64,000 bases of DNA from Desulfonispora thiosulfatigenes DSM 11270 (GTDB lineage: Bacteria > Bacillota > Peptococcia > Peptococcales > Desulfonisporaceae), in the NCBI RefSeq assembly GCF_900176035.1, contig NZ_FWWT01000022.1, positions 186,001 through 250,000 on the forward strand. Reading direction: 5' to 3'. Below are positions 1-64,000 of the stretch, piece after piece. The position numbers and the translations under genes were made by a program. A model generated the notes under the pieces. The model was not told the DNA's origin. It did not search any database and was given only the letters and a program-made list of their open reading frames with translations. Position 1 is the stretch's first letter, and each line of letters opens with the position of its first letter.

Positions 1-378
1 GCAATGACTAATTATGCTTTTACTGAAGGTTTAAATATAATTGGTCAATATATTGTAACAATTGGTCTTATGTTTTTTGCTTTTACAACAATATTAGGTT
101 GGAATTATTATGGGGAACGTTGTACAGAATTTTTATTTGGAATAAAAGGAATTTTACCTTATAAATTAATTTTTATAGTATTAGTTGCTTCAGGTGCTTT
201 TTTAGAATTAGAATTAATTTGGACAATTGCAGATATAGTTAATGGGTTAATGGCTATACCTAACTTAATAGCTTTAATTAGTTTAAGTGGTGTAGTTGTA
301 TTTGAAACTAAAAAATACTTCAATGAATTAGAACAATCCAATATGTTAAAAAGTTCTAAGGTAGTAGAAGTTAACTGA
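1..378 (+). CDS. Alanine/glycine:cation symporter family protein, C-terminal part
   Basis: The window opens inside this gene: the frame is open from base 1, and the ATG at position 4 is an internal methionine. The 125 residues seen match the C-terminus of AGCS (AlsT/DagA-type) sodium- or proton-coupled alanine/glycine carriers, with the characteristic GWNYYGERC segment and the stretch ending IADIVNGLMAIPNLIAL, then the last membrane helix and a basic cytoplasmic tail. The protein sits in the membrane and imports small neutral amino acids. A strong terminator follows directly. The substrate cannot be told from this fragment. Confidence 0.85.
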   Translation, partial: AMTNYAFTEGLNIIGQYIVTIGLMFFAFTTILGWNYYGERCTEFLFGIKGILPYKLIFIVLVASGAFLELELIWTIADIVNGLMAIPNLIALISLSGVVVFETKKYFNELEQSNMLKSSKVVEVN

Positions 379-384
379 TTATTT

Positions 385-410
385 AGAGGGAATGTATCCC
401 TCTTTTTTTT
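385..410 (+). terminator. Rho-independent terminator after the symporter gene
   Basis: A 7-bp stem AGAGGGA/TCCCTCT with a five-base loop is followed by eight T. It separates the symporter from scpA. Confidence 0.85.
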
Positions 411-411
411 A

Positions 412-420
412 TGCTATAAT
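412..420 (+). promoter_or_regulatory. Probable extended -10 promoter for scpA
   Basis: TGCTATAAT is a perfect extended -10 element about 40 bases upstream of the scpA start and just after the previous terminator. No good -35 is visible at 17 bases upstream, as is common for extended -10 promoters. Confidence 0.5.
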
Positions 421-463
421 ATATCTTTATACACTACTATAAATGAGTGAGGTCTGGAAAGTT

Positions 464-1183
464 ATGAATAAAGGAAACCATATATTTCTAGAAAAGTTTG
501 AAGGACCTTTAGCTTTATTATTACATTTAATAGAAAGAGAAAAAATTGATATTTATGATATACCCATTGCTGAAGTTACCAAGCAATATCTAAAATATAT
601 TTACGATGCCCAAAGTTTAAATATGGATATTGCAAGTGAGTTTTTAGTTATGGCGTCAAAGCTTTTGGCCATAAAAGCTAAAATGCTGTTACCAAAACCC
701 GAAAAACCCATCATTGAAGAAGACTCAAAAGAAGAATTAGTAGCAAGACTACTTGAATATAAACGGTTTAAGGAATTAGCTGAAAAATTACATGAAAATG
801 AAATGTTGATGAAAAAGGTATATTCCAGAGAATTTGATGAAAATGACTTATTGAAACATATAGAAATAAGTAATCCTGTAGAGAATATCGAAATAATTGA
901 TTTAACCAATGCTTTTAAAGCTATTTTAAAAAATATAAATGAACAAGAACCTATTTTTGAGATAAATCGTGAACAAGTAGTTTTGGAAGATTGTATGGAC
1001 GAAATATTAGATCAATTAAATATCTCTAAAACAGGAATTACCTTTAATATTTTATTCACAACTAAGAAAAGCAAATTACAAATCGTAGTAACATTTTTAG
1101 CTTTATTAGAATTAATAAAATTAAAAAAAGTAAAAGTAGCCCAAAACAATCCATTTAGTACGATAATTGTTTTTAACTCTTAA
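464..1183 (+). CDS. scpA: Segregation and condensation protein A
   Basis: ScpA is the kleisin subunit of the bacterial SMC condensin, bridging SMC heads together with ScpB for chromosome compaction and segregation. The N-terminal kleisin block (FEGPLALLLHLIEREKIDIY, about residues 12-31) is clear, followed by a charged linker and a C-terminal winged-helix region. Length of about 239 residues is normal for the family. I chose ATG 464 because a purine-rich GAGG lies upstream; the in-frame ATG at 443 has no ribosome-binding site. scpB follows after a few bases, the conserved Firmicute arrangement. Confidence 0.93.
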   Translation: MNKGNHIFLEKFEGPLALLLHLIEREKIDIYDIPIAEVTKQYLKYIYDAQSLNMDIASEFLVMASKLLAIKAKMLLPKPEKPIIEEDSKEELVARLLEYKRFKELAEKLHENEMLMKKVYSREFDENDLLKHIEISNPVENIEIIDLTNAFKAILKNINEQEPIFEINREQVVLEDCMDEILDQLNISKTGITFNILFTTKKSKLQIVVTFLALLELIKLKKVKVAQNNPFSTIIVFNS

Positions 1184-1207
1184 AGGTAAGTGAAGTGGAG
1201 GATGTAT

Positions 1208-1735
1208 ATGTTGTTTTTCTCTGAAAAAATTATAGCAGCTATAGAATGTGTCCTATTTGCAAGTAATGAACCTCTTAAAATTGAACAAATATGTGAAATT
1301 GTAAAAATTAAGAAACATGAAGCAATTGCTATACTTGAAGATATGATAGCTCAATATAATCATGAATCTCATGGTTTTTATCTAAGTAAGATTGCAGGGG
1401 GATATCAATTTATAACAAAGCCAGAATATTTTAATTATGTTGAAAAGTTATATAAACCAAAATTAAGCACATTATCTACGCAGGCCCTAGAAACATTATC
1501 TATCATTGCCTATAAACAACCAGTAACAAAGAGTGAAATAGAGATAATTAGGGGCGTAAAGGTTGATAAGACAATCAATACTTTAATGGAAAAAAAATTA
1601 ATTAAAGAAGATGGACGAAAAGATGTAATTGGAAAACCGATATTATATAGTACTACAAAGGATTTTTTAAGGTATTTTGGCCTAGAAACTATCAATCAAT
1701 TACCACCACTTCAAGATAAATCATGTAATGATTAA
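1208..1735 (+). CDS. scpB: Segregation and condensation protein B
   Basis: ScpB is the winged-helix partner of ScpA in the SMC complex. Visible are an N-terminal helix-turn-helix segment and the family-typical core STQALETLSIIAYKQPVTKS (near residues 90-109), followed by the second winged helix ending in YFGL. About 175 residues is a usual length. The TGGAGG just before ATG 1202/1208 argues for the start at 1208 rather than the upstream GTG at 1190. Co-transcribed with scpA; a hairpin terminator follows. Confidence 0.93.
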   Translation: MLFFSEKIIAAIECVLFASNEPLKIEQICEIVKIKKHEAIAILEDMIAQYNHESHGFYLSKIAGGYQFITKPEYFNYVEKLYKPKLSTLSTQALETLSIIAYKQPVTKSEIEIIRGVKVDKTINTLMEKKLIKEDGRKDVIGKPILYSTTKDFLRYFGLETINQLPPLQDKSCND

Positions 1736-1763
1736 AAGGTCGCAGCTATGCGACTTTTTTTTG
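1735..1763 (+). terminator. Rho-independent terminator after scpB
   Basis: GTCGCA/TGCGAC stem with a four-base loop, flanked by A's and followed by eight T. It ends the scpAB unit. Confidence 0.8.
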
Positions 1764-1814
1764 TAGGAATACTTATATCTGTTTTTGACAAAATTAGGTA
1801 TAAGGGGTGGAGCC

Positions 1815-2455
1815 ATGCTTATAGTAATATTCTGTCTATTATTTGTTATGATGTTTATACCAATTAAGGTATATATAAAATTAGATAATCTAGATTCAAA
1901 ATTAATATTATCGGTAACTACTAAAATCTTGTTTTTTTCATTAAATCAAAAATTCTCATCTCCAATTACTAAATTAATTGCGATTGCTGCAAGAAAAAGG
2001 TTAGAAAAAAAGAAATAGAAGAAGCGATGGATGCAAAACGTATTCCCTTTAAAAACTGGAAATTAATTATTGATAGGATTAACAAATACTTACCTATAAT
2101 ATCAAGAATAACTAAAAACTCTCTAAAATTAACCGCAAAAATTTCAAAACCTATGAAATGCGAAAAATTAATTTTACATACACAAGTTGGATTTATAGAC
2201 CCTTTTTATACAAGTATGATTGTAGGTTTTTTATGGAGCACAAAAGGTATATTTGTAAGTGAATTAACAAAGTATATTACATATAAACCCAAGGTTTCTA
2301 GCATAAAGGTTCAACCTTTTTTTAATATAGAAAAACTAAGTTTAAATTATGAAGGTATATTTGTATTTCCTTTAGGTCATATTATTATTGTTACATATCA
2401 ACTAGTACGCTTTTATTTGGTTAATAAAACATTAATAAAGGAGGTCTCAAAATGA
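1815..2455 (+). pseudogene. DUF2953 family protein (YtfI-like), interrupted by a frameshift
   Basis: Two adjacent frames together make one DUF2953 protein of about 213 residues. The first part (1815-2018) has an N-terminal membrane helix (MLIVIFCLLFVMMFIPIKVY) and ends in a lysine-rich stretch. The second part (to 2455) has the rest, with no start signal of its own. The join is the A7 run at 2005-2011: one extra A would give a continuous protein through EKKKEIEEAMDAK. In Bacillus subtilis the DUF2953 gene ytfI precedes ytfJ, exactly as here, so it is very likely a sporulation gene. The start at ATG 1815 has an AAGGGGTGG site. Whether the shift is real, a sequencing indel, or bypassed by slippage cannot be decided from the sequence alone. 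Confidence 0.75.
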
Positions 2456-2898
2456 GTGAAAAGCATCCTATTGAAGCACTTATGACAACAGCAATGGAAA
2501 GTATTAGAGAAATGGTTGATGTAAATACAGTAGTGGGTGAAGCAGTAGAGGCAAAGGATGGAACTGTAATTATACCAGTTTCCAAGGTTGCTTGTGGATT
2601 TGGAGCTGGTGGTGGTGAATTTTCTAATGCCACAGGAGAAGAAGGTTCAAAAGATGCCAAGGATTTACCTTTTGGTGGGGGATCTGGTGGTGGAGTATCT
2701 GTACGACCAGTTGGATTTTTAGTAGTATCACCTGGAGATATAAGATTTTTGTCAGTTGATGGAAATGCAGTTGCAGAAAGATTAATAGATAAAGTTCCAA
2801 TGGTAATAGATAAGATACAAAGTGCTTTTGCACAAAGTACTGAAAATAAAGATAAAAAGGCAAGTCCTACCGTTGATGGTGAATTTGCTGGAAGTTAA
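2452..2898 (+). CDS. ytfJ: Spore protein YtfJ / GerW family
   Basis: YtfJ (GerW) is a forespore protein needed in Bacillus for efficient spore germination. The 148-residue protein shows the family pattern: an N-terminal helical region, GEAVEAKDGTVIIPVSKV, then two glycine-rich stretches (GFGAGGGEF and GGGSGGGVSVRPVGFLVV). It overlaps the end of the DUF2953 gene by four bases, with an AAGGAGGT site upstream, so the two are translationally coupled. A terminator follows. Confidence 0.92.
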   Translation: MSEKHPIEALMTTAMESIREMVDVNTVVGEAVEAKDGTVIIPVSKVACGFGAGGGEFSNATGEEGSKDAKDLPFGGGSGGGVSVRPVGFLVVSPGDIRFLSVDGNAVAERLIDKVPMVIDKIQSAFAQSTENKDKKASPTVDGEFAGS

Positions 2899-2923
2899 GG
2901 CAGGTTATAACCTGTCTTTTTTT
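2899..2923 (+). terminator. Rho-independent terminator after ytfJ
   Basis: A hairpin built on CAGGT/ACCTG, extended by G-T and G-C pairs, is followed by seven T. Confidence 0.8.
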
Positions 2924-2997
2924 ATGTCCAAAGTTAGAAGTTCTAGTTTTCTAAAATTAATCATAGTATATAAAAAAGTTCTTTTTAGGTGATTAAT

Positions 2998-3582
2998 TTG
3001 ATAAATATAATTTGGTTAGGACTTATTGTAATTGGAACATTAGTAGCATGTTTTAACGGACAACCAGAAATTATAACTGATTCAGCTTTAAAGGCTGCAA
3101 ATCTGGGAGTTAAATACTCTTTTGATTTAATTGGTTTAATGACCTTCTGGCTAGGAATTATGAAATTAGGTGAAAAATCTGGATTAATAGATAATTTAGC
3201 TAAGATTTTAAGACCTATTACAAAAATATTATTTCCGAGTATACCTAAAGATCATCCTGCTATGGGTTCAATTTTATTAAACATTAGTGCAAATATCTTA
3301 GGATTAGGAAATGCTGCCACTCCCTTTGGTTTAAAGGCAATGCAAGAGTTACAAAGTCTTAATAATAACTCTGATAGAGCTAGTGATGCTATGATTACAT
3401 TTTTAGCAGTTAACACTTCCTGCATTGTAATTATACCAGCTACAATTATAGGTGTTAGATTAGCTGCAGGATCGGCAAATCCAACTGAAATTGTAGGAAC
3501 AACAATCATTGCAACCTCCGTTGGAATGACTGTGTCATTAACTATGGACAAAATTCTACGATATTTTACGAGAAAGGATTGA
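2998..3582 (+). CDS. spmA: Spore maturation protein A
   Basis: SpmA is a multi-pass membrane protein needed for spore core dehydration. It resembles nucleoside-recognition (gate) domain proteins. Hydrophobic helices are spread over the 195 residues, with the family motif FWLGIMKLGEKSGLID near residues 46-61 and NILGLGNAATPFGLKAMQEL around 97-116. I prefer the TTG at 2998, which gives MINIIWLGLIVIG, aligning with the known SpmA N-terminus and placing AGGTG at proper spacing. The GTG at 2989 overlaps that site. spmB follows after four bases. Confidence 0.92.
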   Translation: MINIIWLGLIVIGTLVACFNGQPEIITDSALKAANLGVKYSFDLIGLMTFWLGIMKLGEKSGLIDNLAKILRPITKILFPSIPKDHPAMGSILLNISANILGLGNAATPFGLKAMQELQSLNNNSDRASDAMITFLAVNTSCIVIIPATIIGVRLAAGSANPTEIVGTTIIATSVGMTVSLTMDKILRYFTRKD

Positions 3583-3586
3583 AAAT

Positions 3587-4120
3587 ATGGTAGAAATATT
3601 TATTAATGAAGTCTCAAAATGGATGATTCCAATTATAATCACATTTATCCCTGTTTATGCATATGTAAAAGGCATTAAGGTGTATGAGGTGTTTATAGAA
3701 GGAGCAGAAGATGGATTTAAAATTGCAATTAAGTTAATACCTTATTTAGTTGCAATGTTAGTTGCCGTTGGGATATTTAGAAACTCAGGAGCTATGGAAA
3801 TGTTTGTAGAAATATTGAAACCTGTTACAAGTATTTTCAATATTCCTGGTGAAATACTGCCACTTGCTTTAATGAGGCCTTTTTCGGGTGGTGCATCTTT
3901 AGGAATTGCTACAGAATTAATTAACACATATGGTGCTGATTCAATAATTGGACGGATAGCTTCAACAATGCAAGGTAGCTCAGACACGACATTTTTTGTG
4001 TTAGCTGTTTATTTTGGTTCTGTAGGAATAAAAAAATATCGCCATGCTCCTTGGGTAGGGTTAACAGCTGATTTGACAACATTCCTAGTATCGGTTTATA
4101 TTGTAAATAAAGTTTTTTAA
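3587..4120 (+). CDS. spmB: Spore maturation protein B
   Basis: SpmB is the membrane partner of SpmA. The 177-residue protein has the gate-domain pattern with FRNSGAMEMFVEILKPVT and the highly conserved ALMRPFSGGASLG followed by GSSDTTFFVLAVYFGSVGIKK. Start ATG 3587 comes four bases after spmA, so the two form one transcript. Both act in late spore maturation; the exact transported or sensed molecule is not known. Confidence 0.93.
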   Translation: MVEIFINEVSKWMIPIIITFIPVYAYVKGIKVYEVFIEGAEDGFKIAIKLIPYLVAMLVAVGIFRNSGAMEMFVEILKPVTSIFNIPGEILPLALMRPFSGGASLGIATELINTYGADSIIGRIASTMQGSSDTTFFVLAVYFGSVGIKKYRHAPWVGLTADLTTFLVSVYIVNKVF

Positions 4121-4159
4121 TTTAGTAAAGAAAAAACTCTATAAACGAGGGGGAGACAA

Positions 4160-4879
4160 TTGGAAAGGTTACAAAAAGTTTTAGCTGATAGAGGAATAGC
4201 ATCTAGAAGAAAGTGTGAAGAATATATTAAAGGCGGGTTAGTAAAGGTAAATGGAGAAGTAATTACAAAACTAGGAACAAAGGTTGATCCAGATAAAGAT
4301 ATAATATTATTTAATAATAATACTATCAGTAAAACTAACAATAAAATATATATTATGCTAAATAAACCAGAAGGGTATGTTACCACAGTAAAAGATGAAC
4401 AAAACAGACCCACTGTTTTGGATCTTACGAAGGATATTAAAGATCGCATTTTTCCTATAGGACGTCTAGATTATGAAACAGAAGGTTTGTTACTTTTAAC
4501 TAATGATGGCAAACTAGCCTATAAATTAACTCATCCTAAGCATAAGGTATATAAAGTATACGAAGTCTTAGTTAAAGGTATACCTCAAAATTCTGACTTA
4601 GACAAATTAAGAACTGGAATAATACTACAAGATGGTATTACGGCTCCTGCAATGATAAAAACTATTAAAACTAATGATAATAAAGCTTTACTAGAAATTA
4701 AAATTAGAGAAGGAAAAAATAGGCAGGTTAGAAGAATGTTTTCAGCAATAAATCATCCAGTTTTACACTTAAAAAGAATAAAGCAAGGAAATTTATTGCT
4801 AGGGAATTTGCAAAAAGGAAAGTATAGACATTTGAAAGAACAAGAAATCAATGATTTAAAAAGTATAGATCAATATTAA
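4160..4879 (+). CDS. rluB: 23S rRNA pseudouridine synthase, RsuA/RluB family
   Basis: The enzyme converts uridine to pseudouridine in rRNA. An N-terminal S4 RNA-binding domain (residues 1-60, MERLQKVLADRGIASRRKCE) is followed by the catalytic domain with GRLDYETEGLLLLTNDG, whose Asp104 is the expected catalytic residue, and by EGKNRQVRRMF near the C-terminus. 239 residues fits RluB of Firmicutes. The start is TTG 4160 after a GAGGGGGAG site. It sits downstream of scpAB-spmAB, as in many Clostridia. RsuA-type specificity for 16S rRNA cannot be fully excluded. Confidence 0.9.
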   Translation: MERLQKVLADRGIASRRKCEEYIKGGLVKVNGEVITKLGTKVDPDKDIILFNNNTISKTNNKIYIMLNKPEGYVTTVKDEQNRPTVLDLTKDIKDRIFPIGRLDYETEGLLLLTNDGKLAYKLTHPKHKVYKVYEVLVKGIPQNSDLDKLRTGIILQDGITAPAMIKTIKTNDNKALLEIKIREGKNRQVRRMFSAINHPVLHLKRIKQGNLLLGNLQKGKYRHLKEQEINDLKSIDQY

Positions 4880-4914
4880 AAAACTACTAATAGTATTTTT
4901 AGTAGTTTTTTTAT
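4879..4914 (+). terminator. Rho-independent terminator after rluB
   Basis: An 11-bp perfect stem AAAAACTACTA/TAGTAGTTTTT overlaps the stop codon and ends in a T tract. Confidence 0.85.
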
Positions 4915-4960
4915 GTCGAAAAAACAAATATATAGACAAAATTTCAAATATGTAATAAAG

Positions 4961-4976
4961 TGTGATTTATATCATA
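4961..4976 (+). promoter_or_regulatory. Putative Crp/Fnr-family operator upstream of the lactate permease
   Basis: TGTGATTTATATCATA is a near-perfect palindrome of the TGTGA-N6-TCACA / TTGAT-N4-ATCAA type. Its centre at 4968.5 lies about 42 bases before a plausible start point near 5011, set by TATTAA at 5000-5005. This is the geometry of class II activation. The regulator gene is not in this window. A chance AT-rich match is possible. Confidence 0.4.
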
Positions 4977-5123
4977 AAAAATAATCAGAATATTTTCACT
5001 ATTAATAAGTTATTTTTATGGTATGAATAAATGATAATGATAAATACTAAAGGGAGGTGCAGAAAGTAGTTTATTAATACATATAAATTATAGGTTCAAA
5101 ATATTATTATTTGGAGGGATAAC

Positions 5124-6785
5124 ATGTTTGCTTTTATGGCCTTTTTACCTATTTTGGTTACCATTATATTAATGGTAGGTTTTAACTGGGCAGCAAAAAA
5201 AGCATTACCTTTAGCTTGGCTTTTAGCTGCTATAATTGCTTTAACAATGTGGAAAATGAATCTTATAAGTGTACTAGGTTATTCAATTTTTGGTCTTTTT
5301 AAAGCACTAGACGTCTTGATTATTATTTTTGGTGCAATTTTAATATTAAATACTTTAAAACAATCAGGAGCAATGGCAACGATTAATAATGGATTTAATG
5401 GAATCACTAAAGACCGCCGTATTCAGGCTGTTATTATTGGTTGGATGTTTGGTGCATTCATTGAAGGAGCTGCTGGTTTTGGTACACCTGCAGCATTAGC
5501 AGGTCCATTATTAGTAGGACTTGGATTTCCTCCTTTAGCAGCTGCTATGGTAGCTTTAATATTTAATAGTACCCCTGTAACTTTTGGTGCAGTTGGAACA
5601 CCAGTATATGGCTCTATGGGTACTATTGGAGCAACTTTAGAAGGTATGGGAGCGAGTCCAGAAACATTTAAAATGGTTTTATCTATGTGGTCTGCAATTC
5701 CTCATGGTATTGTTGGTACCTTTATTCCACTTTTAGGTTTATGTTTGTTAACGAAGTTTTTTGGTAAAGAACGTTCTATTAAACCTGCTTTAGAAGCAGC
5801 ACCTTTTGCAATCTTTGCAGGACTAGCTTTTGTAATTCCATATATAATAACGGCTGCTTTATTAGGACCAGAATTTCCTTCTTTAGTAGGTGCAATAATT
5901 GGACTACCTATAGTTTTATTTGCAGCTCAAAGTGGTTTTTTAGTTCCTAAAAAAACTTGGGACTTCCCAGACAAATCAGAGTGGGAAGAGGATTGGAAGT
6001 CGGTTATTGACACAGGTGATATTGGTGAATCAAAAATGTCATTGTTCAAAGCTTGGATTCCATATGTGTTAATTGCTTTAATACTAGTAATTACACGAAT
6101 ACCAGCATTAGGACTAAAAGCATTATTAAATAGTGATGCTTTAGCTATCCAAATACCAAATATTTTAGGTATACAAGATCTAACATATGTTTTAAAATGG
6201 GCTTACCTGCCTGGAACTATTCCGTTTATTTTAGTGGCATTAATTACTCATTTTGTTCATGGTATGAATAAAGAACAAGTTAAAAATGCATGGATTAATA
6301 CATTTAAGCAAATAACAGGTGCAGCAATTGCTTTATTTGCTGGCGTTGCGTTAGTACAATTAATGTTAAATTCAGGAGTCAATGAAGGAAGTTTACCAAG
6401 TATGATGACTGCAATGGCTGAAGCAGCTGCTTCTATTGCTGGACAGGCATTTCCATTTTTCTCTCCATTTATTGGAGTACTCGGCGCATTTATGTCTGGT
6501 TCTAATACAGTTTCTAATATTTTGTTTTCATCATTCCAATTTGAGACTGCAACTATTTTAGGTATGCCTCAAGTGTTATTAGTAGCTTTACAAAATATTG
6601 GTGGAGCAGTAGGTAATATGATTTGTGTAAATAATATAGTAGCTGTATGTGCTACAGTAGGTACAATTGGAGCAGAGGGTAAATTAATTAGACGAAATGC
6701 TATACCTTGCTTTATTTATGGGATAGCAGTGGCAACTTTTGTTGCGATCTTAATTTATTCAGGCTATAATCCAATGCCATTATAG
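5124..6785 (+). CDS. lctP: L-lactate / glycolate permease, LctP family
   Basis: LctP carriers import L- or D-lactate and glycolate with protons. The 553-residue protein is a multi-pass membrane protein with the family hallmarks [20 protein letters not shown] (around residues 110-129), [17 protein letters not shown], and [15 protein letters not shown]-like text near 446-460. Start ATG 5124 has a GGAGGG site. The following glcD and glcF genes encode the oxidase, so this is a lactate (or glycolate) uptake-and-oxidation unit. The long AT-rich leader holds a Crp/Fnr-like palindrome. Confidence 0.95.
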
Positions 6786-6788
6786 AGC

Positions 6789-6825
6789 TATAAATATAGA
6801 GGAGTCTTTCTCCTCTATATTTATA
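6789..6825 (+). repeat. Perfect 16-bp inverted repeat between lctP and glcD
   Basis: Arms at 6789-6804 and 6810-6825 pair without mismatch around a five-base loop (TCTTT). No proper T tract follows on the plus strand, so it is more likely an mRNA-stability, processing or partial-attenuation hairpin than a full terminator. It would allow different levels of permease and oxidase. Confidence 0.8.
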
Positions 6826-6860
6826 TTAAAAATAGATTTTAAAAGCCTAGGGGGTTTAGT

Positions 6861-8240
6861 ATGATTACTAAAGAAATTTTAAATAAATTAGTAAAAATTT
6901 TGGGTAAAAACAGTGTATTAACTTCGGATGTAGATTTAGTTTCTTATTCTTATGATGCAACTGCTGATATGCCAATTCAAAAACCCGATGTTGTTGTTAT
7001 TCCTGATAGTAAAGAACAAATAATAGAAATAGTAAAGTTAGCTGATCAGAATAATATACCTATCTATACAAGGGGATCAGGGACAAATCTTTGTGGTGAT
7101 ACAATTCCAGTAAAAGGTGGTATTGTTTTATCAACTTTAAAGCTTAATAAAATAGTAAAAATTGATGCAGAGAATTTAACTGCTACAGTAGAGCCAGGGT
7201 TAGTTATACAAAGGTTAAATGAAGCCATCGAACCATATGGTTTAATCTATCCGCCAGATCCTGGGACTGTTAATACAGCTACAATGGGCGGATCAGTAAG
7301 TGAGTGTTCCGGTGGTCTTAGAGGACTTAAATATGGAGTAACTAAGGACTATATAATGGGCTTAGAAATAGTAATGCCTAATGGGGATTTAATAAAAACG
7401 GGTGGACAGACAGTTAAAAATGTTACGGGATATGATTTAACTAAACTATTTACAGGAGCTGAAGGAACATTAGGAATTATCACTAAAATAATAGTTAAAC
7501 TAATACCAGCACCTGAATTTAGAAGAGGAATGTTAGCTGTATTTGATGATATTGATAAAGCCGGAGATACTATTGCAGATATTATAAAAAATAAAGTTAT
7601 TCCTGCTACAATGGAAATAATGGATAATGTAACTATTAGAACGGTAGAAAATTACTCAAAAGTAGGTTTACCTGTTGATGCTGAGGCAGTTTTACTTTTA
7701 GAAGTAGATGGTATTAAAGAGGTAGTTTTAAAAGAGGCTGAAATTGTAGAGACAATTTGTAAGAAAAATGGAGCTATTGATTTTACTATAGCAAAAACTG
7801 ATGAAGAACGTGAAAAAGTTTGGGCGGCAAGACGTGCTGCTTTACCAGCTCTAGCTCAAGTAAAGCCAACAACTGTTTTAGAAGATGCAACAGTTCCAAG
7901 AAGTGAAATTCCTAAAATGTTAAAAGCACTAAAAGAAATAGCTAAGAAATATGATTTGCAAATTGGTACTTTTGGACATGCAGGAGATGGTAATTTGCAT
8001 CCAACAATTTTAACTGACGCATCTGATAAAGAAGAAATGAAAAGAGTTCATCTGGCTGTAGATGAAATTTTCAAAGTTGCTATTAGTTTAGGTGGAACCT
8101 TAAGTGGTGAACATGGAATTGGTCTTGCAAAGGCTAAATATATGGAATGGGAGTATGGTAAAGAGGGTGTAGAAGTAATGCGCAAAATAAAAAAGGCATT
8201 AGACCCTAACGGCATTCTTAACCCAGGAAAATTTGTATAG
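6861..8240 (+). CDS. glcD: FAD-linked oxidase, GlcD / D-lactate dehydrogenase subunit
   Basis: A flavoprotein that oxidises 2-hydroxy acids (glycolate or D-lactate) to the 2-oxo acid. The N-terminal FAD-binding PCMH domain shows YTRGSGTNLCGDTIPVKGGI (about residues 72-91) and PGTVNTATMGGSVSECSGGL. The C-terminal FAD-oxidase domain has FGHAGDGNLHPTIL and GGTLSGEHGIGLAKAKY. 459 residues is normal. Its Fe-S partner gene starts 12 bases later. Lactate is favoured over glycolate because of the adjacent permease, but LctP also carries glycolate. Electron-transfer flavoprotein genes, found next to electron-confurcating lactate dehydrogenases, are absent here. Confidence 0.92.
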   Translation: MITKEILNKLVKILGKNSVLTSDVDLVSYSYDATADMPIQKPDVVVIPDSKEQIIEIVKLADQNNIPIYTRGSGTNLCGDTIPVKGGIVLSTLKLNKIVKIDAENLTATVEPGLVIQRLNEAIEPYGLIYPPDPGTVNTATMGGSVSECSGGLRGLKYGVTKDYIMGLEIVMPNGDLIKTGGQTVKNVTGYDLTKLFTGAEGTLGIITKIIVKLIPAPEFRRGMLAVFDDIDKAGDTIADIIKNKVIPATMEIMDNVTIRTVENYSKVGLPVDAEAVLLLEVDGIKEVVLKEAEIVETICKKNGAIDFTIAKTDEEREKVWAARRAALPALAQVKPTTVLEDATVPRSEIPKMLKALKEIAKKYDLQIGTFGHAGDGNLHPTILTDASDKEEMKRVHLAVDEIFKVAISLGGTLSGEHGIGLAKAKYMEWEYGKEGVEVMRKIKKALDPNGILNPGKFV

Positions 8241-8252
8241 GGGGAAATAAAA

Positions 8253-9527
8253 ATGGCATTGTATACTTCCCTAGAAGCTGTAAAAGATGAAATTGCTAAA
8301 TGCATGAAATGTGGTAATTGTCAAGCAGTTTGTCCTATATACCTAGAAGAACGTATAGAAGGCACAGTGGCACGGGGAAAAATAAAACTAGTAGAGACAC
8401 TTTTAGATAATAAATTAGAGGTAAATGAAGAGTATGCTAAAAAGTTAGATTTATGTTTAACTTGTAAAGCATGTTCGGTTAATTGTCCTTGTGGCGTTCA
8501 AGTTGATAAAATTATTTTAGGTGCGAGAGCAGAAATTGCTCGTAGAAAAGGCATTTCACCTATTAAAAAACTTATTTTTAAAGGCTTAGAAAATCAAAAA
8601 TTATTAAATGTTGGTGCAAAAGCGGGAGGCTTCTTTCAAGGCATAGTTTTTAAAAAACATAAGACTTTAAGTGGAGCTCATCCAAGATTCCCATTTGGTT
8701 TAGATCTTAGAAGGATAATTCCAAACCTTGCAACTACACCACTTAGAGACAAACTACCTGAAGTAAATAAAGTAAAAAATCCTGTAAAAAAAGTTGCATT
8801 TTTTACAGGTTGTACTATGAATTATGCTTATATAGATGTTGGCGAAGCTTTAGTAAATGTTTTGTTAAAAAACAACATTGAAGTAATTATTCCTAAAAAT
8901 CAACATTGTTGTGGTACTCCTATTTTAACCAGTGGAGATGCAGAAACTGCAACAAAAATGGCTAAATCACACATTGATATTTTTAGTGCTCTAGATGTTG
9001 ATAAAATAATTACAGGATGTGGATCATGTGGAATGACTTTTAACAAAAATTATCTGGACTTATTAGAAGCAGAGCCAGAATATTACGAAAAGGCTAAGAA
9101 GATAGCCGCTAAAGTTATAGATATCTCAGACTTTTTAATGACAGAAATTGATATAGATAAATCAAAACTAGGAAAAGTAGATATGAAGGTAACATATCAT
9201 GATCCATGTCATTTAAATAGAGGAATGGGAGTTAAAAATCCACCACGTGAAATAATTAAATCAATACCTGGAATAGATTTTATCGAAATGAAAAATGCTG
9301 ATCGCTGTTGCGGTGGCGCAGGATCCTTTACTTTATCTCATTATGAATTATCGATGAATATTCATAAACATAAAGTAGATTCTATTAAAGATACTAAAGC
9401 AGAAGCAGTAATAACGGCATGTCCTGCATGTATGATGCAGATTACTGATGGTATGAACCGCTTTGAACTAGAATTACCGATATATCATATCATTCAACTT
9501 CTTGATATGTCATATAAAGCAAAATAA
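8253..9527 (+). CDS. glcF: (Fe-S)-binding protein, GlcF subunit
   Basis: This is the electron-transfer subunit that pairs with GlcD. Two ferredoxin-type clusters lie at the N-terminus (CMKCGNCQAVCP, about residues 14-25, and CLTCKACSVNCP, about 69-80). Two CCG (DUF224) domains follow, with FTGCTMNY...HCCGTPI and DPCHLN...DRCCGGAGS, which bind a further cluster. 424 residues is normal for GlcF. The gene ends at a strong terminator, closing the lctP-glcD-glcF unit. Confidence 0.92.
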   Translation: MALYTSLEAVKDEIAKCMKCGNCQAVCPIYLEERIEGTVARGKIKLVETLLDNKLEVNEEYAKKLDLCLTCKACSVNCPCGVQVDKIILGARAEIARRKGISPIKKLIFKGLENQKLLNVGAKAGGFFQGIVFKKHKTLSGAHPRFPFGLDLRRIIPNLATTPLRDKLPEVNKVKNPVKKVAFFTGCTMNYAYIDVGEALVNVLLKNNIEVIIPKNQHCCGTPILTSGDAETATKMAKSHIDIFSALDVDKIITGCGSCGMTFNKNYLDLLEAEPEYYEKAKKIAAKVIDISDFLMTEIDIDKSKLGKVDMKVTYHDPCHLNRGMGVKNPPREIIKSIPGIDFIEMKNADRCCGGAGSFTLSHYELSMNIHKHKVDSIKDTKAEAVITACPACMMQITDGMNRFELELPIYHIIQLLDMSYKAK

Positions 9528-9554
9528 GGGCTCGTAAAGAGCCCTTATTTTTTA
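9521..9554 (+). terminator. Rho-independent terminator after glcF
   Basis: A 13-bp perfect stem AAAATAAGGGCTC/GAGCCCTTATTTT, five-base loop, and T run. It overlaps the glcF stop. Confidence 0.92.
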
Positions 9555-9596
9555 TAAAATAGTGAATTATAAAATATATTTGTGAAAGGAGTTACT

Positions 9597-10853
9597 ATGT
9601 CAGAAAAAGTAGATGTTATTGTAATAGGAGCAGGGGCTGGTGGAATGATGGCTGCTGGCAGAGCAGCGGAGCGTGGTGCTAAGGTAATTCTCATTGAAAA
9701 AAATAGTATATTAGGAAAAAAGTTATTAATAACCGGAAAAGGACGTTGTAATGTAACCAATGATACAGATATAGAAGATATAATAAGTAATTTCCCAGGA
9801 AATGGAAGGTTTTTATATAGTCCACTTTATACTTTTACAAATTTAGATGTAATGAATTTTTTTACTAATTTAGGTGTAAAACTGAAAACAGAAAGAGGTG
9901 GAAGAGTTTTTCCTGTGTCTGATAAAGCAAAAGATATAGTTAAAGCTTTAGAAAAATATTTACAGCTAGGAAAAGTAAAGGTAATTAAAAATAGCAAGGT
10001 AGAAGAAATTATTAGTGAAAATGGTGGAGCTAAAATTGTTCACTTAGAAGGTGGAGAAAAAATTAAAGCACCTCAAGTTATTATCGCGACAGGTGGACTA
10101 TCATATCCTGGAACAGGTTCGACTGGAGATGGCTATTTATGGAGTGAAAAGCTAGGTCACAAAATCGTTACTCCAAAACCTTCTTTGATACCTCTTATAA
10201 CTAAAGAAAGTTGGATAGAAGATTTACAGGGCTTAAGTTTAAAAAATATTACGATCTCTTTAAATGATAGAAACGGTAAAAAAATTGCCCAAGACTTTGG
10301 AGAAATGATCTTTACACATTATGGTGTCTCTGGGCCTGTAGTATTATCTATAAGTCGTAAGGCTGTTTTATACTGGGAAAAAAACTCAAAACCGTTAAAT
10401 ATGTCTATCGACTTAAAACCTGCTTTAAGTATAGAAAAATTAGATTTGAGATTACAAAGGGATTTTGAGAAATATTGTAATAAGGATTTCAGAAATGGAC
10501 TTAATGATTTATTACCACAAAGATTAATTCCAATAGTTATAATGCTTGCTAAGATAGACCCCTATAAAAAAATAAACTTAATTACAAAAGAAGAAAGACA
10601 AAATTTAAATTATGTAATTAAAAATTTGAAGTTAACTGCGACAGGTACTAGACCTATCAGTGAGGCTATTGTTACTAAAGGTGGCGTTAATGTCAAAGAA
10701 ATAAATCCACATACCATGGAATCTAAAAAAATTAATGGATTATTCTTTTGTGGAGAAATAATAGATATTGATGGATATACTGGAGGATATAATTTGCAAG
10801 CAGCCTTTTCGACAGGATATTTAGCAGGAGAAAATATTTCTATTTATGAATAA
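9597..10853 (+). CDS. NAD(P)/FAD-dependent oxidoreductase, HI0933 family
   Basis: A flavoprotein of the HI0933/YhiN (aminoacetone oxidase-like) family with unknown physiological substrate. The N-terminal Rossmann motif VIGAGAGGMMAAGRAAERGA is followed by GKKLLITGKGRCNVTN, a family signature. Mid-protein GGLSYPGTGSTGDGY and the C-terminal FCGEIIDIDGYTGGYNLQAAF complete the FAD-binding fold. The AAAGGAG site lies inside the longer reading frame that starts at GTG 9582, so ATG 9597 (MSEKVDVIVIG) is the better start. Confidence 0.88.
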   Translation: MSEKVDVIVIGAGAGGMMAAGRAAERGAKVILIEKNSILGKKLLITGKGRCNVTNDTDIEDIISNFPGNGRFLYSPLYTFTNLDVMNFFTNLGVKLKTERGGRVFPVSDKAKDIVKALEKYLQLGKVKVIKNSKVEEIISENGGAKIVHLEGGEKIKAPQVIIATGGLSYPGTGSTGDGYLWSEKLGHKIVTPKPSLIPLITKESWIEDLQGLSLKNITISLNDRNGKKIAQDFGEMIFTHYGVSGPVVLSISRKAVLYWEKNSKPLNMSIDLKPALSIEKLDLRLQRDFEKYCNKDFRNGLNDLLPQRLIPIVIMLAKIDPYKKINLITKEERQNLNYVIKNLKLTATGTRPISEAIVTKGGVNVKEINPHTMESKKINGLFFCGEIIDIDGYTGGYNLQAAFSTGYLAGENISIYE

Positions 10854-10908
10854 TTCTAAGAAATAATCACAGTATATAAATAGAAATTCATATAAAAAAG
10901 AGGTCTTT

Positions 10909-11379
10909 ATGCAAAAAAATACTTCTAAAAATTCACAAAAGGGAGAGAAAATATTTATCATATTTTGCCTCTTGTTAGTTATATCCACATTTATTGCTCA
11001 GTTTATAATGATAGATTCAGCTTATAACCAAAAAGCTAGCAAAACTTTACGCTTAGAAGGATCGAAAGTAATAAGTAATCAAAATATTAAATCCGTAGGA
11101 TTTATAGATTCTCGGAAAAATACGCTCGAAATTATGATTATCACCCCTTATATCCCGAGTTTACCAAAGGTAAATTTATTTCAAAATGGTGAACTAGTAA
11201 ACGATTTTACTTACCCAAATGTAAAATTAAAGGTAAAACCAGGAGATAAAATTACTATTGATAATACATCCTACGATTTAAATATTAAATTTGAACTATT
11301 AGCTTCTGCTGATTTAAAGTTAAAAAATAACACTATAAATGTGCAAAAAGGTATGCAAAAAACAATTAGAGTTTACTAA
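10909..11379 (+). CDS. Membrane-anchored protein of unknown function
   Basis: I do not recognise this 156-residue protein with certainty. It has a basic N-terminus, one membrane helix (about residues 15-34, IFIIFCLLLVISTFIAQFIM) and an extracytoplasmic beta-rich domain with VKLKVKPGDKITID, so it is probably anchored facing outward. Start ATG 10909 has an AAAGAGG site. A CACAGTAT box at 10868-10875 resembles one before spmA, which hints at sporulation control but is not proof. It sits between the FAD oxidoreductase and hutP. Confidence 0.6.
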   Translation: MQKNTSKNSQKGEKIFIIFCLLLVISTFIAQFIMIDSAYNQKASKTLRLEGSKVISNQNIKSVGFIDSRKNTLEIMIITPYIPSLPKVNLFQNGELVNDFTYPNVKLKVKPGDKITIDNTSYDLNIKFELLASADLKLKNNTINVQKGMQKTIRVY

Positions 11380-11384
11380 AAAAC

Positions 11385-11413
11385 TTGAAAAAAATAGCAT
11401 TATAGAATATAAT
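11385..11413 (+). promoter_or_regulatory. Sigma-A promoter for hutP
   Basis: TTGAAA at 11385-11390 and TATAAT at 11408-11413 are separated by exactly 17 bases. The start point would be near 11420, giving a leader of about 35 bases. Confidence 0.8.
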
Positions 11414-11454
11414 TACTATGCTTAATAGAGTTTTACATAGCAAGGAGTGAAAAA

Positions 11455-11868
11455 ATGATCTATGGCAGTAAAAGAATAGCAGCTGTAGCTATAAAAATGG
11501 CTTTAACTGAAACACGTGAAGAAGAGCAAAATGAAAAGAAACTTTTTAGTGAACAAGGAATAAAAACTGTTGCCGTAGATTGTGGTGGAGAGTATTTAGC
11601 AACAGTAAAAAAAATTGTTGAAAGATCTGTTGTTGCAGCCAAAAGGGAAGGTGTTATTAGAGAAATACACTCTGAAGAAGGTGCTGTAGCTGGTGCTACT
11701 AGAGAAGCATTATCCCAAATAATGCCCAAAGCAATTGGTTTAAATGTAGGCGGTAAACTTGGGATCGCTAGACAAAATGATCACATAAGTGTGGCAGTTT
11801 TTTTAGGTATTGGATTATTGCATTTAGACGAGGTATCTATTGGTCTAGCTCATAGAACTATTGCATGA
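11455..11868 (+). CDS. hutP: HutP family RNA-binding regulator
   Basis: HutP in Bacillus is an RNA-binding antiterminator that senses histidine and magnesium. The 137-residue protein matches the family in length and pattern, with RIAAVAIKMALTETREEE at the N-terminus and the C-terminal GLNVGGKLGIARQNDHISVAVFLGIGLLHLDEVSIGLAHR. No histidine-use genes lie in the window. In many Clostridia this gene sits near cmk, as here, so the role may differ from hut control. It has its own promoter and a good AAGGAGTG site. Confidence 0.85.
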   Translation: MIYGSKRIAAVAIKMALTETREEEQNEKKLFSEQGIKTVAVDCGGEYLATVKKIVERSVVAAKREGVIREIHSEEGAVAGATREALSQIMPKAIGLNVGGKLGIARQNDHISVAVFLGIGLLHLDEVSIGLAHRTIA

Positions 11869-11885
11869 TAGGCGGTTAATATATA

Positions 11886-12333
11886 ATGAGAATACTTTTA
11901 AAAGATATTAAAGCAGAAGATATAAATAATATTATAAATTATCCAGTTCAAGGACTTGTATTTGAAATTAATCAAAAAAAATGCTGAAGAAGTTAACAGT
12001 ATTATTAAAAAAATGCCCTTTTACTTGCCCATTATAGGTGAGTTATCAAATATGCCAAAATATGAAGTAGAAGAATTAATATCCTTTTGTAATTTAACAA
12101 GTGTCATAATTAAAGATACTGATTTTTGCGAAAAAATAAGCGCTTTTAAAATAAATTATACTGAACAAACAAATTGGAATGTTATAATTAAAACTGAAAA
12201 TGATTATCAAACTGCTTATTACCCTTTAGATGAATTATCAAAGCTAAATCAAGAAGCATTAATAATTTTAAACATCAAGCAATTAAAGTCAATGTGGCCA
12301 TATTTAGTTAATAATTGGAGTAGCATTGTCTAA
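11886..12333 (+). pseudogene. TrpF-like (phosphoribosylanthranilate isomerase-related) protein, frameshifted
   Basis: The frame opening at ATG 11886 (MRILLKDIKAEDINNIINYP) runs into a stop after an A8 run near 11974-11981. Removing one A joins it smoothly to the downstream frame ending at 12333, giving about 149 residues. The N-terminal half (strand, helix, then VQGLVFEINQKNAEEVNSII and KMPFYLPIIGEL) resembles the first strands of the TrpF barrel, but the protein is shorter than TrpF (about 200) and lacks its clear catalytic text, so I would not call it an active isomerase. It is probably co-transcribed with hutP. Confidence 0.55.
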
Positions 12334-12346
12334 TTATTAAAAATCT

Positions 12347-12386
12347 GCACTAGCAAAAAAATTTGTTAGTGCTATAATTTTATTTT
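12347..12386 (+). terminator. Hairpin, probable terminator before cmk
   Basis: An 11-bp stem with one G-T pair (GCACTAGCAAA/TTTGTTAGTGC) followed by an interrupted T-rich tail. It probably ends the hutP transcript. Confidence 0.5.
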
Positions 12387-12467
12387 GAGAGGAATTATTT
12401 AAGTATTAACTTATTAATTTATACATATCAAATAAAATATATAAAAATTATGTAAGGAATGGTTTTT

Positions 12468-13154
12468 TTGGAAAAGATACAAGTAACAATTGATGGTCCA
12501 GCAGGAGCAGGAAAAAGTTCAGTTTCTAAAATACTAGCTCAAAGATTGGGTTATGTATATATCGATACAGGTGCAATGTATCGCACTTTAACCTATTCTG
12601 CTATAAAAGAGAAAGTTGATTTTTCTGATATTGATTCCATTATCAAATTACTTACATCAATTGAAATTAATTTTGGTTTAGATCAAGAAACAGGCACGCA
12701 AAAAGTTTTTTGTAATGATCAGGATGTTACGGATTTAATAAGGTCTCCCGAAGTAAACCAAAAGGTATCTATTATAGCTGCCATATTAGAAGTAAGAAAT
12801 ATAATGGTTTTACGTCAAAGAGAAATTGCTCAAAATAATAATGTAGTTATGGACGGTAGGGATATAGGCACTGTAGTTTTACCTAATGCTAAATATAAAT
12901 TTTATTTAACTGCTTCCTTAGAAGAAAGAGCAAAAAGAAGGGCAAAAGAACTTGAAGCAAAGGGTTATAAAATTGATTTAGAAAAATTAATTGTAGAAAT
13001 TAAAACACGTGATAATATGGATACCCAAAGAGAATATAGTCCCTTAAAACCTGCAAGTGATGCAATTATAATAGATAGTAGTAAAATTAATCTAGAACAG
13101 GTAATAGGATCTATTATTAATTACATTAAAGAGGACGACATAAATGTTTTATAA
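12468..13154 (+). CDS. cmk: Cytidylate kinase
   Basis: Phosphorylates CMP and dCMP to the diphosphates with ATP. The P-loop IDGPAGAGKSS is at the N-terminus, followed by YIDTGAMYR, the NMP-binding region, MDGRDIGTVVLPNA and the lid arginines in RAKRRAKEL and DTQREYSPL. About 228 residues is normal. TTG 12468 is placed well after AAGGA (12454-12458), whereas ATG 12459 touches that site. It overlaps plsC by 11 bases and belongs to the cmk-plsC-ispH cluster seen in many Clostridia. Confidence 0.95.
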   Translation: MEKIQVTIDGPAGAGKSSVSKILAQRLGYVYIDTGAMYRTLTYSAIKEKVDFSDIDSIIKLLTSIEINFGLDQETGTQKVFCNDQDVTDLIRSPEVNQKVSIIAAILEVRNIMVLRQREIAQNNNVVMDGRDIGTVVLPNAKYKFYLTASLEERAKRRAKELEAKGYKIDLEKLIVEIKTRDNMDTQREYSPLKPASDAIIIDSSKINLEQVIGSIINYIKEDDINVL

Positions 13155-13740
13155 TTTTGTAAAATATATATTAAGATTTATGCTATTATTTCTTGTTAAG
13201 CTAGATTTTGTAAATAAAGAAAAAATACCACAGCAGGGTCAAATTGTTTTTGCTTCTAATCATGTTAGTTTATGGGACCCAGTGATACTAGGAGTTTATT
13301 TAACTAGAAAAGTACATTTTATAGCAAAAGAAGAATTATTTAAAATATTTTTTTTAGGATTTATAATGAAAAGAATAGGTGCAATCCCTATAAAAAGAGG
13401 GCAAGCTGACCGTAATGCTATAAGGCAATCTATTAAATATTTGAATAATGGTGAAGCTCTTTGTATTTTTCCTGAAGGCACAAGGAGTTTAAATAAAAAT
13501 ATAGGAGATTTTTTACCAGGAACTTCACTAATAGCAGTTAAAGGTAATGCCCCTATTATCCCTGTTGCCTTGATAGGTACAAGTGATATACTAAAAAAGG
13601 GATTTAAAACTAAAATAAGAATTGTGATTGGTGATCCAATCGAAGTAAATGAATATCATAATCAAAAAGTACCAAGTTCTCAAATTGAACTATTAACTAA
13701 AAGATTAGAAGATGAAGTTAAAAGCTTATTTAATGAATAA
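13144..13740 (+). CDS. plsC: 1-acyl-sn-glycerol-3-phosphate acyltransferase
   Basis: Adds the second acyl chain to lysophosphatidic acid in phospholipid synthesis at the inner membrane face. The HX4D catalytic motif is seen in SNHVSLWDP (about residues 37-45), and the glycerol-phosphate-binding motif in FPEGTRSLN (around 114-122). An N-terminal hydrophobic segment fits membrane association. 198 residues is normal. It starts inside the end of cmk. Confidence 0.93.
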   Translation: MFYNFVKYILRFMLLFLVKLDFVNKEKIPQQGQIVFASNHVSLWDPVILGVYLTRKVHFIAKEELFKIFFLGFIMKRIGAIPIKRGQADRNAIRQSIKYLNNGEALCIFPEGTRSLNKNIGDFLPGTSLIAVKGNAPIIPVALIGTSDILKKGFKTKIRIVIGDPIEVNEYHNQKVPSSQIELLTKRLEDEVKSLFNE

Positions 13741-13781
13741 AAACTTAATGTTACTAAAAATATAACATTGAAAGTTTTTTT
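13741..13781 (+). terminator. Probable terminator after plsC
   Basis: Stem AAACTT-AATGTTA / TAACATT-(GA bulge)-AAGTTT followed by T's. Confidence 0.65.
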
Positions 13782-13806
13782 ATGATATATTTAGGGGCGA
13801 TATAAA

Positions 13807-15858
13807 TTGAAAATATTTAAAGCTCAGCATGCAGGTTTTTGTTTTGGAGTTAAAAATGCAGTAGAAATGGCCGAAAAAAACTTGCCTAATTATGATAATA
13901 ATATAGCTAGTTGGGGACCTTTAATACATAATCCACCTGAAGTTAATAGATTAACTAATTTAGGAATTATACCAAGAGAAAACTTAGATGATATAAATGA
14001 AAAGGCTATTTTAATTAGAGCTCATGGAGTATCTCCAGTAATTTTCAAAGACTTGAGTATACATAATGTAGATATAATTGACTGTACTTGTCCATTTGTA
14101 TCAAAAGTACAAAATATTGCACATGATTATGGAAAAAAAGGCTACACTATTCTTATATTAGGGAATAAAAGTCATCCAGAGGTAATTGGTATTTTAGGAT
14201 GGAGTAATGATAAAGGAATTGTATTTGCTGATTTAGAAGAACTAAAGAAATATGATTTTAAAGATCAAAAACTTTGTTTAGTTTCTCAAACTACTCAAAA
14301 TATTGATTTGTTTATTAAGGTAGAGGATTACCTTAAAAATAAATATAAAGAAGTCATAGTATTTAACACCATATGCTCGGCAACCAGAAAACGTCAGGAA
14401 GCTGCTATACAGTTGGCTAATCAAGTAGACTTAATGATTGTTGTGGGTGGGTTAAATAGCGCTAACACACAAAAGTTAGCACAATTATGTAATGAAACTG
14501 GATGCATAACAAAGCTTATAGAAAATGCTGATAGTTTGCAGTCTAAATGGCTTTGTGGTATAAAAAATGTAGGATTAACGGCAGGTGCATCCACACCAGA
14601 TTGGATTATTAAGGAGGTTATTAAAAAAATGGAAGAAATAAAAAATGAAAATTTAGGATCTAAAGTAGATGGCGGTGATAATATGGAAATGAAAGATTTA
14701 GCTGAAAGTATGGATAATTTAAAAGGTTTGGAGTATGGAAGTATTTTAACTGGAACTATCGTTAAAATAAACAATGACGAAGTATTAGTTGATATAGGTG
14801 GTAAGTCAGAAGGAATTATACCTGTTAGTGAATTATCATATGCAAAGGTAGAAGACCCTAATAAATATGTAAATGTTGGAGATCAAATAAAGCTATTTGT
14901 TATAAAAGAAGAAAATAATGATGGTAATGTTGTTTTATCAAAACGTAGAGCAGACCAATTAGTTGCAATAGAAGTATTACAAAAATCTTTTGATACTAGT
15001 GAAATTATCGAAGCTGAAGTACTTGAAGTTGTTAAAGGTGGACTTTTAGTTGATGTTGGCATGAGAGGATTTTTACCAGCTTCATTAATTGATGTTGCTT
15101 ATGTTGAAGATTTAAATCAATATATTGGACAAAAATTACGTATGAAGGTTATTGAATTTGATCAAGAAGCTAAAAAAGCTGTTTTATCCCGTAAAGTAGT
15201 TATAGAAGAAGAATTAGAAGAGGTTGCTAAAAAGACATGGGAAGAGCTTTCGGAAGGTCAAATTAAAAAAGGAATAGTTAGAAGAATTACTAATTTTGGA
15301 GCATTTATAGATATAGGTGGAGTTGATGGTTTACTTCACGTTTCTGAAATGGGATTAGGAAGAGTTGAAAATCCTAGTGCAGTAGTTTCCGAAAAGGATG
15401 AAATAGAGGTATATGTTTTATCAGTAGATAAGGATAAGAAAAAGGTTTCTTTATCACTTAAAAAGTTATTACCAAATCCATGGGAAAATGCAGCATCTAA
15501 ATATTCTGAAGGAACTATCGTTAAAGGTAAGGTTGTAAGAACTGCTTCTTTTGGTGCTTTTGTAGAGGTTGAGCCTGGAATTGACGGTTTAGTACATATT
15601 TCTCAAATGTCTTGGGATAGAATCGATAAACCAGAGGACGCAGTTAAAGTTGGTCAAGAAGTAGAAGCAAAGGTATTAGAATTTGATCAAGAAAATAAAA
15701 GAATGAGCCTTAGTATAAAAGATGTATTAGATAAACCTGAAATTAAAAAACCTGAAGCTACTAAAAAAGAAGTTGTAAAACAAGTAGAAATAGAAGAAGT
15801 ACCATCTGGATGTACTATAGGTGATGCGATAGGAAATATATTAAAAGAATTAAAATAA
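13807..15858 (+). CDS. ispH: Bifunctional IspH (HMB-PP reductase) / ribosomal protein S1 fusion
   Basis: Residues 1 to about 280 are IspH, the 4Fe-4S enzyme making IPP and DMAPP in the last step of the MEP pathway. The three cluster cysteines are seen in GFCFGV (Cys12), DCTCPFV (about 96) and NTICSATRKRQ (about 197), with HNPPEVNRL and NKSHPEV nearby. An acidic linker leads to four S1 RNA-binding domains (from about residue 310, each with the VxVDIGG...GxxPxSE pattern) forming a ribosomal S1-like half. Total length 683. The same fusion is known in many Clostridia. Start TTG 13807. It is followed by fni, another isoprenoid gene. Confidence 0.95.
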   Translation: MKIFKAQHAGFCFGVKNAVEMAEKNLPNYDNNIASWGPLIHNPPEVNRLTNLGIIPRENLDDINEKAILIRAHGVSPVIFKDLSIHNVDIIDCTCPFVSKVQNIAHDYGKKGYTILILGNKSHPEVIGILGWSNDKGIVFADLEELKKYDFKDQKLCLVSQTTQNIDLFIKVEDYLKNKYKEVIVFNTICSATRKRQEAAIQLANQVDLMIVVGGLNSANTQKLAQLCNETGCITKLIENADSLQSKWLCGIKNVGLTAGASTPDWIIKEVIKKMEEIKNENLGSKVDGGDNMEMKDLAESMDNLKGLEYGSILTGTIVKINNDEVLVDIGGKSEGIIPVSELSYAKVEDPNKYVNVGDQIKLFVIKEENNDGNVVLSKRRADQLVAIEVLQKSFDTSEIIEAEVLEVVKGGLLVDVGMRGFLPASLIDVAYVEDLNQYIGQKLRMKVIEFDQEAKKAVLSRKVVIEEELEEVAKKTWEELSEGQIKKGIVRRITNFGAFIDIGGVDGLLHVSEMGLGRVENPSAVVSEKDEIEVYVLSVDKDKKKVSLSLKKLLPNPWENAASKYSEGTIVKGKVVRTASFGAFVEVEPGIDGLVHISQMSWDRIDKPEDAVKVGQEVEAKVLEFDQENKRMSLSIKDVLDKPEIKKPEATKKEVVKQVEIEEVPSGCTIGDAIGNILKELK

Positions 15859-15860
15859 TT

Positions 15861-15893
15861 ATAAGACGTAGCTTTTTGGCTACGTCTTATTTA
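15861..15893 (+). terminator. Hairpin after ispH-rpsA, probable terminator
   Basis: A 12-bp perfect stem ATAAGACGTAGC/GCTACGTCTTAT with a T-rich loop. The downstream T tract is weak (TTAT), so read-through into fni, only 44 bases away, is likely. Confidence 0.6.
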
Positions 15894-15904
15894 TAGGTGA
15901 TAAT

Positions 15905-16969
15905 ATGGATATTAGACAACAACGAAAATGGGATCATTTAAAATTATCGTTACAAGCTGATAAAGGTCCTTTGAAAACGGGATTTGATGATATATATCTT
16001 ATACATCAAGCACTCGCAAATACTAATTTTAATGATGTTAATTGTAGTATAGAAATATTTAAAAAGAAAATTGATTTTCCTTTGATTATTAATGCCATGA
16101 CTGGTGGAGCTGATGGATTAGATATAATTAATAAAAAATTAGCTAATATAGCAAGAACATGTAATGTTGTATTAGCGGTTGGATCACAAACTTCAGGTGT
16201 TTTAGATAGAAGGACTCGTCATACATATGAAGTTGTGCGCAAAACAAATCCAGATGGTCTAATTCTCGCTAATGTTAGCGCCTTAGTAGATGTAAAGATA
16301 GCTCTAGAAGCAATAGAAATGATTGAGGCTAACGCAATTCAACTTCATTTAAATGTTGCACAGGAACTTGCTATGGATGAAGGCGACCGTGAATTTGAAA
16401 AGCTAGAAGAAAATATATTAAAGATTAAAGAAAAATCCAATGTTCCTATTATCATTAAAGAAGTAGGTTTTGGTTTATCTAAAGAAACTATTCAAAAATT
16501 AACCCAATACAATATTAACTATTTTGATATCGGGGGTGCTGGTGGTACCAACTTTGCCTCTATTGAAGTTAAAAGAAGTAAAAATCCTAAAGATGATATA
16601 ATTAATTGGGGAATACCTACTGCTATATCTTTGGTAGAAGCATTAAGCGTTTCTAAAAATATAAACCTTTTTGCATCTGGAGGCATTAGGTCTACTTTAG
16701 ATATGGTAAAATCGTTAACTTTGGGGGCTAAGGGAGTTGGGATAGCTGAACCTATTTTAAAAGATGTTTATATAAACAGAGAAAAAGAAGTAATTGTATT
16801 TTTACAAGAAATGAAAAAACAATTGAAGAAGTTAATGATACTTTGTGGTGCTAAAAACATCCCAGAATTACAAAACATTCCTGCATTAATAACTGGATTT
16901 TCAAAGGAATGGTTAGAATTAAGGGGCATTTCAGTAGATGAATATGCAAGGAGAAATCAGGGGTTCTAG
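15905..16969 (+). CDS. fni: Type 2 isopentenyl-diphosphate delta-isomerase
   Basis: An FMN- and NADPH-dependent enzyme that interconverts IPP and DMAPP. Family text includes INAMTGGADG (about residues 61-70), VGSQTSGVLD, NVSALVDVKIALEAIEM, IIKEVGFGLSKET and the FMN-phosphate-binding FDIGGAGGTNFASIE and FASGGIRS. 354 residues is normal. It lies just downstream of ispH, grouping the two end steps of isoprenoid synthesis. A TAGGTG site precedes ATG 15905. Confidence 0.94.
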   Translation: MDIRQQRKWDHLKLSLQADKGPLKTGFDDIYLIHQALANTNFNDVNCSIEIFKKKIDFPLIINAMTGGADGLDIINKKLANIARTCNVVLAVGSQTSGVLDRRTRHTYEVVRKTNPDGLILANVSALVDVKIALEAIEMIEANAIQLHLNVAQELAMDEGDREFEKLEENILKIKEKSNVPIIIKEVGFGLSKETIQKLTQYNINYFDIGGAGGTNFASIEVKRSKNPKDDIINWGIPTAISLVEALSVSKNINLFASGGIRSTLDMVKSLTLGAKGVGIAEPILKDVYINREKEVIVFLQEMKKQLKKLMILCGAKNIPELQNIPALITGFSKEWLELRGISVDEYARRNQGF

Positions 16970-16986
16970 ATAATACTAGAACCTTT
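16962..16986 (+). terminator. Hairpin at the end of fni
   Basis: GGTTCTAG/CTAGAACC, eight base pairs with a six-base loop overlapping the stop codon, followed by a short T run. Weak terminator. Confidence 0.5.
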
Positions 16987-17052
16987 CTGCATATCTAAGG
17001 TGAATACTGGGGATTATAATTATAACTAGATTAAAAAAGAGGTTTGATATTT

Positions 17053-17943
17053 ATGGACAGAGTAAATGAAGCTATTACGCTTGGAATATTTATTGGATTT
17101 CTTGCTAGAGTAATTCTTTTAAGGTCTGATTATAGAAATTATCCTTCATATCCCCATGAGTATGTTACTCATTTATCCTTAGGTCTTATTGCTGCAACCT
17201 TAGCTGCAATGGCAATTCCGGCTTTATTACAACGTGAATATACTGCTGTTACTTTTTTAGTATTAGCTGCTCAGCAATTTAGAGATATTCGTAATATGGA
17301 AAGGCAAACCCTTGCTAAACTTGAAGAAACTCTACTGGTGCGGAGAGGAAGCGATTACATAGAAGGTATTGCTAAGGTGTTTGAATCTAGAAATTATTTA
17401 GTTATGCTTTCTTCGTTATTTACAACAGGATGTGCAATTAAGTTTGGTTTAGTAGGGGGAACAATGGCAGGGATTATTTCATTATTAATAGCGAGAATGC
17501 TTATGAAAGGCACATATATTGAGGATATAGCTGAAATTAGTCCTGCAAAGGTAAGTTTTAAAAACTCCATATTAATGGTAGATGACATTGTAATTATGAA
17601 TGTAGGTTTAAAGTCATCAAAAGATAAAATTATGCAAGATGCAATAGGCGTAACTATTCATCCTAAGGATGATAATGCAAGACTAACATTAAATAATATC
17701 GGGCAAAGACAAGCAATTTTGCATAATGTTTCTACTTTGCTAGGTAGTAAAGTAGAAATAGGAGAGCCGGATTTTACGCCTTCTATTAGAAAAGATATTG
17801 ATACAGGGAAGCTTGGTTTGTTTGTTGTCCCAAATGAAAAAGATTTAGAATGTCTAATTAGTGCTATTTACAAAACACCGGTATTAGAGAGTTCTAAACA
17901 AAAACCTCTTTCAAATGAAATAGGGAGAAAAGCCTCCGATTAA
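17053..17943 (+). CDS. YIEGIA family membrane protein
   Basis: The name-giving motif is present literally in SDYIEGIAKVFESRNYLVM (about residues 97-115). The protein has N-terminal membrane helices (AITLGIFIGFLARVILL and LSLGLIAATLAAMAIPALL), a middle hydrophobic pair (around 120-150) and a soluble C-terminal domain of about 140 residues. It is widespread in spore-forming Clostridia and treated as sporulation-linked, but its function is not described. The ATG at 17053 has AGAGG at good spacing; the TTG at 17044 does not. The next three genes form a tight cassette with it. Confidence 0.88.
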   Translation: MDRVNEAITLGIFIGFLARVILLRSDYRNYPSYPHEYVTHLSLGLIAATLAAMAIPALLQREYTAVTFLVLAAQQFRDIRNMERQTLAKLEETLLVRRGSDYIEGIAKVFESRNYLVMLSSLFTTGCAIKFGLVGGTMAGIISLLIARMLMKGTYIEDIAEISPAKVSFKNSILMVDDIVIMNVGLKSSKDKIMQDAIGVTIHPKDDNARLTLNNIGQRQAILHNVSTLLGSKVEIGEPDFTPSIRKDIDTGKLGLFVVPNEKDLECLISAIYKTPVLESSKQKPLSNEIGRKASD

Positions 17944-17964
17944 GAAAATGAAAGGATGATATAG

Positions 17965-18156
17965 TTGGAAGTAGCATTAACAGAACAAATTTTAGCTATT
18001 ATTACCCTTGATAAAGATAAAGTAAATGGTAATGTACCCACATTTTTTGTTAATGATGAAAATGAAGCAGAGCATACGAGTTTGCTCTTAAGTAAAGTTT
18101 TAAAAGGTATGGTACATGATTTAGAAAATGGTGTATTTATTATTGTAAAGCACTAG
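17965..18156 (+). CDS. Small capping-complex subunit for YIEGIA
   Basis: A 63-residue protein starting at TTG 17965 with a good AAAGGATG site. It directly follows the YIEGIA gene and matches, in size and position, the small family annotated as the capping complex subunit for YIEGIA. Its body (NVPTFFVNDENEAEHTSLLL) has alternating strands and helices with no membrane helix. Function is unknown beyond the association by neighbourhood. Confidence 0.78.
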   Translation: MEVALTEQILAIITLDKDKVNGNVPTFFVNDENEAEHTSLLLSKVLKGMVHDLENGVFIIVKH

Positions 18157-18168
18157 GAGTGAGGATAA

Positions 18169-18627
18169 TTGTATATTATATATCATTGCTTTGGAGGTTC
18201 TCACTCATCTGTAACTTCTGCAAGTATCCATGTAGGTATATTAAAAGAGAATAAAATTCCTACTGCAAATGAACTTCTCGCATTACCTTATTATGACAAT
18301 CAAATCAATGAAGATCATGGATATCTTAGATTTATGGGTCATGATGAGTTTGGTAATCAAGTATATATTACTGGTAAGCAAAATTTAGGTGAAAGCTATG
18401 AAAAAATAATTAGAAGTTTAGCTAGTATTTTAAATATCCCAAATGAGGAAATTATATTTATTGATCCAATGCCTTATGTTAATTTTTTAATGGTTATAGG
18501 TGGATATTTATCGAGAAAACTAGGTTTGATAGCTATTGGAAGACCGATTGTTATATTAGGAACCCAAATATCATTTTACAAATTTTCTCATCTAGTGAAT
18601 ATTATTAAATATAAGTATGGTAGGTAA
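18169..18627 (+). CDS. DUF3189 family protein (copy 1)
   Basis: A 152-residue protein with the DUF3189 opening YIIYHCFGGSHSSVTSASIH and mid-protein LPYYDNQINEDHGYLRFMGHDEFGN. It begins at TTG 18169 after AGGAGTGAGG, 12 bases past the small YIEGIA partner. No catalytic motif is recognised. The second copy follows immediately; the two share the IIY-C-G-S-A-IH pattern, so they are tandem paralogues that may act as a pair. Confidence 0.82.
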   Translation: MYIIYHCFGGSHSSVTSASIHVGILKENKIPTANELLALPYYDNQINEDHGYLRFMGHDEFGNQVYITGKQNLGESYEKIIRSLASILNIPNEEIIFIDPMPYVNFLMVIGGYLSRKLGLIAIGRPIVILGTQISFYKFSHLVNIIKYKYGR

Positions 18628-18632
18628 TGTTT

Positions 18633-19043
18633 ATGAACATAATTTATTTGTGCCCATCAGGTAATTATGCCTCGTTAGTAGCTGCAAATATTCATTTAAA
18701 TAAACTAAAAAATAACGCTACTATTAAAGAAGTAGAACAATTACCTTATTATTTAGATATAAATAGTACAAAGGGGCAATTTTATTTTATTGGTCTGGAT
18801 AATAAAAAAAGATCAGTCTATACTTTAGCTATCGAAACACATCCTTCTATAATAACAAAAACAGCAGAAGACTTAATGAAAATTAGTCAAAAAAATGATA
18901 AGGAAATAAAGTTAGTTGATGTTTCCCCGTTTACACCTAAATATATTAAGCTAAGAAAATCGCCATTCTTTAAAAAGATATTGACTAAACATATTTCAAA
19001 GATGTTACTGGAGATTGATCGTCTAGTACAAAATAATACATGA
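18633..19043 (+). CDS. DUF3189 family protein (copy 2)
   Basis: A 136-residue paralogue of the previous protein, opening NIIYLCPSGNYASLVAANIH, followed by EVEQLPYYLDINSTKGQFYFIG. It is shorter and more lysine-rich at the C-terminus. The start is ATG 18633, six bases into the longer frame, with AGGT upstream. It is the last gene of the YIEGIA cassette. Confidence 0.8.
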   Translation: MNIIYLCPSGNYASLVAANIHLNKLKNNATIKEVEQLPYYLDINSTKGQFYFIGLDNKKRSVYTLAIETHPSIITKTAEDLMKISQKNDKEIKLVDVSPFTPKYIKLRKSPFFKKILTKHISKMLLEIDRLVQNNT

Positions 19044-19130
19044 TTAGATGACAGACCTGCCTTTTTCTTGACTATATCAAGACTATCATAGATAATGGAT
19101 AAGAAAAAAATAAAAAAGTGGTGTTAATAA

Positions 19131-20432
19131 ATGGGTTATGCAATAATAAGTGAAGTACTGCCTAATTCAATAGCAGAAGAATTAGAGCTTGAAATAGGAG
19201 ATAAGATATTAGAAATCAATAATCAACAAATGAATGATTTAATCGATTTCCAATTTTTGTGGGCAGATGAAGAAATAGATTTAGTGATTCAAAAAACAAG
19301 CGGAGAAGAAATTCTCTATCAAATAGAAAAAGATTATGATGAAAGTTTAGGGGTTGTCTTTGAAAAAGCAATTTTTGATAAAATGCGTACATGTAAAAAT
19401 AATTGCATTTTTTGTTTTGTTGCTCAGATGGCTCCGGGAATGAGAAGTTCTCTTTATGACAAAGATGATGATTATCGACTTTCAGTCTTACAAGGTAATT
19501 TTGTAACACTAACAAATTTAAAAGACGAAGATTTTGATAGGATTAAAAGGTATCACTTAAGTCCATTATATGTATCTGTACATACAACTAGTCCGGACTT
19601 ACGAGTTAGTTTATTAAACAATAAAAATGCATATAAAATTATAGACCAATTAAGGGATTTAGCAGAGGCAGGAATAGAATTTCATTGTCAAATTGTTTTA
19701 TGTCCTGGTATAAATGATGGTGAGTATTTAGAAAGAACGTTAACAGATTTAAAAAACTTATGGCCAAGCGTAAAATCTATTGCAGTAGTTCCAGTGGGGA
19801 TTACTAAATTCACTAAAAATCCTGAAAAATTTCCTTTTATAACTAGGGATTATGCACAAAACTTAGTTAATTACATTGAAAACAAACAACAACAATTTAA
19901 AAAAGAACTTGGAGATTCTTTAGTATTTGTTGCTGATGAACTTTATGTTAAAGCTTCAAAGATGTTTCCATCTAAAGAGGTTTATGAAGAGTTCCCTCAA
20001 ACAGAAAATGGAATTGGGATAGGAAGAATTTTTTTAGATGAATTTATGGAATTGGAAAAAACATTTCCTAAGGAGGTTTCTACCAAAAGTTATGTTGTTG
20101 TAACGGGTGTATCAGGACAATTTGTCTTAACACCTTTAATAGAAAGAATGTCTCAAATAAAGGGGCTAGATTTAGAATTAAAAACTGTTGAAAATAGTTT
20201 TTTTGGTCCAAGAGTAACGGTAACAGGTCTTTTAACAGGAACTGATCTTATTAAAAATCTTAGAGGTTTACCAAAAGGAACAAATGTAGTTATCTCAAAA
20301 GTTATGCTTAAACAAGAAGAAGATGTCTTTTTAGACGGATTAACCGTAGAAGATGTTCAAAGGGAACTAAATATAAATTTGATGTGTGTAGATAATACAG
20401 CTAGCGGTTTAATAAACCAAATATTAAGTTAG
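19131..20432 (+). CDS. DUF512 family radical-SAM-like protein with PDZ domain
   Basis: A 433-residue protein of the DUF512 / TIGR03279 family. A PDZ-like N-terminus (SEVLPNSIAEELELEIGDKI, residues 7-26) is followed by the cluster motif CKNNCIFCFVAQM (CxxxCxxC, about residues 87-99), typical of radical SAM enzymes, and by DDDYRLSVLQGNFVTLTN. The C-terminal half is the DUF512 domain. The reaction is unknown. It precedes der, a conserved order in Clostridia, and may relate to ribosome assembly or translation, which is inference only. Confidence 0.87.
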   Translation: MGYAIISEVLPNSIAEELELEIGDKILEINNQQMNDLIDFQFLWADEEIDLVIQKTSGEEILYQIEKDYDESLGVVFEKAIFDKMRTCKNNCIFCFVAQMAPGMRSSLYDKDDDYRLSVLQGNFVTLTNLKDEDFDRIKRYHLSPLYVSVHTTSPDLRVSLLNNKNAYKIIDQLRDLAEAGIEFHCQIVLCPGINDGEYLERTLTDLKNLWPSVKSIAVVPVGITKFTKNPEKFPFITRDYAQNLVNYIENKQQQFKKELGDSLVFVADELYVKASKMFPSKEVYEEFPQTENGIGIGRIFLDEFMELEKTFPKEVSTKSYVVVTGVSGQFVLTPLIERMSQIKGLDLELKTVENSFFGPRVTVTGLLTGTDLIKNLRGLPKGTNVVISKVMLKQEEDVFLDGLTVEDVQRELNINLMCVDNTASGLINQILS

Positions 20433-20458
20433 TGGAGTAATTAAAGGAGTGAAAGATA

Positions 20459-21772
20459 TTGAAACCCTTAGTGGCAATAGTAGGACGACCTAATGTCGGT
20501 AAATCTACTTTGTTTAATAGGTTAACAGGGGGAAGAATAGCTATTGTTGAAGATACCCCTGGTGTAACCAGAGATAGATTATATAGAGATGCTGAGTGGG
20601 AAAATAGAATATTTACAGTAATTGATACAGGTGGAATAGAAACTGGAAAAAATGATAAAATGATAGAAAGAATAAAAATTCAAGCACAAATAGCAATTGA
20701 AGAAGCAGATGTTATTTTATTTGTTATCGATGGAAGAACAGGCATTACAGTTGAAGACCAAGAAATTTCACTGATGCTAAGAAAGACTAAAAAAAATGTT
20801 ATTTTAGTAGTAAACAAAATTGAAGATTATTCTGATCCAACAACGATGTATGAGTTTTATTCTTTAGGATTAGGAGAACCTAATTATATTTCAGCTGCTC
20901 ATGGCATGAATACAGGTGATTTACTAGATAATGTAGTAGAGAAATTACCTAAAAATGATGAAGAAATAATTGACCCTGATATAATAATGTTGGCAGTTGC
21001 AGGTAGACCAAATGTTGGGAAATCATCATTGGTTAATACTATACTTGGTAAAGAAAGAGTTATCGTTAGCGATGTTGCAGGTACAACAAGAGATGCAATA
21101 GACACTAAATTTATGCGTAATTCTCAAGAATATGTGATTATTGATACAGCAGGAATGAGACGCAGGGGAAAAATATACGATAATACTGAAAGGTATAGTG
21201 TTATTAGATCTTTACGAGCAATAGATAGATCAGATGTTGTGCTACTTGTTATGGACGCAAAAGATGGCATAACTGAACAAGACAAAAAGGTTATTGGCTA
21301 TGCTCATGAACAAGGAAAAGGATGTATTTTAGTTATTAACAAATGGGACCTAATTGAAAAAGATGATAAAACCTTACATAATTTTGAAAAGAAAGTTCGT
21401 AAGGAATTATTATTTTTACAGTATGCTCCAATTATATTTGTTTCTGCAGTTACAAAACAAAGGACTGACAAAATTCTTGAAATAGTAGATTATGTAGCAG
21501 AACAACAAAGTAATAGAGTAAGTACAAGTGCATTAAACCAGGTAATCACAGAAGCTACTCAATTAAATCCTCCGCCTTCAGATAAAGGGAAACGTTTAAA
21601 AATTCTTTATACAACGCAAGTAGGTATTAAACCACCGACATTTATACTTTTTGTTAATGAACCTGAAATAATGCATTTCTCCTATAAAAGATATTTAGAA
21701 AATAAAATAAGGGACTCTTTTGGTTTTGAAGGAACCCCTATAAGATTAGTTGCTAGAAAAAAGTCTGAGTAA
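20459..21772 (+). CDS. der: Ribosome biogenesis GTPase Der
   Basis: An essential double-GTPase for 50S subunit assembly. Two G domains are seen, with P-loops GRPNVGKST (residues 8-16) and GRPNVGKSS (about 181-189), switch motifs DTPGVTRDR and DVAGTTRDA, NKxD motifs (VVNKIED and VINKWDL), and the C-terminal KH-like domain. 437 residues is normal. TTG 20459 follows AAAGGAGTG. Co-oriented with plsY and gpsA, 12 bases upstream of plsY. Confidence 0.96.
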   Translation: MKPLVAIVGRPNVGKSTLFNRLTGGRIAIVEDTPGVTRDRLYRDAEWENRIFTVIDTGGIETGKNDKMIERIKIQAQIAIEEADVILFVIDGRTGITVEDQEISLMLRKTKKNVILVVNKIEDYSDPTTMYEFYSLGLGEPNYISAAHGMNTGDLLDNVVEKLPKNDEEIIDPDIIMLAVAGRPNVGKSSLVNTILGKERVIVSDVAGTTRDAIDTKFMRNSQEYVIIDTAGMRRRGKIYDNTERYSVIRSLRAIDRSDVVLLVMDAKDGITEQDKKVIGYAHEQGKGCILVINKWDLIEKDDKTLHNFEKKVRKELLFLQYAPIIFVSAVTKQRTDKILEIVDYVAEQQSNRVSTSALNQVITEATQLNPPPSDKGKRLKILYTTQVGIKPPTFILFVNEPEIMHFSYKRYLENKIRDSFGFEGTPIRLVARKKSE

Positions 21773-21784
21773 GAGGGGAAAACA

Positions 21785-22393
21785 ATGCAATGGCTTAAGA
21801 TAATTTCTTTTGGTTATTTACTTGGTTCAATTCCTTTTGGGCTTATAATAGGTAGATTATATGGTAAGGATGTAAGGAAATTTGGAAGTAAAAACATTGG
21901 TTTTACTAATGTTTGGCGAGTAATTGGGCTTGTTCCTGCATTGCTTGTATTAACTTTAGATGCACTCAAGGGATATTTATCCGTATATTATGGTTATCAA
22001 ATAGGTGGTGAATTATTTGCTATTGTAGGGGCAATAGCGAGTGTTTGTGGACATATGTTTCCTCTTTATCTTAAATTTAAAGGTGGTAAAGGTGTAGCTA
22101 CCGCTTTAGGAGTAATAATTTTTTTATCTCCTAAGGTAACACTTTTTGCAGTTATTATTTGGTTAGTTGTAACATTTATAACTAGGTATGTTTCACTTGC
22201 ATCAATTTTAGCTGCAATATTTGTGCCTTTTGGCATGTATTTTTTACAAAAACCATTAGTTTATGTAATATTTGCAATCATTGGATCAATTTCTATTGTA
22301 TTTAAGCATTCTGAAAATATAAAAAAACTAATTAATAGGACAGAAAATAAAATAGGTTCTAAAATTTCTATTTCGAAAGGAGGACCATTATGA
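21785..22393 (+). CDS. plsY: Acyl-phosphate:glycerol-3-phosphate acyltransferase
   Basis: An integral membrane enzyme transferring the acyl group from acyl phosphate to glycerol 3-phosphate, the first step of phospholipid synthesis. Its three conserved motifs are visible: GSIPFGLIIGR (14-24), the KNIGFTNVWRV region, and GHMFPLYLKFKGGKGVATALG (about 96-116). 202 residues. Its TGA overlaps the gpsA ATG (ATGA), coupling the enzyme to the one that makes its substrate. Confidence 0.95.
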   Translation: MQWLKIISFGYLLGSIPFGLIIGRLYGKDVRKFGSKNIGFTNVWRVIGLVPALLVLTLDALKGYLSVYYGYQIGGELFAIVGAIASVCGHMFPLYLKFKGGKGVATALGVIIFLSPKVTLFAVIIWLVVTFITRYVSLASILAAIFVPFGMYFLQKPLVYVIFAIIGSISIVFKHSENIKKLINRTENKIGSKISISKGGPL

Positions 22394-23400
22394 ATAAAGT
22401 AGCTGTTTTAGGTTCAGGTAGCTGGGGAACAGCATTAGCTATTACCCTCGCTAAAAAAGGATATGATACCAATATTTGGGCTAGGAGGTCTTCCCTAGCA
22501 CAGGAGCTAAATGAAAACAAAGAAAACAAGCAATATTTACCAGGTGTCGTGATTCCTAATAATATCTACAGTTCAGCTGATTTAGAAAAGGTTATTCATA
22601 AGGCAAAGTATATAGTTATGTCTATACCTACCCACGGGATTAGAGAAGTAGCCTTACAATTAAAAAATATAATTAAACCTGATTCCATTTTAATTAATAC
22701 TTCTAAAGGTATAGAGCCAGGCACTTTAATGCTACAACATGAGGTAATTGAAGAAGAAATTCCTGAGATGTATGAAAGAATTGCCCTACTATCAGGACCT
22801 AGTCATGCTGAAGAAGTAGGTAAAGAGTTACCTACTGCTGTTGTAGTTGCTTCAAGAATAAGTGAGGTAGCTACTGAAATTCAAGATTTATTCATTTCAC
22901 CAAAGTTTAGAGTATATACTAATTTAGATGTTATTGGAGTAGAAGTAGGAGGAGCTTTAAAAAATGTAATTGCTTTAGCTACAGGGATAGCAGATGGATT
23001 AGGCTTTGGAGATAATACAAAGGCAGCAATAATAACAAGAGGTTTAACGGAAATAGCACGTATTGGTAAAAAAATGGGTGCAAATGATCTTACTTTTGCT
23101 GGTTTAACTGGTATAGGAGATTTAGTTGTTACTTGTAATAGTATGCATAGCCGTAATCGTAGAGCAGGAATAGCTATAGGTCAAGGTAAAAAGTTAGATA
23201 CAATATTAGCCGAAATGGGTATGGTAGTTGAAGGAGTTAGAACCTGTAAAGCTACTATGGAATTAAGTAAGAAATATGATGTAGAGTTACCTATTTCAAA
23301 GGAAGTATATAATGTATTATTTGAAGGTGTCACGCCAGAAAAAGCGGTAGTTAATTTAATGACAAGATTAAAAACGCATGAAGTTGAATCAGTATTTTAA
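22390..23400 (+). CDS. gpsA: Glycerol-3-phosphate dehydrogenase (NAD(P)+)
   Basis: Makes glycerol 3-phosphate from dihydroxyacetone phosphate for phospholipids. The nucleotide-binding motif GSGSWGTALA lies at residues 7-16. Catalytic-domain motifs GVEVGGALKNVIALATGIADG and FAGLTGIGDLVVTC are clear. 336 residues is normal. GAAAGGAGG precedes the start. It is coupled to plsY and followed by a strong terminator, ending the der-plsY-gpsA unit before spoIVA. Confidence 0.96.
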   Translation: MNKVAVLGSGSWGTALAITLAKKGYDTNIWARRSSLAQELNENKENKQYLPGVVIPNNIYSSADLEKVIHKAKYIVMSIPTHGIREVALQLKNIIKPDSILINTSKGIEPGTLMLQHEVIEEEIPEMYERIALLSGPSHAEEVGKELPTAVVVASRISEVATEIQDLFISPKFRVYTNLDVIGVEVGGALKNVIALATGIADGLGFGDNTKAAIITRGLTEIARIGKKMGANDLTFAGLTGIGDLVVTCNSMHSRNRRAGIAIGQGKKLDTILAEMGMVVEGVRTCKATMELSKKYDVELPISKEVYNVLFEGVTPEKAVVNLMTRLKTHEVESVF

Positions 23401-23405
23401 TATAT

Positions 23406-23438
23406 TAAAAAAAAAGACCTTTTTAGGTCTTTTTTTTA
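23406..23438 (+). terminator. Rho-independent terminator after gpsA
   Basis: An AAAAAAAGACCT/AGGTCTTTTTTT hairpin with a long T run. Confidence 0.9.
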
Positions 23439-23498
23439 TTTAAGCAAATATATATTAAGTACAATATAAATTAATTTATTTTTGTAATATTTTTTTTG

Positions 23499-23526
23499 TA
23501 ATATTTAAAGAGTTTGGACATATAAA
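23499..23526 (+). promoter_or_regulatory. Putative sigma-E promoter for spoIVA
   Basis: TAATATT at 23499-23505 (full match to the sigma-E -35, KMATATT) is followed after 13 bases by CATATAAA at 23519-23526 (6 of 8 to CATACAAT). spoIVA is sigma-E dependent in Bacillus, and the predicted start point leaves a leader of about 30 bases with GGGGG before ATG 23565. Confidence 0.55.
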
Positions 23527-23564
23527 TATTAATGTTAAAGATGTACTAAGGGGGTAGATTAATA

Positions 23565-25085
23565 ATGAACTATGATAAAGTAGAAAAACTAGAAGAACTT
23601 GAGGACTTTGAAAATTACACAATTTTTGAGGACATTGCAAATCGAACAGGTGGTAATATCTATGTTTCAGCTGTAGGACCTGTTCGCACAGGTAAATCAA
23701 CCTTTATCAAAAAGTTTATGGATTTAATAGTATTACCAGCAATAGAGGATAAATATGACAAAGAAAGAACTATTGACTCTTTACCACAAAGTGGAGCTGG
23801 AAAAACTATTATGACAACTGAACCTAAATTTGTTCCAGATGAAGCTGTACAATTACAAATTAGAGATGGAATTAATGTTAAAGTAAGATTAGTTGATTGT
23901 GTTGGTTATTCAGTTGAGGGAGCTCTTGGTTATGAAGAAGCTGATGGACCAAGAATGGTACGAACTCCATGGGCAGAGGATCCAGTACCCTTTCATGAAG
24001 CTGCTGAAATTGGTACAAGAAAAGTAATAACTGACCATTCTACTATAGGTCTTGTAATTACAGCTGATGGAAGTTTTAATGATATTCCAAGAGAAAATTA
24101 TATTGATTCTGAACAAAGGGTAGTATCAGAGTTAAAAGAATTAAACAAACCATTTATAGTTTTATTAAATACGATTAATCCTGAAGATCAAGAAACTTTA
24201 GAACTTGCAGAAAGTTTAGAAAAGAATTATGATGTACCAGTTATACCAATGAACATTGCACAAATGGAAGAAGAAGAGCTAATGAGAGTTATGGAAGAAG
24301 TTCTTTTTGAATTCCCAGTTGCGGAAGTAAACATTAGTTTACCAAAATGGATAGAAGAACTTGAAAATGAGCATTGGTTAAGAGCTCAATTTGAGGATGC
24401 AGTACATAGCACAATTAGTGAAGTTAAAAGATTAAGGGATATTGATAATGCAATTGAATGTTTAGCTGCTTATGATTTTGTAAATGATGTTGTAATTGAT
24501 AATATGGATATGGGTACAGGGATAGCTCATATAAAAATGTCTGCAGAAGATAGTTTATTTTACAGAGTTTATAAAGAGATAACTGGTGAAGAAGTTGCAG
24601 GTTTACATGATATTATTAACTTAACAAAAGTTTATGTAGATACTAAAAGAGAATATGATAAAGTTGAAAGTGCTTTATTAGATGTAAAAGAAACTGGTTA
24701 TGGAATGGTTGCTCCAACATTAAGTGAAATGAGTTTAGAAGAACCTGAATTATTTAAGAAATCAGGAAACTTTGGAGTAAAATTAAAAGCTAGTGCACCA
24801 ACTTTACACATAATTAGGTCTGATATAACTACTGAAATTACTCCTATGATGGGATCAGAAAAACAATGTGAAGATTTAGTTAGATATTTATTAGAAAAAT
24901 TTGAAGAAAACCCAACTTTAATGTGGAACTATGATATTTTTGGAAAATCACTTCATGATTTAGTAAATGAAAACATTCAAGGCAAATTACAGAAAATGCC
25001 TGAAAATGTGCAGCGTAAATTACAAGAAGCACTTAAACGTGTTGTAAATGATGGTAGTGGTGGGCTAATTTGTATTATAATCTAA
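23565..25085 (+). CDS. spoIVA: Stage IV sporulation protein A
   Basis: SpoIVA is the ATPase that polymerises on the forespore surface as the basement layer of the spore coat, anchored by SpoVM. The 506-residue protein (Bacillus 492) carries the Walker A GPVRTGKST at residues 38-46, the DCVGY-type Walker B region (RLVDCVGYSVEGALGYEE) and the long TRAFAC-like middle with long coiled segments, ending in the conserved hydrophobic C-terminus (NDGSGGLICIII). It stands alone between terminators with a sigma-E-like promoter, as expected for mother-cell expression. A SpoVM homologue is found at 50625-50690. Confidence 0.97.
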   Translation: MNYDKVEKLEELEDFENYTIFEDIANRTGGNIYVSAVGPVRTGKSTFIKKFMDLIVLPAIEDKYDKERTIDSLPQSGAGKTIMTTEPKFVPDEAVQLQIRDGINVKVRLVDCVGYSVEGALGYEEADGPRMVRTPWAEDPVPFHEAAEIGTRKVITDHSTIGLVITADGSFNDIPRENYIDSEQRVVSELKELNKPFIVLLNTINPEDQETLELAESLEKNYDVPVIPMNIAQMEEEELMRVMEEVLFEFPVAEVNISLPKWIEELENEHWLRAQFEDAVHSTISEVKRLRDIDNAIECLAAYDFVNDVVIDNMDMGTGIAHIKMSAEDSLFYRVYKEITGEEVAGLHDIINLTKVYVDTKREYDKVESALLDVKETGYGMVAPTLSEMSLEEPELFKKSGNFGVKLKASAPTLHIIRSDITTEITPMMGSEKQCEDLVRYLLEKFEENPTLMWNYDIFGKSLHDLVNENIQGKLQKMPENVQRKLQEALKRVVNDGSGGLICIII

Positions 25086-25110
25086 TCGGTCGTTTGACCG
25101 ATTTTTTTTT
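25084..25110 (+). terminator. First terminator after spoIVA
   Basis: AATCGGTC/GACCGATT, 8 bp with a GTTT loop, then nine T; it includes the stop region. Confidence 0.92.
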
Positions 25111-25124
25111 CCTAATAAAAACAG

Positions 25125-25160
25125 CTAAAAAACCACTTTTAAATAAAGGTGGTTTTTTAG
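25125..25160 (+). terminator. Second, tandem terminator after spoIVA
   Basis: A 16-base arm pair centred on CCACTTT/AAAGGTGG with flanking A6/T6. It is symmetrical, but no convergent gene needs it on the other strand. Tandem terminators insulate the threonine operon from spoIVA. Confidence 0.8.
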
Positions 25161-25180
25161 TTGATATATAATATATAATC

Positions 25181-25208
25181 TTGACAAAGGAATAAAACAT
25201 ATGATAAT
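25181..25208 (+). promoter_or_regulatory. Sigma-A promoter of the threonine operon
   Basis: TTGACA (25181-25186) with GATAAT (25203-25208) at 16 bases. The transcript would start near 25215, so the leader is short. No T-box, threonine attenuator or riboswitch is visible. Confidence 0.75.
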
Positions 25209-25240
25209 GTCTACCCTATAAGGAAATTAATCCGCAATGG

Positions 25241-25708
25241 ATGGACAGAGGTGGTGCAAATGTTTATAACAGAAAAAAAAAATTTTATATCGTCAGTAAA
25301 GAAATTTTACCGGAAGCAATAATTAAAACAGCAAAGGTTAAAGAAGTTCTCGCCCAAAAAAAAGCGGAAACTGTAAATGAAGCTGTTTTGATGGTTGGTT
25401 TAAGTAGAAGTGCATTTTATAAATACAGGGATGGAGTTTTTCCTTTTTACGAAGCAAGTAAGGAAAGAATAGTTACAATAATGGTTATTATGAATCACAC
25501 TTCTGGCGTTTTATCTACTTGTTTAAATGTAATAGCAGAAACTAAAGGAAGTGTATTAACCATTAATCAAGGAATACCATTACAAGATGTTGCTTATGTA
25601 TCTATTTCAATTGAAACAGCAGGTATGGATATAAATATCGAAGAGCTAATTGATGCGCTAAATAATATATCAGGCATTAAAAAAGTTGAAATTGTTGGAC
25701 AAAGCTAG
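25241..25708 (+). CDS. ACT domain protein, PheB-like (5' end probably frameshifted)
   Basis: The body matches the PheB/YisX-type ACT protein family: VKEVLAQKKAETVNEAVLMV, then GLSRSAFYKYRDGVFPF, then a C-terminal ACT domain of about 70 residues (IVTIMVIMNHTSGVLS). Such proteins sense amino acids and lie before hom/thrB in many Firmicutes. The start is odd: ATG 25241 has no ribosome-binding site, while a fine AGAGGTGG site sits seven bases before ATG 25260 in another frame. One extra A in the A10 run at 25273-25282 would give MFITEKKKFYIV, the usual N-terminus. First gene of the threonine operon. Confidence 0.82.
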   Translation: MDRGGANVYNRKKKFYIVSKEILPEAIIKTAKVKEVLAQKKAETVNEAVLMVGLSRSAFYKYRDGVFPFYEASKERIVTIMVIMNHTSGVLSTCLNVIAETKGSVLTINQGIPLQDVAYVSISIETAGMDINIEELIDALNNISGIKKVEIVGQS

Positions 25709-25718
25709 GAGGGAAAAA

Positions 25719-27005
25719 ATGAGTAAAATCATTAAAGTAGGTTTATTAGGATTAGGAACAGTTGGAACTGGGGTATATAAATTATTAGAAAAGCAAAAAG
25801 AAAAGCTATTATTAAAATCAGGAACTAATATAGAAATAAAAAAAATACTGGTTAAAAATAAAGATAAGGAAAGACCAGTAGATAAATCAATGTTAACTGA
25901 TGATTGGCAGGAGATTATTAATGATCCGGAAATTCAAATAATAGTAGAATTGATGGGTGGCATGGAGCCTGCGAAAGGTTACATAGTTGAAGCATTACAA
26001 AAAGGCAAACATGTTGTTACGGCTAATAAAGATTTAATGGCCGAATATGGCCAAGAGTTTTTTGCTGAAGCAGAGAGTCAAAATGTAGATTTAGCCTTTG
26101 AAGCAAGTGTTGGTGGTGGAATACCAATAATTAGACCTTTAAAACAATGTTTAGTAGGTAATGACTTAACCGAAATTTTTGGGATTATAAACGGTACAAC
26201 AAATTTCATCTTAACGAAAATGACTAATGAAGACGTTGAATTTGGCGATGTTTTAAAAGAGGCACAAGAATTAGGATACGCAGAAGCCGATCCAACAGCA
26301 GATGTAGAAGGTTATGATGCTGCTAGAAAACTTGCAATTTTATCTTCTTTAGCATTTCATTCAAGAGTAACTTTTAAGGATGTTTTTGTAGAAGGTATAA
26401 CTAAGATTTCTTCAAAAGATATTGAATATGCTAAAGAACTTGGTTATGTAATTAAACTTATCGCAATCGGTAAAAACACAGAAGATGGAATAGAAGTTCG
26501 TGTACATCCAACACTTATTCCAAATAATCAACCTCTTGCTGCTGTTAATGATTCTTTTAACGCTGTATTTGTAAAAGGTGATGCAATAGGAGAAGCAATG
26601 TTTTATGGTCCGGGGGCAGGTGAATTACCAACTGCTAGTGCAGTAGTGGGAGATATTATTGATGTTGCTCGTAATATTGTCAACAATTGTACAAATAGAA
26701 TAAATTGTACATGCTATGATAAAATTTCTATTATGCCAAAAGATGAAATTAAAACAAGATACTATATCAGATTACAAGTACAAGACGAATCTGGAGTTTT
26801 TGCTAGTATTTCAAGTGTACTTGGAAATCAAAAAGTTAGCTTAGCATCGGTTATTCAAAAACAAATTAATGAAAAAAATGAAGCAGAAATAGTAATTATT
26901 ACTCACGTAGTTAAAGAAAAACAATTAATGGAAGCCTTAAAACTTATTTCAGAATTACCTATTGTTTCAGAAGTTTCATCTGTAATAAGAGTTGAAGATA
27001 TTTAA
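25719..27005 (+). CDS. hom: Homoserine dehydrogenase
   Basis: Reduces aspartate semialdehyde to homoserine, the branch to threonine and methionine. The NAD-binding GLLGLGTVGTGVY is at the N-terminus. The central catalytic part has VTANKDLMAEYG, FEASVGGGIPIIRPL, GIINGTTNFILTKM and AEADPTADVEGYDAARKL, and a C-terminal ACT domain (last 75 residues) indicates feedback control, usually by threonine. ATG 25719 with AGGAGGG just upstream is preferred to the TTG at 25686, giving 428 residues. Confidence 0.96.
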   Translation: MSKIIKVGLLGLGTVGTGVYKLLEKQKEKLLLKSGTNIEIKKILVKNKDKERPVDKSMLTDDWQEIINDPEIQIIVELMGGMEPAKGYIVEALQKGKHVVTANKDLMAEYGQEFFAEAESQNVDLAFEASVGGGIPIIRPLKQCLVGNDLTEIFGIINGTTNFILTKMTNEDVEFGDVLKEAQELGYAEADPTADVEGYDAARKLAILSSLAFHSRVTFKDVFVEGITKISSKDIEYAKELGYVIKLIAIGKNTEDGIEVRVHPTLIPNNQPLAAVNDSFNAVFVKGDAIGEAMFYGPGAGELPTASAVVGDIIDVARNIVNNCTNRINCTCYDKISIMPKDEIKTRYYIRLQVQDESGVFASISSVLGNQKVSLASVIQKQINEKNEAEIVIITHVVKEKQLMEALKLISELPIVSEVSSVIRVEDI

Positions 27006-27022
27006 TTTATATGGGGGCAAAT

Positions 27023-27913
27023 ATGATTTTAAAGATTCCAGCCACAAGTGCTAATTTAGGTCCAGGGTTTGACTGTATAGGGATGGCTTTAGATTTATAT
27101 AATTTTGTTGAATTTCATGAGTTGAATGAAGGAATGCTTGAAATAATAGTTGAAAAGGAAGGTAGTACTGAACTACCTACTGATCATAATAATTTACTAT
27201 TTAAAGCTTATAAATCAGTGTTTGAATATCTAAATAAGCCAGTTATGGGAATACATCTAAAATTAATTAATAATATTCCTTTATCAAGAGGTTTAGGTAG
27301 TAGTGCAGCAGCAGTAGTAGGTGGAGTTTTAGTTGCTAATAAGATATTAGGCGAACCACTAACTAAAGAAGAATTATTAAAACTAGCGGTAAAAATTGAA
27401 GGTCATCCTGATAATGTTGCCCCTGCTTTATTTGGGGGCATAGTTCTTTCTGGTTCAAATGGTGATCAAGTTTTTTATCGAAAAATTTCACCAGGGGTTA
27501 TGTTAAAATGTTCAGTTTTAATACCTGATTTTCATTTATCGACTAAAAAAGCAAGGTCAGTATTACCTAAAATGATTTCATTACAAGATGCTATCTTTAA
27601 TGTTGGCAGAATGGGTTTATTGGTAGATGCACTTCACAGTGAAAATTATGAGATGCTAAATATAGCTATCGAAGATAAATTACATCAACCTTATAGAAGT
27701 AAATTAATTCCTGGTTTAGATGATATCTTCAAATTAGCCAAAGAGTTAAACTTATTAGGTGTTAGTATTAGCGGAGCAGGACCTACAGTTATCGTTTTTC
27801 ATAAAGACGGTGATCAAGATAAAGTTAAAAAACTACAAGAGGTTTTCAAAAATTATAATATTGATTCGAATCTAGTGCATTTAAACCCTATTGAGCAGGG
27901 AGTAGTGGAATAG
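27023..27913 (+). CDS. thrB: Homoserine kinase
   Basis: A GHMP-family kinase phosphorylating homoserine. The N-terminal IPATSANLGPGFDCIGMALD and the ATP-binding glycine-rich loop PLSRGLGSSAAAVVGG (about residues 87-102) are clear, as is the C-terminal GVSISGAGPTVIVF. The start at ATG 27023 puts GGGGG at the right distance. Threonine synthase (thrC) is not seen in this operon, so it must lie elsewhere. Confidence 0.95.
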   Translation: MILKIPATSANLGPGFDCIGMALDLYNFVEFHELNEGMLEIIVEKEGSTELPTDHNNLLFKAYKSVFEYLNKPVMGIHLKLINNIPLSRGLGSSAAAVVGGVLVANKILGEPLTKEELLKLAVKIEGHPDNVAPALFGGIVLSGSNGDQVFYRKISPGVMLKCSVLIPDFHLSTKKARSVLPKMISLQDAIFNVGRMGLLVDALHSENYEMLNIAIEDKLHQPYRSKLIPGLDDIFKLAKELNLLGVSISGAGPTVIVFHKDGDQDKVKKLQEVFKNYNIDSNLVHLNPIEQGVVE

Positions 27914-27937
27914 ATTTAGGTGGAGGTAATAGTGTAA

Positions 27938-29158
27938 ATGGCACTTATTGTACAAAAATTCGGAGGAAGTTCTGTAGCTGATGTTAGTAAAATTCAAAAT
28001 ATCGCACAAAAAATATCTAAATTTTACTCAGATAATAATAAAATTGTTGTAGTAGTATCTGCAATGGGAGATTCTACAGATATATTACTTGAGATGGCAA
28101 ATGAAATTAATTCACATCCATCATCACGTGAAATGGACATGCTCCTATCTACTGGTGAGCAGGTTTCTATAGCATTACTTGCAATGGCCTTAGATGCTAT
28201 TAATATACCTGTTATTTCTTTTACAGGGTCTCAAGTTGGTATCATCACTGATAATATCCATTGTAAAGCTAGGATAAATAAAATTGTAACAGATAAAATA
28301 ACATGTGCGCTAGATGAAAATAAAGTAGTTATAGTTGCTGGTTTTCAAGGAAGAACTATCGAAAATGAAATCACTACTTTAGGAAGAGGTGGATCTGATA
28401 CAACTGCCGTTGCCTTAGCTACCTCCTTAAATGCAGATTTATGTGAAATTTATACTGATGTAGACGGTGTTTATACAACTGATCCTAGAATAGTAAAAGA
28501 AGCTGTAAAACTAAACGAAATAACTTATGACGAAATGTTAGAACTAGCTAGTTTAGGTGCTGGTGTCCTACATCCTCGTTCAGTAGAATTAGCAAAATTA
28601 TATAATGTACCATTATCAGTGCGTTCAAGTTTTTCAAATGAGGAGGGTACAAAAGTAGTGAATACCACATTATTAGAAAAAGAAATAGTAGTTACGGGAG
28701 TTACTAGAGATTTAAACGTTGCAAAAATTGGATTATTTGATGTTCCAGATATACCAGGGATAGCAAGCAAGATTTTTAATTTTTTAGCTAATGAGCATAT
28801 AAATGTAGATATGATTGTTCAAAGTGCTATGCGTAATGATTTAAATGATATTGCATTTACCATACCTAAAGATGACTTGAATAAAGCTTTAGAAATTATA
28901 AATAGAATCAAAGATGATATAAAGATTTCAGAAGTAGTTTATGCTGATGATGTAGCAAAAGTATCTATTGTTGGGGCAGGTATGATTACATCTCCAGGCG
29001 TAGCTGCAAAAATGTTTAAGATACTAGCAGATAATAACGTAAACCTAAAAATGATAAGTACTTCAGAAATAAAAGTATCGTGTATAGTTGATGCAGATCA
29101 GGCTGATAAATCGGTACAATTGTTACATGAAAGTTTTAATTTAGCAAATTTAAAATAA
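27938..29158 (+). CDS. lysC: Aspartate kinase (threonine-operon copy)
   Basis: Catalyses the first step of the aspartate family. QKFGGSSVADVSKI at the N-terminus, TTLGRGGSDTTAVALA (about 147-162) and IYTDVDGVYTTDPRIV are kinase signatures, and two C-terminal ACT domains with the VSIVGAGMITSPGVAAKMF block give feedback inhibition. 406 residues. It is the last gene of the ACT-hom-thrB-ask operon. A second aspartate kinase lies in the lysine/DPA operon at 36278, so flux is split between two differently controlled isoenzymes. Confidence 0.94.
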   Translation: MALIVQKFGGSSVADVSKIQNIAQKISKFYSDNNKIVVVVSAMGDSTDILLEMANEINSHPSSREMDMLLSTGEQVSIALLAMALDAINIPVISFTGSQVGIITDNIHCKARINKIVTDKITCALDENKVVIVAGFQGRTIENEITTLGRGGSDTTAVALATSLNADLCEIYTDVDGVYTTDPRIVKEAVKLNEITYDEMLELASLGAGVLHPRSVELAKLYNVPLSVRSSFSNEEGTKVVNTTLLEKEIVVTGVTRDLNVAKIGLFDVPDIPGIASKIFNFLANEHINVDMIVQSAMRNDLNDIAFTIPKDDLNKALEIINRIKDDIKISEVVYADDVAKVSIVGAGMITSPGVAAKMFKILADNNVNLKMISTSEIKVSCIVDADQADKSVQLLHESFNLANLK

Positions 29159-29242
29159 GATATTTAGGTTAACCTCACATTCCTGATTAAGCTGTGGTGT
29201 GCTGTTAAGCTTAATTCGTGATGTCGCTTAAGTTGGTAGAGT

Positions 29243-29283
29243 ACACGTCTAAGTTATTTAATATAACTTAGACGTGTTTTTTT
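29243..29283 (+). terminator. Strong rho-independent terminator ending the threonine operon region
   Basis: A 15-bp perfect stem ACACGTCTAAGTTAT/ATAACTTAGACGTGT, five-base loop (TTAAT), then seven T. Confidence 0.93.
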
Positions 29284-29427
29284 GTCTATTATATGGCGAG
29301 TGTTAAAAGAGTAACTGTAAACAAATTTAAATCAATACAAATAACAGCAATACCTTATAGTAATTATAAACTATAACTTAATAACTATAATAAATAGTAG
29401 ATAATTTTCTGAATTAAATACACTAAT

Positions 29428-29456
29428 GTGTCAATGAGCTAAAAACGTTATATAAT
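29428..29456 (+). promoter_or_regulatory. Possible promoter for the YeeE/YedE pair
   Basis: TATAAT at 29451-29456 with a weak -35 GTGTCA 17 bases upstream, about 65 bases before the gene. The TTATAGT/ACTATAA repeats lie roughly 40-70 bases farther upstream, where an activator might bind. Confidence 0.4.
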
Positions 29457-29521
29457 TGCAATATGAGGATAATCAAATATATAAATTAGAAAAATAATTT
29501 AAACGAGTAGGAGGTGAAAAA

Positions 29522-30223
29522 ATGGCAGAAACAAGAATAATAAATGAAAAAGGACAAGATGTTAAAGAAACCGTAAAACCTAAAGCAACTGTAGCCCAAA
29601 AGAAAAAAACAAGTCAATTTACTTATGGGATAATCCTTTTTGCCTTTATGATAGGAGCAGGAGTTTACCTAACTAATTACTCATCAAAACATATTATTAT
29701 ATGGGGTTTAGGTATTTTCGCTGGTTTTGTTTTACAAAGAGCAAATTTTGGTTTTACTGCTGCTTTAAGAGATCCTGCTATGATTGGTAGTACAGTTTTA
29801 CTTAAGGCTGTTATAATTGCAATTGCCGTAGCCACAGTAGGTTTTGCTTACCTACAGTATAGTGCAGTTTCACAAGGATTACCTTTACCAGGTAAAGTAT
29901 CCCCTGTTGGATTCCATGTTGCTATTGGAGGTTTTGTCTTTGGAATAGGGATGGTTTTAGCTGGTGGTTGTGCTTCAGGTTCTCTAACTAAAATAGGAGA
30001 TGGATTTTTAACGTCAATAGTTGTATTAATCTTCTTTATAGTTGGGTCTTTATTAGGAGTTAGAAATTATGACTGGTGGGAAAGTACTTTCATGCCAGAA
30101 AAGGGAATATTCTTACCAGATGTTTTTGGTTGGATCCCAGCATTACTACTTCAATTTGGTATGTTATTACTAGCTTATTTAGTTGCAAATTGGTATGGTA
30201 ATAAAAATTCAAGAGGATTATAA
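29522..30223 (+). CDS. YeeE/YedE family transporter, half 1
   Basis: A membrane protein of the YeeE/YedE (TsuA-type thiosulfate/sulfur carrier) family. After a charged cytoplasmic N-terminus (about 35 residues) come helices with FVLQRANFGFTAALRDPAMIG and the signature FGIGMVLAGGCASGSLTKIGDG (near 140-160), whose cysteine is part of the conduction path in TsuA. Full-length YeeE proteins contain two such repeats; here each is its own gene (233 and about 176 residues). It imports a sulfur or selenium compound, but the substrate is not clear. No TusA gene is adjacent. Confidence 0.85.
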   Translation: MAETRIINEKGQDVKETVKPKATVAQKKKTSQFTYGIILFAFMIGAGVYLTNYSSKHIIIWGLGIFAGFVLQRANFGFTAALRDPAMIGSTVLLKAVIIAIAVATVGFAYLQYSAVSQGLPLPGKVSPVGFHVAIGGFVFGIGMVLAGGCASGSLTKIGDGFLTSIVVLIFFIVGSLLGVRNYDWWESTFMPEKGIFLPDVFGWIPALLLQFGMLLLAYLVANWYGNKNSRGL

Positions 30224-30281
30224 GAAAATTTACGTGAAGATAATATTTTGGATAATTTTGTCGAAGTAGGAGGTGATTTGT

Positions 30282-30809
30282 TTGAATATTCAAGAAAATA
30301 CATATTACAAAAAAGTTTTTAAAAAATCATGGTCCTTTACAAACGCAGCTATCTTACTAGGTCTTATTAATGTTAGTATGTTAGCATTTACTGGTAAACC
30401 ATGGGGAGTAACAACATCGTTTACTTATTGGGGAGCTTGGATAATGCAAGCCTTTGGCGGTCATCCGGAAAAATGGTATTTCTTTCAAAAGAAAATTGAT
30501 GCTCTAAATGGAGGCTTCTTTAATGATTTACATTCTTTATCGAATGTAGGTATAATTTTAGGTGCTCTATTAGCAACTTTACTGGCATCTAGGTTTAGAG
30601 TTAAAAAAATTGTTTCATTCCACCAACTCATTCCAGGAATAATTGGTGGTCTTTTGATGGGGTATGGAGCCAGGATTTCTTTTGGTTGTAATATAGGAGC
30701 TTTATTTAGTGGGGTTGCTTCTATGTCTGTACATGGTTGGATGTATTGGGTATTTATTCTGATTGGCGCTAGTGTAGGTGGAATAATACTAGAAAAATAC
30801 TTTATGTAA
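30282..30809 (+). CDS. YeeE/YedE family transporter, half 2
   Basis: The companion half-transporter, with ITNAAILLG-type first helix, the long periplasmic segment with TSFTYWGAWIMQAFGGHPEKW, and the second signature GGLLMGYGARISFGCNIGALFSG (near residues 120-142), again with a conserved cysteine. TTG 30282 has TAGGAGG eight bases upstream; GTG 30273 overlaps it. The gap to half 1 is 58 bases without a terminator, so both are likely made together and assemble as one carrier. Confidence 0.85.
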   Translation: MNIQENTYYKKVFKKSWSFTNAAILLGLINVSMLAFTGKPWGVTTSFTYWGAWIMQAFGGHPEKWYFFQKKIDALNGGFFNDLHSLSNVGIILGALLATLLASRFRVKKIVSFHQLIPGIIGGLLMGYGARISFGCNIGALFSGVASMSVHGWMYWVFILIGASVGGIILEKYFM

Positions 30810-30845
30810 GATATTATTATGAACTTTTAAAATCTATAGACAAGA

Positions 30846-30894
30846 AGAAACGCAGATAATTTTTAGAAAATTAAAATTTATCTGCGTTTCTTTA
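30846..30894 (+). terminator. Terminator after the YeeE/YedE pair
   Basis: A 14-bp stem AGAAACGCAGATAA/TTATCTGCGTTTCT enclosing an AT-rich loop and followed by a short T run. Confidence 0.8.
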
Positions 30895-30950
30895 TGTAAA
30901 TAATAGGATTTACTCAACTTAGAAATTACTAAAACACCGATATGAACAGG

Positions 30951-30978
30951 AACATTTTCATGATATTAACATATTTTA
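30951..30978 (+). promoter_or_regulatory. Putative sigma-K promoter for the amidase gene
   Basis: AACA (30951-30954), 15 bases, CATATTTTA (30970-30978) fits mACm-N16-CATAnnnTA. The gene type (a signal-less cell-wall amidase, like sigma-K-dependent cwlC) agrees, but AT-rich DNA makes chance matches common. Confidence 0.4.
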
Positions 30979-31023
30979 TATAAATGATCGAAAAAAATAT
31001 CTTCAACTAAAGGAGGAATCCAT

Positions 31024-31752
31024 TTGAAAATATGTTTAGATCCTGGTCATGGAGGTAAAGATAGATGGAATACAGGGCCTTTTGGTTATGTGGAAGCTGA
31101 TGGGGTACTAGATATTGCCCTGGCTGCAGGAAAAATTCTGGAACAATATGTAGAAGTAATATATACAAGAAAACAAGATACAAATTTACCTTGGGAAAAT
31201 ACTAGCTGGCGCGACTTAAGGGCAAGGGCAAACTTTGCCAATGAGCAAAAGTGCGATTATTATATTTCTATTCATACAAATGCAGCAAGTCCTTTGTCTG
31301 AAGGTACAGAAACTTATTGTTTACAAATGGGTGGACAAGGAGAAAAGTTAGCTAAAGAAATTCAAAAAAATTTAGTAACTGATTTAGGTTTAAAAGATAG
31401 GGGAGTAAAAGAAGGAAATTTTGCCGTATTACGTTTAACTGATATGCCTGCAGTGTTAACGGAAGTAGCTTTTCATTCAAATCCAAAAGAAGCTCAGTTA
31501 TTAATGGATACAGATTTTAAAAATAAAGCAGGAAGTGCTATTGCAAAAGGTGTATTAAACTTTCTTAATATTCCATTTGAAAGACAAGAAATTGAAAAGC
31601 CTTGGCAGCAAAAAACAGGAGAAGATGCTATTGATGAACTAGCAAAAAGTGGTATAATAGCAAATTCGAAATTATGGAAAGACAAAGATTTAATAAACAC
31701 CCCTACACCCTTGTGGTTGTTTTTTGAAGTTGTTAACAGAATAAAAAGTTAA
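31024..31752 (+). CDS. N-acetylmuramoyl-L-alanine amidase (Amidase_3), CwlC-like
   Basis: A zinc amidase cutting the bond between muramic acid and L-alanine in peptidoglycan. The Amidase_3 domain fills residues 1 to about 180: zinc-binding His in DPGHGGKD (about residue 8), Glu in YVEADGVLD, His in ISIHTNAAS and the catalytic Glu in VLTEVAFHSN. There is no signal peptide, as in Bacillus CwlC, which frees the mature spore by mother-cell lysis. A C-terminal stretch of about 50 residues (KTGEDAIDELAKSGI) resembles a peptidoglycan-associated small domain. TTG 31024 follows AAAGGAGG. A phage endolysin origin is less likely as no phage genes are near. Confidence 0.9.
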   Translation: MKICLDPGHGGKDRWNTGPFGYVEADGVLDIALAAGKILEQYVEVIYTRKQDTNLPWENTSWRDLRARANFANEQKCDYYISIHTNAASPLSEGTETYCLQMGGQGEKLAKEIQKNLVTDLGLKDRGVKEGNFAVLRLTDMPAVLTEVAFHSNPKEAQLLMDTDFKNKAGSAIAKGVLNFLNIPFERQEIEKPWQQKTGEDAIDELAKSGIIANSKLWKDKDLINTPTPLWLFFEVVNRIKS

Positions 31753-31757
31753 ATGGT

Positions 31758-31797
31758 AAAAAGGTGTGAGATTAATTTATCTCACACCTTTTTTTGT
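31758..31797 (+). terminator. Terminator after the amidase gene
   Basis: AAGGTGTGAG/CTCACACCTT, 10-bp stem plus A/T flanks, ending in seven T. Confidence 0.9.
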
Positions 31798-31864
31798 TTA
31801 TATTTTATATGACATCCTAGCATAAAACCATGCAATTTTTCATAGTATTTAGGGAGGTGGAGAC

Positions 31865-32182
31865 ATGTACAAAATTATTATATTTGTTATTTTTTTAATA
31901 TTGTTATTTATTGCCCTTAAAGTAAAGACTAGACTAAATATGAAAAGAAAAAACCTCCCAGAGCCCATAAGTAGCCCTTTAGCTGAAGCACTTAAACAAC
32001 TAATTGGTATAGCCGGAGGAATCTATTTATCTTTAATAATGTTTATTTCTTTTTTAGCTATTGATATTCCAACTAAAGTAAAAATACTAAATATTAATAT
32101 GGATCCATTAGCTTTATGCTCACTTTTATTAGCAATATTACAACCAATTGTTTATAACCTTTTAATCTTAAAAAATAAATAA
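31865..32182 (+). CDS. Small two- or three-helix membrane protein, unknown
   Basis: A 105-residue protein that I do not recognise. It has an N-terminal helix (MYKIIIFVIFLILLFIALKV), a basic loop, the segment SPLAEALKQLIGIAGGIYLSLIMFISFL, and a third hydrophobic segment near the C-terminus. Good GGGAGGTGG site. Its 15-base distance to the YlmC-family gene suggests one transcript, so a sporulation role is possible. Confidence 0.7.
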   Translation: MYKIIIFVIFLILLFIALKVKTRLNMKRKNLPEPISSPLAEALKQLIGIAGGIYLSLIMFISFLAIDIPTKVKILNINMDPLALCSLLLAILQPIVYNLLILKNK

Positions 32183-32197
32183 TTACTGGAGGTTTAT

Positions 32198-32467
32198 ATG
32201 AAATTAAGTGAATTAGTAGGCAAACAAATTGTAAATATCTTTGATGGGGCTAGACTTGGAACAATTGGCGAATCAGATTTAATTATACATACAGAAAGCG
32301 GGGAAATAGACTCAATTATTGTTCCTAATAGAGAAAATATTTTTAGTATGTGGCTAGATAAATCAAACTTGACAATTCCTTGGCAATCAGTAAAAAAAAT
32401 TGGGCGAGAGGTTATCATAGTAGAACTTGATCGGAGTCATTCAAGTTCTAGAGATTACTCTATGTAA
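32198..32467 (+). CDS. YlmC/YmxH family sporulation protein
   Basis: An 89-residue PRC-barrel-like protein with the family opening MKLSELVGKQIVNIFDGARLG and the core IDSIIVPNRENIF...IPWQSVKKIGREVIIVEL. The family is conserved in spore formers and called sporulation protein YlmC/YmxH; its mechanism is not known. GGAGG precedes ATG 32198. It ends just before the lysine riboswitch promoter; no terminator is seen between. Confidence 0.88.
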   Translation: MKLSELVGKQIVNIFDGARLGTIGESDLIIHTESGEIDSIIVPNRENIFSMWLDKSNLTIPWQSVKKIGREVIIVELDRSHSSSRDYSM

Positions 32468-32472
32468 GAAAC

Positions 32473-32501
32473 TTGAATAATATATTTATGTATGTTATAC
32501 T
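32473..32501 (+). promoter_or_regulatory. Sigma-A promoter of the lysine/DPA operon
   Basis: TTGAAT (32473-32478) and TATACT (32496-32501) with exactly 17 bases between. The start point near 32508 is just upstream of the riboswitch. Confidence 0.85.
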
Positions 32502-32534
32502 GACACCAATTTAATAATAACCTCATCTCGAGTA

Positions 32535-32730
32535 GATGAGGTAGAGGTGCAAAAATTAAAAGTATTACTAGGGAGGTATTAGGATACCTGTGAACTAGTA
32601 AAAAAGGAATTTTTGCCGAAGTCTAATAGATTCCTAAATTATTAGGCTGGGTCTGTACTTAAGAGGTACAGGACTGTCATCTATAGTTACCCGACCTTAG
32701 ATGGAGTGCTATCTCAGTAATGGATATGAT
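32535..32730 (+). promoter_or_regulatory. Lysine riboswitch (L-box)
   Basis: The conserved lysine-aptamer landmarks occur in order: GAGGTAGAGGTGC at 32538-32550, AGTATTACT, TTTGCCGAAG (about 32623-32632), GGCTGGGTC, AGGACTGTCATC, and GGAGTGCTATCTC (32704-32716). P1 pairs GAGGTAG with CTATCTC. It lies between a strong promoter and an intrinsic terminator directly before dapB, so lysine binding should stop transcription of dapB-dpaAB-asd-aspartokinase-dapA. The layout closely follows the Bacillus lysC leader. Confidence 0.95.
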
Positions 32731-32752
32731 GGGGAATCTTGTTGGCTAATAG

Positions 32753-32781
32753 CCAAAGGGTTTTTTCCCTTTGGTTTTTTT
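32753..32781 (+). terminator. Riboswitch expression-platform terminator
   Basis: CCAAAGGG/CCCTTTGG with a T6 loop and seven T. A TTGGCT/AGCCAA hairpin (32742-32756) overlaps its 5' arm and offers an alternative pairing, as expected for the lysine-controlled switch. Confidence 0.93.
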
Positions 32782-32837
32782 ATTATTCTTTTAAGCCTTA
32801 ATATACTTGTATTCACGGGACAAAAGGGGGAAAAATC

Positions 32838-33638
32838 GTGAGCATAATTAAAGTAGCGGTAATGGGTGCTTGTGGTAAAATGGGAAGATTTATCAGTACA
32901 GGCGTAGTTAATGACCCTGAGCTAGAATTAGTAGCCGCTTTTGATGTTATAAATGAAGGAATGAATTTAGGTGCATTAATAGGTATTTCAAATATTGATG
33001 TTACAATTGATACAGACCTTACTAAAATGTTAAACGAAAAAAAGATAGATGTAATTATCGATTTTACAAATGCAAAAGCTTTAATGAAAAATATATCTGA
33101 GATTATAGAAAAGAAAATAAGCGTAGTTATTGGTACAACTGGTTTAAATGAAGATGATATTAATAAAATTAATCAATTAGCAATGAATAATAGTTCAGGT
33201 GTTTTCTTAGCACCTAATTTTGCAATTGGTGCAGTATTAATGATGAAATATGCTCAAGATGCAGCAAAATATTTTCCACATGTTGAAATAATAGAGCTCC
33301 ATCATAACCAAAAACTAGATGCACCATCTGGAACAGCTATAAAAACACTAGAGCAGATAGCAAAAGTAAGAAGGCCTTTTACTCAAGGGGCAGAGGATGA
33401 ATTCGAAAAAATTGAAGGTTCCAGAGGTGGTGACTATGAAGGGATAAGGATTCATAGTGTAAGATTACCAGGATATGTAGCTCATCAAGAAGTAATCTTT
33501 GGAGGGCTTGGACAAACTTTAACATTAAGACATGATTCGATCTCAAGGGAGTCTTTTATACCTGGTGTTATGTTAGCAGTTAAAAAAGTTAGAACATGGC
33601 AAGGTTTGGTTTATGGATTAGAAAATATTTTAGAATAA
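32838..33638 (+). CDS. dapB: 4-hydroxy-tetrahydrodipicolinate reductase
   Basis: Reduces HTPA to tetrahydrodipicolinate in lysine/diaminopimelate synthesis, using NAD(P)H. GACGKMGRF (about residues 10-18) is the nucleotide-binding loop. FTNAKALM, IGTTGLNEDD, APNFAIGAVLMMKYA and the catalytic EIIELHHNQKLDAPSGTA are all present. 266 residues. GTG start 32838 after AAAGGGGG. First gene behind the lysine riboswitch. About 70 bases with a sigma-K-like promoter separate it from dpaA. Confidence 0.97.
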   Translation: MSIIKVAVMGACGKMGRFISTGVVNDPELELVAAFDVINEGMNLGALIGISNIDVTIDTDLTKMLNEKKIDVIIDFTNAKALMKNISEIIEKKISVVIGTTGLNEDDINKINQLAMNNSSGVFLAPNFAIGAVLMMKYAQDAAKYFPHVEIIELHHNQKLDAPSGTAIKTLEQIAKVRRPFTQGAEDEFEKIEGSRGGDYEGIRIHSVRLPGYVAHQEVIFGGLGQTLTLRHDSISRESFIPGVMLAVKKVRTWQGLVYGLENILE

Positions 33639-33649
33639 AAACCTGCATG

Positions 33650-33678
33650 CACCCATTTTGACTTTCCCACATATATTA
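33650..33678 (+). promoter_or_regulatory. Putative sigma-K promoter for dpaA
   Basis: CACC (33650-33653), 16 bases, CATATATTA (33670-33678) fits the sigma-K consensus mACm-N16-CATAnnnTA exactly. The start point near 33685 precedes an AAAGGGAGG site and ATG 33708. dpaA (spoVFA) is sigma-K dependent in Bacillus. Confidence 0.6.
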
Positions 33679-33707
33679 TCTTAGCAAAAGCAAAGGGAGG
33701 TTTTGGA

Positions 33708-34643
33708 ATGGGTGGTGCTTTAGCAGGAAGAAAGATAGCCCTTATAGGTGGCGATGAAAGAGAATTATATTTATTAGAAGATTTGGTGAAAAAAAACCTA
33801 CAAGTTAATGCAGTTGGGTTTGATAAAATGGTGCAAACATCTAACCTCAGATTGTTTGATGATGTAAAGGAAGCAATAAAGGATGTAGGCGCTATCATTT
33901 TACCCATGACAGGAATGAATAGCGAAGGTTTTGTAAAAGCAAACTTTTCCATAAATAAAATACAAATCACAGAAAAAAATCTAATGGATATCCCAAGCCA
34001 TATTCCAATTTTTATTGGAATAGCAAATGAATTTCTAAAAAATCTAGCACATAAATATAATTTAAAGGTTGTAGAAACAGCTAAAATAGAGGAAATTGCA
34101 ATTTTAAATTCTATTCCTACTGCTGAAGGTGCTATACAAGTGGCGATGGAGGAGTCTCCTATCACTATTCATGGTAGCAACGCTGTAGTGATAGGTTTTG
34201 GTAATTGTGGCAAAACTTTAGCTAGAACTTTAGATGCTCTAGGAGCTAAAACAACTGTATTAGCAAGGAAAAAAAGGGATATAGCTAGAATTATTGAAAT
34301 GGGTTATACTCCAGCAGAGTATGATGATATGAATGAGGTAATAGCAAGCGCAGAGTTTATTTTTAACACTATACCTGTTTTTATCCTTGATAAAGATAGA
34401 TTATCAGTTGTTAACCAAGACTGTCTAATAGTAGATATCGCTTCTAATCCTGGGGGTACAGATTTTAAGGTAGCAGAGGAATTAGGTATAAAGGCGACGT
34501 TAGCTCTAGGTTTACCTGGAAAAGTCGCACCTAAAACTGCTGGATTGATTCTTTCTAAAGTGATACCTAAACTAATCCAAAGTGAAACCTCCCGTCCCGA
34601 AATAAATAAGGTGGGAGGGATAAATAATGAAGCTAAAAGGTAA
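33708..34643 (+). CDS. dpaA: Dipicolinate synthase subunit A
   Basis: DpaA with DpaB oxidises the lysine-pathway intermediate (dihydrodipicolinate/HTPA) to dipicolinic acid, the calcium chelator that makes up a large part of the spore core. The N-terminal LAGRKIALIGGDERELYLLE and the second Rossmann motif VVIGFGNCGKTLARTLDALG (about 162-181) are family-typical; the C-terminus has ALGLPGKVAPKTAGLIL. 311 residues. Its end overlaps dpaB by 17 bases. It sits inside the lysine operon but has its own sigma-K-like promoter. Confidence 0.96.
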   Translation: MGGALAGRKIALIGGDERELYLLEDLVKKNLQVNAVGFDKMVQTSNLRLFDDVKEAIKDVGAIILPMTGMNSEGFVKANFSINKIQITEKNLMDIPSHIPIFIGIANEFLKNLAHKYNLKVVETAKIEEIAILNSIPTAEGAIQVAMEESPITIHGSNAVVIGFGNCGKTLARTLDALGAKTTVLARKKRDIARIIEMGYTPAEYDDMNEVIASAEFIFNTIPVFILDKDRLSVVNQDCLIVDIASNPGGTDFKVAEELGIKATLALGLPGKVAPKTAGLILSKVIPKLIQSETSRPEINKVGGINNEAKR

Positions 34644-35208
34644 AAAAATTGGATTTGCAGTAACTGGATCACATTGTACTCTTAGTGAAACCTTACCTCA
34701 AATAGAAAAATTAAAAGCCGAAGGTGCTGAAGTATTTGTTATTTTTTCTGAATCAGTATTAACAACAAGTACTAGATTTGGAACTAAAGAATATTGGTAT
34801 GAACAGTATCAAAATTCATCCGGAAATTCAATCATATCAACTATATCAGAAGCTGAACCAATTGGACCAAAGAACTATCTAGATTGCATAATTATTGCCC
34901 CATGTACTGGAAATACTCTTGGTAAATTAGCAAATGGAATAACAGATAGTTCAGTAGTAATGGCAGCAAAAGCAGGTCTTCGTAATTTGAAACCAGTTGT
35001 AATTGCTATTTCAACTAATGATGGTTTAGCTAATTCAGCAAAAAATCTTGGTGTTCTTTTAAACACTAAAAATATTTATTTTGTACCATTTAGGCAAGAT
35101 GATCCACATGATAAGCCAAATTCACTTGTAGCTAATATGGATAAAGTAGTCGATTCTATAGTAGCTGCAATAGAAGGAAAACAATTACAACCAATTATTG
35201 ATAATTAG
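34627..35208 (+). CDS. dpaB: Dipicolinate synthase subunit B
   Basis: The flavoprotein-fold (HFCD) partner of DpaA. GKKIGFAVTGSHCTLSE at the N-terminus, IIAPCTGNTLGKLANGITDSSVVMAAKAGLRN in the middle (about residues 90-120) and VPFRQDDPHDKPNSLVA at the C-terminus are characteristic. 193 residues. Starts inside dpaA with a GGGAGGG site, so the subunits are made in step. Confidence 0.96.
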   Translation: MKLKGKKIGFAVTGSHCTLSETLPQIEKLKAEGAEVFVIFSESVLTTSTRFGTKEYWYEQYQNSSGNSIISTISEAEPIGPKNYLDCIIIAPCTGNTLGKLANGITDSSVVMAAKAGLRNLKPVVIAISTNDGLANSAKNLGVLLNTKNIYFVPFRQDDPHDKPNSLVANMDKVVDSIVAAIEGKQLQPIIDN

Positions 35209-35253
35209 TTTATAATTTTCTTTCTGTTATATAAAATTAAGGAGGAGTTATAA

Positions 35254-36264
35254 GTGAAAAAAGTAAATATAGCTATAGTTGGAGCAACTGGAGCAGTAGG
35301 CCAAGAAATATTAAAGGTTATGACTGAAAGAAATTTTCCTTATAAGAGTTTAAAATTATTAGCTAGTAAAAGATCAGCTGGTCAAAAGATAACTTATAAT
35401 GGTGAAGTTTATGAAGTAGAAGAAACAACTGAAAAATCATTTGACGATGTAGATATTGCTTTATTTGCAGGGGGTCCGGCTAGTAGAGCTTATGGAAGAA
35501 TAGCTCAATCAAAAGGTGTTATAGTAATAGATAATAGCAGTACCTTTAGATTAGAACCAGATGTTCCTTTAGTAGTGCCTGAAGTTAACCCAGAAGCTCT
35601 AAAGGATCATAAAGGTTTAATTGCAAGTCCTAATTGCTCAACGATTATTATGGCAGTAGCTTTAAATCCAATTTATCGCTTTAGTAAGATTAATAGAGTT
35701 ATTGTTTCAACATATCAGGCAGTTTCTGGTGCAGGTAGAGAAGGAATAGACGAACTTAGTATTCAAAGCAAGCAGGTTTTAGATGGAAGTCCTATTAAAC
35801 CTGATAAATTTGCTCATCAGATTGCTTTTAACTTAATTCCACATATTGATTCTTGGGTAGAGGAAAATTATACAAAAGAAGAAATGAAAATGGTATATGA
35901 AACTCATAAGATTTTCGATGATAAAGAGATGGCGATTACTGCGACTACTGTACGCGTACCAGTTTTTCGTAGTCACTCTGAATCAGTATATATTGAAACT
36001 GAAGAAAATATACCTGTAGAAAAGGTAAAAGAACTATTAAGCAGTAGCAAAGGAATAGTAGTTAAAGATGAACCACAGGAAAATTCTTATCCTATGCCTG
36101 CTGATACTTCAGATACTGATGATATTTATGTTGGTAGAATTCGTAAAGATTTATATATTAAAAATGGACTTAATTTATGGATAGCAGGAGATCAAATACG
36201 TAAAGGAGCAGCTACTAACACTGTTCAGATCGCTGAAGAATTATTAAAAAATAATCTCGTGTGA
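35254..36264 (+). CDS. asd: Aspartate-semialdehyde dehydrogenase
   Basis: Converts aspartyl phosphate to aspartate semialdehyde. GATGAVGQE (10-18) binds NADPH, and SPNCSTI holds the catalytic Cys128. The later catalytic histidine is in RVPVFRSHSESVYIE. 336 residues is normal. GTG start after GGAGGAG. It supplies both the lysine/DPA branch here and hom in the threonine operon. Confidence 0.96.
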   Translation: MKKVNIAIVGATGAVGQEILKVMTERNFPYKSLKLLASKRSAGQKITYNGEVYEVEETTEKSFDDVDIALFAGGPASRAYGRIAQSKGVIVIDNSSTFRLEPDVPLVVPEVNPEALKDHKGLIASPNCSTIIMAVALNPIYRFSKINRVIVSTYQAVSGAGREGIDELSIQSKQVLDGSPIKPDKFAHQIAFNLIPHIDSWVEENYTKEEMKMVYETHKIFDDKEMAITATTVRVPVFRSHSESVYIETEENIPVEKVKELLSSSKGIVVKDEPQENSYPMPADTSDTDDIYVGRIRKDLYIKNGLNLWIAGDQIRKGAATNTVQIAEELLKNNLV

Positions 36265-36277
36265 TGGGGTGTGATTA

Positions 36278-37501
36278 ATGAAATTAATCGTCCAAAAATT
36301 TGGGGGAACTTCTGTTTCTACTAAAGAAAATAGAGATTTAGTTGCTAAAAAGATAACTTCAGCTAAACAAGAAGGATATGGTGTGATAGTTGTTGTCTCT
36401 GCAATGGGACGAAAAGGAGATCCTTATGCTACAGATACTTTAATGAGTTTTGTAAGAAATAATAGTAGTGAAGAAGTTAACCCTAGAGAACTTGATCTTC
36501 TCTTAAGTTGTGGGGAAGTTATTTCTGCGGTGCTATTATCGGAAGTCTTAAAAACTAAAGGTCATGAAGCGATAGTATTAAATGGAGCTCAGGCAGGGAT
36601 TATTACTGATGATAGTTTTAATAATGCTAAAATTTTAAAGGTTAAACCAGAAAAAATTTATAATTATCTAAATGATAATAAAATAGTTATTGTAACTGGA
36701 TTTCAGGGTGTTACAGAAGATGGCGAAATGACAACTTTAGGTAGAGGCGGTAGTGATACTACCGCTGCAGCGTTAGGAGTAGCTGTGGATGCCGAATTCG
36801 TTGATATCTATACTGATGTTGATGGAATTAAAACAGCAGATCCCCGAATTGTCAAAGATGCAAAAACATTGGATGTGATTACTTATACTGAAATTTGCAA
36901 TTTAGCCCATGAAGGAGCAAGAGTTATTCATCCAAGAGCTGTGCAAATAGCCATGCAAAAAGATATTCCTTTAAGGATTAAATGCACCTTTTCAGATAAT
37001 CCAGGTACATTGGTTAATAATTTAGGAAAAAGGTCTAATACTGTTGAGATCTTTGGAGATAGAATAATTACAGGAATAGCTCATGTAGCTAATGTAACAC
37101 AACTTAAAATTTCTATCGATAATCAAGATAGGGATAAAAACACTCAACTATCTTTATTTAATACTTTAGCAAGTAATAGAATAAGTGTAGATTTCATTAA
37201 TATAAATCCAGATAGAATTATATTTACTGTACAAGAGAATCAAACTAAGAATGCTATTAAGTTAATAGAGAATTTAGGTATAAAGGTAAATGCCTTAGTA
37301 GGATGTGCTAAAATTTCTTCAATCGGTGCAAATATGGCTGGTGTTCCTGGGGTTATGGCAAGTATAGTGGATTCCCTGACAAATGAAGATATCGAAATAT
37401 TGCAAACCGCTGATTCTCATACAACAATTTGGTGTTTGGTTCATGGCAAAGATATGGAAAATGCTGTAATAGCATTGCATAATAAATTTAAATTAAGTTA
37501 G
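36278..37501 (+). CDS. dapG: Aspartate kinase (lysine/DPA-operon copy, DapG-like)
   Basis: A second aspartate kinase, 407 residues. LIVQKFGGTSVSTKENRDLV, TTLGRGGSDTTAAALGVAVD and IYTDVDGIKTADPRIV are present, with two ACT domains in the last 150 residues. In Bacillus the enzyme of the spoVF-asd-dapG-dapA operon is inhibited by diaminopimelate, and the gene order here is identical. It differs clearly from the threonine-operon copy, so it is a paralogue rather than a recent duplicate. Confidence 0.93.
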   Translation: MKLIVQKFGGTSVSTKENRDLVAKKITSAKQEGYGVIVVVSAMGRKGDPYATDTLMSFVRNNSSEEVNPRELDLLLSCGEVISAVLLSEVLKTKGHEAIVLNGAQAGIITDDSFNNAKILKVKPEKIYNYLNDNKIVIVTGFQGVTEDGEMTTLGRGGSDTTAAALGVAVDAEFVDIYTDVDGIKTADPRIVKDAKTLDVITYTEICNLAHEGARVIHPRAVQIAMQKDIPLRIKCTFSDNPGTLVNNLGKRSNTVEIFGDRIITGIAHVANVTQLKISIDNQDRDKNTQLSLFNTLASNRISVDFININPDRIIFTVQENQTKNAIKLIENLGIKVNALVGCAKISSIGANMAGVPGVMASIVDSLTNEDIEILQTADSHTTIWCLVHGKDMENAVIALHNKFKLS

Positions 37502-37510
37502 GGGGTGGGG

Positions 37511-38392
37511 ATGTTGGTATTTGGTTCAGTTTTAACAGCAATGATAACGCCTTTTGATGAAAACTTAGAAGTAGATTATACTAAAGCAAGTGAACTTGCT
37601 GTAAGTTTAATCGAAAATGGTAGTGATGGAGTTGTTGTTGCAGGTACAACAGGTGAATCTCCAACATTATCCTTTGAAGAAAAAGTTAAGCTATTTGAGG
37701 CAGTTAAGAAAGCTGTAGGTAATAAGGGGCAAGTAATTGCAGGTACAGGAAGTAATAGTACAAGAGATAGTATTTTATTAACAGAGGCTGCTGAAAAAGC
37801 GGGGGTTGATGGAGTAATGTTAGTAGCACCTTATTATAATAAACCTCCACAAAGCGCTTTATATAAACACTTTGAAGCTATTGCAAATAAGACTAAATTA
37901 CCTATTCTCCTTTATAATGTACCAGGCAGATCATCAGTTAATATGTCTCCAGAATTAATTGCATCTTTAGCAAAGATGCAAAACATAGTTGCTATAAAAG
38001 AAGCATCAGGTAGTATGGATCAAGCAAGTGAAATTAAAAGATTAGTGTCATCTGATTTTTTAATTTATAGTGGAGATGATTCTTTAACCTTACCTTTAAT
38101 AGCTCTAGGGGGTCATGGAGTAGTTAGTGTTGCAAGTCATGTTGCAGGTACACAGATTAAAGAAATGATTGCTAGTTTTAAAGGTGGTAATGTACAGAAA
38201 GCTCAGGAGCTACATGTAAAGCTCTTTCCATTATTTAAAGCTATGTTTATAACTACTAACCCGATACCTGTAAAGGCTGCAGTTAATTTAATGGGTAAAA
38301 ATGTAGGTAGTTTACGTTTACCTTTAGAAGATGCTAGTGACGAACATAAAGATTTAATTTCTTTAGAAATGAATAAATTAGGAATATTATAA
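37511..38392 (+). CDS. dapA: 4-hydroxy-tetrahydrodipicolinate synthase
   Basis: Condenses pyruvate with aspartate semialdehyde. [17 protein letters not shown] (about 42-58), the catalytic tyrosine in [13 protein letters not shown] (Tyr135) and the Schiff-base lysine in AIKEASGS (Lys163) are all in place. About 293 residues. The TAGGGGGTGGGG stretch is best used as ribosome-binding site for ATG 37511, although GTG 37505 also opens the frame. Last gene of the operon. Confidence 0.96.
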
Positions 38393-38405
38393 AAGTTCTT
38401 AAAAA

Positions 38406-38434
38406 GGCTGTTACTTAATAGTAACAGTCTCTTT
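38406..38434 (+). terminator. Weak terminator after dapA
   Basis: CTGTTAC/GTAACAG extended by G-T and G-C pairs, followed by TCTCTTT. Confidence 0.6.
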
Positions 38435-38586
38435 GCGTAAAATTGTTTTTTTAACACAATATTACTGATCGAAGAGATGATTAGCAATAAATTAGTATTA
38501 CCATTGCCGAAAAAAAGTTAAATTGACTCTTAATATTTAAAGTGTTAGGATTATAATCATATTTTTAAGTTGTAAGCTGGAGGATG

Positions 38587-39938
38587 ATGAAAGTGCGTGT
38601 GGTTATTATTGGAGCTGGAAAAGTCGGCTATAATATAGCAGAAATATTATCTTTAGAAAATCATGATATTATCGTGATTGAAAAGGATGAAGAACGATAT
38701 AAAATTGTCCAGGAGAACTTAGATGTAAAGGTTATTAATGGATCTGGGTCAAGTACAGCTGTTCTTTTAGAAGCTGAAATATTTGAGACGGATTTATTAG
38801 TTTCGGTTACTCAAAGTGATGAATTAAATATGATTGCGTGTATGTTAGCCAAGCAATATGGAGTTCCTAAAACCATCTCTAGAGTTAGAAATCCAGAATA
38901 TGCTGAAGGTAATAAATTAACTAATAGTTTAACATTAGGGATAGATCTTATAATTAATCCTGAAAAGGTAACTGCACTTGAAATAATGCAATTAATAGAG
39001 GTGCCTGAAGCAATTGATGTTGAGTACTTTGCAGAAGGTAAACTTCAATTTTTAGAGTTAGTTATAGATAAAAAATCACCAGTCGTAGGAAAAGCTTTAA
39101 AAAATATAGATTTTGTATATAGATGTGTAATAATTGGAATTTCTAGAAAAGGGAAAATGATTATTCCACGAGGAAATGATAAAATTTTAGAAAAAGATAT
39201 AATTTTTGTTTTAGCAAAAACTAAAGACATGATTCATATTGAAAAGGCTATCGGTAAAAAAAGAAGTAAAATAAAAAGCGTTATGATTTTAGGTGGAAGT
39301 CGCATAGCCTATTATTTAGCGAAAAGTTTAGAAAAGAAAAAATAGGTGTTAAAATAGTTGAAAAGGATCATGTGCGTTGCAAAGAACTAGCTAGAGATTT
39401 AAATACGTCTATGGTTTTACATGGTGATGGTACAGATTTAGACCTTTTAGAAGAAGAAGGAGCAGGACAAGTTGATTTATTTGTTTCTCTAACTGATGAT
39501 GATAAGTTAAATTTACTCGTGTGTTTAATAGCAAAACATCTAGGTGTTAAAAAAACAATAGCTCAAATAAGGCGTTCTGATTATTTACCTTTAATTGAAA
39601 GCGTAGGAATTGATATAGCAGTAAGTCCTAGATTATTAACTGCAGCTGCTATTTTAAGGTTTATTAGAAGGGGAGATATTGTTTCTGTTTCTTTTCTTGG
39701 AGGAGCAAAAGCAGAAATGATTGAATTAAACATTCAAGAAAAGTCCAAAATAGCAAATAAGACTTTACAAGAACTACCTTTTCCTCGAGAAGCAATAATC
39801 GGAGCTATTGTAAGAGATGGGGAAGAAATAATCCCAAAAGGTAGCGATTATTTACTACCTAAAGATAGGGTGATTATTTTTACGTTGCCTAGGGCAGTAA
39901 CAAAGGTAGAGGCATTTTTTCAAAAGTATAATTTTTAA
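38587..39938 (+). pseudogene. trkA: Trk potassium uptake regulator TrkA, interrupted by a frameshift
   Basis: TrkA is the cytoplasmic NAD-binding gate subunit of the Trk potassium channel. The first frame holds an RCK-N domain (VVIIGAGKVGYNIAEIL), an RCK-C domain and the start of the second RCK-N (SVMILGGSRIAYYLAKSLEK). The second frame (from about 39343) continues with GVKIVEKDHVRCKELARDLN and the final RCK-C. The break is the A6 run at 39337-39342: one more A restores a normal protein of about 450 residues. trkH follows, so the locus is otherwise intact. A second TrkA fragment with its own start is unlikely: no ribosome-binding site is seen there. Confidence 0.85.
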
Positions 39939-39951
39939 GTGAGGGAATAAG

Positions 39952-41397
39952 ATGAAGTTAAGGTTAGTTTTTTCTACTTTAGGCATAATTGTTATAATTA
40001 TCGGTTTAAGCATGCTTTTACCTCTAGCCTGGGCAATTTATTATGGTAGTCACGATATTTATGCCTTTTTGATTTCCTCTACTACTGCTTTAATTGTGGG
40101 TTTTACTTTATATAAGGTTTTTAAGACTCAAGATGTTTTTAGGTACAAAGAAGGATTTGCAGTTGTTTCATTAGCCTGGATCTTTGCAACTATTTTTGGT
40201 TCACTACCTTATCTTTTATCGGGAACCTTTGATAATTTTGCAGATGCAATTTTTGAAACAATGTCTGGTTTTACAACTACAGGGGCTACAGTAATTTCCA
40301 ACATTGAAATTTTACCCCATGGTATATTAGTTTGGCGTAGTTTAACACATTGGCTAGGCGGCATGGGTATCGTTGTACTATTTGTTGCTTTATTATCTTC
40401 TATAGGCACTAGTGGAATGCAAATGTTTAAAGCAGAAGCCCCAGGACCTGTTAAGGAAAAATTAAAACCTCGAATAAGTGAATCGGCAAAAATGCTCTGG
40501 TATATTTATGTCGCTTTAACTGGAGCTAATTTCTTGTTATTATGGATTTTTGGAATGAGTTTTTTCGATGCTATGTGTCATGCTTTTTCGACTGTAGCTA
40601 CAGGAGGATTTTCAAATCATAACACAAGTATTGGTTTCTATGATAGTTATGCTATCCACTTTATAAGTACTCTTTTTATGTTTTTAGCAGGTACTAATTT
40701 TACCCTTTATTATTTAGCTTTACATAATAATGACTATAAAATATTTTGGAAAAGTGAAGAATTCAGATTGTATTTAACAATAATTTTAGGTGCTATCATA
40801 ATTATTTTTGGAGATTTATTTATCCATAATTATGGAAATCCCTTTAAGATACTTGATGATGCAAGTTTACAAGTTGTATCTATTATTACTACAACAGGGT
40901 TTGTATCAGCTGATTTTGATCAATGGCCGGGGTTATCAAAGAGTATTATTTTCACCTTACTGTTTATTGGTGGTTGTGCAGGTTCTACCTCAGGCGGTAT
41001 AAAGGTATGGAGAATCTTAGTTTTATTAAAGCATACTCATCTTGAACTAAAAAGAGCTATACATCCTAGACTTATATCACCTCTTAAAATACAAGAAAAA
41101 ATTGTTCCTGATGAAGTTTTAATTAAAATTCTACAGTTTTTCTTTATTTACATGTTTATATTTATTATTTCAACTGTAATTATCTCAAGTTTCGGTTACG
41201 AATTAATTGATTCTATGTCATCTGTCATTGCAACACTTGGAAATACAGGACCTGGTTTAAATAAGTTTGGACCAACTCAAAACTTTTTGCATGCCCCAGC
41301 AGCTGCAAAGTTTTTATTTTCTTTTTTAATGTTACTTGGTAGACTAGAATTATATACTGTGCTTGTATTATTTAGTCCAGTATTTTGGAAAAAATAA
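39952..41397 (+). CDS. trkH: Trk potassium uptake system, membrane subunit TrkH
   Basis: The potassium-conducting subunit, with 481 residues and about ten membrane helices arranged as four pore repeats. The selectivity loops are seen at SGFTTTGATVI (about 104-114), STVATGGFSNH, ITTTGFVSADFD and ATLGNTGPGLN. The segment LTHWLGGMGIVVLFVALL is a TrkH/KtrB hallmark. A GAGGGAA site precedes ATG 39952, 13 bases after trkA. Being longer at the N-terminus than KtrB, it is called TrkH. Confidence 0.94.
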   Translation: MKLRLVFSTLGIIVIIIGLSMLLPLAWAIYYGSHDIYAFLISSTTALIVGFTLYKVFKTQDVFRYKEGFAVVSLAWIFATIFGSLPYLLSGTFDNFADAIFETMSGFTTTGATVISNIEILPHGILVWRSLTHWLGGMGIVVLFVALLSSIGTSGMQMFKAEAPGPVKEKLKPRISESAKMLWYIYVALTGANFLLLWIFGMSFFDAMCHAFSTVATGGFSNHNTSIGFYDSYAIHFISTLFMFLAGTNFTLYYLALHNNDYKIFWKSEEFRLYLTIILGAIIIIFGDLFIHNYGNPFKILDDASLQVVSIITTTGFVSADFDQWPGLSKSIIFTLLFIGGCAGSTSGGIKVWRILVLLKHTHLELKRAIHPRLISPLKIQEKIVPDEVLIKILQFFFIYMFIFIISTVIISSFGYELIDSMSSVIATLGNTGPGLNKFGPTQNFLHAPAAAKFLFSFLMLLGRLELYTVLVLFSPVFWKK

Positions 41398-41417
41398 TAA
41401 TATAATTAGGTGAATAT

Positions 41418-41861
41418 ATGAAACACATTGATGATATACAAAAAGAATTAAAGGCTAAGGATTATAAAATGACGCCACAGAGAAAGATAATAATAGACTT
41501 TTTTCTAAAACATCCTGAAAAACATTTAAGCGCAGAAGATGTTTTTTTAGAAGTCAAAAAAATAAACCCAGATATTGGTTTAGCGACCGTATATAGAACT
41601 TTAGAGTTATTAGCTGATTTAGAAATCTTAAAAAAAATGAATTTTGATGATGGTAAATTTAGGTATGAATTTAGTAATGAAGAAGAGCATCATCACTTAA
41701 TATGTTTGGGTTGTGATGAAGTAATAGAGTTTGAAAATGAAGTTTTAGAAAGTTTAGCTAATGTAATTGCACAAAAGCACGGATTCAAAGTTGTTGATCA
41801 TCAATTAAAATTTTATGGTTACTGCAAAAATTGTACCCAAAAAGGCAAGGATTATATTTAA
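41418..41861 (+). CDS. fur: Fur family transcriptional regulator
   Basis: A metal-dependent repressor of 147 residues. The winged helix spans about residues 10-85 (YKMTPQRKIIIDFFLKHPEK and IGLATVYRTLELLADLEILKK). The dimerisation/metal domain has EEHHHLICLGCDEVIEF with the HHH and CxxC, and a second CxxC in YGYCKNC, typical of zinc-structured Fur proteins. Iron-sensing Fur is the best guess; PerR or Zur cannot be excluded without metal-ligand analysis. Confidence 0.88.
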   Translation: MKHIDDIQKELKAKDYKMTPQRKIIIDFFLKHPEKHLSAEDVFLEVKKINPDIGLATVYRTLELLADLEILKKMNFDDGKFRYEFSNEEEHHHLICLGCDEVIEFENEVLESLANVIAQKHGFKVVDHQLKFYGYCKNCTQKGKDYI

Positions 41862-41876
41862 TGCCCTGCCTTTTTA
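41839..41876. terminator. Terminator shared by fur and the convergent minus-strand gene
   Basis: AAAAAGGCA/TGCCTTTTT with an AT-rich loop. It overlaps the end of fur and abuts the end of the minus-strand gene; A's on one side and T's on the other let it work in both directions. Confidence 0.7.
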
Positions 41877-42803
41877 ATTAGTTAACTTAACTTTAGCTAA
41901 TAGCAGATAGGAGTCCTGATTTAAAGTGTTTAAATTACATTCCCACTCGAAACCTTTATTTAACCAAAATATTAACTTTTGTTCTAAATCCTTTTTAAGA
42001 TATCCAATCAAATTACCTTGATAGTTAATGACAAATACATTATTATGTATTTTTTTAAGGTATACTGATTTTGGAATATTATTTATAAAGTCTAGTTTAT
42101 TAGCAGGGTAAAAGGTAGTTTTAAACCTTTTTAAAAAAATAGGTGGAATTTCGTTTAATTCCCCTGTAAAGCATTCAGGATGTAAATTAATTGTTGAAGG
42201 TTTTAAGGTTTGATATTCCATAGTAATTACATTTGTGGATATATCTATTTTTTTACCACATTTTAAGCAATAATCTTTATACTTTAAAGTGTTTTTATAA
42301 ATACTTCTATCAACATCTGACCATTTATTCCAACTTTTCCACTCTGTTTTACAAAGTAATTTACGGTTTTCAAAATCAGCAAAAACCCATTTGAGAAGTC
42401 GGTGGAAACCAAAAGCAAACCTGGCATGTTTAACAAAATTTGATGGAAGTCCTAGCGAAATAACATACTGCTCAAAAGATTCTTCTACCTTATCTTGAAG
42501 GTCACCTTCAATCTTAGAGTTTTTCCATGGGTAACCTTTAAGGGTTAAGTGTTCTTTGAGATTATCAAATATGTAGCCTGGACATATTTCTATGGATTCC
42601 TTTTTTGTAACATTTAATTTATCAAAAGCTTTATCAACAATTTGAATAACATAATTTTGATATTCCTTAGTTTCAAAAAGTTTTGTTTGGTAGTATTCTA
42701 AAGGTATTATGTCAAAATAATATTCTTTAGTTTCAGTGTTATATATGCCTATACCAGTTCCACCAATAAGACTACCGCTACCGGCATCATCTATTTGAAT
42801 CAT
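41874..42803 (-). CDS. Unknown protein with RNase H-like N-terminus and zinc-ribbon-like cysteines
   Basis: I do not recognise a named family. The 309-residue protein opens MIQIDDAGSGSLIGGTGIGI, an acidic strand-turn-strand pattern that recalls RNase H-fold proteins. It continues with YYFDIIPLEYYQ, then a helical, lysine-rich middle (about 55-175), and a putative metal site CLKCGKK with a later HPEC (about 180-212). The C-terminus is beta-rich. Start CAT at 42801-42803 has GAGGTG upstream. It is one of only three minus-strand protein genes here and is inserted between fur and fakA, so it may be transferred or a lineage-specific acquisition. No nuclease activity is claimed. Confidence 0.75.
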   Translation of the reverse strand: MIQIDDAGSGSLIGGTGIGIYNTETKEYYFDIIPLEYYQTKLFETKEYQNYVIQIVDKAFDKLNVTKKESIEICPGYIFDNLKEHLTLKGYPWKNSKIEGDLQDKVEESFEQYVISLGLPSNFVKHARFAFGFHRLLKWVFADFENRKLLCKTEWKSWNKWSDVDRSIYKNTLKYKDYCLKCGKKIDISTNVITMEYQTLKPSTINLHPECFTGELNEIPPIFLKRFKTTFYPANKLDFINNIPKSVYLKKIHNNVFVINYQGNLIGYLKKDLEQKLIFWLNKGFEWECNLNTLNQDSYLLLAKVKLTN

Positions 42804-42901
42804 TATGTCACCTCACTAATATTATTTGACTAATATTAAAATTTATTATAAAAAAGCAATTTTATATATAGAATATAATGGAAGATGATTTTCAGTTGTT
42901 T

Positions 42902-42931
42902 TTGACTTATTGTGAATAAAAACAGTATAAT
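42902..42931 (+). promoter_or_regulatory. Sigma-A promoter for the fakA-like gene
   Basis: TTGACT (42902-42907) and TATAAT (42926-42931) with 18 bases between. Confidence 0.75.
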
Positions 42932-42963
42932 TAGATAAAGCATATAAGAAGGAGGCACTAGGG

Positions 42964-44580
42964 GTGACTAACATAAACATTGATGGTTGTATCCTCGGTA
43001 CTATGATAATTACTGGTGCCAAGAAATTAGAAAAAGAAAAATCAAATATCGATGATTTAAATGTATTTCCAGTACCAGATGGTGATACGGGAACGAATAT
43101 GTCTTTAACCCTATTATCTGCTGCTAAAGCCGTTAAAAAACTCCCGAGTGATGCTAAATTAGATGAAGTGGCAGAAGCAGTTGCATATGGAGCTTTAATG
43201 GGTGCTAGAGGCAATTCAGGAGTTATTTTATCACAGCTTTTAAGTGGTTTTGCAAAAGCTTTAAAAGGTCAGTCCCTGATGAATGCACAAATCTTAGCTG
43301 AAGCATTTTCTACAGGTGTAAAAGATGCCTATAAGGCTGTAGTAAAACCTATTGAAGGGACTATTTTAACTGTAGCAAGAGAAGCAAGTAATATGCTTAG
43401 TACTATAGTTAATGAAAACTTAACAATAGAGGAAGCCCTAAATGTATTTTTAAAAGCAGGGTATAATACTTTAGCGAAAACACCTGATATGTTACCAGTA
43501 CTAAAACAAGCTGGAGTTGTTGATGCTGGGGGACAAGGACTATTAACTGCAATTGAAGGAATGCTATTTGGTTTAAGGGGAGAAGAAATAGATACAAAAG
43601 ATACTATAAAAGGTTTTTTAACAGAAGATAATAATTATTCTGAAACTATAAATCACAAAGAAAATTTAGAATTTCCATATTGTACTGAATTTATTATTAA
43701 GGAAATTAAAACTGATTTTAATTATAATGAAACCAAAGAATTTCTTGTAAGCGTAGGGGATAGTGTAGTTTTAGTGGAGCAAGGAAACTTAATCAAGATA
43801 CATGTGCACACTAACAATCCAGGTAAAGTTTTAGATTATGCTTTAGGCTTAGGAGCTCTTACTAATATAAAAATTGATAATATGAGTGAACAGGCCGAAC
43901 ATAAAAAGGTTGATATTCCACTACTGAAAATTGGGATTATAACTGTAAGTGTAGGCGAAGGAATAGATAATATTTTTAAAAGTCTAGGGGTAAATTATAT
44001 TATTACTGGTGGGCAAACGATGAATCCTAGTACAGAAGACATTTTAGATGCTATTAATCAGGTAAATGCAGAGGAAATAATAATTTTACCTAATAATAAA
44101 AATATTGTTTTAGCTGCTGAACAAGCTGTAAAATTAAGCAAAAAACCTTCAAAAGTAGTATCCACAAAAAGCATACCCCAAGGTATAGCAGCTTTAATGG
44201 CATTTAATGGTGAGACTGATTTTGCTGAAAATATCAAAAAAATGCATGAAGCAATTTGTTATATTAAAACTGGTGAAGTCACTTATGCAATTAGGGATGC
44301 TATACAAGGAGATTTGCAAATTAAAAAAGACCAGATCATGGGTATTAAAGAAGGTAAAATTACGTATTTAAGTGAAAACCTCGATGATGTAGTAGAAAAT
44401 ATCATTAATCAATTAATTGAAGATGAAGAAGAATTAATAACTATCTATTACGGGGAAGAAGTATCTAAAGAACAGGCAGAAAAATTATTAGGCTATCTTT
44501 CAGTTAAATATGATCATATTGATTTTGAACTGCATTTTGGAGGTCAGCCACTTTATTATTATTTAATATCGGCAGAATAA
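42964..44580 (+). CDS. DAK2 domain fatty acid kinase, FakA/YloV family
   Basis: FakA phosphorylates fatty acids bound to a FakB (DegV) protein. The N-terminal DAK2 ATP-binding domain (1 to about 205) has NVFPVPDGDTGTNMSLTL, with metal-binding aspartates, and MGARGNSGVILSQLLSGFAK; then VDAGGQGLLTAIEG. The middle and C-terminal domains (about 330-538) have the DegV-like IIVQGGQTMNPST-type text (IITGGQTMNPSTEDILDAI). 538 residues fits. The neighbouring asp23 gene usually found upstream is missing. GTG start after GGAGG. Confidence 0.9.
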   Translation: MTNINIDGCILGTMIITGAKKLEKEKSNIDDLNVFPVPDGDTGTNMSLTLLSAAKAVKKLPSDAKLDEVAEAVAYGALMGARGNSGVILSQLLSGFAKALKGQSLMNAQILAEAFSTGVKDAYKAVVKPIEGTILTVAREASNMLSTIVNENLTIEEALNVFLKAGYNTLAKTPDMLPVLKQAGVVDAGGQGLLTAIEGMLFGLRGEEIDTKDTIKGFLTEDNNYSETINHKENLEFPYCTEFIIKEIKTDFNYNETKEFLVSVGDSVVLVEQGNLIKIHVHTNNPGKVLDYALGLGALTNIKIDNMSEQAEHKKVDIPLLKIGIITVSVGEGIDNIFKSLGVNYIITGGQTMNPSTEDILDAINQVNAEEIIILPNNKNIVLAAEQAVKLSKKPSKVVSTKSIPQGIAALMAFNGETDFAENIKKMHEAICYIKTGEVTYAIRDAIQGDLQIKKDQIMGIKEGKITYLSENLDDVVENIINQLIEDEEELITIYYGEEVSKEQAEKLLGYLSVKYDHIDFELHFGGQPLYYYLISAE

Positions 44581-44614
44581 AATCTTGAAAAAGCTTATTA
44601 AGGAGAGAACTAGT

Positions 44615-45076
44615 TTGTTTAATATTGTTTTAGTTGAACCCGAAATACCTTCAAACACAGGAAATATTGCTAGAACATGTGCTGTTACTGGATGCAATTT
44701 GCATTTAATCAAACCTTTGGGTTTTTTTATCGATGATAAATCACTAAAAAGAGCAGGCCTTGATTACTGGGATATGCTAAACGTAAAGGTATATGAAAAT
44801 CTAGATCATTTTTTCAAGGAAAATGAGAATGGAAACTTTTATTTAGCTACGACAAAAGGAAGTAAAAACTATACTACTAAAAATTATAATAAAAATGATT
44901 ATTTTATTTTTGGTAAAGAAACTAAAGGTTTGCCGGTGGATGTTTTAAAGAGATACCCAAATAATTGTATAAAGATACCTATGCTTGAAAATGAAAAGGC
45001 AAGGTCGTTAAATTTAGCAAATTCAGTAGCAGTCATTATTTATGAAGCTTTAAGACAAATCAATTTCGACATATAA
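44615..45076 (+). CDS. trmL: tRNA (cytidine/uridine-34 2'-O)-methyltransferase
   Basis: A SPOUT methyltransferase modifying the wobble base of leucine tRNAs. FNIVLVEPEIPSNTGNIART opens the protein; FGKETKGLP and IPMLENEKARSLNLANSVA form the AdoMet-binding knot at the C-terminus. With the TTG start at 44615 (AAGGAGAG eight bases upstream) it is 153 residues, the usual size. The frame also opens at TTG 44585, which lacks a site. Confidence 0.94.
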   Translation: MFNIVLVEPEIPSNTGNIARTCAVTGCNLHLIKPLGFFIDDKSLKRAGLDYWDMLNVKVYENLDHFFKENENGNFYLATTKGSKNYTTKNYNKNDYFIFGKETKGLPVDVLKRYPNNCIKIPMLENEKARSLNLANSVAVIIYEALRQINFDI

Positions 45077-45101
45077 AAAACTCCACTTTAAAAGTGGAGT
45101 T
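45075..45101. terminator. Bidirectional terminator between trmL and tRNA-Arg
   Basis: ACTCCACTTT/AAAGTGGAGT. On the minus strand it is followed by T6 and lies right after the tRNA, so it mainly terminates tRNA-Arg. Confidence 0.8.
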
Positions 45102-45109
45102 GTATTGTG

Positions 45110-45184
45110 TGGTACGCCCGATAGGAATCGAACCTACGCTTTTGGCTCCGGAGGCCAACGCTCTATCCACTGAGCTACGGGCGC
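45110..45184 (-). tRNA. tRNA-Arg (anticodon CCG)
   Basis: The reverse complement folds as a full tRNA of 75 bases with CCA encoded. Acceptor GCGCCCG pairs with CGGGCGT, leaving a G1-U72 wobble. D-stem GCTC/GAGC, anticodon stem TTGGC/GCCAA around CTCCGGA (anticodon CCG, reads CGG), and T-arm GTAGG-TTCGATT-CCTAT are all standard. It is the only tRNA in the window. Confidence 0.96.
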
Positions 45185-45199
45185 CTAATTTCTTATATT

Positions 45200-45228
45200 A
45201 GTATACATTTACAATTTAATAATGTCAA
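45200..45228 (-). promoter_or_regulatory. Sigma-A promoter of tRNA-Arg
   Basis: On the minus strand: TTGACA (45228-45223), 17 bases, TATACT (45205-45200). A near-consensus promoter whose start point lies a few bases before the tRNA 5' end. Confidence 0.88.
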
Positions 45229-45334
45229 AATTAATATTTTAGTTTAAAGAAATATAAACTGTGTTTTTAGGATAACAAAAAAATATTATTTGTTTTATAA
45301 TATAATTTAAATACTAATTTCTTGGAGGTACCTA

Positions 45335-46580
45335 ATGAAGAGTAAAATTAAAGATATTAATTTAGCGCCAAGTGGTCATAAAAAAATAAATTGGGTTAAA
45401 AGTCATATGCCAGTATTAAATTTAATTGAGAAACAATTTGAAAAAGACAAACCATTTCAAGGTAAAAAAGTAGTAATCTGCCTTCATTTAGAAGCAAAAA
45501 CAGCTTATTTAGCAAAAGTAGTACAAGCAGGAGGAGCAGAGGTTACTGTAACTGCTAGTAATCCTTTATCAACGCAAGATGATGTTGTAGCTGCATTAGT
45601 TGATAGTGGAATAACTGCTTATGCGTGGCATGGTGCTACTGATGAAGAGTACTTTGCTCATATTGATTTAGCAGTAAATTCAAAACCTAATTTAATAATA
45701 GATGATGGAGGGGATATGGTAGCCTTATTTCATAAAAAATATCCCGAGTATCTAGAAAATATTATTGGTGGGTGTGAAGAAACTACTACTGGTATTGTAA
45801 GACTTAGATCTTTAGAAAAAGAAGGAGTACTTAAAGTTCCGATGATTGCTGTTAACGATGCTATGAGTAAATATTTATTTGATAATCGTTATGGAACCGG
45901 ACAATCTGTATGGGATGGCATTATGAGAACTACAAATTTAGTTGTAGCAGGGAAATCCGTAGTAGTTATTGGTTATGGATGGTGTGGAAAAGGTGTAGCT
46001 ATGAGAGCAAAAGGATTAGGGGCAAATGTTACAGTTTGTGAAATTGACCCAATTAAAGCTACTGAAGCAATCATGGATGGGTTTAGAGTAATGCCAGTAG
46101 AGCAGGCTTCAGAGATAGGAGACTTTTTCATAACAGTAACAGGAAATAAGAATGTGTTACGTGCAGAGCATTTTAGCAGCATGAAAGACAAAGCAATTTT
46201 AGCTAATGCAGGTCACTTTGATATTGAAATTTCTAAGCCTGATTTATGTGAGTTAGCAGAAAGAACAAATAATGCTAAACCTAATATAGAAGAATATATT
46301 CTAAAAGATAGGAAAAAGAATTTATTTATTAGCCGAAGGACGATTAGTTAATTTAGCTGCTGGTGATGGACATCCTGCTGAAATAATGGATATGACCTTT
46401 GCACTACAAGCACTATCTTTAGAATATATGTTAAATGATACTACGCTTACAGGCAAAGTATATAATGTTCCTGAAATAATTGATAAAAAGGTGGCAACTA
46501 TTAAATTAAACTCATTAGGTGTAGAAATAGATGAATTAACAGAAGAACAGAATGTATATTTAAATAGTTGGCAGATTTAA
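45335..46580 (+). pseudogene. ahcY: Adenosylhomocysteinase, interrupted by a frameshift
   Basis: AhcY splits S-adenosylhomocysteine into adenosine and homocysteine. The first frame carries the catalytic and NAD-binding parts: [60 protein letters not shown] and [20 protein letters not shown]. After KDRKKN (about 46310) it leaves frame and stops at 46351. One base fewer near 46309-46310 gives the normal continuation [20 protein letters not shown] and a full C-terminus to 46580, for about 415 residues. The lesion is not in a long homopolymer, unlike the others here. GGAGG precedes ATG 45335. Confidence 0.88.
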
Positions 46581-46615
46581 TCCTATTTAAGGATTAAGTT
46601 TGAGGTGGTGAAATT

Positions 46616-49357
46616 TTGAAAAACTTTTCTTTTGTAGCTTTAGATTTAGAAACTACGGGTTTAGATGAATCAGCAGAAATCATAGAAATTGGCTTAGTTA
46701 AGTTTATAGATGGGGAAATTACTGATAAATATCAAACACTTTTAAAACCATCTAAACCTATTTCTAAAGAGATAGAAGAACTTACAGGTATAACTAATGA
46801 GATGCTTAAAGACAAACCAAAGTGGGCCATGATTGAACACGATGTCCTTGATTTTATAGGTCAAGATTTTTTAGTAGCCCATAATGCATCTTTTGATTCT
46901 GGATTTATTAGTAGAGTAACCGATAAGTTAATTGAAAAAATATGGGTAGATACTTACCAGTTAGCTAAAATAGCTTTACCAACTATACCTAATTATAAAT
47001 TAGCTGATATTGCTCAGTTCTTTAACTTAAAAATAGAAAAATATCATAGAGCTGCTAATGATGCTGAAATGGCAGGAAAGATATTACTGAATTTAGCTAA
47101 AACATTGTTTAAGTATTCGCCGTTTTTGATCCAGGAGAATATTGAATTATTGCAAAATACAAATGATGGTTTAACATATATTTTAAAAAATGTACAAACA
47201 AAAATTATTTCTAAATTTAGTTATGATGAAAATATACACCAGGGACAAGAACAAAACTATTCAAATACTGCCTTAAATATTAAAGAAGGATCTGAAACTT
47301 TAAAACCTGGTGGTATAATAAGTTCATGTTATAATAATTATGAATATAGAGTAGAACAAGTTAATATGTTAAAAGTAGTAGATAAAGCTTTTTTAGAGAA
47401 TAAACATGCTATAATAGAAGCTGGTACAGGAATAGGTAAATCAATGGCCTATTTAATCCCTGCCCTTATTTGGGCACAAAAAAAAGAAAAAAAGGTTATA
47501 ATAGCAACTCATACAATTGCTTTACAAGAGCAATTATTTAAAAAGGAAGTTCCCTTTTTAGAAAAGTGCTTTGAGGTAAAGTTACCAGTAGCGATTATAA
47601 AAGGAAGAAATAACTATATATGCAAAAGAAGATTTGAAAAAATAAAAGTTCTTAAAAAAACCGAAAGTAAAGAAAATATTTTTTTGATTCAAATTAATAA
47701 TTGGCTTAGTGAAACAAAATACGGAGATAAAGAAGAACTTAATTTAAAAAAATATGAAAATGAGTATTGGCATCAAATATCTTCGCAAAGTGAAACGTGT
47801 TTAGCTAGAAAATGCCCTTTTTTTTACAAAGAATGCTTGTATATGAAAAATAAACGACATTCAGAAAAGAGCAATATAATTATAACCAATCATGCTTTAT
47901 TACTACAAGATGCCAAGATTAATAATAAATTATTACCTGAATATGATTATGCAATTATAGATGAAGCACATAATCTTGAAGAAGAAGCAACCGAACAGTT
48001 TGCAACAAAAGTAGACCTTTTAAAGGTTATTAAATTATGTAATCAGCTATGTAAAGGAAAAAACATAGGCATTATAGATCGCATAAACTTCCAAATAACA
48101 AGTAGTGATAATTTAGGGAATTTTGATTTAGTCAAAGAAAATATTCAAATAATTAAAGACGAAACACAAATACTAAAGTCCAAAGTTTTAGAGATTAAAG
48201 AATTATTTTTTAATAGTAGAATAAGTAATTTCGATGAAACAAGAATTACCCAAAAAGAAAGAATGTCTCCGGAATGGATTTGCTTTTTAGAACAGTTAGA
48301 TGAGTTAAAAAACTTTATAACTTCATTAAAAGTAAAATTAGTGAAAGTAATTTCTTATCTTGATAGTATCGAAAAACTTGAAGATTATAATAAGGAAATG
48401 GATTTTATAGTTAAGATTATTTCTGAAAATATCGAAACATTAAACATATTTTTAGAAGGTAAAAATCCAAACTATGTATATTGGATTGCAAGCAATAAAG
48501 GTAATAATTTTCAAAATCTCATTATATTCACAGCACCAATAGAAATAGGAAGTATCTTGAGTAAAAATTTATTTAATGATAAAAAATCTATAGTTTTAAC
48601 TTCTGCAACATTAAGCGTAGCAGGAAGTTTTGACTATACTATTAAATCTTTAGGTTTAAAAGGTTATGATATTTTACAATTTACGGCTAATTCCCCTTTT
48701 AACTACAAAAATAAATCTCTTATATGTATACCCTCAGACATTCCAGATCCTACTTTAACATCTGAGGATAATTATACAAAAGAAATTATAAATAATATAA
48801 AGACAATTTTAAAAGTAGCTAAAGGTGGAGTATTAATTTTATTAACTTCTAATAAAATGTTAAATAAAATATATTATGCCTTAAAAAAGGATAGTAATTT
48901 AAAGGATAAAAATATTTTAACCCCGGGAATAGATGGAAGTAGGACTACTGTAATAAAACAACTAAAGGATAATATAAGTACAGTAGTATTAGGTGTTAAT
49001 AGTTTTTGGGAAGGTATAGATGTAAAAGGGGATGCTTTAACAACAGTTATAATAGTAAAATTACCATTTGTACCACCTACAAGACCTGTTGTTGCTGCAA
49101 GATTAGATAAACTTAAAGAAAATGGGGAAATGGGTTTCTTTGTTTATAGCTTACCTAAGGCAATATTAAAATTTAGACAAGGATATGGGAGATTAATTAG
49201 AGATAAAAATGATTGGGGAGCATTAATTATTTTAGATCAAAGAATAATTTCCAAGAATTATGGAAAACAGTTTTTATCATCTTTACCCTCACAAAGGATA
49301 ATCCAAGATACAAGTAAAAAGGTTTATAATAGTTTGGAAAAATGGGTTAATAATTAA
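46616..49357 (+). CDS. dinG: DinG-type helicase with N-terminal DEDD exonuclease domain
   Basis: A 913-residue fusion like the Firmicute DinG. Residues 1 to about 165 are a DnaQ-like 3'-5' exonuclease (FVALDLETTGLD, HNASFDSGFI, YHRAANDAEMAG). The rest is an XPD/DinG superfamily 2 helicase with Walker A EAGTGIGKSMAYLIP (about 263-277), four clustered cysteines for an Fe-S cluster (NYICKRR, then SETCLARKCPFFYKECLYM), the DEAH box IIDEAHNLEEEA (about 447), and the C-terminal motif FRQGYGRLIRDKNDWG. Start TTG 46616 after GGTGG. Acts in DNA repair. In staphylococcal DinG the helicase activity is lost, so the nuclease may be the main function. Confidence 0.92.
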   Translation: MKNFSFVALDLETTGLDESAEIIEIGLVKFIDGEITDKYQTLLKPSKPISKEIEELTGITNEMLKDKPKWAMIEHDVLDFIGQDFLVAHNASFDSGFISRVTDKLIEKIWVDTYQLAKIALPTIPNYKLADIAQFFNLKIEKYHRAANDAEMAGKILLNLAKTLFKYSPFLIQENIELLQNTNDGLTYILKNVQTKIISKFSYDENIHQGQEQNYSNTALNIKEGSETLKPGGIISSCYNNYEYRVEQVNMLKVVDKAFLENKHAIIEAGTGIGKSMAYLIPALIWAQKKEKKVIIATHTIALQEQLFKKEVPFLEKCFEVKLPVAIIKGRNNYICKRRFEKIKVLKKTESKENIFLIQINNWLSETKYGDKEELNLKKYENEYWHQISSQSETCLARKCPFFYKECLYMKNKRHSEKSNIIITNHALLLQDAKINNKLLPEYDYAIIDEAHNLEEEATEQFATKVDLLKVIKLCNQLCKGKNIGIIDRINFQITSSDNLGNFDLVKENIQIIKDETQILKSKVLEIKELFFNSRISNFDETRITQKERMSPEWICFLEQLDELKNFITSLKVKLVKVISYLDSIEKLEDYNKEMDFIVKIISENIETLNIFLEGKNPNYVYWIASNKGNNFQNLIIFTAPIEIGSILSKNLFNDKKSIVLTSATLSVAGSFDYTIKSLGLKGYDILQFTANSPFNYKNKSLICIPSDIPDPTLTSEDNYTKEIINNIKTILKVAKGGVLILLTSNKMLNKIYYALKKDSNLKDKNILTPGIDGSRTTVIKQLKDNISTVVLGVNSFWEGIDVKGDALTTVIIVKLPFVPPTRPVVAARLDKLKENGEMGFFVYSLPKAILKFRQGYGRLIRDKNDWGALIILDQRIISKNYGKQFLSSLPSQRIIQDTSKKVYNSLEKWVNN

Positions 49358-49458
49358 AAGGGGGCAGATAGATAAATTATTTAATATTTAATATTAAATA
49401 GCACAATATAATATAAACGTAGAAAATTTTATATTTCAATTTAAGGGGGAGATTAGTA

Positions 49459-49971
49459 ATGGGTACTAAAATTATCATCCCTAATATGGTTACTCTATCT
49501 AATTTATTATTAGGAATTATTTCTTTGAATTATACGATGAATGAACAATATACAGTTGCAGCTATTTCAATATTATTAGCTATGATGATGGATGGTATGG
49601 ATGGTAAAATTGCGAGGAAACTAGATGTAGCTTCTAATTTTGGGAAGCAATTAGATTCTTTATGTGATTTAGTTTCATTTGGTGTGGCACCAGCGCTTTT
49701 AGTTTATGGTAGCTCTTTACAAGCTATAGGACCAAGTGGTCTCATTATTGCATTAATATTTGCTCTCTGTGGTGCAATACGCTTAGCTAGATTTAATGTT
49801 TTAGACATTAATGATCATTTTATTGGAGTTCCAATTACCTTTGCTGGATCTTTATTAGCTTTAGCTGTTTTAATAGCTAGCAGACTTCCGTTATCTGTTT
49901 TGTTTTTTTCCGTATTTACATTACTTCTAGCTTACCTAATGGTAAGTAATTTAAAAGTACCAAAATATTAA
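49459..49971 (+). CDS. pssA: CDP-diacylglycerol-serine O-phosphatidyltransferase
   Basis: A CDP-alcohol phosphatidyltransferase of 170 residues. The signature D-G-x2-D-G-x2-A-R-x8-G-x3-D-x3-D is present in MDGMDGKIARKLDVASNFGK and QLDSLCDLVSFGVAPA (about residues 44-78). N- and C-terminal helices complete a six-helix membrane enzyme. PssA (serine) is the best fit by length and the VSFGVAPA text, making phosphatidylserine for phosphatidylethanolamine. No psd gene is adjacent. GGGGGAG precedes the start. Confidence 0.9.
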   Translation: MGTKIIIPNMVTLSNLLLGIISLNYTMNEQYTVAAISILLAMMMDGMDGKIARKLDVASNFGKQLDSLCDLVSFGVAPALLVYGSSLQAIGPSGLIIALIFALCGAIRLARFNVLDINDHFIGVPITFAGSLLALAVLIASRLPLSVLFFSVFTLLLAYLMVSNLKVPKY

Positions 49972-49994
49972 AGTGGCTGATAGCCACTTTTTTT
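49969..49994 (+). terminator. Rho-independent terminator after pssA
   Basis: AAAGTGGCT/AGCCACTTT with a three-base loop and seven T. Confidence 0.9.
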
Positions 49995-50058
49995 GTTCTA
50001 AATTTAAATTATATGCATAATATACTTGTAGAATAAGGACAAGCATAGGAGAGATAAA

Positions 50059-50628
50059 ATGGTATATTATCTATGGGTATTTTTATTTAGTTTTTTCTTA
50101 AATGATGCTAGAATTCTTTACAATATATTAGGTGAATTTTTAAGCCATATTAAATATAAAATAGTTTTCCAAGAATTAGGAATATTATTTTTATTGGTTT
50201 GCATTACTCTAAACTTTTGCAAAGGATTTTTTATTATATTTAATGCAGATAGTTCAGATAAATTTATTTTAGCGTTGCTTTTATTACTAGGAAATTTCTT
50301 AGGAGCAAGACCTGGAATCACGGGGGGGAGTGAATTTATCTTGCTATGGGGAATTTGGTTTGGTTATGATATAGTACTCGTAAAAATACCCCTAGCCATA
50401 TTTTTAGGAATATTTATTATATTTAAAAACATTAAATTATCTTTATTTTCGAGTTATATAACTATGTGCTTAATTTTATTATTTAATAATTGTTACTCAA
50501 TATTTTTTCTTTCGTTTTTAACTTTATTCACTACAAATGGAATAAATAAAGAACTTTTTATTATCAACTTTAATAAACTAAAAGAGAAAAAGTTTTTTAT
50601 TAACCAAAGAGAGGTGAATGATTTATGA
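50059..50628 (+). CDS. Multi-pass membrane protein, possibly a degenerate PlsY relative
   Basis: A 189-residue, strongly hydrophobic protein with about five helices. I do not recognise it with certainty. The segment LLLLLGNFLGARPGITGGSEFILLWGIWFG (split here: LGNFLGARPGITGGSEF) echoes the third motif of PlsY, in which GH-F-x-x-x-x-F-x-GGKG follows a helix, but the key lysine and first motif are missing. Its TGA overlaps the ATG of spoVM (ATGA), so the two are translationally coupled. A CATAATATA sequence at 50016-50024 resembles a mother-cell -10 box. A sporulation role is therefore likely, by inference. Confidence 0.6.
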   Translation: MVYYLWVFLFSFFLNDARILYNILGEFLSHIKYKIVFQELGILFLLVCITLNFCKGFFIIFNADSSDKFILALLLLLGNFLGARPGITGGSEFILLWGIWFGYDIVLVKIPLAIFLGIFIIFKNIKLSLFSSYITMCLILLFNNCYSIFFLSFLTLFTTNGINKELFIINFNKLKEKKFFINQREVNDL

Positions 50629-50690
50629 AGATTTATTATATTCCTTTACCAGAATTTTTAAGAGGTGTTTTAAGAAAAATTGTAAATTAA
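50625..50690 (+). CDS. spoVM: Stage V sporulation protein M (21 residues)
   Basis: The 21-residue peptide MKIYYIPLPEFLRGVLRKIV-N aligns with Bacillus SpoVM (26 residues) at Met1, Lys2, Tyr4, Ile6, Leu8, Pro9, Phe11, Leu12, Gly14 and Arg17. Pro9 and the amphipathic helix are the features used to sense forespore membrane curvature. SpoVM anchors SpoIVA, encoded at 23565. The start overlaps the stop of the membrane-protein gene, with AGAGGTG eight bases upstream. It is too short for ordinary gene finders. The C-terminal tail is five residues shorter than in Bacillus. Confidence 0.88.
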   Translation: MKIYYIPLPEFLRGVLRKIVN

Positions 50691-50715
50691 AAGAGGAGCT
50701 AAATGCTCCTCTTGA
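50688..50715. terminator. Bidirectional terminator between spoVM and the TIGR04086 gene
   Basis: AAGAGGAGC/GCTCCTCTT, 9 bp with a TAAAT loop. T-rich tail on the minus strand side; serves both convergent genes. Confidence 0.75.
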
Positions 50716-50719
50716 AAAA

Positions 50720-51106
50720 TTAATTACCTGCTAATCCTACACCGATAACTCCACCTAAACCACTACCTAATACAGCATAAAGAATTTTCTTAGCCAATAA
50801 GCCTCCTGAAAAAGTATCTCCAGCTATAAAAGAGCCTATAATTAATGCAAATGCAAGATAAGTAAGACCTACCCCCAGTCCATGCAACAATCCTTTAGAA
50901 CCTGCTATTTTAGATGATATTGTACTACCTAAAAGAATACTTACAAAAAAGATTAAACTAGCCAAAGCAGGTATATAGCTTTCTGATAATGATGAAAAGT
51001 GCAAGGTTAGTGTAATAATTAATGTTAAAACAAATGAGATAATTATAGCACCTAATGCCCCTTTTAAAATAGCGCGTCCCTTGATTCCTTCAATAGCTCT
51101 AGTCAT
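50720..51106 (-). CDS. TIGR04086 family membrane protein
   Basis: A 128-residue four-helix membrane protein with alanine/glycine-rich helices (LKGALGAIIISFVLTLIITL, LASLIFFVSILLGSTISSKIAGSKGLLHGLGVGLTYL split over two helices) ending in LGSGLGGVIGVGLAGN. This pattern and length match the TIGR04086 family of spore-forming Firmicutes, whose function is unknown. A GGAGG site precedes its ATG on the minus strand. It converges on spoVM and shares a terminator with it. Confidence 0.8.
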   Translation of the reverse strand: MTRAIEGIKGRAILKGALGAIIISFVLTLIITLTLHFSSLSESYIPALASLIFFVSILLGSTISSKIAGSKGLLHGLGVGLTYLAFALIIGSFIAGDTFSGGLLAKKILYAVLGSGLGGVIGVGLAGN

Positions 51107-51351
51107 GATCCTAGCCTCCTTTTATTCTTGTAATCTAAATTTATGTTTGAAAATTAATAATATGTGTTACAACTTTGTAAAATTATTAATTTGTAATTAT
51201 TTTGTATTTTTGATTAAATGCGAAAATAGTCAGAAAAAACAAGAAATTAACTGGAATAAAAGGAAGGAATTGTAATAATCAATCCAGAAATAAAGAAAGT
51301 ACCAACCCAAAATAATGTCAGACAAATGAAAGAGAAGAAAGAGGGGTAGAC

Positions 51352-52521
51352 ATGATTAAGGGGCATAATGTGTTAAGTAAAAATTCTATATATAAAAAAC
51401 TTTTTAAGTTATATTGTTTAAGTTTTAGTTCTTTTAAGAATTGGCAGGGAAAACATAATATTTCTGTTGTAAAGTTATTAGACCTTTTAAGGCTAGAACC
51501 TGAAAATCCCGATTTACACTGGCGTTTAGGTGTAGGTTACATGAATTTAAATGATTCTGAAAATGTATTAAAACATTTTAGAAAAGCAGTTGAGTTTGGA
51601 TACAGACAGCCTAAATATTTATTATGGTTAAGTGCAATTGAAAAAACTATCGGAAACTTTGATGAGGCTAAGAACTTAATATCAGAAACATTAGAAAAAA
51701 CACCAAATTCTGCTGATGCTTGGGTAGTAAAAGGTGAACTGTATATAAAAAAAGAATCATATGAAGAAGCATTAACTTGTTTTGAAAAAGCTCTGGAATT
51801 TAATCATAAAAGCTTTTTAATTTGGAATAAAAAAGGAACTACACATTTAGCGTTAGAGCAAATAATCTTAGCTATGGAATCATTTAAAGAAGGATTAAAA
51901 ATTAAGCCCAAAAATCCTGATTTATTATTTAATCAAGGCATGGCACATTTAAAATTAAATAAATTTAAAGAAGCTAAAGACTATTTTCTAAAAGCTGAAA
52001 AGTATAATTTTAAAAATGCTGAGCTTTATAGCTGCTTAGGTATGTGTAATTATGAGTTAGATAATTTAGAAGAAGCATATAAGTTTTATGAAAAAGCATT
52101 AGAATTAGACAATGAGAATATAGAGGAATTGGCTAATATGGCCTCTATAAAGGGAAAAATGGGCATGTATTTAGAAGCATTAGGATTATATGAGAAAATT
52201 TTAATTTTAAATCCTAAAGATATAACGTCATTAAATAACGCAGCTTGGTGTTTAGAAAAAATAAAGCAATTAGATGATGCAATTAAGTACTATTATCGTT
52301 CTTTAGCTCTAGATCCACTTAATTCAATTATTCGTTATAATTTAGCAGGGTGTTTATATACTTATGGATATAAGACAGAATCAATTGACCAATTAGAAAC
52401 AATTATTAAACAAGAACCACGAAATAAAGATGCCTGGGGACTTTTAGGCAAGGTGTACGATTCTGTTAACTCATATGAGAAGGCAGTCGACTGTTATAAT
52501 AAGGCCTTAGGTTTAAATTAA
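51352..52521 (+). CDS. Tetratricopeptide repeat protein
   Basis: A 389-residue protein with about ten TPR units from residue 50 to the end, for example AWVVKGELYIKKESYEEALT and LLFNQGMAHLKLNKFKEAKD, each with the usual W/L-G-Y-A-P positions. The first 45 residues are basic and unlike a signal peptide, so it is probably cytoplasmic. TPR proteins are scaffolds for protein-protein contacts; the partner is unknown. A GAGGGG site precedes ATG 51352. The 245 bases upstream (51107-51351) hold no convincing gene. Confidence 0.85.
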   Translation: MIKGHNVLSKNSIYKKLFKLYCLSFSSFKNWQGKHNISVVKLLDLLRLEPENPDLHWRLGVGYMNLNDSENVLKHFRKAVEFGYRQPKYLLWLSAIEKTIGNFDEAKNLISETLEKTPNSADAWVVKGELYIKKESYEEALTCFEKALEFNHKSFLIWNKKGTTHLALEQIILAMESFKEGLKIKPKNPDLLFNQGMAHLKLNKFKEAKDYFLKAEKYNFKNAELYSCLGMCNYELDNLEEAYKFYEKALELDNENIEELANMASIKGKMGMYLEALGLYEKILILNPKDITSLNNAAWCLEKIKQLDDAIKYYYRSLALDPLNSIIRYNLAGCLYTYGYKTESIDQLETIIKQEPRNKDAWGLLGKVYDSVNSYEKAVDCYNKALGLN

Positions 52522-52569
52522 GATAAACATGGATTATTATAGTATTAACTGGTACAAATTTTTTACTTT

Positions 52570-52578
52570 TGCTATAAT
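52570..52578 (+). promoter_or_regulatory. Extended -10 promoter for lepB
   Basis: TGCTATAAT is a perfect extended -10; the lepB start lies 50 bases on. No matching -35 is seen. Confidence 0.6.
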
Positions 52579-52626
52579 GAAATAACTTAACTAACTATTT
52601 ATGAAACATAATCAGAGGTGTCTTTA

Positions 52627-53148
52627 TTGAAAAAGGTTATAATTTTATCAAAAGATCTTTTAATTACTGTAATTCTTGCATTTATTCTTACGTATTTATT
52701 ACAGAGTTTGATTATGGAAACTAGATATGTGCCTACTACATCTATGGTACCAACTATTAAAGTTAATCAAAGGGTCTTAGTAAACAAATTAGCTTATAAA
52801 TATCAAAATCCAAAAAGAGGAGATATAATTGTATTTACCCCTCCTGTTGAAAATGAAGATAAAGATTATGTGAAAAGAATAATAGGGATAGCTGGAGATA
52901 AAATAGAAGTTAAAGATGGTTATGTATATATAAATGATCAAAAAATGAAAGAAAATTATATCTTTGAAAAACCAAATTATGATTTTGGACCCACGTTGAT
53001 TCCAGAAAATTGTTTATATGTCCTTGGAGATAATAGAAATGAAAGTTATGATAGTCATTTATGGGGAAAGTGGTTAGATGAAAATCAGATAAAGGGAAAG
53101 GTGGTTTTTACCTATTGGCCACTAGAAGAATTTGGTGTAATAGAATAA
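52627..53148 (+). CDS. lepB: Signal peptidase I
   Basis: Removes signal peptides from secreted proteins at the outer membrane face. One N-terminal helix (about residues 10-29) anchors the protein. The catalytic serine is in TTSMVPTI (Ser39) and the general-base lysine in DYVKRIIG (Lys83); GDNRNESYDSHLWG near the C-terminus is the conserved box E. 173 residues from TTG 52627, which sits six bases after AGAGGTG; the GTG at 52618 overlaps that site. Confidence 0.95.
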   Translation: MKKVIILSKDLLITVILAFILTYLLQSLIMETRYVPTTSMVPTIKVNQRVLVNKLAYKYQNPKRGDIIVFTPPVENEDKDYVKRIIGIAGDKIEVKDGYVYINDQKMKENYIFEKPNYDFGPTLIPENCLYVLGDNRNESYDSHLWGKWLDENQIKGKVVFTYWPLEEFGVIE

Positions 53149-53164
53149 TGGAGGTTAATCTTTC

Positions 53165-53935
53165 GTGCATATTTTAGTAACAAATGATGATGGAATAAAA
53201 GCAGAAGGGATAAAGCAATTAGTTAATAGTTTACAAGAAGTGGCTACTATTACAGTAGTTGCACCAACTCAAGAAAAAAGTGCATGTGGGCATGGTATTA
53301 CAGTAATCGAACCTATCAAGGTTAGTAGATATGATTGGGGTCAAAATATAAATGCTTTTGCAATAGATGGTACCCCTGCTGATTGCGTCAAACTAGGTTT
53401 AAATTCTTTACTTAGAACTCCCCCTGATTTAGTAGTATCAGGTATAAATAAAGGGGCAAATTTAGGTACTGATGTACTATATTCAGGAACTGTATCAGCA
53501 GCAATAGAATCAGTAATTCATGATATCCCAGCTTTAGCATTTTCACTTGATACATATGTAGGTAATGATTTTATGCTTGCCCAGGATGTCGTTAAATATT
53601 TATGTAAAGAGATGCTAACAAAAAGATTAGCCCACGACACACTTTTAAATATCAATATTCCTTACATTGAAAAATCTCAACTTAAGGGATTTAAAGCTAC
53701 AAAACTAGGTGAAAGAAAGTATAAAAACATATATGTAAAAGAAACAGATGATGAAAAAAATGATTATTATCTATTAAAGGGAAAAGCTTTAAAAAGCGAT
53801 TTAACTGACGAAGAAATAGATATAATTGCAATTAAAAATAATTATGTTTCGATAACCCCTATTCATCTTGATTTAACAAATTATCAATTAATAGAAAAAG
53901 TAAATGAATGGAATTTAAAAAATAAGGACTTTTAG
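53165..53935 (+). CDS. surE: 5'-nucleotidase SurE
   Basis: A metal-dependent nucleoside-5'-monophosphate phosphatase. LVTNDDGIKAEGI at the N-terminus carries the metal-binding Asp8-Asp9; AVAPTQEKSACGHGIT-like text (VVAPTQEKSACGHG), GTPADCVKLGL, and VSGINKGANLGTDVLYSGTVSAA are family signatures. 256 residues. GTG start after GGAGGT, 16 bases after lepB. It ends inside a terminator shared with the convergent spoVB; the two stop codons overlap. Confidence 0.95.
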   Translation: MHILVTNDDGIKAEGIKQLVNSLQEVATITVVAPTQEKSACGHGITVIEPIKVSRYDWGQNINAFAIDGTPADCVKLGLNSLLRTPPDLVVSGINKGANLGTDVLYSGTVSAAIESVIHDIPALAFSLDTYVGNDFMLAQDVVKYLCKEMLTKRLAHDTLLNINIPYIEKSQLKGFKATKLGERKYKNIYVKETDDEKNDYYLLKGKALKSDLTDEEIDIIAIKNNYVSITPIHLDLTNYQLIEKVNEWNLKNKDF

Positions 53936-53948
53936 TCCTTATTTTTTA
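53917..53948. terminator. Bidirectional terminator holding both surE and spoVB stop codons
   Basis: A 13-bp perfect stem AAAAAATAAGGAC/GTCCTTATTTTTT with a TTTTA loop. The TAG of surE (53933-53935) and the TAA of spoVB (53934-53932) both lie in it. Confidence 0.9.
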
Positions 53949-55476
53949 TTAGAGATTTTAAATTTAATTGGCCAAATAAAGTGCTTAAAAGTACATATAA
54001 CAATCCACTACTTAAAATGCTCCATAAAGTAAATGCTTTTTCAGATAAATAAGGACTTAATATATTACATTGCCAGATAATCATAGCACCCATAACAAGG
54101 GCTAAGCAAAAGGGTATCAATATTTGACTAGTTTTGAAATAAAAGTTTGTATTTTTATGAACTGTTAATAAATTAAGAGAACTAACAATAATGAAGCTAA
54201 AAGTAAACGCAAGAGCTGCTCCATTAATATTTAATTCAGGAATTGATACTAAGAAAATTATTCCTATTATTTTTATTATAGCGCCAATAGTTGTATTAAT
54301 GAAAACACTTTTAACAAGCCCTAAACCTTGTAAAATGCCATTAGAAGTTTGAATTAAATAAAGAAAGATAGCTCCAAAAGACAAGATTTTTAGTGTAGTT
54401 CCGTTTTCTGGTAGATTAAAAAAGATAGTACTAATTTCAGTAGCTTTTAGAAATAGAACAATGGCAGCTGGAAGTCCAAATACATAAGTGAGCCTAAGTG
54501 CTTCAGTACTTCTAGCTCTTAACATTGGCAGTGCACCTTGGGCTTCAGCTTCAGATATAGAAGGAATCAAAGAGGTTGCAAGTGAAAATGTTAATACAGT
54601 TGGTATAGTTAATAAAGTGATTGCAACTCCAGAAAATTGTCCGTAACTACTGGCTGCTTGACTTAAACTAAACCCAGATTTTTGTAAAATGAGAGGTATT
54701 AAGCTTGCTTCAACAGTTAAAACTATACTTGACACAAGGCGAGTCATAGTTATGGGTAAGCCAAAGCCAAATAGTTCTTTAATAATTGATCTTTTTCCTG
54801 AATTACTATTAAGGGATGACGTATTTAAATTAGGTAATAACTTTTTCAGTTTAAATTTGAAAAACACTAACATAAGTAATAGGCTGATTATTTCTCCACA
54901 GATCATACTTACCGAAAGTCCTAGAGCAATCATTTTAATTCCATAAGCTTGTAGTTTGTAAATTAAGTAAATTCCAACTACAAACCTTACAATTTGTTCG
55001 ATACACTGACTTATAGCTGGAGGAACCATGTCTTGAAGTCCTTGGAAAAAACCTCTAAATGCAGAACTTAAAGAAACAATAATAATTCCAGGTGACATAG
55101 CATAAAAGCACCAGAGTACACGATTATCTGCATAAAAAAGATTAAGTATTTTGCTTGAAAATAAAATGATTAATATAAAGATCGTTACTGAAAATGTAGT
55201 TAAAAGTACTAAAGTAATTTTAAATGTTTTGAGTGCTTTTTTATAATTATTTTGACCTATATGATAGGCCACAATCTTAGATATAGCTATTGGAAGGCCA
55301 GCAGAGGTTAATACTAAAATAGTTATATATAAAGGAAAAATCATGTTAAATAAACCAACTGCTTCTGTACCAGCTAATCTAATAATGAGTACTTGGTAAA
55401 TGAACCCTATAATTTTAACAAAAATATTAGAAACAAATAGAATTAAAGCACCTTGTATAAAAGTATGTTTTCCCAT
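53932..55476 (-). CDS. spoVB: SpoVB/MurJ-family polysaccharide biosynthesis flippase
   Basis: A 514-residue MVF-family membrane protein with about 14 helices. N-terminal FIQGALILFVSNIFVKIIGF and the following YQVLIIRLAGTEAVGLFNMI are typical of SpoVB, which in Bacillus acts in spore cortex synthesis, probably flipping lipid-linked precursors. GFGLPITMTRLVSSIVLTVE and ISEAEAQGALPMLRARSTEAL lie mid-protein. Its ATG on the minus strand has GAGTGG upstream. The paralogue MurJ or another polysaccharide flippase cannot be fully excluded, but the sporulation-rich setting favours SpoVB. Confidence 0.88.
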   Translation of the reverse strand: MGKHTFIQGALILFVSNIFVKIIGFIYQVLIIRLAGTEAVGLFNMIFPLYITILVLTSAGLPIAISKIVAYHIGQNNYKKALKTFKITLVLLTTFSVTIFILIILFSSKILNLFYADNRVLWCFYAMSPGIIIVSLSSAFRGFFQGLQDMVPPAISQCIEQIVRFVVGIYLIYKLQAYGIKMIALGLSVSMICGEIISLLLMLVFFKFKLKKLLPNLNTSSLNSNSGKRSIIKELFGFGLPITMTRLVSSIVLTVEASLIPLILQKSGFSLSQAASSYGQFSGVAITLLTIPTVLTFSLATSLIPSISEAEAQGALPMLRARSTEALRLTYVFGLPAAIVLFLKATEISTIFFNLPENGTTLKILSFGAIFLYLIQTSNGILQGLGLVKSVFINTTIGAIIKIIGIIFLVSIPELNINGAALAFTFSFIIVSSLNLLTVHKNTNFYFKTSQILIPFCLALVMGAMIIWQCNILSPYLSEKAFTLWSILSSGLLYVLLSTLFGQLNLKSLIKNKD

Positions 55477-55607
55477 ATATCCACTCTTCTTTAAAGCCTT
55501 TTTAAATACTTATGCAAATATTTATAATATAAAACCTGTTCTTAATATAAATTTTTGCAATAGTATTTTATAAAATCCTAATTAGTTATTTAGTGGGGAG
55601 GGGCTTT

Positions 55608-57611
55608 ATGAAATGGTATGGGAGTGAAAAAATCAGAAATATAGGTATATTGGGTCATGGAGGAACAGGTAAAACTTCTTTAACTGAAGCTATATTATTT
55701 GCCACGGGTTTAACTAGTAGGATCGGAAAAGTTGATGAAGGAACAACTGTATCAGATTACTTACCAGAAGAAATTAAAAGAAAGATATCTATTACATCAA
55801 GTCTTGCACCATTTTACTGGAATGAATACAAAATTAATTTAATTGATACTCCAGGATATAATGATTTTATAGGCGAAGTATATAGTACATTAGAGGCAGT
55901 TGATAATTCTTTACTCATCGTGTGTGCATTTTCAGGGGCTCAAGTACAAACTGAAATTTATTGGAAACTAATTACTGAAAAAAATAAACCATGTACAATA
56001 TTTATTAATAAACTTGATCGAGATAATGTAGACTTTAAACAACTAATTGATAATTTAAATGATAAACTAGATAAAAGAATAATGCCTATCCATTTACCTA
56101 TCGGTTCAGGAAACGAATTTGACGGGATTATTGATGTTATAGGTCAAAAGGCATATAGTTTTAAAAATGGTAAAATGATAGAAACCAGTATTCCAGTAGA
56201 ATTAGAAAGTAAAGCAAAAAAACATTATGATGCTTTAGTAGAAACTGTTATTGAAAATGATGATTATCTTTTAGAAAAGTATTTAGAAGGAGAAGATATT
56301 ACCCTTTTAGAACTAAAAGAATCAATCAAAAAAATGATTAAAGAAGGTAGTTTATTCCCTGTTTTAATTGGTTCTGTTTTGAATAATATAGGAATTGATA
56401 GCTTAATTGAATTTATGGTTGAGTATTTACCATCACCTTTAGACATGGCAGAGAAGAATATTGATGATGAACCTTTAATTGCTTTAGTTTTTAAAACCCT
56501 AGCTGATCCATATGTAGGTAAGGTTAATTTTATTAGGATCAAGACTGGTAGATTAAGTAGTAACAGTACTGTTTATAATGCTACAGTAGAAGAGGATGAA
56601 AAGGTCGGGAATTTACTTTTAATGAGAGGTAAAAAGCAGGAAATAATTCATGAAGCAAGGGCTGGAGATATTGTAGCTATTAACAAATTACATAGTACTT
56701 TAACAGGGCATAATTTATGTTCAAAGGAGAATTATATATGTGAAGAAATTTATTTTCCTCTACCAACATATCAAGTAGCCATTATTCCAAAATATAAAGG
56801 TGATGAAGATAAAGTAGCAATAGCTTTAACAAAGCTATTAGAAGAAGATCCAAGTTTAAAATTAGAAAGAAATCCACAAACCAAAGAAACAATTATAAGT
56901 GGACTAGGAGAAATGCACTTAGAAATTTTAGCAGAAAGATTACACACAAAATTTGGCGTAGAAATACTAATGAATACTCCAAAAGTACCCTATCGTGAGA
57001 CTATAACTAAATCTATAAAAGCACAAGGAAAACATAAAAAGCAAAGTGGTGGGGCAGGTCAATATGGAGATGTATGGCTTGTAATAGAACCTTATCCTGA
57101 TGAGCATTTCTTTTTTAAAGCAGAAGTTTTTGGAGGAGCGGTTCCTAAAAGCTATTTCCCAGCCGTGGAAAAAGGGATTAAAGAAGCAATGTTAGAAGGA
57201 ATTTTAGCCAAATATCCAGTTACTAATATTAGTGCTACCTTAGTTGATGGATCTTATCACCCTGTTGATTCAAATGAAATATCATTTAAGATAGCTGCCA
57301 AACAAGCTTTTAAAAAGGCGATGGAAAAGGCTAATCCTGTCTTATTAGAACCAATTATGAACGCACAAATCATTGCACCAGAACAATTTATGGGAGATAT
57401 TATTGGTGATCTAAATACTAAAAGGGCTAAAATATTAGGTATGACCACAGAGAAAGAGCAACAAATGATAGAGGTTAATGTACCTTTACAGGAAATGCAC
57501 AACTATACAATTGATTTACGATCAATAACCCATGGCCGTGGTTCATTTAAGATTAGTTTTTCTCATTATGAAATAGTACCCCAAAAAATAGCAGAGAATA
57601 TAATAAAATAA
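55608..57611 (+). CDS. Elongation factor G-like GTPase (EF-G paralogue)
   Basis: A 667-residue translational GTPase of the EF-G2-like type. G1 is GHGGTGKTS (16-24) rather than the AHIDAGKTT of true EF-G. G3 is DTPGYNDF, so the usual catalytic histidine is Tyr84. G4 is NKLD (about 135). Domains III-V follow, with GLGEMHLEILAERL, the domain IV GGAGQYGDVWLVIEP and LDTKRAKILGMT-type text (LNTKRAKILGMTTEKEQQ). This divergent paralogue is found in many Firmicutes besides fusA; its role is unknown. ATG 55608 follows GGGGAGGGG; GTG 55593 lies before it. Confidence 0.9.
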   Translation: MKWYGSEKIRNIGILGHGGTGKTSLTEAILFATGLTSRIGKVDEGTTVSDYLPEEIKRKISITSSLAPFYWNEYKINLIDTPGYNDFIGEVYSTLEAVDNSLLIVCAFSGAQVQTEIYWKLITEKNKPCTIFINKLDRDNVDFKQLIDNLNDKLDKRIMPIHLPIGSGNEFDGIIDVIGQKAYSFKNGKMIETSIPVELESKAKKHYDALVETVIENDDYLLEKYLEGEDITLLELKESIKKMIKEGSLFPVLIGSVLNNIGIDSLIEFMVEYLPSPLDMAEKNIDDEPLIALVFKTLADPYVGKVNFIRIKTGRLSSNSTVYNATVEEDEKVGNLLLMRGKKQEIIHEARAGDIVAINKLHSTLTGHNLCSKENYICEEIYFPLPTYQVAIIPKYKGDEDKVAIALTKLLEEDPSLKLERNPQTKETIISGLGEMHLEILAERLHTKFGVEILMNTPKVPYRETITKSIKAQGKHKKQSGGAGQYGDVWLVIEPYPDEHFFFKAEVFGGAVPKSYFPAVEKGIKEAMLEGILAKYPVTNISATLVDGSYHPVDSNEISFKIAAKQAFKKAMEKANPVLLEPIMNAQIIAPEQFMGDIIGDLNTKRAKILGMTTEKEQQMIEVNVPLQEMHNYTIDLRSITHGRGSFKISFSHYEIVPQKIAENIIK

Positions 57612-57618
57612 TAAATCT

Positions 57619-57649
57619 TAAAAGGGGACTTATCAAAGTCCCTTTTAGT
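57619..57649 (+). terminator. Terminator after the EF-G paralogue
   Basis: AAAAGGGGACT paired with AGTCCCTTTT (one bulged G), loop TATCA, weak T tail. Confidence 0.6.
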
Positions 57650-57739
57650 AACTTAAATATTAATTAGCAAGATAATTCTGGTTATGATAAAATTAAAGAT
57701 AATTTTTTAATTAAAAACAAAACTCAAGGACTGATAATT

Positions 57740-58573
57740 GTGAATAATTTTATAGATTTACACATCCATTCTACTGCTTCAGACGGAACTAAATCAGCTC
57801 AAAATATTTTAAATCAAGCTTTAGAAAAAAAATTGAAATATATAAGTTTAACTGATCATGAAAGTACCGAAGGTTATAAAGAATTATTATTAATTAAGGA
57901 AAAGTGGCAAGAAGATTTAATGATTATTCCTGGTGTAGAATTACATACTTACTATCAGGGCAAGGAAATACATTTACTGGGTTATTTTATTAATACCATA
58001 GATGATAGTTTTGAACATGAATTAAAAAAGCTGCGCAAAGCCCGCACAGAAGTTTCCTATTACACTGTCGAAAAAATAAACAAATCAGGAATAAATCTCA
58101 ATTGGCAGATGATAGAAAATAAATTTAATACTGATGTAGCTATTACTAAAGGACACATTATAAAGACAATTAGAGAAAATGATTTACAACTTACACAAGA
58201 GGATTTTTACAATTTTTTCAATACTAAGGGTACAGATTATATCCCATTTAGACTTAATCCTTTAGAAAATGCAATTGAATTTATAAGGGAAAATGGTGGA
58301 ATACCAGTATTAGCGCATCCAGCTTTAATTGGAGATGATTATCTGGTAGAACAAATAATAGCAAAGTATAGAATTGGGATAGAAGTTTTTTATCACTATT
58401 TTGGGGATAAGGCAAAAGAGTGGATAGAAAATTATAAAACAATAGCCAAAAGATATAATATATTAATGACAGGTGGTTCTGATTATCATGGTAGTATTAC
58501 ACAGGTAGAATTAGGAGATACATTTGTTCCCCAAGATATAATCGATAATCTTATTAAAGTTAAATATAAATAA
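57740..58573 (+). CDS. PHP domain phosphoesterase (RNase AM/TrpH-like)
   Basis: A metal-dependent PHP-fold enzyme of 277 residues. Motif I DLHIHSTASDGT (about residues 5-16), LTDHESTEG (about 40-48), GVELHTYYQGKEIHLLG (about 72-88), LAHPALI and TGGSDYHGS (about 250) supply the metal ligands. The size and order match YciV/TrpH, the 3',5'-nucleoside bisphosphate phosphatase with 5'-3' exonuclease activity. GTG start 57740. Confidence 0.88.
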   Translation: MNNFIDLHIHSTASDGTKSAQNILNQALEKKLKYISLTDHESTEGYKELLLIKEKWQEDLMIIPGVELHTYYQGKEIHLLGYFINTIDDSFEHELKKLRKARTEVSYYTVEKINKSGINLNWQMIENKFNTDVAITKGHIIKTIRENDLQLTQEDFYNFFNTKGTDYIPFRLNPLENAIEFIRENGGIPVLAHPALIGDDYLVEQIIAKYRIGIEVFYHYFGDKAKEWIENYKTIAKRYNILMTGGSDYHGSITQVELGDTFVPQDIIDNLIKVKYK

Positions 58574-58623
58574 GTAAAATTTAATAATAAAATAAAATAT
58601 GTAAATGCAGAAAGGATACATTT

Positions 58624-59628
58624 ATGAATTTAAAAGACATAGGAGAATTTGGGTTTATTAAAAGAGTAACTAAAGATAGTATTTTTAATCCTAGCGAGAT
58701 AATTGTTGGAATTGGCGATGATTGTGCTGTTCTTCCTTTAGATGAAAAGAATTATCTTTTAGCCTCTTGTGATATGTTAATTGAAAATGTCCATTTTTTG
58801 AAAAATAAGAGTACTCCTTATCAAATTGGTTATAAATCAGTTGCAGTTAATTTTAGTGATATTGCAGCTATGGGTGGTTATCCAACAGGAGTAATGATTT
58901 CCATAGGTTTTCCAAAAGAAAATTCTTTAGAAGAAATTGAACAAGTATATCAGGGGATAAGTGATATATGTAAAAAGTATAATGCTAATATTGTTGGCGG
59001 TGACACTGTTTCTACAAAAGATGGGTTAGTAATAAATGTAAGTGTATTTGGTAAAGTAAAAAAAGAACATCTTCATTTAAGATCTGAGGCTAAGATAGAT
59101 GATATTGTTTTTACAACCGGTAATTTAGGAGATTCAGCTGCTGGCCTAGAAATTGTTTTAAACAATGATTTGTTATTAGAAGAACAAAGTAAAGAAAAGC
59201 TTTTACTAAAACATTATCAGCCTGAACCTTGTCTAAAAGAAGTTGAATTATTAAATCAAGCTAGGGGATTACATGCTTTAAATGACATTAGCGATGGTTT
59301 AGCTAGTGAAGCTAGGGAAATAGCTGAAGCAAGTAATGTCGGTATAGAAATCTATGAAGATAAAATTCCACTATCAAATGAAGCCAAAGAATTAGCGCTT
59401 ATTACTAAGAAAAATCCACTCGAATGGGCTTTATATGGGGGAGAAGATTTTCAGTTGGTGGGAACTATACATAAAGATGATTTTGAAAAGCTTAATACTA
59501 CTTATGAAAAGGTGTTCAACCGTTCACTTTATAATATAGGTAAAGTGACGAAAGAAAAGGGAGTATTTTTAATCAAGGATAATCAAAGAACTCAATTAAA
59601 AGCAGGGGGATACAATCACTTTGCTTAA
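58624..59628 (+). CDS. thiL: Thiamine-monophosphate kinase
   Basis: Phosphorylates thiamine monophosphate to thiamine pyrophosphate. MNLKDIGEFGFIKRV opens the protein; the ATP/magnesium-binding IVGIGDDCAVLPLDEKN (about 28-44), the VNFSDIAAMGGYPTGVMISIGFP block, NIVGGDTVS and the C-terminal ALNDISDGLASEA and YGGEDFQLVGT complete the AIR-synthase-like fold. 334 residues. No thi-box (TPP riboswitch) is seen upstream. Confidence 0.95.
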   Translation: MNLKDIGEFGFIKRVTKDSIFNPSEIIVGIGDDCAVLPLDEKNYLLASCDMLIENVHFLKNKSTPYQIGYKSVAVNFSDIAAMGGYPTGVMISIGFPKENSLEEIEQVYQGISDICKKYNANIVGGDTVSTKDGLVINVSVFGKVKKEHLHLRSEAKIDDIVFTTGNLGDSAAGLEIVLNNDLLLEEQSKEKLLLKHYQPEPCLKEVELLNQARGLHALNDISDGLASEAREIAEASNVGIEIYEDKIPLSNEAKELALITKKNPLEWALYGGEDFQLVGTIHKDDFEKLNTTYEKVFNRSLYNIGKVTKEKGVFLIKDNQRTQLKAGGYNHFA

Positions 59629-59819
59629 TTAAGTAAATTTGGTAAAAATATGTCCATGTACATGCAAGAATCTTATCATTTTTCTAATACTCTTAATTTA
59701 TACACTAAAAAAAATTTTATTGATTTTTCCTTTATAAAATGATAGTCTTTCATGTAGATATACAATTCCACATATGGAGGACATTGTACACTGAAAACTT
59801 TATTTAGGGAGGATAAGAA

Positions 59820-60983
59820 ATGTTAAGAAAAAGAAGTGTGTTTTTCGTAGTTAGCTTACTAGTTTTATCCCTGATGGCATTTGGTTGTAGTAATACTGAC
59901 CAAGACGCAAAAACCAATGAAGGAGCAGAAGATGTAATTAAGATAGGTGTCTATGAACCTTTAACTGGTGATAACGCAGCTGGGGGACAAATGACTTATG
60001 ATGGTATGAAATTAGCTAATAAATTGTATCCAGAAATATTGGGTAAAAAGGTAGAACTTGTAACTGTAGATAATAAGTCAGAACAAGTAGAAGCGGCAAA
60101 TGCAGTAACTAAGTTAATCGATAATGATAAAGTTAGTGTTATTTTAGGAAGTTATAGTAGTGGACTTGCTATGGCTGGTGGACAAGTAGCTAAAGAAAAA
60201 AATGTTCCGGTTATTGGTTGTTCTCCTACTAATCCTCTTGTAACAAGAGATAATGATTATTATTTTAGAGTGTGTTTTATTGATCCATTCCAAGGAACAG
60301 TAATGGCTAAATATGCTTTTAACGAATTAGGTGCAAAAAAAGCAGCAATAATTAGAGAAAATGGCGGCGACTATTCAATAGGTTTAGCTAAATTCTTTAA
60401 GGATGCATTTACTGAATTAGGTGGAGAGATTGTATCAGAAATAGATTATCAAAAAATGGATAATGACTTTAACTCTCAATTAACTACAGTAAATAAAGCT
60501 AATCCAGATGTAATATTTGCACCAGGAGATTTTGGTCCATCAGGATTACTTGTTAAACAAGCAAGACAAATGGATATTAAAACTCCAATTTTAGGTGGAG
60601 ATACATGGGAAGCTGAAGAGTTTATTGATGTAGCAGGAGAAGCGGCTAATGGAATATTATTTAGTTCTCATTTTACAGCTGATGCTCCAGTAACTGAAAT
60701 GACAAAAAAATTCTTAGCCGAATATGAAAAAGAATATGGTAAAAAGGCTAATGCTTTTGCAGCACTTGGTTTTGATACTTACATTATAGCTTTACATGCA
60801 ATCGAAAAAGCAAATAGTACTGATCCACAAGCAATAAGAGATATTTTAGCAGATGTAAAAGATTTCGAAGGTTCTACAGGAATTATCAGTTTGGATGAAA
60901 ATGGTGATGCTCTTAAGAGTGCTATTATTAACCAAATAGAAAATGGAAAAGCTGTATTTAAATCTGTTGTTGAACCTAAATAG
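59820..60983 (+). CDS. livJ: Branched-chain amino acid ABC transporter, substrate-binding lipoprotein
   Basis: A periplasmic-type binding protein anchored as a lipoprotein. The lipobox is LMAFGC with Cys23 after a helix and basic N-terminus. The mature part has the Leu/Ile/Val-binding fold: IGVYEPLTGDNAAGGQMTYD, LILGSYSSGLAMAGGQVAKE-like text (VILGSYSSGLAMAGGQ) and FAALGFDTYIIALHAIE. 387 residues. GGGAGGAT precedes the ATG. It is the first gene of livJHMGF; the exact ligand (branched-chain amino acids, amides or other) is not fixed by the sequence. The 191-base upstream region has a CATGTACATG palindrome at 59655-59664. Confidence 0.93.
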   Translation: MLRKRSVFFVVSLLVLSLMAFGCSNTDQDAKTNEGAEDVIKIGVYEPLTGDNAAGGQMTYDGMKLANKLYPEILGKKVELVTVDNKSEQVEAANAVTKLIDNDKVSVILGSYSSGLAMAGGQVAKEKNVPVIGCSPTNPLVTRDNDYYFRVCFIDPFQGTVMAKYAFNELGAKKAAIIRENGGDYSIGLAKFFKDAFTELGGEIVSEIDYQKMDNDFNSQLTTVNKANPDVIFAPGDFGPSGLLVKQARQMDIKTPILGGDTWEAEEFIDVAGEAANGILFSSHFTADAPVTEMTKKFLAEYEKEYGKKANAFAALGFDTYIIALHAIEKANSTDPQAIRDILADVKDFEGSTGIISLDENGDALKSAIINQIENGKAVFKSVVEPK

Positions 60984-60989
60984 TTAATT

Positions 60990-61031
60990 AACTACCTTCC
61001 TTCCTAATTTGGAGGGGAGGTAGTTTATTGT
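60990..61031 (+). terminator. Partial terminator/processing hairpin between livJ and livH
   Basis: AACTACCTTCCTTCC paired to GGAGGGGAGGTAGTT, 15 bp with two or three G-T pairs, then a T-rich tail. It would favour higher levels of the binding protein than of the membrane subunits. Confidence 0.65.
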
Positions 61032-61059
61032 TTTGATAGAACATTAAGGGGTGAAAAAT

Positions 61060-61953
61060 TTGGTATTAGATAACTTTTTACAAAACTTAGCTAATGGAAT
61101 TTCTTTAGGCAGTTTATATGCTCTTATTGCAATTGGTTATACACTTGTATATGGGATTTTAAGATTAATTAACTTTGCCCATGGTGATATTTTTATGATT
61201 AGCGCGTATGTTGCAATATTTGGATTTACCGTATTTAATTTACCATGGTATATAAGTTTTTTATTAGCAATTGTTATAACTTCATTAATTGGTGTAGGAA
61301 TTGAAAAAGCAGCCTATCGTCCACTGCGGACGGCACCTAGAATATCTGTATTAATTTCTGCGATTGGAATTTCCTTTCTTTTACAAAACTTAGGCATGGT
61401 TATTTTTTCTGGTAGACCTAGAACTTTTCCTACGCCTGATATTTTTGGTAAAATGCTTACCTTTGGTAATGTAAAGATTATGAGCTTAACCTTTATCATT
61501 CCAATAGTAACGGCTATATGTTTAATTATCTTGAATTTTTTAATTAGCAAAACGAAAATGGGAATGGCTATGCGAGCAGTATCTAAAGATTTTGAAACAT
61601 CTAGACTTATGGGGATCGATGTAGATAAAGTAGTATCTTTTACTTTTATAATTGGTTCAGCACTAGCTGCCGTAGGTGGAATTATGTGGGGAATGAAATA
61701 TCCAAGAATTGATCCTTTACTAGGTGTAATGCCAGGTTTAAAATGTTTTATTGCAGCAGTAGTAGGGGGAATTGGTAGTGTGACAGGAGCTACTATAGGT
61801 GGTTTTATTTTAGGTTTAGGTGAAATCTTATTAGTTGCTTTTTTACCTGCTTTATCAGGATATAGAGATGCTTTTGCATTTATACTATTGATAGTGATTT
61901 TATTATTTAAGCCTACAGGTATCATAGGCGAAAAAACAACTGAGAAGGTGTAA
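61060..61953 (+). CDS. livH: Branched-chain amino acid ABC transporter permease LivH
   Basis: A membrane permease of about 297 residues with eight helices. NGISLGSLYALIAIGYTLVYGILRLINFAHGDIFM at the N-terminus (residues 12-46, quoted in part as LYALIAIGYTLVYGI) is the LivH hallmark. MGMAMRAVSKDFETSRLMGID is the cytoplasmic EAA-like loop contacting the ATPases; VVGGIGSVTGATIGGFILG follows. TTG 61060 lies six bases after AAGGGGTG; the GTG at 61051 is within that site. Confidence 0.93.
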   Translation: MVLDNFLQNLANGISLGSLYALIAIGYTLVYGILRLINFAHGDIFMISAYVAIFGFTVFNLPWYISFLLAIVITSLIGVGIEKAAYRPLRTAPRISVLISAIGISFLLQNLGMVIFSGRPRTFPTPDIFGKMLTFGNVKIMSLTFIIPIVTAICLIILNFLISKTKMGMAMRAVSKDFETSRLMGIDVDKVVSFTFIIGSALAAVGGIMWGMKYPRIDPLLGVMPGLKCFIAAVVGGIGSVTGATIGGFILGLGEILLVAFLPALSGYRDAFAFILLIVILLFKPTGIIGEKTTEKV

Positions 61954-61955
61954 AT

Positions 61956-63017
61956 ATGATAAAAAATAAAAAAATTAAGTACATGCTTACATTTGGAACA
62001 CTACTTCTAGCAGCTTTAATGATATTTTTAGCTGATAATTACTTAGATGATTATAGTATACGTATTTTAAATTTATCAGCAATTTATGTTATTTTAGGTA
62101 TTAGTTTAAATCTAATAAATGGATTTACAGGTTTATTTTCTTTAGGACATGCTGGTTTTATGGCGATCGGTGCTTATACAGTGGCTCTATTAACTATGTC
62201 ACCAAGCACTAAAGAAATGAATTTTTATATGTACTCTATTTGGGAACCTTTAGCTAATATCCAGCTACCTTTATTTATTAGTTTAATTATTGCAGGAGTG
62301 CTTGCTGCTTTTGTGGCACTATTAATTGGTTTACCTACTCTTAGATTAAGAGGAGATTATTTAGCAATAGCTACACTTGGTTTTGGAGAAATAATTAGGG
62401 TTATTTTTACTAATACAACTACGATAACAAATGGTGCTTTGGGATTAAAAGGAATACCTATGCAAACAAATTTATGGTGGAACTGGGGACTTGCAATTTT
62501 AGTTATCTTTATTATGAAAAATATTATTAATTCTAGCTTTGGAAAAGCTTTTAAAGCTATCAGAGATGATGAGATAGCTGCTGAAGCTATGGGAATTAAT
62601 ATTTTTAAATATAAGGTTTTATCCTTTATGATAGGTGCTTTTTTTGCAGGTGTCGGAGGAGCATTACTTGCTATCTTGATTACCACGATAAATCCAATTA
62701 TGTTTAGATTTTTACTTACCTTCCAAGTGTTAATGATAGTTGTAATTGGTGGGTTAGGTAGTATAACAGGTTCAGTAATTTCAGGCGTTTTAATTACTGT
62801 GATGATGGAAGCTTTAAGGGTAGTTGAGCAACCTTTAAATTTAGGGTTTATGGTGATTCCAGGAATTCCAGGAATGAGGATGGTTATTTTTTCAATTATG
62901 CTTTTAGCAGTTATCCTATTCTATAGAAAAGGAATTATGGGTACCAAAGAATTTAATTGGGACTGGGTAATCAGAAAGCTACATCTAGCAAAGGAGGAAG
63001 ATAGAAATGCAAAATAA
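61956..63017 (+). CDS. livM: Branched-chain amino acid ABC transporter permease LivM
   Basis: The second permease, 353 residues and about ten helices. NLINGFTGLFSLGHAGFMAIGAYTVALL (part: GFTGLFSLGHAGFMAIGAYT, about 55-74), the loop GKAFKAIRDDEIAAEAMGIN and GGLGSITGSVISG are LivM-typical. It starts two bases after livH and overlaps livG by 11 bases, so subunits are made in fixed ratio. Confidence 0.94.
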   Translation: MIKNKKIKYMLTFGTLLLAALMIFLADNYLDDYSIRILNLSAIYVILGISLNLINGFTGLFSLGHAGFMAIGAYTVALLTMSPSTKEMNFYMYSIWEPLANIQLPLFISLIIAGVLAAFVALLIGLPTLRLRGDYLAIATLGFGEIIRVIFTNTTTITNGALGLKGIPMQTNLWWNWGLAILVIFIMKNIINSSFGKAFKAIRDDEIAAEAMGINIFKYKVLSFMIGAFFAGVGGALLAILITTINPIMFRFLLTFQVLMIVVIGGLGSITGSVISGVLITVMMEALRVVEQPLNLGFMVIPGIPGMRMVIFSIMLLAVILFYRKGIMGTKEFNWDWVIRKLHLAKEEDRNAK

Positions 63018-63786
63018 AAGTATGCTAAAAACAGATAATTTAGTTATGCAATTTGGTGGACTAACTGCAGTTTCTGGTCTTTCTCTTGATGTAAAAGAAG
63101 GACAAATTGCAGGTTTAATAGGGCCTAATGGTGCCGGAAAAACAACTGCTTTTAATATGATCACAGGTGTTTATTCACCTACAAAAGGTCATGTGTATTT
63201 TAATAATGAAGATATTACTCCTTATAAACCTAACAAAATAACTAATTTAGGAGTAGCAAGAACCTTTCAAAATATAAGATTATTTTCCAGTATGAGTGTG
63301 TTAGAAAATGTAATAGTAGCTAAACATTTAAGAATGGGCGTTAATATTTTTGAGTCAATTATAATGTCTCCTAGTTATAAAAGAAAAGATAAACAAGCAT
63401 ATGATGAAGCGTATCAATTATTAAAAGAAGTACAATTAGAAGATGTAGCCCATGAACTTGCTACTTCCCTACCCTATGGTAAGCAACGAAGATTAGAGAT
63501 AGCTAGAGCCCTAGCTACAAATCCTAAACTGTTACTTTTAGATGAACCGGCAGCCGGAATGAATCCTCAAGAATCTATGGAATTGATGCATTTTATTAAA
63601 GAAATAAGAGATAAATTTAAATTAACTATCTTAATGATTGAACATCATATGAAAGTTGTAATGGGAATATGTGAAAATATAACAGTATTAGATCATGGAG
63701 TTACTATTGCAGTAGGTTCACCTAAAGAAATTCAAAGTAATCCTAAAGTTATTGAAGCTTATTTGGGGGTGGACATAGATGCTTAA
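63007..63786 (+). CDS. livG: Branched-chain amino acid ABC transporter ATPase LivG
   Basis: A 259-residue ATPase. Walker A GPNGAGKTT (about 37-45), LivG-type insert GVARTFQNIRLFSSMSVLENV, signature TSLPYGKQRRLEIARALA (LSGG replaced by LPYG, as is common in LivG), Walker B LLLLDEPAAGMNP, and the switch histidine in MIEHHMKVV. AAGGAGG precedes ATG 63007, within the end of livM. Confidence 0.95.
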   Translation: MQNKSMLKTDNLVMQFGGLTAVSGLSLDVKEGQIAGLIGPNGAGKTTAFNMITGVYSPTKGHVYFNNEDITPYKPNKITNLGVARTFQNIRLFSSMSVLENVIVAKHLRMGVNIFESIIMSPSYKRKDKQAYDEAYQLLKEVQLEDVAHELATSLPYGKQRRLEIARALATNPKLLLLDEPAAGMNPQESMELMHFIKEIRDKFKLTILMIEHHMKVVMGICENITVLDHGVTIAVGSPKEIQSNPKVIEAYLGVDIDA

Positions 63787-64000
63787 ATTAGAAGACTTAA
63801 ATGTTTATTATGGTGGTATTCATGCATTAAAAGGCATAGACATGGAAGTAGAAGAAAATAAAATTGTTACATTAGTTGGTGCTAATGGAGCAGGTAAAAG
63901 CACTACTTTACGTACAATTAGTTCTTTAGTTAAACCTAAAAGCGGAAAAATAACCTTTAATGGTGAAGACATTACGAATTTAAAAACAACGGAAGTAGTT
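63779..64000 (+). CDS. livF: Branched-chain amino acid ABC transporter ATPase LivF, N-terminal part
   Basis: The gene is cut by the window end after 74 codons. MLKLEDLNVYYGGIHALKGI is the LivF opening and VGANGAGKSTTLRTISSLVK is Walker A. The ATG at 63779 overlaps the end of livG (TAA at 63784-63786), with GGGGGTGG upstream, so it completes the livJHMGF operon. Confidence 0.93.
   Translation, partial: MLKLEDLNVYYGGIHALKGIDMEVEENKIVTLVGANGAGKSTTLRTISSLVKPKSGKITFNGEDITNLKTTEVV

Follow-up and report, generated by a model that had tools for sequence, protein, structure and literature searches.

A probable short sister form of SpoVM encoded beside lipid-synthesis genes in Desulfonispora thiosulfatigenes

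In Bacillus and other bacteria, the coat of the developing spore is attached by the peptide SpoVM, which together with SpoIVA makes up the base of the endospore coat. Four residues of SpoVM have been described as functionally critical (K2, I6, P9, and I15; PMC5607322). By its published description, the SpoVM of C. difficile is a small clostridial mother-cell protein with Pro9, as the form discussed here is predicted to be, and differs in its sigma-E control and in being largely dispensable; it binds SpoIVA in vitro (PMC5607322). In many clostridia, SpoVM went undetected in the survey by Galperin et al. 2012, which left undecided whether distant versions exist (PMC3533761).

The initial annotation of the window, i.e., the whole stretch of 64,000 nucleotides of Desulfonispora thiosulfatigenes DSM 11270 analyzed here, had proposed a 21-codon spoVM that overlaps the preceding gene by an ATGA. 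Its closest described counterpart is SpoVM of B. subtilis (2MVH; NF011327, PF08183), with which the short form shares the pattern MK-x-Y-x-I-x-LP-x-FL, Pro9, a net positive, possibly amphipathic C-terminal half, and the presence of SpoIVA in the genome. However, the short form has 21 residues instead of 26 with a basic C-terminal tail, carries I or V for F at position 3 and mostly P or K at position 7, scores below the curated cut-offs, faces a TIGR04086 gene instead of rpmB, and has a different upstream motif.

The 21-codon ORF and its match to SpoVM

The features of the window that are relevant to this locus are as follows (positions are those of the window).

21785-22393: canonical plsY, beside gpsA and spoIVA
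23565..25085, + strand: spoIVA (TIGR02836, 764 bits, cut-off 459.9), the expected partner, 25 kb from the short spoVM
46616..49357, + strand: dinG-like helicase/exonuclease, conserved upstream neighbor (named from our own reading of the sequence)
49459..49971, + strand: pssA, phosphatidylserine synthase, conserved neighbor (TIGR00473, 135 bits, cut-off 107)
50059..50628, + strand: membrane protein, degenerate PlsY paralogue (PF02660, E 0.0027, 18.3 bits, below the cut-off of 24.1), with the ATGA overlap with spoVM
50552..50580, + strand: promoter-like motif AACTTTTT-N12-AATAAACTA, 73 bases before the ATG and within the 3'-terminal part of the PlsY-like gene
50610..50617, + strand: Shine-Dalgarno sequence AGAGGTGA, 7 nt 5' of the short spoVM ATG
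50625..50690, + strand: probable short spoVM, 21 codons plus TAA, peptide MKIYYIPLPEFLRGVLRKIVN
50691..50713, no strand: terminator-like hairpin AAGAGGAGC-taaat-GCTCCTCTT, lying between the short spoVM and its convergent neighbor, read directly from the sequence
50720..51106, - strand: TIGR04086/DUF3792 membrane protein gene, convergent with the short spoVM and its hallmark neighbor

The ORF is present as described, its ATG sharing ATGA with the TGA of the 50059-50628 gene, and it has its own strong ribosome site, with AAAGGGGTGA or similar in the relatives. The encoded peptide is indeed five residues shorter than Bacillus SpoVM and carries every residue that had been listed as common to both, including Pro9. 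It aligns without gaps with residues 1-19 of B. subtilis SpoVM (PDB 2MVH), which was its best match among 177,635 distinct PDB sequences (E 0.042); the other of the two hits was a second B. subtilis SpoVM entry with A replacing P at position 9 (2MVJ). Three of the critical residues, K2, I6, and P9, are identical, while position 15 has V for I. The C-terminal half is net positive and may form an amphipathic helix after Pro9; the hydrophobic moment of 0.74 is reached by 3.8% of shuffles.

Among family models, the best matches of MKIYYIPLPEFLRGVLRKIVN are those for SpoVM, in register from residue 1 and with an E value of 4e-4 for NF011327. All scores are nonetheless below the curated cut-offs (18.0 bits vs 20.6 for PF08183, 16.4 vs 31 for NF033436, and also 19.9 vs 55), and a genome-wide search gave E 0.06. 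The match of this single peptide to SpoVM, taken alone, is thus suggestive only. No second spoVM was found in the genome by the genome-wide search or at the rpmB locus, which lies far off on the same contig and has no SpoVM-like ORF beside it. Neither of the two conditions that the initial annotation gave for its refutation thus applied, as the frame is also conserved in relatives (see below). One other SpoVM match in the same genome (C16:60707) was rejected as a chance hit, being antisense inside an 88-aa ORF without an ATG or ribosome site.

Conservation and distribution of the short form

Relatives of the 50059 gene were found in 5 of 39 related genomes, all from one sister family, and a search for micro-ORFs behind these genes recovered a 21-codon ORF in all five (MKVYYIPLPNFLRKFLKKVIK and the like). 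Within its own order, a SpoVM-like ORF of 21 codons thus sits at the equivalent position in 6/6 genomes of two families, in the gene order dinG, pssA, PlsY-like gene, micro-ORF, convergent TIGR04086 gene, TPR gene, lepB, and surE. The six orthologues are identical in length, and their pairwise differences fall on codon positions 1/2/3 in numbers of 76/28/149, a bias that indicates purifying selection on the peptide. We accept the short spoVM as a real gene because its frame is conserved in relatives, its own score being too weak. A scan of the named genomes with a strict pattern that included codon limits gave four matches, all in the sister family of five genomes. In another family of the order (f2, with G001, G007, G008, G010, and others), SpoIVA is present and neither form of SpoVM was detected; there, SpoVM may have been lost or may have diverged still further.

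We then searched a phylum-level sample of 399 genomes. A profile built from the six short peptides matched 91 of them at E <= 0.01, and one built from 25 short peptides matched 125, with relatives of 21-25 residues; the weakest few of these matches are partial, e.g., in G215, where it spans residues 5-17 within a 70-aa frame. On the same sample, PF08183 matched 36 genomes, 23 of them above its cut-off and at another locus. P9 is invariant in the short-form relatives (25/25), and the start, ribosome site, frame, and length of the gene are conserved throughout the phylum. Ten short forms compared with NCBIfam and Pfam all scored below the cut-offs, so routine annotation would miss such genes or leave them unnamed. 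Since the short form falls outside the current curated models, we treat it as a shorter sister of SpoVM. Comparison of the short and canonical profiles with hhalign (96.6%, E 6e-10, 21 columns without gaps) strongly supports homology of the two forms at the profile level. Some genomes of the class carry a short SpoVM with a longer N-terminus, and extended variants that begin with MKDIKAVYFIPLP or similar stand at L147 and L192-L197.

The two forms did not occur as separate genes in any genome of the sample, a mutual exclusion with a hypergeometric p of 3e-4 in a test that ignores phylogeny. Of the 23 canonical genomes, a single one (G096) was matched by the short-form profile as well, and both matches lie at one place: its sequence MKFYTIKLPGFLAKLLRGFLGKGNKGQES is intermediate, scores with both models, and sits at the rpmB locus. 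G050, from the same family, carries the short-form promoter motif. The SpoVM identity proposed initially therefore stands through homology, but the gene is not a single oddity; it belongs to a short form that is found across the clostridia and has a conserved locus different from the canonical one.

The short form also tracks SpoIVA, which is encoded in 122/125 short-form genomes vs 213/274 others (Fisher p 4e-8, phylogeny ignored). The three exceptions are G274 (75% complete), G215 with its partial match, and G120 (a fragmented assembly). Within the class, SpoIVA is found in 19/19 short-form genomes vs 15/27 others (p 5e-4, uncorrected for relatedness), and none of the 12 class genomes without SpoIVA has the short form.

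Neighboring genes and a promoter-like motif

Canonical spoVM faces rpmB at 22 of 23 loci, whereas no short-form locus does. The short gene instead faces a TIGR04086 gene at 31/35 loci of the phylum, 6/6 of its own order, and 12/12 of the class, and no TIGR04086 gene lies opposite spoVM at the canonical loci. Because this neighborhood played no part in finding the short peptides, it guards independently against drift of the profile.

The gene upstream had been regarded as an unknown membrane partner whose translation is coupled to that of the peptide. It does encode a membrane protein, though not an unknown one: at the family level it is a relative of the glycerol-3-phosphate acyltransferase PlsY (PF02660), with GGSE in place of GGKG and with the GH motif lost too. 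PlsY-family genes precede the short spoVM also at L144, L153, L163, and L166, while in other lineages a dinG or DUF3786 gene takes this place; a functional partnership of short SpoVM with the PlsY paralogue is thus possible but not general. The case for the proposed coupling is weak. Only two of the six orthologues, that of the window and one from the sister family, have the ATGA overlap; in two others the upstream frame ends 5 or 18 bases before the micro-ORF, and in the remaining two it runs ca. 50-62 bases into it. The gene also has its own ribosome site and, in the relatives, a conserved promoter-like motif inside the upstream gene. As the ATGA is not conserved, we reject coupled translation as the arrangement shared by these loci. 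Further upstream in the window, an adenosylhomocysteinase-like and a TrkA-like gene (45335-46580 and 38584-39938) are each split into two frames beside A-rich runs, which may reflect either sequencing indels or pseudogenes; in relatives, the adenosylhomocysteinase-like gene is intact and encodes 414 aa.

Some 60-80 bp upstream of the short spoVM lies a conserved motif, CAC-N15-18-AATA-N2-3-TA (mostly CACYTTTT...AATAnnATA). With a pattern chosen after inspecting the sequences, it was found in 29/46 non-redundant upstream regions, compared to 0.18 on average and at most 2 in 300 shuffled sets, and at the same loci there are 30 matches in 7,360 upstream bases vs 9 in 271,258 other bases. The copy in the window is weaker, with AAC for CAC, and does not match the strict pattern. 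In genomes of the sister family whose PlsY-like gene extends to this position, the motif likewise falls within the 3' end of that gene. The short spoVM thus apparently has its own promoter. Across four genomes, the strict promoter pattern gave three matches, none of them in the window genome and two at a short spoVM. The third (L190, G006:C104:11-38) precedes a gene of the PRK06851 family, which may be a sporulation gene under the same regulation.

The sigma-E and sigma-K promoters of C. difficile have their -10 element in common and differ in the -35 element, ATA vs AC (PMC3789822). The motif upstream of the short spoVM has AC at -35 and a -10 element of the CATA type, though beginning with A and not C, and this resemblance suggests recognition by a sigma factor of the mother cell that would be closer to sigma-K than to sigma-E. 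A promoter common to spoIVA and the short spoVM was considered and rejected, as the region upstream of spoIVA has a different conserved element (GGACATATATATAGTATTGTTAAAGAG, ca. 100-170 bases upstream of spoIVA at L065, L066, L071, and L073; ca. 23515 in the window).

A shortened coat anchor and its alternatives

The short gene is conserved as a protein, tracks SpoIVA, replaces canonical spoVM, and has a conserved neighborhood and motif. We consider it probable, at roughly 85%, that the ORF in the window is a genuine gene whose product, a shortened homologue of SpoVM, anchors SpoIVA at the membrane of the forespore. From the homology, the linkage to SpoIVA, and the exclusivity with canonical spoVM, we infer that the peptide would be expressed in the mother cell during sporulation, under control of its own promoter, enter the outer membrane of the forespore in amphipathic form, kinked at Pro9, and there bind and anchor SpoIVA as the base of the coat. 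Several observations speak against this reading: the scores below all curated cut-offs, the absence of the last five Bacillus residues, the different locus, a motif more like that of sigma-K than of sigma-E, and family f2 with SpoIVA and without a detectable SpoVM.

Since membrane and lipid genes are conserved around it and the peptide is small and positively charged, it could also be a SpoVM-like membrane peptide that serves PssA, the PlsY-like protein, and the TIGR04086 protein instead of SpoIVA, much like a small accessory subunit. This appears improbable, as several lineages keep the peptide without the PlsY-like gene and pssA beside it, the residues critical for SpoVM are retained, and the occurrence of the short form follows SpoIVA and excludes canonical spoVM. 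A convergent amphipathic peptide, i.e., a non-homologue that took over the role of SpoVM, would account for the differences in locus and C-terminal half, and a match over 21 residues holds little information. However, the two profiles agree in register from Met1 over all 21 columns at the E value given above, and the bridging sequence of G096 at the canonical locus and the promoter motif in its family-mate G050 connect the two forms, so convergence seems highly improbable. The weak single-sequence scores of MKIYYIPLPEFLRGVLRKIVN would fit a chance ORF or a regulatory leader without a functional peptide, but this explanation is close to refuted by the dominance of third-position differences and by the phylum-wide retention of start, ribosome site, frame, and length.

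Beyond the reading as a shortened SpoVM homologue, it is conceivable, if doubtful, that this SpoVM is functionally distinct, i.e., a minimal, tail-less anchor of 21 residues, relocated to a lipid-synthesis neighborhood and to a different class of promoter, which would time and tune coat anchoring differently, perhaps with the degenerate PlsY paralogue acting as its membrane partner during sporulation specifically. In a literature search that covered subscription papers incompletely, we found the short form described nowhere.

In our sample, the short form was found in about five times the number of genomes in which the curated Pfam model detects SpoVM (125 vs 23), and it supplies a concrete gene, locus, and candidate promoter for each of them. 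It also suggests that a coat anchor that senses curvature may need no more than 21 residues. The short form thereby bears on the question raised by Galperin et al. 2012, i.e., whether distant SpoVMs exist in clostridia that seemingly lack SpoVM.
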